Source of the DNA: Oscillospiraceae bacterium | Lineage (GTDB): Bacteria; Bacillota; Clostridia; Oscillospirales; Oscillospiraceae | Direction: 5' to 3' | Length of the DNA stretch: 36,119 bases | NCBI GenBank assembly: GCA_009786445.1 | Contig: WQTE01000014.1 | Location: 2,244 to 38,362, forward strand | Shown here: positions 1 to 36,119 of the stretch, in pieces | Layout of the letters: the number at the start of each line of letters is the position of its first letter | How positions within the stretch are numbered: the first letter of the stretch is position 1 | Notes under the pieces: generated by a model | Told to the model about the DNA's origin: nothing | The model's input: only the letters and a program-made list of their open reading frames with translations | The model's database searches: none | Position numbers and translations under genes: made by a program

Positions 1-74
1 CCCTTTAATACAAGAGGTTTTCGGCGAGAGCTATTTTTCCACTCCAAAAGCTTTTTATAGGTTTTCCTGTACAT
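1..74 (-). CDS. N-terminus of an ATP-binding protein, AAA/DUF4143-type (partial, runs off window start)
   Basis: Minus-strand ATG at 74 behind GGAGG (GCGTTCGGAGGTATTGCGCATG); translates MYRKTYKKLLEWKNSSRRKPLVLKG, typical of the segment before the Walker A motif in DUF4143 AAA ATPases. Missing from the ORF track because truncated. Confidence 0.75.
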   Translation of the reverse strand, partial: MYRKTYKKLLEWKNSSRRKPLVLK

Positions 75-219
75 GCGCAATACCTCCGAACGCAAAATTT
101 CTTCTCCCAACGCAGTATACCACGTTTTTAAGAAAAAATCGAGCCATAAATCTGCGTTTTTAAGAAAAATTGCGGAAGAATAACTGCACTTTTGTAGCAG
201 TTGTCCGTGAAACTAATAC

Positions 220-248
220 TTGATGTTGGTATGCTCCGTTGATATAAT
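220..248 (+). promoter_or_regulatory. Sigma-A type promoter for nadE (TTGATG-17 bp-TATAAT)
   Basis: -35 TTGATG at 220-225, -10 TATAAT at 243-248, 17-bp spacer. Confidence 0.6.
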
Positions 249-266
249 GGAGTTTGAGTTGTAATT

Positions 267-1013
267 TTGGAGGTGGGTTTTATTTTTGATGCGGTTTTCG
301 TAAAAAGTCAAATTATTAAGTGGATTAGCGAGTATTTTAAGGATAACGCTACTTCTGATACCAAGGCTGTCATAGGCATCAGCGGTGGCAAGGATAGTGC
401 TGCTGTTGCTGCTTTGTGCGTTTCTGCTCTCGGCGTAAACAGGGTTATCGGTGTGCTCATGCCCAATGGTGAGCAGCCGGATATTGATGTTTCGTACGAC
501 CTCTGCAAAACGCTGGGTATCGAGTATGTGGAGGTAAATATCAGCGAGGCTGTTAAGGGGCTGTATGCGAGTTTGGCAAAAACAGGCATGGTGCTAAACG
601 ATGTTGCGACGTTTAACACTCCTGCAAGAATCCGCATGACTACCCTCTACGCCATTTCGGGCATAGTCGGGGGCAGAGTGGCAAACACCAGCAACCTCAG
701 CGAAGATTATGTAGGTTACGCTACCAAGTTCGGCGACAGCGCAGGCGACTTCGCTCCACTCATGGACTTGACAGTCTCCGAGGTAAAAGCCATCGGGCGG
801 GAACTGGGGCTTGCTTCCCGCTTTGTCGATAAGGTTCCACTGGACGGTCTGAGCGGAAAAACAGATGAGGATAATCTTGGGTTTACTTATGATGTTTTAG
901 ATAGATATATCCGCGAAGGAGTATGCGACGACAGTGCTGTGCGCGAGAAAATCGACAGGCTTCATGTTATGAACTTACACAAAGTCAAGCTTATCCCAGT
1001 ATTTCGGTTGTAA
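267..1013 (+). CDS. nadE: NH3-dependent NAD+ synthetase (start uncertain; SD position favours ATT at 282)
   Basis: VIGISGGKDSAAVAALC PP-loop, RMTTLYAISGIVGGRVANTSNLSEDYVGYATKFGDSAGDFAPL, DGLSGKTDEDNLGFTYDVLDRYI motifs of NadE. Confidence 0.92.
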   Translation: MEVGFIFDAVFVKSQIIKWISEYFKDNATSDTKAVIGISGGKDSAAVAALCVSALGVNRVIGVLMPNGEQPDIDVSYDLCKTLGIEYVEVNISEAVKGLYASLAKTGMVLNDVATFNTPARIRMTTLYAISGIVGGRVANTSNLSEDYVGYATKFGDSAGDFAPLMDLTVSEVKAIGRELGLASRFVDKVPLDGLSGKTDEDNLGFTYDVLDRYIREGVCDDSAVREKIDRLHVMNLHKVKLIPVFRL

Positions 1014-1029
1014 TTTTAATTTTCGTTTC

Positions 1030-1079
1030 GAGCATATGCGAGCATTCGGGAGCATTTCGGCGTATTTAAGAGCATGAGG
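1030..1079. repeat. 10-bp phased tandem repeat (GAGCATnnnn)
   Basis: GAGCAT begins at 1030, 1040, 1050 and 1070, with degenerate GCGTAT at 1060. Confidence 0.6.
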
Positions 1080-1110
1080 TGTGCAGCAACATGATTTTAA
1101 AAAATTACTG

Positions 1111-1139
1111 TTGACACTTTGGCGTACCTATGTTATCTT
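1111..1139 (+). promoter_or_regulatory. Sigma-A promoter for rplM-rpsI (TTGACA-17 bp-TATCTT)
   Basis: TTGACA 1111-1116, TATCTT 1134-1139, 17-bp spacer. Confidence 0.7.
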
Positions 1140-1177
1140 ACTATAGCACGTTTTTATTTATGAGAAGGAGTTTTGAA

Positions 1178-1627
1178 ATGTCAACTACACTTGCTAAGAA
1201 GGAGACCGTCAAGCGCAACTGGTACATCATAGATGCAGCAGGTACGCCGCTTGGCCGCACCGCTACCGAGGCTGCCAATATTTTGCGCGGTAAGCATAAG
1301 GTCGATTATACCCCCAACGTTGATTGCGGTGACTTTGTTATCGTTATCAACTGTGCCGATGCTGTGCTCACAGGCAATAAACTGGAGCAGAAGTATTATC
1401 GCCGTCACAGCGGCTGGGTCGGCGGACTCAAAGAGACTAAATATAAGAAACTCATGGAAGTTCGTCCGGAGTTTGCCATGATTCAGGCTGTCAAAGGCAT
1501 GATGTCGAAGAACACCCGTGACCGCGGCGCTATGAGGCGGCTGCGTGTTTTCAGAGGTTCCGAGCACATCCACGATGCGCAAAAGCCTACTGTATGGCAA
1601 GGAAAACTTGATGGAGGTACTAAATAA
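1178..1627 (+). CDS. rplM: 50S ribosomal protein L13
   Basis: [68 protein letters not shown]; internal ATG at 1178 follows GAGAAGGAG; the ORF-track start at 1130 lies within the promoter. Confidence 0.96.
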
Positions 1628-2031
1628 TGTATACAAGTAAGAAACCGTATCTCTACGGTACAGGCAGAAGAAAGTCCTCCGTCGCCAGAGTTCACCTTTT
1701 CCCCGGCGGCACAGGCGCAGTCACCATCAATGGGCGTGACATTGACGAATATTTTGGTCTTGAAACTCTAAAATACATCGTCCGTCAGCCGCTTGCCAAG
1801 ACTGACACTGCAAGCAAGGTCGATATCGTTGCCACTGTCAAGGGCGGCGGTGTCACAGGTCAAGCAGGTGCAATCCGCCACGGCATAGCCCGTGCGCTGT
1901 TGCTGGTTGATGAAAACTTCCGCCCCGCGCTCAAGGAAGCAGGTTTCCTGACCCGCGACTCACGCATGAAAGAGCGCAAAAAGTACGGCCTAAAAGCAGC
2001 CCGCCGCGCTCCGCAATTCTCGAAGAGATAA
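1627..2031 (+). CDS. rpsI: 30S ribosomal protein S9
   Basis: [35 protein letters not shown] ... [25 protein letters not shown]-terminus; TAATG overlap with rplM. Confidence 0.97.
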
Positions 2032-2050
2032 TCACAACTATAATAGTAAG

Positions 2051-2172
2051 GGTCTGTTGCAAAATAAGCGGGCGGTCAATGACCGCCCCTACATATGCCT
2101 AATATTTGCATTTTTGATACGATATGTAGGGGTGCGCATTGCGTGTACGCATGATTTGCAACAGCCTCGCTT
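2051..2172. repeat. Nested inverted-repeat (MITE/REP-like palindromic) intergenic element
   Basis: Outer arms CTGTTGCAAAAT / ATTTGCAACAG, inner arms CCCCTACATATGC / GATATGTAGGGG, plus arm-internal palindrome GGGCGGTCAATGACCGCCC. Confidence 0.65.
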
Positions 2173-2213
2173 TTTTGTATTCACATAGGTGGGACGGGGG
2201 ACACCGTCCTGTT

Positions 2214-3887
2214 TTAGCGCATCAATTCTTCTACACCTTTTACAAGATTTTCTATACAGCCGCTTTCAAAGGGTGATTTTAAGCCTGCTTCGGCTACCAA
2301 GTCGCTGAAACGTCTTGTTCCTGCTTTTTTCATCAGGTCAATGTAGCTCTTCCATGCTGCATCTTTGTTTTCCTCCATCCAAATCTTGTATTGGATGGCG
2401 CATGTCTGTGCGAGGCAGTAGTCTATGTAATAGAACGGTCTTTCATAGATGTGTGATTGGCGTTGCCAGTGACCGCCTTTGCCGAAGAATGGGTCACCGT
2501 CGTAATCCAGATGCGGCTTGTATTCCTTTTCCAGTTTTTGCCATGCAGCTTTGCGCTCTGTGGGGGACAGGTCCGGGTTTTCGTAGATTATGTGCTGGAA
2601 TTCATCTACCATGCAACCGTAGGGTATGAACGCAAGCGATGCGGTTAATTGCATTTTTAGGAATTTATCGGTATCTTCCTTGAAGAACATCTCCATCCAG
2701 TCATCGGTGAAAAATTCCATTGACATTGAGTGAATCTCGGCTATGTCCATGGTATAGTTCATATTCTCTACGATTTCCATGTTTCTGGAGAGGTATGCCG
2801 ACAGAGCGTGACCACACTCGTGGGTTAATACGTCTACGTCCTCGCTCGTGCCGTTAAAGTTTGCAAATACAAATGGTGAGCCGTAGTTGGGCAGGAAGTG
2901 ACAGTAGCCGCCACCTGATTTACCCTCTCTTGCAAGCACGTCAAACAGCTCGTTTTTCTGCATATACTCAAAGAATTCTTTCGTTTCGGCAGATAGCTCG
3001 TCATACATCTTCTGCCCTGCCTTAAACATTTCCTCGGGAGTTCCCTTTGGCGTGGGATTTCCGCTCTGATAGTAGATGTCCTCATCAAAGAACTTTAATT
3101 TGTCAACATTTAAATCCTTGCCTCTTTGCTCATGAACCTTTGCCAAAAACGGCACGAGTGTTTTCTTCACTTGGTCACGGAAACGCTTGACAGTTGCGGC
3201 ATCGTAGCTGTTGCGCTTCATCCACACATATCCGAGTTCTACAAAGTCTTTATATCCCAGCTTTTTAGCCATTGAGTCTCGGAGCTTCACCATCTCGTCA
3301 AAAATATCATCGAGTTCTTTTTCGTTTTCCACAAAAAACTCTGTACGCTTAGAGTATGCGGCTTTGCGTGTGTCTCTGTTTGCAGAGAGCATGTATGCGC
3401 GAAGCTGTGAGAGATTGTTCTTTTTGCCGTCAAAATCAAGACTCGCCGATGCTATGAGTTTGTCATACTTGCTTGAAAGTGCATTTTCTTTTTGCATCTC
3501 TTCAATTATCTTCTCATCAAAGCCTTTAAGAGCGAGTTCTGCGTTTACAAACCAGAGCTCGCCGAGTTCTTCTGTGAGTTCTTTTCTGTGCGGCGAAGCC
3601 ACCATCTCCTTATAGAACTCTAGGCTATATTTTTGCATGATTGGTCCTGTTTGGTCAAAAAAATCGTTTTCTTTGTCGTAAAACTCATCTTTTATGTCCA
3701 GCGAGTGTCTAATATATGCCAAAGCGTTTAAGGTGTAGACATTCTTATACAGCACGGTAAACTCTTTGTGAAGTTCCCGCACTTCCTTTGCCGTTTTAGC
3801 ATTTTTGACCGCCTCTGCAAGTTTTGCGAGACTTCCTCCAAGTTCCTCAATGTTTGGTCTTTCGTATGGTATTTTTGAAAATATCAT
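2214..3887 (-). CDS. M3 family oligoendopeptidase (PepF-like)
   Basis: VDVLTHECGHALSAYLS zinc-protease HExxH-type variant (HECGH) and overall M3B layout, 557 aa. Confidence 0.88.
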   Translation of the reverse strand: MIFSKIPYERPNIEELGGSLAKLAEAVKNAKTAKEVRELHKEFTVLYKNVYTLNALAYIRHSLDIKDEFYDKENDFFDQTGPIMQKYSLEFYKEMVASPHRKELTEELGELWFVNAELALKGFDEKIIEEMQKENALSSKYDKLIASASLDFDGKKNNLSQLRAYMLSANRDTRKAAYSKRTEFFVENEKELDDIFDEMVKLRDSMAKKLGYKDFVELGYVWMKRNSYDAATVKRFRDQVKKTLVPFLAKVHEQRGKDLNVDKLKFFDEDIYYQSGNPTPKGTPEEMFKAGQKMYDELSAETKEFFEYMQKNELFDVLAREGKSGGGYCHFLPNYGSPFVFANFNGTSEDVDVLTHECGHALSAYLSRNMEIVENMNYTMDIAEIHSMSMEFFTDDWMEMFFKEDTDKFLKMQLTASLAFIPYGCMVDEFQHIIYENPDLSPTERKAAWQKLEKEYKPHLDYDGDPFFGKGGHWQRQSHIYERPFYYIDYCLAQTCAIQYKIWMEENKDAAWKSYIDLMKKAGTRRFSDLVAEAGLKSPFESGCIENLVKGVEELMR

Positions 3888-3901
3888 ATGCCCTCCTACT
3901 C

Positions 3902-4480
3902 CTAACCCATACCGGAAATTCTGACCCAGCTTTCGGTTTCCTGATCACCAATCGTAACTACCACTCTGGCTGAGCCGTTAGTTCTTGGAGTTACCGTGGC
4001 ACCTAAACCATCTTCGCGTTGGGTAACTGTAAATATGTTTTCATTTGTGGACGTCCACTCAATTTCGACATCATCATAGAAGTCGTCGAGATTTACCCTG
4101 AGCCCAAGCGGCAAGTCGCTGTCGTACGGCCATGTCATGTCCGCATTCGGCACTCCGGCATACGTGATTGCCAAAGCTCCGACTTGATTGCCAGCAGTTG
4201 CCTGTTCTTCTGCTTGTGCTTGTTCTTGTTCCTGCGCTTCAAGCATTGCCAGTATTGCATTTAGTTCTCTTTGTGCGTTTGTCTGAAGGGTTTGTATTCT
4301 CTCATTTTCGGTGCGCAGATCCGAAATAGTTTCCACCAACGCGGCGTTCTCAGCTTCAAGTGTGTAGATACGTTCTTGTAAGGGTACTGTTTCGTCGGCA
4401 CACGCCGTCAATGTGATTATCATAAACAACATCACAGCACACACCAATACAACATAAATTCGTTTTTTCATATCACTCAT
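3902..4480 (-). CDS. Predicted lipoprotein with coiled coil and C-terminal Ig-like (BIG2-type) segment
   Basis: Signal peptide with lipobox (LTAC), heptad-like ERIYTLEAENAALVETISDLRTENERIQ, C-terminal WTSTNENIFTVTQREDGLGATVTPRTNGSARVVVT. Confidence 0.75.
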   Translation of the reverse strand: MSDMKKRIYVVLVCAVMLFMIITLTACADETVPLQERIYTLEAENAALVETISDLRTENERIQTLQTNAQRELNAILAMLEAQEQEQAQAEEQATAGNQVGALAITYAGVPNADMTWPYDSDLPLGLRVNLDDFYDDVEIEWTSTNENIFTVTQREDGLGATVTPRTNGSARVVVTIGDQETESWVRISGMG

Positions 4481-4572
4481 AATTCTCCATAATTAAATAA
4501 AATTATGTCTCGCCACACTTATTATATCACAAGTTCGGCAATAATTACAACAGTAAATTATTTTCGCTGCGC

Positions 4573-5985
4573 TTACAGCATATTTCCTACAAAAACACTC
4601 ACACAGACAAAATAAATTACGAGTGCTACTATATCCTTCAGCGATGTTATAATCGGAGCACTTCCCGCAGCTTGATCTACGTTACATTTAATGAGAACAA
4701 ACGGCACAAGAAACCCCAGCAGGGATGCTACAGTCATGGTAATAACCATCGCCAAAGCAACAGCCAAACCAAGCATCGGTATACCCAAAAACACTGAAGC
4801 TACGACACCCGAGATTGTGCCAATCAGCGCACCGATGCTAAAGCCTATGCCAATTTCTTTAATGAAATGCTTAACAAAATTCTTTAGCTGAATATGCCCT
4901 AATACGACTCCACGTGTAAAAACCGTTGAAGATTGTGTGCCGACATTTCCACCCATGCCCATGATGAGTGGTATGAAAATTGCCACTGCCGCTATTGACT
5001 CCAATGTATTTTCAAATCCGTCTATAATAAGCCCGGACAACATACCGAGTACCATAGTTGCAAGCAAAAACGGCAGGCGAACTTTCCAAATTTTCCAGAG
5101 CCCTCCATTAATCAAAACATCGCTTCTGTCCGATTCGTTACCCGTGACATCTGCAAGACCCGCCTGGTCAAAGATGTCCTCCGTTGTCTCATCTTCCAAG
5201 ATATCAACAGCATCGTCGATTGTCACGATACCCACCAGACGACCTTCTTTGTCTACAACGGGAATTGCGAGCAAGTCGAGTTCTTGCAATGTGCGGGCTA
5301 CTTCCTCCTGGTCGGTATCGGTGCTTACGCTTATTGCATTTTTTGACATTATCTCGCCTATGGGTGTATTGCCGTCGGTTTTTCCGATGGTATCTCCCGA
5401 TACTCCTCTCGCTATGAGCAGCCCTTTGAGGGTCAACACGCCTTCGAGTTTCTTTTTATCGTCCGTAACAAACAGGGTGTATACTGTTTCCTTATCCTCT
5501 GCCTGTGCACTTACCCGTTCTAAGGCTTGCTCAACTGTCATGTTGCGCCGCAGCGAGATATACTCCGTGGTCATTATGCGCCCGGCTGTCTCGGGCTCAT
5601 ATCCCATGATAATACTGGTCGATGCACGTTCTTCGGGTGATAGTGACACGAGTAGTCTTTTTGCTACACTTGCCGGCAGTTCGTCAAGCAGCCTGACCCT
5701 GTCGTCCGGCGACATCTCGTTGATCATTTCTATTGTATGTTCTTTTGAAAATGAACTCAGCAGGTTACGCTGAACGTCGGTGTCAAGTTCTTCAAAGATA
5801 GATAGTGCTTCATCTTTTTTAAGCATTCTGAACACTATAACCTGGTCGTCATCCGACAGGTCATAAAACACTTGCAATATCTCCATTTCCTCGGCTTCTG
5901 AGAGTAATTTTTTCAAAGCCGTCATGTTTTTTTCTTCAATCAGGCTGAGTATTTTTTCCATTAATTCACTGATTATTTCTGCCAT
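4573..5985 (-). CDS. mgtE: Magnesium transporter MgtE
   Basis: N-domain, two CBS domains, C-terminal TM domain with MGMGGNVGTQSSTVFTRGVVLG; SD GGGGGG before ATG. Confidence 0.95.
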   Translation of the reverse strand: MAEIISELMEKILSLIEEKNMTALKKLLSEAEEMEILQVFYDLSDDDQVIVFRMLKKDEALSIFEELDTDVQRNLLSSFSKEHTIEMINEMSPDDRVRLLDELPASVAKRLLVSLSPEERASTSIIMGYEPETAGRIMTTEYISLRRNMTVEQALERVSAQAEDKETVYTLFVTDDKKKLEGVLTLKGLLIARGVSGDTIGKTDGNTPIGEIMSKNAISVSTDTDQEEVARTLQELDLLAIPVVDKEGRLVGIVTIDDAVDILEDETTEDIFDQAGLADVTGNESDRSDVLINGGLWKIWKVRLPFLLATMVLGMLSGLIIDGFENTLESIAAVAIFIPLIMGMGGNVGTQSSTVFTRGVVLGHIQLKNFVKHFIKEIGIGFSIGALIGTISGVVASVFLGIPMLGLAVALAMVITMTVASLLGFLVPFVLIKCNVDQAAGSAPIITSLKDIVALVIYFVCVSVFVGNML

Positions 5986-6059
5986 TTTATTCCCCCCTTT
6001 TTTGTTTCCTGATATATTTTAGCATATAGTAGGCGGTTTACGGATTGCGCAGGGCAACG

Positions 6060-6093
6060 AAAAACCATCGCTTGATGATTTCTCAAACGATGG
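6060..6093 (-). terminator. Intrinsic terminator/attenuator in the mgtE leader
   Basis: Minus strand CCATCGTTTGA-GAAATCA-TCAAGCGATGG-TTTTT: 11-bp stem with one G-U wobble, 7-nt loop, five Ts. Confidence 0.8.
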
Positions 6094-6199
6094 CTTATAT
6101 ATCAACGAGCATACCCGTTCTATCACGGGCAATCTAACACAGCGAGCGCATGGACACAGCTCCGCCATAGTCTTGTGCTTTGATTATATACAAGCCATC
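6089..6199 (-). promoter_or_regulatory. Putative antiterminator pairing in the mgtE leader
   Basis: Minus-strand GATGGCTTGTATAT (6199-6186) pairs with ATATATAAGCCATC (6102-6089): 14 continuous pairs with one G-U; the second arm contains the terminator 5' arm CCATC. Confidence 0.7.
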
Positions 6200-6229
6200 A
6201 TTACTACTTCGACTTCCGCCGGCGTCCAT
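6134..6229 (-). CDS. Putative 31-aa leader peptide upstream of mgtE
   Basis: MDAGGSRSSNDGLYIIKAQDYGGAVSMRSLC; ATG at 6229 behind AAGGGGGTGAGAAC, a strong SD with normal spacing; followed by the attenuator. Too short for the ORF track. Confidence 0.6.
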   Translation of the reverse strand: MDAGGSRSSNDGLYIIKAQDYGGAVSMRSLC

Positions 6230-6270
6230 GTTCTCACCCCCTTGAGCTTTCAATTTTTATGTCCTTATAG

Positions 6271-6299
6271 ACTATAGCACAGATATGTGGACAAATCAA
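6271..6299 (-). promoter_or_regulatory. Sigma-A type promoter for mgtE leader (TTGATT-17 bp-TATAGT)
   Basis: Minus strand TTGATT (6299-6294), TATAGT (6276-6271), 17-bp spacer. Confidence 0.6.
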
Positions 6300-6341
6300 C
6301 CCCTTGCAACCGATTGTTAGCACTTCATTCAAATGCTGTAC

Positions 6342-8960
6342 TTACACTTTTCTATGCCTGAACCATTTTACCACTTCCATTATTATTATCGTGCCGACTG
6401 CGAGAGCTGCTGCCAGTGCCCATTCGTATGTGCCGAATTGCTCTGCGATGGAAAATACTTCTCTGGCACCCGGCAGGATAGTGATTACGTACAAACCCAG
6501 ACATACGCCGACAGCGAGCAGTACGTAGCGATTGCTCATCAGCCCGAGCTGCGGCAATGTTTGGGTATTGGAGCGTGATGAGAATGTTTGCAGAGTTCTT
6601 GCGAGTATAAGTGTTGTGAAAGCCATTGCGCCGCCCACTGCGGGGTCGCCCATAGAGATGCCGATAAACTGAGCAATGATAGCTGCTATGCCTATGAGGG
6701 TTCCGCGAATCATTACACTGACAAACAGTCCGCCGCCAAATATTCCTTCATTCATATCTCTGGGCGGGCGTTCCATAACTGACGGCTCACTTTTTTCAAG
6801 TCCGAGAGCAATAGCGGGAATCGAGTCGTTTACTAAGTTGATAAAAAGGATTTGAAGTGCTGTCAGCGGAGAATCCCAGCCTACTGCAAATGCGAAAAGG
6901 ATTGCCAAAATGGCGGCAAGGTTACCTGAGAACAAATAACCTACAACCTTTTTGATATTGTCGAAAATCGTGCGCCCTACGGCTACCGCGCTGACAATGG
7001 TTACAAAGTTGTCGTCTGTCAAAATCATTGCCGATGCATCTTTGGAGACTTCTGTGCCGCTACCCATTGCAACGCCAATATCGGCTTGTTTCAAAGAGGG
7101 AGCATCGTTAACACCGTCACCTGTCATTGCTGTAATCTGACCTCTCTTTTGCCACGCCTTTACTATGGTTATTTTGTTTTCGGGCGAAACTCTGGCATAT
7201 ACTGATATATGCGGCAGTTTCTCGTCTAACTCTGCCTCTGACATATCATCGAGTTCCATGCCCGTCACCGCAATGTCGCCCTCTCGCAGAATTCCTATGT
7301 CCTTGGCAATCGCTGTTGCGGTGTTTTTGTGGTCGCCGGTTATCATTACGGTTCTGATGTGTGCACTTTTTGCTTGTGCTATTGATGCATAGACCTCCTC
7401 CCTAGGCGGATCTATCATTGCCGAAAGACCTATGAGTGTCAGCTCGTTTTCATCTTCAAGCGATATTGTATCACCGCTCACTTTTTTTGCCCCATAGGCT
7501 AAAACCCTGAGTGCTTTGCTGCCGAAAGTGTCGTTTGCATCTTCAAATTGCCTCAGCAGTTCGGGAGTCAGCGAAACCGTCTTACCGCCCACCATTACGG
7601 AGTTGCAACGCGAAAACATTACATCGGGTGCACCCTTTGTAAACATATACCTCTTGTCTGCCTCACCCTCTGCCGACATATCATTCAGCGTGCTCATCAG
7701 TTTTCGCTCCGAGTCAAACGGAAGCTCTGCTATTCTGGTGTATTCACTGCGCAGTTTTTCGTGTGAGTGCCCGTTTTTGTTGCAATAGACGAGCAGCGCA
7801 GTTTCAGTCGGGTCGCCGATTTGGCTGCCGTCTTCTTTGACCTTCGCATCGTTACACAGTGCCATGGACTTGAGGAGCAAGGAGTCTTCGAGCTTGCCGT
7901 CACCAGGCAGGAAGTGCTCCATGACTGTCATTTTGTTTTGTGTGAGTGTGCCTGTTTTATCTGTACAGATAACGCTTGTGCTCCCAAGTGCTTCTACAGC
8001 AGGCAGTTTGCGGACAATGGCGTTTTTCGCCGCCATTGTTTTAGTACCTACAGCGAGAACGATTGTCACAACGGAAGCGAGTGCTTCGGGGATTGCCGCC
8101 ACGGCTACTGCGATTGCGAACATAAATGCACTCAGTATGACCTGATACATTTCTGCATCTCCGCCGTCGGCGAATGCCCTTGCTATCTGCGTAGCAAATA
8201 TCACCGCACAGATTACCATGATAACAAGTCCCAGCTTTTTGCTGAACTGTTCAAGTTTTCTCTGGAGCGGAGTCTGCCTGTCGTCGGCTGTTTCAATCAG
8301 CGTTGCTATTTTTCCGATTTCCGCCTGTTTAGCTGTGCCGGTTACGATATATGTTCCCCTGCCGTGAACCGCAATTGAGCCGCTGTAAACCATGTTTTTT
8401 CTGTCGCCCAGTGCGAGATTACCGTCGAGGGTTCTATCAGTTTTTTCTACGGGTACCGACTCTCCCGTGAGAAGCCCTTCGTCTATCCTTAGGGTTTTGC
8501 ATTCAAATAATCTGCCATCCGCGGGGACAAAGTCGCCCGCTTCGAGTGTCACTATGTCGCCGGGAACAAGTTCTCTTGCAGGGACATGAGTGATCTCCCC
8601 ATTTCGCTTGACCTTAGCTACCGGTGCACTTATCTGCCTGAGAGCTTCAAGTGAGCCCTCCGCTTTTCTCGTTTGAATAACTGAAATAAGGGAATTTACA
8701 ACCAAGACTGCAATGATAACAAGTGATTCAAGAAACTCCCCTATGAAAAGTTTGATGATCACAACAATAGCAAGTATAATCATCATCGGGTCTTTCCATG
8801 CTTCAGCAAAGAGCTTCCACAGCGGAGTCCTCTCCGCTTGGCGAAGTTCGTTGTAGCCGTGTTCCTCTGTACGCTTTGCCACTTCCTTGTCGGCTAATCC
8901 GTCCTGCGATGTGCTAAACTCGGTAAAGATAGTTTCCGGGGGTTTTTGATAAATTTCCAT
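6342..8960 (-). CDS. P-type cation-transporting ATPase (Ca2+-ATPase/PMCA-like; possibly Mn2+ efflux given its leader)
   Basis: CTDKTGTLTQNKMTV, TGES, MITGDHKNTA, MTGDGVNDAPSLKQADIGVAMGSGTEVSKDASAMIL. Start set at MEIYQKPPETIF (ATG 8960, SD AAAAAGGAGTGCGAC) rather than 9023, which lies in the riboswitch terminator. Confidence 0.93.
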   Translation of the reverse strand: MEIYQKPPETIFTEFSTSQDGLADKEVAKRTEEHGYNELRQAERTPLWKLFAEAWKDPMMIILAIVVIIKLFIGEFLESLVIIAVLVVNSLISVIQTRKAEGSLEALRQISAPVAKVKRNGEITHVPARELVPGDIVTLEAGDFVPADGRLFECKTLRIDEGLLTGESVPVEKTDRTLDGNLALGDRKNMVYSGSIAVHGRGTYIVTGTAKQAEIGKIATLIETADDRQTPLQRKLEQFSKKLGLVIMVICAVIFATQIARAFADGGDAEMYQVILSAFMFAIAVAVAAIPEALASVVTIVLAVGTKTMAAKNAIVRKLPAVEALGSTSVICTDKTGTLTQNKMTVMEHFLPGDGKLEDSLLLKSMALCNDAKVKEDGSQIGDPTETALLVYCNKNGHSHEKLRSEYTRIAELPFDSERKLMSTLNDMSAEGEADKRYMFTKGAPDVMFSRCNSVMVGGKTVSLTPELLRQFEDANDTFGSKALRVLAYGAKKVSGDTISLEDENELTLIGLSAMIDPPREEVYASIAQAKSAHIRTVMITGDHKNTATAIAKDIGILREGDIAVTGMELDDMSEAELDEKLPHISVYARVSPENKITIVKAWQKRGQITAMTGDGVNDAPSLKQADIGVAMGSGTEVSKDASAMILTDDNFVTIVSAVAVGRTIFDNIKKVVGYLFSGNLAAILAILFAFAVGWDSPLTALQILFINLVNDSIPAIALGLEKSEPSVMERPPRDMNEGIFGGGLFVSVMIRGTLIGIAAIIAQFIGISMGDPAVGGAMAFTTLILARTLQTFSSRSNTQTLPQLGLMSNRYVLLAVGVCLGLYVITILPGAREVFSIAEQFGTYEWALAAALAVGTIIIMEVVKWFRHRKV

Positions 8961-9002
8961 GTCGCACTCCTTTTTAGTCTCGGCGAGGTCAAATAGTAAA
9001 AA

Positions 9003-9027
9003 ACCTCTGCCTAAATCTGGCAAAGGT
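9003..9027 (-). terminator. Rho-independent terminator of the yybP-ykoY riboswitch expression platform
   Basis: Minus strand ACCTTTGCC-AGATTTA-GGCAGAGGT-TTTTT; its 5' arm is the 3' P1 strand of the aptamer. Confidence 0.85.
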
Positions 9028-9130
9028 CTTGTTAAACACCGGGTGGTGTCAAAAAAGCCGGCGGAAGATTCCGCGTGATGACGACTTTTCTATCGGATGT
9101 AACCATCCGCAAACTACTCCCCTTTGGGTG
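9013..9130 (-). ncRNA. yybP-ykoY family (Mn2+) riboswitch aptamer
   Basis: Minus strand CCCAAAGGGGAGUAGUUUGCGGAUGG...AAGUCGUCAUCACGCGG...CCGCCGGCUUUUUUGACACC...GGUGUUUAACAAGACCUUUGCC has the hallmark AAAGGGGAGUAG and AGACCUUUGCC P1 strands. Confidence 0.87.
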
Positions 9131-9137
9131 GAACTAT

Positions 9138-9165
9138 TTTATACGGTGCTAGCATAGTTTGTCAA
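9138..9165 (-). promoter_or_regulatory. Promoter of riboswitch/P-ATPase transcript, inside the 3' end of the upstream glycosidase gene
   Basis: Minus strand TTGACA (9165-9160), 16-bp spacer, TATAAA (9143-9138); -10 overlaps the glycosidase stop codon TAA (9141-9139). Confidence 0.7.
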
Positions 9166-12100
9166 GTAAAAGTTTGAACCTTCTTTCACTTCGGGCGACT
9201 TTAATATGCCTGTTGGTTTGAGCCTGTACTCATATGACCACTCTGCATCTTTGGTGCGCCATGAATCAGGACCGTGCCAAAAAACCGTCTCGTTAGAATT
9301 ATGTATTGCACCGAAGGTGTTGAAGCGATTGCCGTATGCAGTTATTTTTACTTCATGCTGACCTTTGGGGAGTTCACCCAAATCCAGAGAGTACGGGGCA
9401 TAAGCTACGCGCCCTATGGGTTTACCGTTTAGATTTACTTTCAAGAGCGGAGCGCGAAAATACGTTGCCTCAAGCCTGAGTGGTTTGCCTGTAGATGTGA
9501 TATGACAATTATACGTTACGTTTCCTCCGTAAAACGGCAAGCCCATCTGCCTTAAATCCCCAAACGGAAGCTTCTCCGGATACTCAATTATTTCCGCTTT
9601 TTTACCTTTGACTTCCACGCCAAAGCGACCTAAAAGAAAACAATTTTCCACGTTTGCCGCCTTTTTAAAATCAATCTCAAGCAACAACTCATTATCCCCT
9701 TTTGCCAGCTCCGGAAATTTGACTTTCTGTATTGCGCGATCGACATACCAGCCATCCGCTTTGGACTCTACACACTGACCGTTAAAAGTGATTTTAGTGT
9801 CACGCAGACCTTCAAGAGCCAAATAAATCTCTCCATCGGCAATATGAACTTGTGATGAGATTGTAAAGCGTAATTTCAAGAGATTTGCCGATTCAACTGC
9901 CTCAGAAGAGACCCACGGCTGCGCCCACGCATGGGCACGCATCGGATAACCCAAAATCTCTCTAAAGCGGTTATCAATGCGTAAAAGTTCATCCGCACTC
10001 TGCCACGCACCATCATCAAAAGCATATTCTGCAATGTCTAAAACAAGCACATTAGGCTCACTAAGCTCGAAAGAGTGGGGTGTTAGTAACCGGGTCTCCG
10101 CCGAGCTCGCTTCTGCTGCTTCGGGAGGTTTGGCTTGTGTCTGTATATCGGGTGCTTTACCGGGAGAAAGTTTTATTAAAAGACTATCTTGCATATCCAT
10201 GGTGCGCTCTATCACTGATGTATCGCCGCGATATTTAACAGCCATTGGCGAAGTACTTCCGTCCAATGTGTTATACAGGGTCGGCGTGTACAGCCCTTTG
10301 ACTGAAATTGTTACATCGTCAGGTTTTGGTATATCTTTATTTTTCGGTTTTGTACCATTGCAGACAAATAGCCATCTATCATCCCCATCTTGGCGCATTT
10401 GATATATCAAGCGCTTCGCCGCTTTTCCGTCTCCGCTTTGTATCTGAACATCGCGAAAATCCTCCAGTGCTTCCAATACAGCAGTTTTTGAAAAAGGAAT
10501 GCAAATAAATTCGCTTGACATGTCTATGTCAGCTTTTTCTCCATCGATAATTTCAGCCGGAGTCCCGGCGAAGAAAACCTTTCCGCCCCTTGAGCTAAAG
10601 CTTTTAATAGCACTAAGTGTTGAGCTTCGCAGACTTCGGCAATTTGGAACCAGCACTGTATCATATGCCATCTGCCCCACAACGAACTTATCCGAATGCT
10701 CCTCAAACAGTTCCGGAAGTAATGATTCGGAAACAAAATCAAAATCAATATGCCCAAAAAGCAACCACTTAATTATGTTCTCGAAATCGGTCTCCATTTC
10801 TGCGCGGATACTTGAGGTTTTATCATTCGGGCCGTAGTGCATCCAAAATCCTTCTATCGGGTGTATCACCGCAACGCGAGCTATAGGCTTCCCGCGGACA
10901 AGAGCTGTGTTAACACGCGCAAAGTGGTCTTCGACATATGAATACTCTTTATGCCACGGAGACTGATAGCCAATACTTGCGGGGTAGTCCCGCTTTGCTT
11001 CTCCTGCCATTGACACCCATGTGAGGTGGTGAACGCGGACTGTCACACCAAGAGCGGCCTGCCAATCGCCCTGTAGCTTATGTCCGCGAAAATCAAAGTC
11101 CCAGTTTGTGACTCCATAAAGTTCGCTCAAAACACCTTCTCTGCCGTACTGCCGCGCCGCACTTTGAGCTTGCTTTGCCGTTGTGTATTCGCGATTATCG
11201 CACAGCATATCAATGCCCGGCAATCGGAAAGCGCGATATGCACGCATCGTTTCTCCTAACGCCTTAGTTTGAGATGTCAAGCTCTCCTCATGCATCATGT
11301 GCCCTGTTAGCATTATGCCTTTGCTGTCACACCAAGCTCCGACATTATCTGCAAAAGCTTCCGTAAAGCGAGTACATACATGGTCATGATAGCGATACCT
11401 CGACTTTGATACGTTTTCTGTCTCCCAAATGATTTCCGGAAGTGTGTCAAAAACGCTTGCCCCATAAGCTGCTCTGTACGTCTCGTCAAAGTCGTCCGTA
11501 AACGGCAAAGTAACCATCGTTTTTGCCTCGGAGTGAGTGAGCATATCCTTATGGGAAAACTGCGGTTCGTCTGTAAAGATTGAGGGTATGGATTTTCCGA
11601 ACTCATCACCAAGCCATTTATGGTATTTTTCGTGGGTCACTTCAATAAAACGGTCTATGGCTTTTTTATCCAATGTGTTTACATAAGCTTCATTGTTAAA
11701 CCACGGGCTGTTTCCCGATATTTCCAAATAAGCATCCCACACATCATCTGTGCAATCCGGTTTTGTATCTATTGGCATTTTCTCGTAATGAGTCAATATT
11801 CCGTTTTCAAGTGTAATCTTATACCGCGCAAGATGCTTCCTATTGCCGCTTGAAACATAAGTTGCGGCAGAATCAATCTCATCGTGCTCACTAAAATCGT
11901 AGTCATACGGGCAAAAAACAAGAAAGCGCATACGATATGCATCTTCTTTTGTAACAGTACCTCCCGCTGCGCCTGATGGCCAGCGGTCTTCATCATACAG
12001 GAAACACAGCATTTCGTTTTGGGTCGCATGATGGTTGCATGCGACTGCGAGTTTCATGAACTCGTCTCCCATATAGGGAGTGGCAAGTCCCGAGCGGCTG

Positions 12101-12273
12101 TGAATATGAAACCCACCTATCCCCATTTCTTTAAATATATCTATTTGCCGCAGGAGTTCTTCTTCTTCGAGTTTACAGTTCCATGACCAGAATGGCGCAC
12201 CTCTGTACTCAGATGTCGGATTTCTAAAAAGACTGTCAGTGAGTGCTTTTTCCATGCGTTTTTTGTATAACAT
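9139..12273 (-). CDS. Glycoside hydrolase, GH106-like (alpha-L-rhamnosidase-related)
   Basis: EYRGAPFWSWNCKLEEEELLRQIDIFKEMGIGGFHIHSRSGLATPYMGDEF N-terminus, IPSIFTDEPQFS, C-terminal beta-sandwich-like regions; SD GAGGAGGTTACA before ATG. Confidence 0.75.
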   Translation of the reverse strand: MLYKKRMEKALTDSLFRNPTSEYRGAPFWSWNCKLEEEELLRQIDIFKEMGIGGFHIHSRSGLATPYMGDEFMKLAVACNHHATQNEMLCFLYDEDRWPSGAAGGTVTKEDAYRMRFLVFCPYDYDFSEHDEIDSAATYVSSGNRKHLARYKITLENGILTHYEKMPIDTKPDCTDDVWDAYLEISGNSPWFNNEAYVNTLDKKAIDRFIEVTHEKYHKWLGDEFGKSIPSIFTDEPQFSHKDMLTHSEAKTMVTLPFTDDFDETYRAAYGASVFDTLPEIIWETENVSKSRYRYHDHVCTRFTEAFADNVGAWCDSKGIMLTGHMMHEESLTSQTKALGETMRAYRAFRLPGIDMLCDNREYTTAKQAQSAARQYGREGVLSELYGVTNWDFDFRGHKLQGDWQAALGVTVRVHHLTWVSMAGEAKRDYPASIGYQSPWHKEYSYVEDHFARVNTALVRGKPIARVAVIHPIEGFWMHYGPNDKTSSIRAEMETDFENIIKWLLFGHIDFDFVSESLLPELFEEHSDKFVVGQMAYDTVLVPNCRSLRSSTLSAIKSFSSRGGKVFFAGTPAEIIDGEKADIDMSSEFICIPFSKTAVLEALEDFRDVQIQSGDGKAAKRLIYQMRQDGDDRWLFVCNGTKPKNKDIPKPDDVTISVKGLYTPTLYNTLDGSTSPMAVKYRGDTSVIERTMDMQDSLLIKLSPGKAPDIQTQAKPPEAAEASSAETRLLTPHSFELSEPNVLVLDIAEYAFDDGAWQSADELLRIDNRFREILGYPMRAHAWAQPWVSSEAVESANLLKLRFTISSQVHIADGEIYLALEGLRDTKITFNGQCVESKADGWYVDRAIQKVKFPELAKGDNELLLEIDFKKAANVENCFLLGRFGVEVKGKKAEIIEYPEKLPFGDLRQMGLPFYGGNVTYNCHITSTGKPLRLEATYFRAPLLKVNLNGKPIGRVAYAPYSLDLGELPKGQHEVKITAYGNRFNTFGAIHNSNETVFWHGPDSWRTKDAEWSYEYRLKPTGILKSPEVKEGSNFYLTNYASTV

Positions 12274-12309
12274 TGTAACCTCCTCGTCAATTTCAAGAAA
12301 TATATTGTA

Positions 12310-14475
12310 CTAACTGAGATACCTGTCAACTACCTGCTGACGGTATTCTTGCGAGAGTGATGCAAAAAATGCGGAGTATCCCGTTACACGTACCACAAGG
12401 TCAGGGTGGGATTCGGGGTTTTCATGAGCGGCTTTGATTTGCTCGGGCGTGATACAGTTGAGATTTATAAGCGTTCCGCCCATTTTGTTGTGAGTGTGTA
12501 TGAGGGCGCACAGTGCATCAATCCCTCCGGCAGTTTTCACCATGTTTGTGTCAATGTCCAAATGTAGCGGCGCAGAGTTTCCATACCCCGGTTGCGCCTC
12601 TGCAACCGCAGTTGCCTTGAGCGAAGGAGAAAAGCTCACCACTCCGGAGGCAAATCCCGGGTCAGGCTCGTTTGAGTGGGATATAGGCTCGCCATCAAAA
12701 CGCCCATTCGGTGTTGCCGGAAGTTTTTCGCCATACATATACACATCCCCATGGGAAAACATACCCGGCACCATCTTGAGGTTATGCTTTTTCGTCGGTT
12801 TGTCTGCAACAAGGCGGACATATTCATCCCTTATGCGTAACGCCCACGGTAATGCCAGAGATTCGGGATGTCCGAAACGAGGTATATTTTTAAGCATTAG
12901 ACGAATATTTTCAGAGTCTTTGTAGTTATTTCTAACAGTGTTGTACATCTCGTCCCAGGTAAGCTTTTTTTCCTTTTCAACCCTTAGCTCAATTGCGGCA
13001 AAAGAGTCTGCAACAGTCGCCAGTGCTATTGCGTCTATATTCAAATTGAGAATGTCAACCCCACCAATGGCACTATTTATCCCACGTTCTATAGGTCCGT
13101 GGCAGAACAAATTGAGTACCAGTTCAGGCGTATTTCTTGATACGGTTTCATAATGCCAGTCATATCCTTCGGAAATGGTATCGACCATTACTGCAAGATG
13201 TGATGCAAAGTGTTCCCACAGCTTCTCCGTACTAGGCTGACCACCTGCTATCACTTCATCAAGAGCATAATGAAATGCCCATGCCATATTAAGTCTGGTA
13301 ACATCTTGTAACGGGTACTCAATGCCCGGCAACGCTACCCAATTGCAACCTACCTTTGCACGCATCCTTGCAAGTTCTCTTGGGTGACCTTGCTTTACAA
13401 AGCCGTCCTCTACGCCTTGCGATAGTGAAAAACAAGGGCCGCTGCCTTTTTCCAGTATGTACATAAGCGCTCTGCGCAAAAGCCTGTCGTCGCTCCCCTC
13501 AAACACTCGCACGGCAAGATTGTACGGAATTGCAAGTTCGTATGCCGCTTGCAAAATCAAAAACGATACATCGCTTGTAAGTTCTTTTTCACCATCCGGA
13601 GTCTGCCCCCCAATCTGCGAATAGTGGGTGTCATTGTAGAAAAGGCTCGCAACCATCCAAATAGCTTCTTCATCTGTCAAGCTGCCCGCCGCCTTATCTT
13701 CCTCATAGAAAGGCCGCAGCAACTCATCTAGCTGCCCGAGAGCCCCACCACCAAAATATGTCCTGTCAACGCTTTGGAATATAGCAAGAAACTGACATGC
13801 TTCACGAAACGTTGAGGGCGGTCCTACAAGTAAGTTTTCCAGTGCTTCCGCTATTTGGGTATAGTTTTGCTTTTCCCAATTGTCTGTCACTTCGCTTGCC
13901 AATTTGTGCGCATAGTGCATATGATTTTCCGTATAGGCTATGATTCCTTCCATGACAGCCGCCTCACCTGCGTAAAAATCTTCTCCGGCAGGATGGTTTC
14001 TCGCTTGATAACGTCTAATTTTTTTCAAAATCCCACGCAAGCCAAGGGAAAAACCAATCTCCATATCAGGGCCCAGATGATTCATACCCCCGATACCATT
14101 TTGCAGAAACCCATATTTCTCGTGCAGTGGCTTTAAATGCGCTGCATGATCCTCCGGACGATATCCTATTTTCACAAAGTTTTGGAAAAATCCCGCCCAA
14201 GCCCCGGCAAGCGCACTTTTTTGATGTATGTATACGGGAAGCTCCTTAAAAAAGCGACCTAAATTCTCTCCGATACATTTTGCGCCAAACAACAAATCGT
14301 AACCGTCCGGATAATCCGCCTCAAATGTAAAACCGTCAAAACAGATGAAACCATGGTCGTCTATGTTATAAAAACCACCGAAGTTGTCGAGTTTCTTCTT
14401 GTTTTCCGCAATCTTCGTTTCGTGCATAGCTGTGATGCGCGAGAGTATTTCATTTGATAATTTAACCTGTTTCAT
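12310..14475 (-). CDS. Glycyl radical enzyme (PFL/dehydratase superfamily), function unassigned
   Basis: C-terminal glycyl loop DLVVRVTGYSAFFASLSQEYRQQVVDRY; Cys loop RMRAKVGCNWVALPGIEY; IGGVDILNLNIDAIALATVADSFAAI. Start at MKQVKLSNEILSR (ATG 14475, SD AAAGGAA). Confidence 0.9.
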   Translation of the reverse strand: MKQVKLSNEILSRITAMHETKIAENKKKLDNFGGFYNIDDHGFICFDGFTFEADYPDGYDLLFGAKCIGENLGRFFKELPVYIHQKSALAGAWAGFFQNFVKIGYRPEDHAAHLKPLHEKYGFLQNGIGGMNHLGPDMEIGFSLGLRGILKKIRRYQARNHPAGEDFYAGEAAVMEGIIAYTENHMHYAHKLASEVTDNWEKQNYTQIAEALENLLVGPPSTFREACQFLAIFQSVDRTYFGGGALGQLDELLRPFYEEDKAAGSLTDEEAIWMVASLFYNDTHYSQIGGQTPDGEKELTSDVSFLILQAAYELAIPYNLAVRVFEGSDDRLLRRALMYILEKGSGPCFSLSQGVEDGFVKQGHPRELARMRAKVGCNWVALPGIEYPLQDVTRLNMAWAFHYALDEVIAGGQPSTEKLWEHFASHLAVMVDTISEGYDWHYETVSRNTPELVLNLFCHGPIERGINSAIGGVDILNLNIDAIALATVADSFAAIELRVEKEKKLTWDEMYNTVRNNYKDSENIRLMLKNIPRFGHPESLALPWALRIRDEYVRLVADKPTKKHNLKMVPGMFSHGDVYMYGEKLPATPNGRFDGEPISHSNEPDPGFASGVVSFSPSLKATAVAEAQPGYGNSAPLHLDIDTNMVKTAGGIDALCALIHTHNKMGGTLINLNCITPEQIKAAHENPESHPDLVVRVTGYSAFFASLSQEYRQQVVDRYLS

Positions 14476-15346
14476 ATGTTTGATAATTCCTTTCAGTGAT
14501 AAAAAGTGCCTTTCGTGCTTGCTGCATTTCTTCTTCGCTTGGGACGGTATATATAAGAGTTCCAACCCCATAAGCCTTTGATTTCCCCGCTCCGAGACTG
14601 TGGTATGGCAGAAGTTCTATCTTTTCTATTCCGAGTTCTCTGAGCCGCGCACCAATCTCGGGCAGTTCGTCCAGATTTGCACCCGGCACACAGGGAACGC
14701 GAACAATAAGCTCAAATCCATCTTCTGTCAGGCGGCGCAAATTCTCCCAAACCAGTATGCCGTCAACACCAGTTAACTCCTTATGTCGCAGGGGAGAAGA
14801 AGCTTTTATATCATACAAAAACAAATCGGGACTAACCATTTTCAGCCACTCATATGGCACATGCCCGGCGGTATCAATAGCGGTGTGAACCTTATTTTCA
14901 AGGCAGATGTTTACTATTTCTGCTAAAAAGTCCGCCTGTAGCATACACTCACCGCCTGAAAATGTGATGCCACCGCCGCTGCTGTCAAAATATGGCTTAT
15001 CTACTGACAACAGCTTCCACAGCTCCGATGCTGTCATCTTACGAAGCGGGCGTATCAAAGCACCCGCATAACATACGTCACAGCAACGCATACAGCGTTT
15101 GCATATGCTCGCATCGGGAACACCGTCTATCTCACGCGCACGGCAAAGCCCTGCACAGGCACTGCAAGAGATGCATTTTTCCGATAAAAAGACGGGGGGA
15201 GGGTCACTTGCCCAAGATTCGGGATTGTGACACCATGCACACTTCATATTACAACCCTGAAAGAACACAACGGTTCTAACGCCCGGTCCGTCATACGCAG
15301 AAAAAGTTTGAATATCAAATATAGAGCCTTTTAGTCCTTTACTCAC
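14462..15346 (-). CDS. Glycyl-radical enzyme activating protein (radical SAM, with ferredoxin-like Cys insert)
   Basis: FFQGCNMKCAWCHNPES (CxxxCxxC), two ferredoxin-like Cys clusters CISCSACAGLC and CKRCMRCCDVC, GGGITFSGGECMLQ. Confidence 0.94.
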   Translation of the reverse strand: MSKGLKGSIFDIQTFSAYDGPGVRTVVFFQGCNMKCAWCHNPESWASDPPPVFLSEKCISCSACAGLCRAREIDGVPDASICKRCMRCCDVCYAGALIRPLRKMTASELWKLLSVDKPYFDSSGGGITFSGGECMLQADFLAEIVNICLENKVHTAIDTAGHVPYEWLKMVSPDLFLYDIKASSPLRHKELTGVDGILVWENLRRLTEDGFELIVRVPCVPGANLDELPEIGARLRELGIEKIELLPYHSLGAGKSKAYGVGTLIYTVPSEEEMQQARKALFITERNYQTYETG

Positions 15347-15353
15347 TCTTTAA

Positions 15354-16241
15354 TCACCCTTTGATGCCAGCCGAAGCGATACCTTGAATGATATACCGCT
15401 GCAAGAAGAAGAAAATTATGAATGGCGGGATAATCGCAACCGTTGACAGCGCAAAAATACGAGGATAGTCCCTATCGCCGAAACGTTGAAGTGCTGCAAC
15501 GAGCTGACCGAGATATGCAGGCAAAGTGGAACGCTGAATATCTGAAATATACATAAAGGGAATAAGCCAGTCATTCCAAACGCCTAATGCTACATTTACG
15601 GCTATGACGGCAATTATTGGTAATTGCATAGGTATAATCACTTGAAAAATTGTACGCCAAAACCCACAACCATCAATTTCCGCCGCCTCCTCAAAGCCAC
15701 GTGGGAGCCCTTTCATTGCTTGCATAAACAAAAAGACCCAAATCAAAAATGTCCAACCCAAGGGCAGATAAATAGCAAGTGAGTTATTAATAAGGCCTCT
15801 GCCACCCATGCCCATCCAGTTGTTCCCGCCAACGAAGGGTATATGCGCCATCATTACAAATGCGGGGATTAACGTCAGAACTCCCGGGATTACCTGTGTA
15901 GTTAAAATTGCGGTAATAAAAAATTTTTTCCCTTTGAAATTGTACCGTGATAAGACATATCCCATTAAAACCGACATTATACAGACTATAATCGTGTACC
16001 ATGCTGTACGCATGAAAGTGTTTAATACGGGTCGAATCCCGCGCGGTGTAAAGATTATGAGCAGGTTGCTCCAAACAGGTTCCGATGGTACGGGGAACAG
16101 TGCCCCAAGATGACCAAACTCTGTGCGGGTATTAAGTCCCGCAAGCAGTGAGAAGATAAAAGGGTATAGCATAATAAAGGCAATTGCGAGCATGACAATA
16201 TACCATAGTGAACGTAATCCGACAGCAGTTACTTTATGCAT
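15354..16241 (-). CDS. Carbohydrate ABC transporter permease, MalG/CUT1 type
   Basis: Six-TM permease with EAA loop GFEEAAEIDGCGFWRTIFQVIIPMQLP. Confidence 0.92.
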   Translation of the reverse strand: MHKVTAVGLRSLWYIVMLAIAFIMLYPFIFSLLAGLNTRTEFGHLGALFPVPSEPVWSNLLIIFTPRGIRPVLNTFMRTAWYTIIVCIMSVLMGYVLSRYNFKGKKFFITAILTTQVIPGVLTLIPAFVMMAHIPFVGGNNWMGMGGRGLINNSLAIYLPLGWTFLIWVFLFMQAMKGLPRGFEEAAEIDGCGFWRTIFQVIIPMQLPIIAVIAVNVALGVWNDWLIPFMYISDIQRSTLPAYLGQLVAALQRFGDRDYPRIFALSTVAIIPPFIIFFFLQRYIIQGIASAGIKG

Positions 16242-17160
16242 CCTCTCTCGCCTCCCTGTGCAATACTATTTTAAAATAAACCACGGCAAACAATAAGGTT
16301 ACAATTCCCAGTATAGTGCCTGCCGCACCCGCCATTCCAAGGTTAAATGTTACAGCGCCATACCTGTATATCCTGAACATAAGCGTGTCTGTCTGCCCAA
16401 ATGGATTTCCTGCGGTAAGAAACATTATTATATCGAACATCTGCATAACGGCAATAATACCTGTCAGAATAATGTAGGATGCCACAAAACGAAGCCCCGG
16501 CAAGGTTATATAGCGCACCTTTTTTATCGCTGAAGCGCCATCTACTTCCGCTGCTTCATATAAAGATGGGTCGATGCCTTGAAGACCTCCAAGCCAAATG
16601 ATAGTAGCAGGTCCTATGGCTCGCCAAATAAAGTAAACGACAACCCAAAAAACCATCCAAAATTGAGAGTGATTCCACGTGATCGGGTCAATACCCATAC
16701 CTGCCAGAAAACGATTGGCTCCGCCTGTAAGCGGGTCAAGAAGTGACACAAAAACCGCTGATGTCACTGATACCGCAGCAATCGCAGGTATGTACATACT
16801 GGTGCGAAAAAAACCTTTCGCTCTGCTTTTTATGTTCAAAGCTAAAGCTATAAGAAATGATAAAACAGTGTTCAAAGATAAACAAATCAAACCTATCCAC
16901 ACTTGCCGCCACAAAAGAGTTAAGTAATCGCCTTGTGTGAAAAATCTTATGTAGTTGCGCAAACCTACCCAAGTTGGCATAGTTAAAGCATTGTATTCGG
17001 TAAATCCCATCAACACGCCGAGAAGCAAAGGAAGCAGATTCCAAATTGCTATATACACAAAAAATGGAATTATAACCCAATACGCAATCCTTGCTTCTCT
17101 CATAGCACGGGTTATTGTTTTTTCAGGACCTCTTAACTTGACTGCACTCATACCACTCAT
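16234..17160 (-). CDS. Carbohydrate ABC transporter permease, MalF/UgpA type (CUT1)
   Basis: EAA loop SLYEAAEVDGASAIKKVRYITLPGLR; 8-nt overlap with next permease. Confidence 0.92.
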   Translation of the reverse strand: MSGMSAVKLRGPEKTITRAMREARIAYWVIIPFFVYIAIWNLLPLLLGVLMGFTEYNALTMPTWVGLRNYIRFFTQGDYLTLLWRQVWIGLICLSLNTVLSFLIALALNIKSRAKGFFRTSMYIPAIAAVSVTSAVFVSLLDPLTGGANRFLAGMGIDPITWNHSQFWMVFWVVVYFIWRAIGPATIIWLGGLQGIDPSLYEAAEVDGASAIKKVRYITLPGLRFVASYIILTGIIAVMQMFDIIMFLTAGNPFGQTDTLMFRIYRYGAVTFNLGMAGAAGTILGIVTLLFAVVYFKIVLHREAREDA

Positions 17161-17194
17161 CTATGTGACCAACTCCTTATCTGCAACATAGCGT

Positions 17195-17223
17195 GGCGGC
17201 TTCACCATAACGGCGAAGCCGCC
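17195..17223 (-). other. Strong hairpin 3' of the sugar-binding protein gene, no T-tract (putative mRNA stabiliser)
   Basis: GGCGGCTTCGCC-GTTAT-GGTGAAGCCGCC (minus), 12-bp stem with one G-U. Confidence 0.65.
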
Positions 17224-17273
17224 GGCCATGAACATGCTAATGCTTAATAATACATACTACGCAATTAGTAGTA

Positions 17274-18548
17274 TTACGAAAGCAAATTGTTTATATCTGC
17301 GAGAGCTTCTGCCGTGATGTTCTCAATCGGGTCATTTGTTATTGTTGTGCGTGCTAGGACTCTGGTGTTGATTATTTCCCAAATCTGAGCATCGTTTTGC
17401 GGGAATGAGGCCAGTCCTGTTACCTGTCCGCCGGCGACAGCCTCCATAGCTTGTGCCAGAGGAGGATTGTGACTCCAACGGGCAGGATTGGAAACGATGT
17501 CTTGACGCGGTGATGGTACTGTATCATCCAACCATATGCTGGATAATTCATCGCGCAGCGCTATGCGAATAATATCAAAGCTGGCTTCAGGGTTTGCCGC
17601 CGCTTCCGGTACTGCGACGTACATCGCTGCAACCAAGCAGTTACCCTCTTGTCCGCCACGTGGAATCGGCAGTGGTGCAACGCCCCAGTTCATGTTGTTA
17701 CGTTCAGCACCGGTAGCTTGCCAAGTGCCGTTTACGACAAAGGCTATAACCTGTTGCTCTTCAAACGCGTTCCACATGGGTCCTTCATCGGCAGCATTAC
17801 CCATACCCGGAGGCAGGTTTCTGTCCATCGAGCGTATAAACTCAAGAGCTTCTTGCAATCTCGGGTCATCAAGCATGACTTGCCCGTTCATGAAGAAATC
17901 CGTACCATTCTGGCGGAAGAAAGGTGTCGCACGAAGCGCTCCGCCTGCATGGGGGAAAGATGGTACGCCGCCGCCCCAGAACTCGCCGTTGCCCAGTTCT
18001 GTTATAGCATCTGACATTGTTTGCCACTCATCCCAGTATCTTGGTGCAGAGTCAAAGCCGGCCGCTTCCAGAAGGTCCCTGTTGTAGAACAGCATGAAGA
18101 CAGATGCCCTGAGTGCAACTGCAACAGGTACACCATTCGGGTCGCGAATCAGAAACGATGGATTTACCGTGTCAACAATATCCTGTGGCAGCGGGCGCAA
18201 TATACCTTCGTTTGCATATGTTGGCATGAAAATTTCGCCCACAACTATGTCGGGCGCCGTGCCTGCGGCTATGCCGGCACGTTGCTGTGCATCGAGAGTT
18301 TCAGCCCAACCCCAATCTACGAACTCTATGTTGAAGTCATCGAGTTCAGCTTCAATTGCTCGGCGAAGTCCGTACATATACCGATTGTACGGCATATCCA
18401 TTTCGCCAAGATCAGTCGCTACTTCGATTTGTCCATCTGTGAGTCCGATGTAGGGAATTGTCAGCGTGGCTCCGTTGCCGTTGCCGCAGCCAATCAGTAC
18501 AAACATCATAACTACCGCGAAAAATGCCACAAAAATTACTTTCTTCAT
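17274..18548 (-). CDS. Extracellular sugar-binding lipoprotein of a CUT1 ABC transporter
   Basis: Signal peptide with lipobox (LIGCGNGNGA), SBP_bac_1-type sequence, adjacent to CUT1 permeases. Confidence 0.9.
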   Translation of the reverse strand: MKKVIFVAFFAVVMMFVLIGCGNGNGATLTIPYIGLTDGQIEVATDLGEMDMPYNRYMYGLRRAIEAELDDFNIEFVDWGWAETLDAQQRAGIAAGTAPDIVVGEIFMPTYANEGILRPLPQDIVDTVNPSFLIRDPNGVPVAVALRASVFMLFYNRDLLEAAGFDSAPRYWDEWQTMSDAITELGNGEFWGGGVPSFPHAGGALRATPFFRQNGTDFFMNGQVMLDDPRLQEALEFIRSMDRNLPPGMGNAADEGPMWNAFEEQQVIAFVVNGTWQATGAERNNMNWGVAPLPIPRGGQEGNCLVAAMYVAVPEAAANPEASFDIIRIALRDELSSIWLDDTVPSPRQDIVSNPARWSHNPPLAQAMEAVAGGQVTGLASFPQNDAQIWEIINTRVLARTTITNDPIENITAEALADINNLLS

Positions 18549-18583
18549 CCTTTTTCCTCCAAAATAGTTTATTTTTTATGATT

Positions 18584-18606
18584 ACTCGGATGTGGGACAC
18601 CCGAAT
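18584..18606. promoter_or_regulatory. Imperfect palindrome in the 5' leader of the CUT1/GRE operon
   Basis: ACTCGGATGT-GGG-ACACCCGAAT; 8 of 10 arm positions complementary. Confidence 0.45.
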
Positions 18607-18714
18607 CATCAACAAAAAAGAACATAAGCTACAGTAGCTACAGTGTTTCACGCGAAAGCAATCTTAGGAGTGGCATATCATAATATATTTGGAAAATATT
18701 TATTATCGCTTGCC

Positions 18715-18743
18715 ATCTTATATCATGTTCATAATAGTGTCAA
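18715..18743 (-). promoter_or_regulatory. Sigma-A promoter of the CUT1/GRE operon (TTGACA-17 bp-TAAGAT)
   Basis: Minus strand TTGACA (18743-18738), TAAGAT (18720-18715). Confidence 0.65.
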
Positions 18744-18798
18744 GAATATTTAACTAAAAATTGGTAAAATTCAACAAATATCACTAAATCCCTAACAA

Positions 18799-19041
18799 TC
18801 AGATGTATTCCATACCTCCTTGCAACACAAACTTGCCGTCTGTCTCCAGATAAACGGCTTCTATCTCTGAATCCGGCACATCGGGAACTCCGTCAGCCTC
18901 AAAAGCTACGCAAGTTCCGCAAGACGAACTGACTTTTCTTGGAACAGGTGCGAGACTTGCTGACACGCCTGTTTCCTTTAAATAGTTATAAAATGTAAGT
19001 GCATCGTAGTGACTGAAAAATGTGGCGACATATTTACTCAT
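18799..19041 (-). CDS. DUF3343 domain protein (putative Se/S carrier-like)
   Basis: 80 aa, VATFFSHYDALTFYNYLKETGVSASLAPVPRKVSSSCGTCVAFEA; adjacent to TusA/YedF-like and YedE. Confidence 0.85.
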   Translation of the reverse strand: MSKYVATFFSHYDALTFYNYLKETGVSASLAPVPRKVSSSCGTCVAFEADGVPDVPDSEIEAVYLETDGKFVLQGGMEYI

Positions 19042-19246
19042 TTTTTCCCTTTATCTGCATTTTGTAAGTATCATCGTTTTTCTCAAATTCAACGGTAAAT
19101 CCCAGCTTTTTTGCATAGCTTTCGCAGTTTTCAAAGGCATTTTTGCTATCCACAAGCAATTCAATTGAGCTTTCATTTTTCAGTGCCGATTTGAGCATCA
19201 ATAACGGCTCAGGGCAAGATACCCCGCGAGCATCTAATGTTGTCAT
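19034..19246 (-). CDS. TusA/SirA-like (YedF N-domain-like) sulfurtransferase
   Basis: LDARGVSCPEPLLMLKSAL with CPxP motif; 70 aa. Confidence 0.88.
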   Translation of the reverse strand: MTTLDARGVSCPEPLLMLKSALKNESSIELLVDSKNAFENCESYAKKLGFTVEFEKNDDTYKMQIKGKNE

Positions 19247-20310
19247 GCGTTTGCCCTCGCTTTCTTTTTGTAAAATGTGTTAAACACGGCTATTACTGCG
19301 ACTATGACAAAGGCTACTACGAACGCAACTCTGCCGTTTGCAGTTGTTCCCGCAGGAGATGATGCAAGACTGAAATTATGCGCAATTGCCGCCCCGAATA
19401 TCATACCGAACACTGCAATGGTCGAATCAGAGTTCCCGCTGCCAGCCATAACCATTTGCCTAAACGGACACCCTCCTAAAAGCACCGAACCAAACCCGAC
19501 AAGACCTAAGCCCAAGATGTTCCAGACCCATTCGGTGTGAGCAACGGGCTGGTTTTCAAACCCCAAATTAAATTGCCCGAAGATGATATTGCCTATAATT
19601 CCTACAACAAGCAGCGCGATAAATCCTGACAGCATGGAAAAGCTTTTGAACATAAAACTGTCTCTTATCCCTCCCACGAAGCAGAGCCGTGAAACAAACC
19701 CAACGGCACCCATAATCAGTCCTGCAACAAGCGCAATAATCATCGGCGCGTGGGCTGCACCCGGTCCGCTTTCGGAAAACAGTAATATCGACGGCACGAA
19801 TATTAGTGCAGCCAGAAGCAGCAGACTCATCACAGGCAGAGCAAGCCCGTCTGTTTTTGCTACGTCATATGTGCGCTTCAAGGTGTAACCTTTTTGCAAA
19901 AAGAACATACCGAGCAATATGCCGCCGACAAATCCAAACAAGCCGACCAAGGCGTTTAAGTCGCCGCCTGCCATTCTGAGAACCATTCTGAGCGGGCAGC
20001 CAAGAAATACAAGTGCCCCAATCATAACGCAAGCTCCGAGTACAAATCTTGTCGCAGGTGCAGAGCCGCCCTTTGCGGAAAACTCTTTCCTTATAAGGGA
20101 CATGACTAATGCGCCAATAACTATCCCTATAGCCTCAGGCCTTGCATACTGCACCGCCGCCGCTCCATGCAGCCCAAGTGCCCCCGCGGTATCACGCAAG
20201 AAGCAGGCAATGCAAAATCCCATATTGCCGGGATTACCAAGCAACACCAGCGCAATAGATATAACCGCAGTAAGCGCACCAACAAGCGGCAATTTCAATT
20301 TTTCTGCCAT
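19243..20310 (-). CDS. yedE: YedE family putative selenium/sulfur transporter
   Basis: YeeE/YedE-type multi-TM protein with repeated GCPLRMVLRMAGGD and GGCPFRQMVMAGSGNSD motifs, beside a TusA-like gene. Confidence 0.88.
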   Translation of the reverse strand: MAEKLKLPLVGALTAVISIALVLLGNPGNMGFCIACFLRDTAGALGLHGAAAVQYARPEAIGIVIGALVMSLIRKEFSAKGGSAPATRFVLGACVMIGALVFLGCPLRMVLRMAGGDLNALVGLFGFVGGILLGMFFLQKGYTLKRTYDVAKTDGLALPVMSLLLLAALIFVPSILLFSESGPGAAHAPMIIALVAGLIMGAVGFVSRLCFVGGIRDSFMFKSFSMLSGFIALLVVGIIGNIIFGQFNLGFENQPVAHTEWVWNILGLGLVGFGSVLLGGCPFRQMVMAGSGNSDSTIAVFGMIFGAAIAHNFSLASSPAGTTANGRVAFVVAFVIVAVIAVFNTFYKKKARANA

Positions 20311-20382
20311 ATTTTACATCCCCCTTACCTCACATGCACCAACTCATTATAAACAAAAAAAGAATCACTTGCAATATTACTT

Positions 20383-20406
20383 ATCAATATATAAAATGAT
20401 ATTGAT
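20383..20406. promoter_or_regulatory. Palindromic candidate operator in the yedE / cysteine desulfurase divergent region
   Basis: ATCAATAT-ATAAAATG-ATATTGAT: perfect 8-bp arms, 8-bp spacer. Confidence 0.55.
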
Positions 20407-20433
20407 TAAAATCTTCAATAACGCAGAGGTATC

Positions 20434-21591
20434 ATGAAAAAAGTATATGCAGATAACAGCGCAACGTCATTTCCAAAAGCCCCGGGCGTTTCCGATGCCA
20501 TAAAGGATTTTTTGGATAATGTAGGCTGCAATGTAAACAGAGGCGGCTATGAGTCGTCTTATAATGCAGCACTTGAAATCCTCGCAACCAGAAAACAGCT
20601 CTGTAAACTGTTTAATTTCGACGAGCCAAGAAATGTGATTTTCACGCCGGGCATAACCCATTCGCTCAACATGATTTTAAAAGGCTTTTTGAAAGTAGGC
20701 GACCATGTTATTACAACTTCGATGGAGCATAACTCCGTAATGCGACCGCTTCATGAGCTTTCAAAAACAGGTGTTTCATATGACATAGCCGAGTGTCGCA
20801 GTGACGGAAGCCTGAGTGTAGAGAAAGTAACAAAACTGATAAACAAAAACACAAAAGCAGTGGTTATGACCCACGCCTCCAATGTCTGCGGTACTATTCT
20901 GCCGATTTACGACATCTCCGAACTCTGCAAAAAACACGAGGTCAAACTCATAGTAGACAGCGCAGGGACAGCAGGGGTTTTGGAGCTCGACATGTCATGC
21001 GCCGATGCGCTCGCTTTTACCTGCCACAAGGGACTTCTTGCGATGCAAGGCCTGGGCGGCTTTTTGATCAAAAGTGATTTGGCTGAGAGGACTCTGCCCA
21101 TTATCACAGGAGGGACGGGCAGCCTGTCGCATGATATAATCCAGCCCGATTTTTTACCTGACAAATTTGAGTCAGGCACGATGAACATCCCCGCTATTAT
21201 GGGCTTGAAAGTTGCCCTCGAATATATATGCAATGTCGGTGTCAGAGCAATCCATGAAAAGGAAATGAAACACGCAGAGAAGTTTCTTTCCGAAATGAGC
21301 AAATTAAGCAGTGATGTGCGCATTGTCGGGCAAAATGGCTTAAGCGGTAGAATCGCTGTAATATCACTTGATTTTAAAAGCATGGATAATGCAGAGGTCG
21401 CATCTATACTGGACAGGGATTATGGAATAATGACCAGATGCGGATTGCATTGCGCTCCTATGGCACATAAAACGCTTAAAACGTATCCGCAAGGCACTAT
21501 CAGGTTCTCCTTCGGGCAGTTTAATACATCTGAGGATGTTGAATATGCAGTAATGGCTGTCAGGGAAATTGTTGAAAGAGAGTGTAACTGA
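20434..21591 (+). CDS. Aminotransferase class V, cysteine desulfurase/selenocysteine lyase family
   Basis: VYADNSATSFPKAPGVSDAI, TSMEHNSVMRPL, AFTCHKGLLAMQGLGGFLI (PLP lysine), TRCGLHCAPMAHKTLKTYPQGTIRFSFGQFNT. Confidence 0.92.
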   Translation: MKKVYADNSATSFPKAPGVSDAIKDFLDNVGCNVNRGGYESSYNAALEILATRKQLCKLFNFDEPRNVIFTPGITHSLNMILKGFLKVGDHVITTSMEHNSVMRPLHELSKTGVSYDIAECRSDGSLSVEKVTKLINKNTKAVVMTHASNVCGTILPIYDISELCKKHEVKLIVDSAGTAGVLELDMSCADALAFTCHKGLLAMQGLGGFLIKSDLAERTLPIITGGTGSLSHDIIQPDFLPDKFESGTMNIPAIMGLKVALEYICNVGVRAIHEKEMKHAEKFLSEMSKLSSDVRIVGQNGLSGRIAVISLDFKSMDNAEVASILDRDYGIMTRCGLHCAPMAHKTLKTYPQGTIRFSFGQFNTSEDVEYAVMAVREIVERECN

Positions 21592-21610
21592 TGGAGTTTT
21601 TGCAAATAGC

Positions 21611-21639
21611 TTGACAAACGCTCACACTATATATATGAT
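21611..21639 (+). promoter_or_regulatory. Sigma-A promoter for ald (TTGACA-17 bp-TATGAT)
   Basis: TTGACA 21611-21616, TATGAT 21634-21639. Confidence 0.65.
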
Positions 21640-21701
21640 TCTAAGCATATGGGTACTAGAGACTCTAAAATTTTCTTAACATGGGAAAGGTTGGAATTGG
21701 T

Positions 21702-22826
21702 ATGAAAGTTGGTATTCCGAAAGAAATTAAGGCGCAGGAAAATCGCATCGCGGCGACTCCTGCGGGAGTCATGAGTTTTGTTTCGGCAGGTCATACGGTT
21801 TTTGTAGAAAAAGATGCAGGGCTTGGGAGCGGATTTTCCGATGACGAATATGTAAAAGCGGGCGCAAAAATTCTAAGCAGCGCAGCAGATGTGTATGCCG
21901 AATCCGACATGATCTATAAAGTCAAAGAGCCGCTCGAACCTGAATATAGCCTAATACGTGAAGGGCAAATAATGTTCACGTTTTTGCACCTCGCTCCGGA
22001 TATACCACAGACCGATGCACTTATAAAATCCAAGTGCATTGGCATAGCATATGAGACAGTAGAGCTTGATGACGGCTCACTCCCACTGCTCACTCCGATG
22101 AGCGAAATCGCGGGAAAAGTCGCTGTGCAAGTCGGTGCAAACCTTTTGCACAAGAGCAACGACGGCAGCGGAATATTGCTTGGAGGATTGCCGGGCGTTA
22201 AGCCGGGTCATGTAGTTATCATCGGCGGTGGCATATCGGGCGTAGGTGCTGCAAGAATAGCCGTCGGGCTGGGCGCACGTGTTACAATTATTGATTTATC
22301 GCTGCCGCGTATGGCATATCTGCAAGACCTGTTTGGCAATAGTGTTGAAACCCTGTTTTCTACAGAGCAAGCAATTGCCAAAGCCGTCAGCGAAGCCGAT
22401 TTACTCGTAGGCGCCGTGCTTATCACAGGCGAGAAAGCACCAAAACTTGTCACTGAGGAAATGGTTAAAAGTATGCGCCCCGGTTCTGTTATTGTTGATA
22501 TTTCTATCGACCAGGGTGGTATAGCAGAGACAATCGACCGCACCACAAGCCACAAAGACCCATACTTTATTAAGCATGATGTAGTTCACTACTCTGTGCC
22601 GAACATTCCCGGTGCTGTTCCGCGCACTTCTACATTTGCGCTCTCAAATGCAACACTGCCGTATGCTCTGCAAATTGCAAACAAAGGCGCAATCAAAGCA
22701 ATGCAGGAAAATCCCGCACTGCGCAAAGGACTTTCCGTCTACAAAGGCGACCTTGTATGCAAACCCACAGCAAAAGCGCAAAATCGCACAGCCGTTGATT
22801 TTGACGTGTTTTCGGTAAATGCCTGA
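21702..22826 (+). CDS. ald: Alanine dehydrogenase
   Basis: MKVGIPKEIKAQENRIAATPAGVMSFVSAGHTVFVEKDAG, VIIGGGISGVGAARIAVGLGARVTIIDL, DISIDQGGIAETIDRTTSHKDPYF. Confidence 0.95.
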   Translation: MKVGIPKEIKAQENRIAATPAGVMSFVSAGHTVFVEKDAGLGSGFSDDEYVKAGAKILSSAADVYAESDMIYKVKEPLEPEYSLIREGQIMFTFLHLAPDIPQTDALIKSKCIGIAYETVELDDGSLPLLTPMSEIAGKVAVQVGANLLHKSNDGSGILLGGLPGVKPGHVVIIGGGISGVGAARIAVGLGARVTIIDLSLPRMAYLQDLFGNSVETLFSTEQAIAKAVSEADLLVGAVLITGEKAPKLVTEEMVKSMRPGSVIVDISIDQGGIAETIDRTTSHKDPYFIKHDVVHYSVPNIPGAVPRTSTFALSNATLPYALQIANKGAIKAMQENPALRKGLSVYKGDLVCKPTAKAQNRTAVDFDVFSVNA

Positions 22827-23602
22827 TGATTATCGGCGGCGATAAATCTGATGAAAACAAGCTGACACATGAGCCCCGATTTGAGTCAGGTCCGATTGAC
22901 GGCGAAATTGTTGTTTTCATTCACGGATATATGGGCACTCCACGACAATTTGATAACCTTGCAGGTGCAGTGCATCTGCAAGGTTATTCGTATAAAACAC
23001 TGCTACTCCCCGGACATAGCGTTACTTTAAAAGAGTTTTCGGAGTCAACGCACACCGCATGGCAGGAATATGTTGATTCCGAAATTGCGTGTATTTCCGA
23101 GAGATACAGCAAAATATGGCTCGTTGGTCATTCGATGGGTTGTCTGCTATCATTAAATGCGGCAATCAAGTTCCCGGATAAAATATGCGGAATTTTCGCA
23201 ATCGCATGTCCGCTAAAAATAATCTACTTTTCTCTGCTTGCGTATAAAGTTCAGATAAAAAAAAGGTTTGGCGGCAAAAACAGTATCATCAAATCCGCTT
23301 ATGTAAAGTTCAGCAGCGTGCCTCAACCCATTAGCCTTATTTGGCGCATTATCAAGCCGAATTTTGAGTTTTTGAAAATTCAGCACAAGACAAAAAAGAT
23401 ACTGGGGCAAGTGAAAACGCCCATAACAGGCATTTTCTCTAAAAAAGACGAAGTTGTTTCGATGAAAAGCCTGAAACTGATGCAATCCGAACTAAGAAAT
23501 TGCGATTTCAACTCCGTGCTTTTATATGAGTCGCTGCACGCTTACTACCCCAAACACGAGCAAGCAATGATTGAACAGGCGTTGCTAGGGTTTATTCGGT
23601 AG
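22826..23602 (+). CDS. Alpha/beta hydrolase (carboxylesterase/monoacylglycerol lipase-like)
   Basis: VVFIHGYMGTPRQFDNLA, LVGHSMGCLLSLNAA nucleophile elbow; 1-nt TGATG overlap with ald. Confidence 0.85.
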   Translation: MIIGGDKSDENKLTHEPRFESGPIDGEIVVFIHGYMGTPRQFDNLAGAVHLQGYSYKTLLLPGHSVTLKEFSESTHTAWQEYVDSEIACISERYSKIWLVGHSMGCLLSLNAAIKFPDKICGIFAIACPLKIIYFSLLAYKVQIKKRFGGKNSIIKSAYVKFSSVPQPISLIWRIIKPNFEFLKIQHKTKKILGQVKTPITGIFSKKDEVVSMKSLKLMQSELRNCDFNSVLLYESLHAYYPKHEQAMIEQALLGFIR

Positions 23603-25952
23603 CTTTCCCATCAAAAGATGATAAGTCAATTTCAACAACATCACCACTTATTTCATAAGTTTCCCTATATCCGCTAATACGTACAGTTGCTCTCTTTCCA
23701 AAAGGTGATGTTGAAACATAAATTTTATTTTTTTCTCTCACCGCTTTAACGGTAAATATTTTTAAGCCAGCACTGTCACACACATCAACGGAGGAAGTTG
23801 CTCCGTCTTTCAAGTTATATATGACAAATTCCGTCCCATCTACAAAGTCATAGTCAAAAGTCGTAGTAAACTTACCGTAACCGATTATTGAGTTTTCTCT
23901 GGCAAGTATGGGCATCTCGGTGTACGAACGAGTTTGGGTATAATATTGACCACCTTGGTAACTTTCGCCACTTATTATGTCTGTCCAAATGCCTTTCGGC
24001 AGATAAAACTCAACAACACCTTGCTCGTTCATAATAGGAGCGACCAGTAAAGAATCACCTAGCATATACTGTGTGTCTAAGTATTTGCATACAGGGTCAT
24101 CCATAAACTCAATTACCATAGAACGCATCATAGGAATCCCCGTCTTGTGTGTCTTGACGGCTTGTGCGAATAAGTAGGGCATAAGGCGTCCTTTAAGTAT
24201 TGTATAGAAACGCAAAACATCGCATGATTCTTCATCAAAGAGCCAAGGAACTCTATAAGATTCCGAACCATGTAAACGGCTATGTGTTGATAAAAGACCA
24301 AACGCACACCACCTCTTATATAAATCCGGAGTTGCTGTTGCTTCAAAACCACCAATGTCATGACTAAAAAAGCCAAAACCGGAAGAACAAAGGGATAATC
24401 CTGCCCGTAATGTCTCCGCCATTGCCGGATACGAGGCGAAGCAGTCTCCTCCCCAGTGAACCGGAAATTTTTGACTGCCAACTGTTGCACTCCGGGCAAA
24501 TAAGCAACTTTGGTTCTCACCAAAATAATCTCTAAGTGCATTTGCTACTACTTTGTTATATAGGTAAGAATAATAATTGTGCATATGAACAGGGTCTTGT
24601 CCACTGTGATAAATAACATTAGTTGGAATTCTTTCACCAAAGTCAGATTTTATATTGCGGATTCCCATATCAAACAATTTTTTCAAAAGATTACTGTACC
24701 ACTCACATGCCGCGGGATTGGTAAAATCAATTATTGCCATGCCGGGTTGCCACAAATCTGCCTGAAACACACTGCCATCCGGATTTTTGATAAAAAATCC
24801 ATTTGCTTTACCAATGTCAAATAGCTTTGAGCGCTGACCTATATACGGATTGGTCCATATGCAAAATTCTAAGCCCTTTTCTTTAAGTCTGGCCAACATT
24901 CCCTGTGGGTCAGAGAATCGGCTTGTATCCCACTCCATGTTGCACCACTCGTGTTCTTTCATCCAAAGACAGTCAAAATGAAATACCTGTAGTGGGATTT
25001 CCCTCTCACTCATGCCATCAATAAACTCGTTGACAGTTTTTTCATCATAGTCAGTTGTGAATGATGTTGAAAGCCATAGTCCAAAGGAATAAGGCGGTGG
25101 CAACGAAGGTCTGCCCGATAGTGCAGTATATGTTGACAATACCTCTTTGAGGTCACTGCCACCTATTATAAAATACTCTAGTTCTTCACCCGGTGCCGCT
25201 ATCGAAACCTTTGATACTACTTCGGATCCTACCTCAAATGAGATTAGGTCGGCAGAATTGACCAAGACACCATAACCTTTAGATGATATATAAAACGGCA
25301 CTGATTTATAACTCTGCTCAGAACACGTACCGCCATCAGAATTCCAAATATCCACCGCCTGTCCGTTTTTAACAAACGCTGTAAACTTTTCGCCAAAGCC
25401 ATAGATACATTCGCCAACACCCAAGTCAAGCCGCTCAAAAGTATAAGCCCCATCCTTATTAATCGGTGGTTCAAAGAAATGATTGCCTTCTTTTAACCGA
25501 CTCTCCGCCCTGAGCCTGTACGGGTCTTGCTTGCTATAGCCGGTAGAGCGCCAATTGGCACCTGTAATCCGCTTATCTCCAAAGTAGAAGTTAACATCCC
25601 ACTGTTCACCTTTGATGATTTCAACTTTTGTATCACCACTGATCAATTGAACTGCATTCTCTGTATTTGTCACTATAGGCGTATAACCTTGGTCTTCATT
25701 CAAATCGAATTTTGGACTTGTATCTACTCCGCCTTTAAAGTGTACAATATGCACCTTTATACAATTTTTTGCAGTGGAGGAAAAAGTAATTTCAAGTGTT
25801 GAACTGTTTAGGGTCATGCCCATATTTTTGATAACTGAGGTCGTTGCCAACACGGTAATGGAGTTTAGGGTAGTTGTTACCTCATAAGGTTGGGTAGCAT
25901 GTATCGTCTTATATCCATTACCGGGCAGCCAAAAGCCATTCATAAATTTCAC
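23592..25952 (-). CDS. GH31 alpha-glycosidase (YicI-type alpha-xylosidase likely)
   Basis: VFHFDCLWMKEHEWCNMEWDTSRFSDPQGMLARLKEKGLEFCIWTNPYI, GIRNIKSDFGERIPTN, FARSATVGSQKFPVHWGGDC. GTG start at 25952 chosen from SD GGAGG with 8-nt spacing. Confidence 0.92.
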   Translation of the reverse strand: MKFMNGFWLPGNGYKTIHATQPYEVTTTLNSITVLATTSVIKNMGMTLNSSTLEITFSSTAKNCIKVHIVHFKGGVDTSPKFDLNEDQGYTPIVTNTENAVQLISGDTKVEIIKGEQWDVNFYFGDKRITGANWRSTGYSKQDPYRLRAESRLKEGNHFFEPPINKDGAYTFERLDLGVGECIYGFGEKFTAFVKNGQAVDIWNSDGGTCSEQSYKSVPFYISSKGYGVLVNSADLISFEVGSEVVSKVSIAAPGEELEYFIIGGSDLKEVLSTYTALSGRPSLPPPYSFGLWLSTSFTTDYDEKTVNEFIDGMSEREIPLQVFHFDCLWMKEHEWCNMEWDTSRFSDPQGMLARLKEKGLEFCIWTNPYIGQRSKLFDIGKANGFFIKNPDGSVFQADLWQPGMAIIDFTNPAACEWYSNLLKKLFDMGIRNIKSDFGERIPTNVIYHSGQDPVHMHNYYSYLYNKVVANALRDYFGENQSCLFARSATVGSQKFPVHWGGDCFASYPAMAETLRAGLSLCSSGFGFFSHDIGGFEATATPDLYKRWCAFGLLSTHSRLHGSESYRVPWLFDEESCDVLRFYTILKGRLMPYLFAQAVKTHKTGIPMMRSMVIEFMDDPVCKYLDTQYMLGDSLLVAPIMNEQGVVEFYLPKGIWTDIISGESYQGGQYYTQTRSYTEMPILARENSIIGYGKFTTTFDYDFVDGTEFVIYNLKDGATSSVDVCDSAGLKIFTVKAVREKNKIYVSTSPFGKRATVRISGYRETYEISGDVVEIDLSSFDGKATE

Positions 25953-26062
25953 ATTGTCAGCCTCCAAATTTAGTATCCCTCTATTAGTATGAGTATAGCA
26001 GTCGCATCAAGTTCTGTAAACTGCCCTCACATAAACATCTGCAAAACAACTAAGAATATGCT

Positions 26063-26785
26063 TCAACATCCGGGAGGGCATGGGTTTCCACCCAATCCGG
26101 ACATATGCTCATTAAAAATCTCTATAAATTGCTCAGCTTGCTGCTGCGTAAATGGAATGTCACTATCGTTATGGCCGGGTATGGCTCCTAAATGGGCGCC
26201 AATTAACATTCCATTGTTATAAAACAACAGAGTTGAAGACAGTAGTGAAAACCCTCTTTCCTCTATTCGCCCTATGTAAGCTTCAATCCTTGACTCATTA
26301 CCCGTTACATTGGCGAAGGCAGTTCCGGCACGCAGTATATACTTGCCGATATGTTCGGCAAACTCTCTATATCCTGCTTCCCCTGAGCTTTCATCATTCA
26401 TCAGTATAGGCACATAATAGACAGTTGAATGTTCTTTGAGTTTTGATATCGCCTCGACAATATACGGAGCAGTCAAGCGACAAAGCCTGCACCATGCACC
26501 GCCAATGAAAATCACTCCTGTGCCTGTTTTTGAAAACTCCAAGGCTTCTTCCACAGTTAAATATCGAAAAGGATTATCAGCAGGTATATATACTAACTTC
26601 AAGTATGCGCCATCGCCTTCCCGGATTGTGCTGTTGAGTTCCTCGTACTCCCACTTAAATCTGAGCGCATCATCGGAGTTGTCATCAAAATCCTGAAGTA
26701 TCATTATCACTGAGGCAATTGCCAACACTAGGATAGCAACACCACAAATGAAAATATTCCTTCTCTTCGATATTTTTCTTTCCAC
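26063..26785 (-). CDS. Membrane-anchored thioredoxin-fold protein
   Basis: N-terminal TM segment; TGVIFIGGAWCRLCRLTAPYIVEAI with CxxC (CRLC); C-terminal NPCPPGC. Confidence 0.75.
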   Translation of the reverse strand: MERKISKRRNIFICGVAILVLAIASVIMILQDFDDNSDDALRFKWEYEELNSTIREGDGAYLKLVYIPADNPFRYLTVEEALEFSKTGTGVIFIGGAWCRLCRLTAPYIVEAISKLKEHSTVYYVPILMNDESSGEAGYREFAEHIGKYILRAGTAFANVTGNESRIEAYIGRIEERGFSLLSSTLLFYNNGMLIGAHLGAIPGHNDSDIPFTQQQAEQFIEIFNEHMSGLGGNPCPPGC

Positions 26786-26828
26786 TAAAGATTACCTCAA
26801 GCACTTACCTTCGTCACTATGAAAGAGT

Positions 26829-29249
26829 TCAACATTCCGCCGTAGCATAAAATGTGCGCTTTGCCGCATCTACAAACACATCTCCATCAATCTCAAAGCT
26901 ATCTCTAAGCCGGATATCGACACACGAAGCCCCAACCATTAGCTCTATTGTTCCGCCTTCGACTTTCCAATTCATGTTGTTATCAAGGAATGCCAATTGA
27001 TCCATCTTTATAGTGAACCTGATTGTTTTAGTTTCGCCTACTTTCAAGGTCAACCGCTTAAAACCTAAAAGCATTTGGTCAGGACGCACCATTGAAGATA
27101 GAACATCAGAACCATAAACCTGCACTACTTCATCTCCGTCCATATCGCCTGTATTTTTTATGTCAACGCTGAATTTTAATTCGCCCTCAGCATCTATCAC
27201 TTTGCTTTGAAGTTTTAAGTTTAGGTATTCAAACGTTGTGTAGGATAGACCGTGCCCGAAGTAGTACAGAGGATGCACAGAGGCATTTACATAACCAAAG
27301 TAGTTTGCGACGATACCAAATCTGCCTGCCGAAACATACCCGCTACCGCGTGGCAAACCATAATATGCAGGTAAACGGTCTGCACCTCTCGCCACTGTTA
27401 ACGGCAATCTTCCTCCGGGATTTGCATCACCAAAAAGAACTCGCACAAGTGATTGAAAACCAAACTCACCAAGCTGCCATGCCTCAATAATCGCATCAAA
27501 ATGAGTTGCTACATATTCACTGGAAAGCGGCTTTCCGTCAAAATGCACAACAACAGTCTTTTTGCCAAGCTTACGGATGTCTTTGGCAAATTGTTCTTGA
27601 AGACCCGGAAGACCAATATTTGAATTGTCAATGCCTTCGCCGTTTGTGGATACGATACTCCAGCCATTTTGGCCACCAAGTGTCAGAATAACAACATCAG
27701 CTTCAGCAGCACACGCTATGGCTTCGTCGTACCCGGAAAGATTATTCCCTGTATAGCTGATACCTCGGGCTGTTTTTATAGTTGCTTCAGGCAGATAGTC
27801 ACATAGTGCCCGGTAAAACGTCTTTGCTTTCGGAAATGCTTTCCGAACCATGTCCTCAACGTAGATTGGTGTTTCGCGGATATCTCCGGCGAATTCTTGA
27901 TAAAAATTCCCGTCAGCAACCTCAACACCATCCGGCATCAAAGCTTTAGGTAGATTTTTTGCGCGTGCGTTGTTTTTTGCATCCTCACTAATATCAAACA
28001 GTGCTCCATAGGTAAAGTGCCCAAACAGTGTCCGTACGCGGTCTGCATGTGGCCCGATTACAGCAACACTTTTCACTTTCTTACAGAGTGGTAATAAATT
28101 GCCATTGTTTTTTAGCAATGTAATTGCTTCTGTAGATGTTTGTCTGGCTGTTTTTTCAACGGTTGCATCGCTGTATGCAACTTTCATCAACTTTCGATCC
28201 GAATACGGAGAGTCAAACAGACCTAGACGGAATTTGAGTTCAATAACTCTTTTAGCAGAGCGCTCAATCAGAGCTGGGTCAAGGCGACCATCTTTAGTAG
28301 CTGCTATCAAGTCATTATTATAGCTGACAGGATCAGGGTACTCAACATCCAACCCGGCTTGCAGAGCTATAATTCCGGCATCCAAGTGGTTATCGGCAAC
28401 TTGGAATGGGTTAAGAAGGCGATCTATAGACATATAGTCTGATACCAAAATTCCATTAAACTTCATTTCGTCACGTAAAATGTCTGTTAAGATATGTTTG
28501 GACCCTATTATTGCTTCTCGGTTTATCGAGCAATATGAATTCATCACGCCCATCAAGTCAGCCTCGGTAATGGCTGATTGGAATGGCTTACAATGTACTT
28601 CGCGAAGTTCCCGCTCTGTTATCAGGTTTTGTCCCATGTTAAGACCGCCTTCGGTAATTCCATGTCCAACAAAATGCTTTCCGGTTGCTGCAACCGCTTG
28701 TGTATCTATTTTCCCCTGTAATCCTCGCACATATGCGGTAGCAAATGCGGAAGCAAGTGTTTCATCTTCCCCATAAGTTTCGGTAAGGCGTCCCCAGCGA
28801 GGGTCACGAGCAATGTCAAACACAGGTGATAAAGCATGGCGGAAACCAACAGCTTTTAACTGAAGGCGGATTATATCTGCCATCTTCTCTACCAGTTCAG
28901 GATTCCAAGTCGATGCTTGTGCAATTGACGTCGGAAAGCTTGCTGCACCTCTGTACAGTCCTCCTGCAATAGCTTCAATATGTATCAGCGCAGGTATTTT
29001 GAGCCTTGAGTTTTCAATAATACATTTTTGCAACGCATCCAACTCGTCAGCTAATTTTTCAGGGTTTTCACGGCTAACCATCAAACCAATATGGCCGGGT
29101 GTGTTCTTCGATATTTTTTCCCAGTCCAACTGCATATCTCCTTGAAAAAAAAGACATCCCAGCTGGGTGATTTTTTCTTCAATGCTCATCCTGCCAAGCA
29201 GGTCATCCACGCGTTCTGATATGGGTACGGATGTATCTTGATATTTCAT
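26829..29249 (-). CDS. GH3 beta-glycosidase (beta-glucosidase/xylosidase)
   Basis: GH3 N-domain (SPVFDIARDPRWGRLTETYGEDETLASAFATAYVRGLQG, KHFVGHG, GILVSDYMSIDRL), GH3 C-domain and fibronectin-III-like tail. Confidence 0.95.
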   Translation of the reverse strand: MKYQDTSVPISERVDDLLGRMSIEEKITQLGCLFFQGDMQLDWEKISKNTPGHIGLMVSRENPEKLADELDALQKCIIENSRLKIPALIHIEAIAGGLYRGAASFPTSIAQASTWNPELVEKMADIIRLQLKAVGFRHALSPVFDIARDPRWGRLTETYGEDETLASAFATAYVRGLQGKIDTQAVAATGKHFVGHGITEGGLNMGQNLITERELREVHCKPFQSAITEADLMGVMNSYCSINREAIIGSKHILTDILRDEMKFNGILVSDYMSIDRLLNPFQVADNHLDAGIIALQAGLDVEYPDPVSYNNDLIAATKDGRLDPALIERSAKRVIELKFRLGLFDSPYSDRKLMKVAYSDATVEKTARQTSTEAITLLKNNGNLLPLCKKVKSVAVIGPHADRVRTLFGHFTYGALFDISEDAKNNARAKNLPKALMPDGVEVADGNFYQEFAGDIRETPIYVEDMVRKAFPKAKTFYRALCDYLPEATIKTARGISYTGNNLSGYDEAIACAAEADVVILTLGGQNGWSIVSTNGEGIDNSNIGLPGLQEQFAKDIRKLGKKTVVVHFDGKPLSSEYVATHFDAIIEAWQLGEFGFQSLVRVLFGDANPGGRLPLTVARGADRLPAYYGLPRGSGYVSAGRFGIVANYFGYVNASVHPLYYFGHGLSYTTFEYLNLKLQSKVIDAEGELKFSVDIKNTGDMDGDEVVQVYGSDVLSSMVRPDQMLLGFKRLTLKVGETKTIRFTIKMDQLAFLDNNMNWKVEGGTIELMVGASCVDIRLRDSFEIDGDVFVDAAKRTFYATAEC

Positions 29250-29280
29250 ATATAGCTCCTTAATTCAGTTTCACTCGGGC

Positions 29281-29310
29281 AGAGTGAGACAAACAAGATT
29301 GTCCCACTCT
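29281..29310 (-). other. Strong hairpin between RbsB-type gene and GH3 gene, no T-tract (putative mRNA stabiliser)
   Basis: AGAGTGGGACAA-TCTTGT-TTGTCTCACTCT (minus), 12-bp stem with one G-U. Confidence 0.65.
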
Positions 29311-29337
29311 GTAGCCCTGCTGTAATGAGAAGTTTAC

Positions 29338-30372
29338 CTATCCTATAAAGTCGCGCACATTATCGTATGTAATGACTCGGAATGGTATCAGTATATCTGC
29401 TTCTTGTGTTGGATCTGAACCAGCACGAATCCGAACGAACAAATCAACCAGTGCTCTTGCTTGTGTCTGTGCATCTTGAAAAATTGTCATGCTCATCTCA
29501 CCTGCAAGAATGGATTCTAATGCCATATCCTGCCCATCAAATCCGACCCATATGATATCATCCATGCGGCCGGCAGCCTTTGCCACTTCTATAGCTCCGA
29601 TAATTTGAACATCTGCCGAACCTACCACTGCATCTATAGTCGGGAAAGCTTGTAACCATGTTTCCATAACTTCAACACCGCGATCCATCATATTATCTGT
29701 GTTTTCTGAAGCTACAATTTGCACATCATCACGACCTGCGGCTGCAAGAGCATCTAACATTCCGTTCAAGCGGTCTATGCCTTGCTGGTCAGTCGGTGAC
29801 ATACCAAGATACCAAATACCTGCATTCTGAGGTAAGTTCTCAGCAAGCCATTGACCTTGAAGGAAGCCTCCATCATAGTTTTCGCTTCCCAGATAGATAT
29901 ACTTTTCATATCCATCGCCCCTGTCTGCAATTGATGTCAGTGTTGCAACAATAGTTGCATCATGCTGGCGTGCCAAATCTACTATTGGCAAAGATGCATA
30001 CATATCACCAAAAATACCGGAAATAACTTGAGCTCCTTGGACTAGCACACTTTCAAAGTTGGCAATTTGACGCATTTGATCGCCATCTGCTTGGGTGATA
30101 ATGGCTGTAATTCCCTCTTGAACGGCGAAGTATTCAATGTAGTTGGCGAACATCAGACAGTAAGGACATTGATTAGTCCACATATCAAAAGCAATGATAA
30201 AATCCTCACCTGGCTCCGGTGCAGGTTCTGGAGCCGGCTGTGGGTCTGTATCGGGAGTAGCGGCATCAGGAGGAGCGGCGGGTGGCGCAGCAGTGTCCTC
30301 CGCAGCGCAACCTACTAGAGGGATGATTAGCAAAATTGCAACAAAAATCAACAACATCTTCTTTTTTTTCAT
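29338..30372 (-). CDS. Sugar-binding lipoprotein, RbsB/periplasmic-binding type (CUT2)
   Basis: Lipobox LVGCAAED, Pro/Ala-rich linker, type-1 PBP fold sequence (MDDIIWVGFDGQDMALESILAGEMSMTIFQDAQTQARALVDLF). Confidence 0.9.
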   Translation of the reverse strand: MKKKKMLLIFVAILLIIPLVGCAAEDTAAPPAAPPDAATPDTDPQPAPEPAPEPGEDFIIAFDMWTNQCPYCLMFANYIEYFAVQEGITAIITQADGDQMRQIANFESVLVQGAQVISGIFGDMYASLPIVDLARQHDATIVATLTSIADRGDGYEKYIYLGSENYDGGFLQGQWLAENLPQNAGIWYLGMSPTDQQGIDRLNGMLDALAAAGRDDVQIVASENTDNMMDRGVEVMETWLQAFPTIDAVVGSADVQIIGAIEVAKAAGRMDDIIWVGFDGQDMALESILAGEMSMTIFQDAQTQARALVDLFVRIRAGSDPTQEADILIPFRVITYDNVRDFIG

Positions 30373-30456
30373 TTTTCTTCTCCTTAAATTCTTTTTTTAT
30401 AACAATCACTGCAAGCACTACGTATTATGGTCGGACAAAGCACTTGCTGCAATTAG

Positions 30457-31428
30457 TTATCCCAACGTGTTTTGGCGAGATCTTTTCGTAAAAATATCCA
30501 GAGCGACCGCAAGTGCTATTAGGAAGCCTTTTACAACCATCTGCCAGCTTGTGTCTACGCCCATTAGTATCATGAGATTGTTTATAATTCCAATGATAAC
30601 AGCTCCGGTCATAACGCAGTACATTGAGCCCACTCCACCTAGAAAGCTTGTTCCACCCACGATTGTGGCAGTAATAGCATCAAACTCATAACCCGGTCCG
30701 ACTCCCGGATGTGCCGCCATCATACGAGCATTAAGTGTTATGCCGGCCAATCCGATTAAGCTACCGCTAAATAGATAGGTGAGGCGAATTTGGCGATTTA
30801 CATTTATACCGGCAGCAGTGCTTGCTGCTTTGTTGCCGCCAATCGAGTACATATATAGTCCGAATTTCGTTTTCTTCATCACAATTTGCACAATAATAAG
30901 CACTATCACCATAAGTATAATTAAGTTGGGAATTACTCCAAACAAACGCCCCTGACCTAGCCATCGAATCGGCTCTAAACCTCTTATGGTCACTCCACCC
31001 GTGTAAATAATAACAAGTCCTCTTGCCACATTCATCATAGCGAGTGTGGCTATAAACGGTGGTAACTTAAAAACCGTTACCAGAGTACCGCTGAGAAAGC
31101 TGAACGCTGCTCCTGAGCCCATGCCTACCACAATACTAATAGGTAAGGAACCTGTGGCAACAAGAGCTCCCGCAGATAAACTGGCCGATAGTCCTGCCAC
31201 AGCTCCTGCGGAAAGGTCAATGTTACCACTGACAATGAGCATTGTTTGCGCAGCAGCAATGATGGCAATGGGAGTTATCTGCAATAGAATATTCACCAAG
31301 TTTTGTGGATTTGTGAAATTCTCGTTTAATAATGAGGCAGTAATGAACAGCAGAATCAGTACGCACACAATGCCATACTTCCTGTATAATTCAGTCAAGT
31401 TTAACTGTTTCAAGTACTCTCTTTTCAC
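30457..31428 (-). CDS. Sugar ABC transporter permease, RbsC type
   Basis: ANENF-like N-term, GNIDLSAGAVAGLSASLSAGAL, GGNKAASTAAGINVNRQIRLTYLFSG, GPGYEFDAITATIVGGTSFLGGVGS. Confidence 0.95.
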   Translation of the reverse strand: MKREYLKQLNLTELYRKYGIVCVLILLFITASLLNENFTNPQNLVNILLQITPIAIIAAAQTMLIVSGNIDLSAGAVAGLSASLSAGALVATGSLPISIVVGMGSGAAFSFLSGTLVTVFKLPPFIATLAMMNVARGLVIIYTGGVTIRGLEPIRWLGQGRLFGVIPNLIILMVIVLIIVQIVMKKTKFGLYMYSIGGNKAASTAAGINVNRQIRLTYLFSGSLIGLAGITLNARMMAAHPGVGPGYEFDAITATIVGGTSFLGGVGSMYCVMTGAVIIGIINNLMILMGVDTSWQMVVKGFLIALAVALDIFTKRSRQNTLG

Positions 31429-32924
31429 AGTTTTCTTCCTCCTTCAATGATGGTTTGCATGATTTTATCCTGAGTGACATCTTCATGAGTAAATTCCTTG
31501 AGTATGCGCCCACTGTCCATCACTATTATTCGTTGGCTCACTCCAATGACTTCCTGCATTTCTGAGCTTACTAAAATAATAGCCATGCCTTGCTCAGCCA
31601 ACTCTTTGATTAAGTTATATATCTCTTGCTTTGCACCAACATCGATACCGCGTGTTGGCTCGTCAATTATCATTATTTTAACATCACGAATGAGCCATTT
31701 CGATAATACGACCTTCTGTTGGTTGCCACCTGATAAATTTCGCACCATTTCTCTGATATGGGGAATACGTACAGCTAGACGTTTTGTTATATCTGTTACT
31801 ACTTTACGTATGCGCTTTTTCTCAAGGAAACCTGCTTTTGAAAATTCTTTGGCGTTTGGGAGGACAATGTTATCAGATACCGATAGCCCCGGAACGAACC
31901 CATATCTTGCCCTATCCTCTGTCACCATTCCAAAACCCAAGCGTATGGCATCACGTGGCGACCTAATCGTTTGTTTTTTTCCATCCACATATACTTCTCC
32001 GAGAGAGTATTTATCCAATCCAAACAAAGCCCTCATCACTTCACTACGACCAGCCCCCATCATCCCTGAAAAGCCAATTACTTCCCCAGCTCTGATGCTA
32101 AATGATATATCTGTGAACACACCTTGCTGTGTAAGGTTTTCTACTCTAAGCACTTCCCCGCCTGTCGGTTTGCCCACCGGCGGGTATAGTTTTCCCATTT
32201 CGCGACCAACCATCATAGATATGATTTTCTGCTCAGTAGCTTCTTCACGTGTCATGCTACCTACAAGCTTCGCATCTCGGAGCACAGTGATGGTGTCACA
32301 CAGTTCCAATATTTCTTCCAGTTTGTGGCTGATATATACAATGGAATAACCTTGCTTTTTGAACGCCTTAACATGTTCAAATAATTGCCTTGTTTCCATT
32401 GTAGTCAAAGAGGATGTGGGTTCATCCATAATTATGACCTTTGCGTCCCTCGATATCGCTTTGATAATTTCTACCATCTGGCATTGCGCAATAGTCAATC
32501 GACCCATTTGCGATTTGGGATTAAAATCTAACCCCAAATCGTTAATAAGTTCTGTGGCCATTTCAGTGCGTTCACTTTTCTTCAAGAATCCGAATTTCGC
32601 AGGTTCTCTTCCTAAAAATATATTTTCCTCAATCGTCAATCGCGGAATATATGAGAGTTCTTGAAGGACTATTGATATCCCTGCATTTAACGCCTCTCTT
32701 TCGTTTTTGAAATTTACCGTCTTATCATCGAAGATAACTTCTCCAGAATCCCTACAGTGAGCGCCTGATAGAATTTTCACTAGTGTCGATTTGCCGGCAC
32801 CATTTTCGCCCACGAGTCCGTGCACACTTGCTTTTGCCAACGTAAAATCAACCCCATCAAGCGCTTTTACGCCTGGGAAACTCTTGGATATTCCGCACAT
32901 TTTAACAATTGCTTGATTGTCCAT
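31425..32924 (-). CDS. Sugar ABC transporter ATP-binding protein, RbsA/MglA type (two ABC domains)
   Basis: GENGAGKSTLVKILSG, IIMDEPTSSLTTMETRQLFEHV, LSGGNQQKVVLSKWLIRDVKIMIIDEPTRGIDVGAKQEIY. Start at MDNQAIVKM (SD GGAGGACTTATTG). Confidence 0.96.
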   Translation of the reverse strand: MDNQAIVKMCGISKSFPGVKALDGVDFTLAKASVHGLVGENGAGKSTLVKILSGAHCRDSGEVIFDDKTVNFKNEREALNAGISIVLQELSYIPRLTIEENIFLGREPAKFGFLKKSERTEMATELINDLGLDFNPKSQMGRLTIAQCQMVEIIKAISRDAKVIIMDEPTSSLTTMETRQLFEHVKAFKKQGYSIVYISHKLEEILELCDTITVLRDAKLVGSMTREEATEQKIISMMVGREMGKLYPPVGKPTGGEVLRVENLTQQGVFTDISFSIRAGEVIGFSGMMGAGRSEVMRALFGLDKYSLGEVYVDGKKQTIRSPRDAIRLGFGMVTEDRARYGFVPGLSVSDNIVLPNAKEFSKAGFLEKKRIRKVVTDITKRLAVRIPHIREMVRNLSGGNQQKVVLSKWLIRDVKIMIIDEPTRGIDVGAKQEIYNLIKELAEQGMAIILVSSEMQEVIGVSQRIIVMDSGRILKEFTHEDVTQDKIMQTIIEGGRKL

Positions 32925-32999
32925 CAATAAGTCCTCCGTGTATATGCTCGAAGGTTCATGCAAATTATTATGATGAAGTTAGTAGTGTAGATATATCAC

Positions 33000-33028
33000 A
33001 ATTCTTATCATCATTTCAAAATTCTTAT
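33000..33028. repeat. Direct repeat AATTCTTAT, 20-bp period, candidate AraC-family operator
   Basis: AATTCTTAT at 33000-33008 and 33020-33028 in the divergent promoter region. Confidence 0.55.
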
Positions 33029-33084
33029 ATTTTTTGTTGATTTTTTGTTCACAATTTGTTATTATAGGCAATACTGTTAAGAGA

Positions 33085-34299
33085 ATGAGAGAATCAGCTA
33101 TGCATATTTCACTAGAAAATTATGTAATTGAGCACATTACTATGACCGCTCATTGCCCAATTCGGATGCTTTGCAATGCCGGTCGGCTTATCCAATCTTG
33201 GGGAGCTCACAACAATGAAGCAGATCCGGTTTCAACTAATGCTGACTTTGTTATGAGTCTGATTCACAATGCTTCTCCAGCACACCCAACTTTCCATGTA
33301 GAGCTATCAGGAGTTATATATGGAGTTGTAAAAACAGAACGCAATACCAACGAAAACTATTTATTTGGACCTGTTTGCTTTGAGGAAAACTTAACAGAAA
33401 TCGAACATAAGCTGAAACAACAACATAAAATCGTTTCAGAACAATCGTTTCTTACCTACTGCAACCTCCAACATTTTTGTTCAAGTGTGCTACTTTTGCA
33501 TAATGTGCTTAACAAGAATACTCTCATGCTATATGAACTGTACAATCTTATATATAGCATTCCTGATATCGACGATAAAGTGCTTACAACCCGCACAAAG
33601 GAGTTTTTTGAATATCAAGAATATGAAGTTCTACGTAATCCCTACGGACGGGAGCTACGGGAACGAATAGCCATAAAAAATGGCGACTCCGATGCACTTT
33701 TGAAAGCATTAAATGAACCATTTGTTGGTCGATACGGAAAGCTGGCAGAAGATGAGTTGCGCTCTCATAAAAATCTTGGTATTCTTGGAGTTTTTCTCGG
33801 AAGAATCTCGGCTATAGAAGGTGGGGTATTGCACGAAGTCGCCTCGACAATGCTTGACGGTTATGTTAGACTCATCGAAGATGTAACTCAAATTTCTGAA
33901 GTAGACATCATAGTCAGAAAGGCTAAGTTTGAGTTCCTAAATAAGGTTGTCGAAAAAATGAATATACCCAAGGATAATCCACTCATCACGTCTTGTATGT
34001 CTATTATTCAAAATAAAATGCATAGCAAAATAACTGTCAAAGAGTTGGCAGCAGAACTTGGTGTTCATCCGGATTATTTGTCAAACTTATTCCACAAGCT
34101 CACAGGCACCAAACTTATGGACTACATTACTGCTGAAAAAATCAATCGTTCAAAAGATATGCTGGCTTACTCCGAATACAGTTGCATTGAAATCGCTTAT
34201 TATTTAGGGTTTTCTTCACAAAGCTACTACAGCTATATATTTAAAAAAAATGTCGGCATGACTCCATCTGAATACAGAAATATTTATGGTATGCACTAA
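33085..34299 (+). CDS. AraC family transcriptional regulator
   Basis: C-terminal HTH: MHSKITVKELAAELGVHPDYLSNLFHKLTGTKLMDYITAEKINRSKDMLAYSEYSCIEIAYYLGFSSQSYYSYIFKKNVGMTPSEYRN. Start uncertain (33085 or 33100). Confidence 0.93.
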   Translation: MRESAMHISLENYVIEHITMTAHCPIRMLCNAGRLIQSWGAHNNEADPVSTNADFVMSLIHNASPAHPTFHVELSGVIYGVVKTERNTNENYLFGPVCFEENLTEIEHKLKQQHKIVSEQSFLTYCNLQHFCSSVLLLHNVLNKNTLMLYELYNLIYSIPDIDDKVLTTRTKEFFEYQEYEVLRNPYGRELRERIAIKNGDSDALLKALNEPFVGRYGKLAEDELRSHKNLGILGVFLGRISAIEGGVLHEVASTMLDGYVRLIEDVTQISEVDIIVRKAKFEFLNKVVEKMNIPKDNPLITSCMSIIQNKMHSKITVKELAAELGVHPDYLSNLFHKLTGTKLMDYITAEKINRSKDMLAYSEYSCIEIAYYLGFSSQSYYSYIFKKNVGMTPSEYRNIYGMH

Positions 34300-34397
34300 T
34301 TATATGAGATGCACATAAACCATTATCGTCATCTTCATCCTCATCGCTGCCATCGGTAAAATTGCTGATGCCTCTACCCCAACATCGGCACGTATTT

Positions 34398-36119
34398 TTA
34401 TGCAGACACCAGCACCCGTGAATCGCCAACCATCTTGGTTATTTTTTTAGCATCAAGATGTTCGAGCAGCGCGAGTGTGAATTTACGAGATGTTCCGAGT
34501 AGGTCGCGGCACTCTGCCAAGGTCAGGGTTTCGCTAATTTCAAAGTGCTTGCGCACAAGATTTACCCCTTTATCGTAAACGCCTTGAAGCCAATATACTT
34601 GCGGTGAGAGCATTATTATCTCACCGCTTGAAACCATGCTCTCAAACACCTGTTGAAACTCCCGTTTTTCGTTTTTTGAAAACAGTGCGGCAAGCTCGTC
34701 TGGTGACGGCACCTCATAACCTGCTGTGCTGAGTTCTTTTATTAGTTTTTCTCTTATTTTACCCTGCGTTTCAGTGTAATTTGGTTCAAACTCGGTTAGA
34801 TATACATTGTTCCCTGACATCGTAATCTTCCCGCTATCGCTGAGAATATTCAATAATGCACTCACATCGGAAGTGTCTGTATCGGGCATGAGCTTCTGGC
34901 GTAGCTCGGCTATATTCATCCCCACCCGCAGAGGGAATGAAACGTGATATTCTTTTAAAAGCCCAATGCACTTTTCGCCGGTCTGCTCCAAGATTTTCGC
35001 GGAAATATACCTCCCCTGCAACAGCCTGATAATGTTTCCTTTCTCTGTAAGCGCCTCTATAGCTTCGCTGCATGATTTTTTGTCAAGGTCAGCACGTCTG
35101 CACAAAACTTCGACCCCAAACACGCCGCCAAGCTGAAATGCCGCAAGCTCTGCAATTTCGGCAGTATTTCCCGCCTCTCGTATCTTGAGCGCCTCAAGAG
35201 CCTTTTCACTCCTAACAATCCGCTCACCCGGCATACTGTCTAAAATGACCCCTCCGCCGAGTGTTTCAAGGGGGGAATAAAATCTGACTACAAATCTATC
35301 GCCGCGTTTGCATGGCAGCGGCTGATATAGCTTCAGCCTTGCATATGCACTTTCACCTTTTTGAATCTCTCTTTTATCGTATAGAAAAACCTTGGCAAGA
35401 TTGGACCTTGCGCCGTGGAAAAAGTGAACCTCTGCGCCGTTTTTTATCTTTCGCTTCGTGTCTGATAAAACGCTGATTTTTACATCAATTGCACTTGTGA
35501 CACCAAGTGTCCCCCCTGCTGCCACCACATCACCGCGCTCTGTGTTCCCCTTTTTTATGCCTGCAAGGCTTATTGCTGTCCTCTGCCCTGCGTGCGCTGT
35601 ATCCACATTTTCGCCGTGGACTTGCAGGTTGCGAACCGTTGCTTTAGTGCCACCGGGCAAAATCTCCGCTGTCTCTCCTACCTTGACTGAGCCTTCAATC
35701 AATGTGCCTGTCACCACAATGCCAAAGCCCTCAACAGAAAACACCCTGTCAATCGGCAATCGAAACGGCAGAGTATCGTCTTTTTCCTTTAGGTTGTTTT
35801 TAAGTTTAGACAGCTTTTCCTTTAGCTCCGCAAGCCCTTCGCCTGTCTGTGCCGAGACATTTATTATCGGCCTGTTTTCAAGAAAAGTGCCCTGAACAAG
35901 CTCTATAATATCTTCCGAAACAAGCTCTATCCAGTCCGCTTCCGCCTTATCCGCCTTAGTCAGAACAATGACACCGTCGCTTATGCCAAGTTGTGTGAGT
36001 ATACCGAGATGTTCTCTCGTCTGCGGCATAACGCCCTCGTCTGCTGCAATCACAAGCATAGAAAGGTCAATACCACCCGACCCTGCAAGCATATTTCTGA
36101 TAAACCGCTCATGCCCGGG
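34398..36119 (-). CDS. selB: Selenocysteine-specific translation elongation factor SelB (N-terminus beyond window)
   Basis: Reads [50 protein letters not shown], then EF-Tu-like domains and C-terminal winged-helix region; the frame runs to the window end. Confidence 0.93.

Follow-up and report, generated by a model that had tools for sequence, protein, structure and literature searches.

How is the expression of bacterial magnesium transporters governed by the RNA that precedes their genes? Several described systems bear on this question. In Salmonella, codon-specific translation has been linked to Mg2+ (PMC6335274; PMC11282234), and translation of short open reading frames (ORFs) in the leader of the mgtCBR operon controls that operon by attenuation (PMC3641672). 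The pe20 operon of Mycobacterium tuberculosis carries both an M-box and a small upstream ORF, with the M-box controlling the ORF (PMC12810186), and the Thioalkalivibrio mgtE motif is a riboswitch candidate that has no upstream ORF and has been reported from Thioalkalivibrio only (PMC11109978). Here we describe the mgtE leader in a window of 36,119 nt (the whole stretch of DNA analyzed; contig WQTE01000014.1) from an Oscillospiraceae bacterium, together with its relatives in other genomes. By sequence comparison, the element is a member of a large leader family and not an isolated case. The family is apparently undescribed: our searches of the open-access literature turned up no account of it. 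We consider it fairly probable, on comparative grounds, that these leaders are translation-coupled, cis-regulatory switches for Mg2+ import genes, in which the position of the ribosome selects the RNA structure.

The controlled gene in the window is mgtE, a Mg transporter on the minus strand (4573–5985; Pfam MgtE_N, CBS, and MgtE; TIGR00400, 7e-123), and all leader features lie on the same strand. An earlier note on this DNA had proposed a promoter, a strong Shine–Dalgarno (SD) sequence, a 31-codon ORF, and a terminator in that order, and this anatomy is borne out. The promoter-like site (6271–6299) consists of a −35 element, TTGATT, at 6299–6294, a 17-nt spacer, and a −10 element, TATAGT, at 6276–6271; a promoter scan recovered it at the same place, though with 9 of 12 matches it scores no better than shuffled sequence. 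The SD, AAGGGGGTGA (6243–6234), is strong and is retained among relatives. It precedes the leader ORF MDAGGSRSSNDGLYIIKAQDYGGAVSMRSLC (6229–6134), 31 codons plus a stop, whose peptide begins MDAGG and whose seventh codon is an in-frame CGA (6211–6209), our proposed pause site, directly followed by AGT (6208–6206). An intrinsic terminator (6060–6096) is formed by pairing of 6096–6083 with 6075–6062 around the loop GAAATCA, with a T run at 6064–6060. Both the minimum-energy fold and a dedicated stem search recovered it, and it was missing from the output of a simple terminator scan; the stem is longer than the 11 bp that had been assigned to it. The leader as a whole folds far more stably than shuffled sequences (−75.3 vs. 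−55.2 kcal/mol, z = −4.6).

The terminator would compete with a second, predicted structure. The 5′ strand of a putative antiterminator lies within the ORF at codons 9–15 (6203–6185), and its 3′ strand (6102–6085) overlaps the 5′ arm of the terminator; the duplex is better than those of shuffled sequences (P = 0.01), and five species of the genus retain both strands. It includes the run of 14 continuous pairs that the earlier note had pointed out between the ORF and the terminator-arm region, formed by GATGGCTTGTATAT (6199–6186) and ATATATAAGCCATC (6102–6089) with G-U pairs included. A further predicted helix, the anti-antiterminator, joins CATGGACGC (6230–6222), which overlaps the start codon, to GTGTCCATG (6157–6149) at the end of the ORF; both arms appear in the minimum-energy fold, the 5′ arm also in folding with a blocked ribosome. 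The minimum-energy fold likewise contains the ACATGGAC/GTCCATG helix, previously noted from the letters. A search with all Rfam models gave no family at cut-off in the window, M-box or other, and no M-box match even at E < 10, in keeping with the absence of M-box hallmarks remarked on before. Directly upstream of the mgtE promoter lies a gene (6342–9023, minus strand) that by best match encodes a Ca2+-type P-ATPase and not MgtA; its best matches, TIGR01522 and TIGR01116, are both below their cut-offs.

How widespread is this leader? We collected the family from regions upstream of mgtE in the window's genus, family, and order. SD-preceded leader ORFs were found before mgtE in 102 cases, spread over 14 families of the order; the working set held 103 leaders and came to 102 after removal of L222 (MDTDSHRRNR), which we judged spurious in view of the M-box that its gene carries. 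The ORFs are about 20–40 codons long (e.g., MDAGSSRIRSSDDGS, VDPGGSRCISSNDGLYE, MDAGSSNGTSAGRSS, METGSSKGKPRST, MDLCGRSTKMDSDVPL, and MDDYPRSRQ) and share the N-terminal consensus M-[D/E]-...-[G/P/S/D]-R(CGA)-S(AGT). Conserved are the SD and start codon, an acidic residue at codon 2, the in-frame CGA, and RNA pairing; the C-terminal half of the peptide showed no conservation among the leaders compared. In the window's family, no leader could be recognized before roughly half of the mgtE genes looked at. A DNA similarity search with the leader yielded the first three homologues, each before mgtE in another species, and otherwise mostly noise; an exact 17-mer search of the order, which was too strict, matched the leader's own genome only.

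Some loci differ in ways worth recording. The closest relative of the window's mgtE (88% identity; L042 in genome G010) has no leader ORF, and upstream of it lies an inverted repeat, GTAAACGTTGA...TCAATGTTTAC, that is operator-like in appearance. Three loci in the genus (L053, L055, and L057) carry a distant, second-type mgtE paralogue (33–35% identity) with leaders MDDYPRSR/VDESPRSR, downstream of which stand a GC-rich hairpin and a T run. Seven short-type leaders (L096, L097, L098, L110, L111, L221, and L223) have a second conserved stretch, DxxVPL(W/C) (GATGTTCCCTTATGG-like), 3′ of the CGA.

The leaders are closely tied to genes for Mg2+ transport. A sequence-only model of the leader 5′ part, searched against 199 genomes of the order at a threshold of E < 1e-4, gave 24 matches: 22 before mgtE, one before mgtA (in genome G205, where the gene is a Mg2+ P-type ATPase), and one at a contig end. 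A wider search, over 339 genomes of the class, gave leader matches before mgtE in families beyond the order, along with one before mgtA; L310 and L311, both weak, are probably chance matches. Leaders upstream of mgtA genes, identified by TIGR01524, read MDSDSSPRRHRA, MEPGGSSKSPRQ, and MDGKPRSRTDKP. Of 119 genomes of the order, only 4 gave an M-box match, each time immediately upstream of mgtE; the window's own genome gave none (RF00380 search). The CGA leader was absent from three of the four M-box-bearing upstream regions, and the fourth has only the doubtful ORF of L222. Because the M-box is rare, lies before mgtE, and is found there without a convincing CGA leader, the two elements appear from their distribution to occupy the same slot. 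Upstream of another mgtE (L043 in genome G011), a tiny ORF, VDSDGSSYKKMILRKDYPYY, lies immediately before the gene alongside a sequence that is M-box-like by eye (unscored), so a leader ORF and an M-box may coexist in that one leader.

Is the CGA conserved as a codon? CGA was among the selection criteria for leaders outside the window's family, so separate counts were made on 73 leaders chosen by an SD and D/E at codon 2, with no other codon criterion. Within codons 1–16, CGA is in frame in 66 of these (39/43 in the window's family and 27/30 in other families), compared with 9 and 12 in the other two frames (6 and 7 in the family; 3 and 5 outside it). Measured from the best SD start, CGAAG(T/C) is in frame 0 in 40 of 43 leaders, and CGAAG is in frame in 19 of 21 from other families. 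Here and throughout, the counts cover related sequences and are uncorrected for phylogeny, near-identical ones having been removed only for the leader:anti-SD coevolution test described below. The distance from start to CGA varies from 3 to 17 codons, the ORF frame is kept, and the spacing shifts in multiples of three. Neither outcome that the earlier note named as refuting its proposal was seen: no M-box or other riboswitch matched, and the frame did not drift while the helices were retained with changes (below). The Arg codon of the motif is CGA in 47 of 54 family leaders, and CGA makes up only 10% of Arg codons in mgtE itself; some leaders have no CGA. Since the CGA bases are mostly paired in predicted folds, part of their conservation may act at the RNA level, and it is the frame that separates codon from RNA effects; part of the frame-keeping, in turn, could reflect a requirement that the remainder of the ORF stay open. 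As for the tRNA complement, among 30 of the 40 tRNA matches in the window's own genome (90% complete), there were tRNA-Arg genes with ACG and TCT anticodons and none with TCG. This set is compatible with, though no proof of, decoding of CGA by inosine wobble, which would be the case in an organism lacking tRNA-Arg(UCG).

Pairing is conserved alongside the codons, with different outputs in different relatives. An intrinsic terminator is present in only 14 of 103 leaders, including five from the window's genus, and was rejected as the general output. In these five species all antiterminator cells are paired (40/40), as are 95% of the terminator helix cells. One antiterminator pair has changed on both sides, from G-C to A-U (in G006), and the change is matched in the terminator arm as well; covariation within these five sequences alone was not significant against shuffles (103/500). 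Outside the genus, the early ORF codons pair with an anti-SD sequence that masks the mgtE SD, and pairing of the mgtE SD in most relatives exceeds that in shuffles (0.81 vs. 0.69, P = 6e-8). Leader:anti-SD duplexes are stronger within a species' own leader than across species (−28.6 vs. −21.1 kcal/mol, permutation P < 1e-4), and none of 20,000 permutations reached the own value, the best being −24.1; as a control, the later part of the ORF showed no coevolution with the anti-SD (P = 0.34). In one example, L102, GGAAGTA...GGCAC...GCAGGC pairs with GCCTGC...GTGTC...TACTTCC, and in L126, CAA stands in place of CGA, with UUG in the partner strand. We considered the GAAGU of CGA-AGU as a universal anti-SD partner, which is only partly true: in long-type leaders, the main anti-SD pairing lies in the codons preceding CGA, where the AGT, GGC, and ACA biases are accounted for by this pairing. 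By comparison of sequences, then, both the codons and the RNA pairing are conserved. The alternative helices are thus kept with changes, through intact cells in the genus and strong coevolution in other genera.

How would ribosome position bear on these structures? We folded the window leader at equilibrium with an assumed ribosome footprint blocked. With no ribosome, the terminator is predicted (0.94); with the P site at codons 1–6, the antiterminator prevails, falling from 0.94 to 0.68; with the ribosome at codons 7–20, the terminator returns, and at codons 24–31, the antiterminator. The predicted switch flips at codon 6/7, where the CGA sits, and in this model a ribosome awaiting CGA at codon 7 occupies the last position at which the antiterminator can still form. 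For leaders of the long type, the mgtE SD is predicted to be least accessible when the ribosome stands at CGA and most accessible when it has moved 8–12 codons beyond, so that a ribosome at CGA has opposite predicted effects in leaders with a terminator and in those that mask the SD. The prediction from folding that ribosome position sets mutually exclusive RNA structures is supported by the coevolution.

What the comparison itself shows is a family of ORFs kept in frame, associated with particular genes, and coupled to coevolving pairing; that Mg2+ is the signal, that ribosomes pause at CGA, and which way the response runs are inferences. In the switch that we favor, ribosomes would initiate on the short leader ORF from its strong SD, and their location on it would choose between two RNA structures that exclude each other. 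For the window's genus, the choice would lie between the antiterminator, with its 5′ strand in codons 9–15, and the intrinsic terminator that precedes mgtE; for most relatives, it would lie between an anti-sequestor made from early ORF codons and the hairpin masking the mgtE SD. The pause site is probably set by the in-frame CGA that the leaders share, which AGU usually follows. Low Mg2+ would alter this pause, or cause ribosomes to drop off once past the N-terminal acidic residue, and mgtE or mgtA would be turned on. Because conservation extends to the SD and start, the acidic residue, the CGA, and the pairing, and not to the C terminus, the active feature is more likely codon identity or ribosome position than the nascent peptide; the ribosome-position logic of the earlier note, analogous to MgtL, fits these data. 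A bolder, class-wide extension, in which decoding of a single CGA controls Mg2+ import, inosine wobble becomes rate-limiting at low Mg2+, and the leader replaces the M-box with the ribosome as sensor, seems to us doubtful.

Two other accounts of the leader are each improbable in our judgment, and to the same degree. The leader might switch as RNA alone, through a so far undescribed aptamer that binds Mg2+ or another ligand directly, with the ORF an incidental passenger: the alternative structures are strong and coevolving, pairing explains the nucleotide-level conservation of the AGT, GGC, and ACA codons, and the CGA bases are mostly paired. An aptamer alone, however, would not account for retention of the strong SD and start codon or for start-to-CGA spacing that shifts by whole codons only with CGA in frame, and we found neither a separate conserved aptamer-like structure nor an Rfam match. 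Alternatively, any drop in ribosome activity, Mg2+ shortage being one cause, could expose the leader and switch the gene in the manner of ermC. Ribosome position alone flips the predicted structure and the peptide is not conserved past its N-terminal part, as such a general slowdown sensor would have it, but the leaders are tied to Mg2+ transporters only and a specific codon is conserved. That the Arg codon senses charged tRNA-Arg is very unlikely, despite its conservation: there is typically one such codon per leader, CGA is preferred over other Arg codons, and we rejected an arginine sensor given that there is no Arg run and the controlled genes are Mg2+ transporters. Least credible of all is an ORF that overlies an ordinary terminator by chance, with no regulation involved; the promoter match taken alone is at chance level, but ORF, frame, and pairing are conserved across many families, and the coevolution and in-frame CGA contradict it.

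If the translation-coupled switch is correct, bacteria with this leader probably gauge magnesium by the movement of ribosomes over the leader ORF. The family would then be a probable Mg2+ control system for a large bacterial group in which none could be annotated before, because most relatives have no M-box. It makes a sharp, testable claim: one synonymous change, CGA to CGU, in the short leader should alter Mg2+ control.

Among known systems, the best reading by analogy is that the leader family works like MgtL of enterobacterial mgtA. Both place a short, SD-led, translatable ORF before a gene for Mg2+ transport, and they share an acidic residue at codon 2, often with Pro and then Arg; the progress of the ribosome, which in MgtL determines the alternative RNA structures, is predicted to do so here as well. 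Such an acidic/Pro start followed by Arg gives the leaders MEPGSTCSPEPDGRRRYILKY and MEPGSKRSPDPDGQRR (L219 and L235, before mgtE) and MEPGGSSKSPRQ (L270, L272, and L274, before mgtA) a resemblance to MgtL, and EPD-like segments are confined to a handful of relatives, L219 and L235 among them. The systems differ in several respects: the leaders here belong to another bacterial class and lie mainly before mgtE; the EPDP motif near the N terminus of MgtL is missing from the window leader and most relatives; a conserved CGA stands here in place of CCC/CCU Pro codons; and the output is Rho-dependent there and, as predicted, by intrinsic terminator (window) or SD masking (most relatives) here. The likeness is one of logic, which would thereby extend to both mgtE and mgtA of a different class and to two kinds of output, terminator and SD masking. 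The Salmonella mgtCBR leader likewise holds short translated ORFs before Mg2+ transport genes but differs in gene order, codons, and organism. The Thioalkalivibrio mgtE motif (PMC11109978), also a cis RNA before mgtE with the SD and start codon within a stem, was considered as the identity of the window leader and rejected as a different RNA. The pe20 operon (PMC12810186) also has a leader under Mg2+ control that contains a small upstream ORF, whereas the window leader has no M-box. The M-box (ykoK) Mg2+ riboswitch itself serves the same gene and, judging by distribution in the few relatives that have it, apparently does the same job; it does so with an aptamer, where the leader described here has a translated ORF and no RF00380 match up to E = 10.
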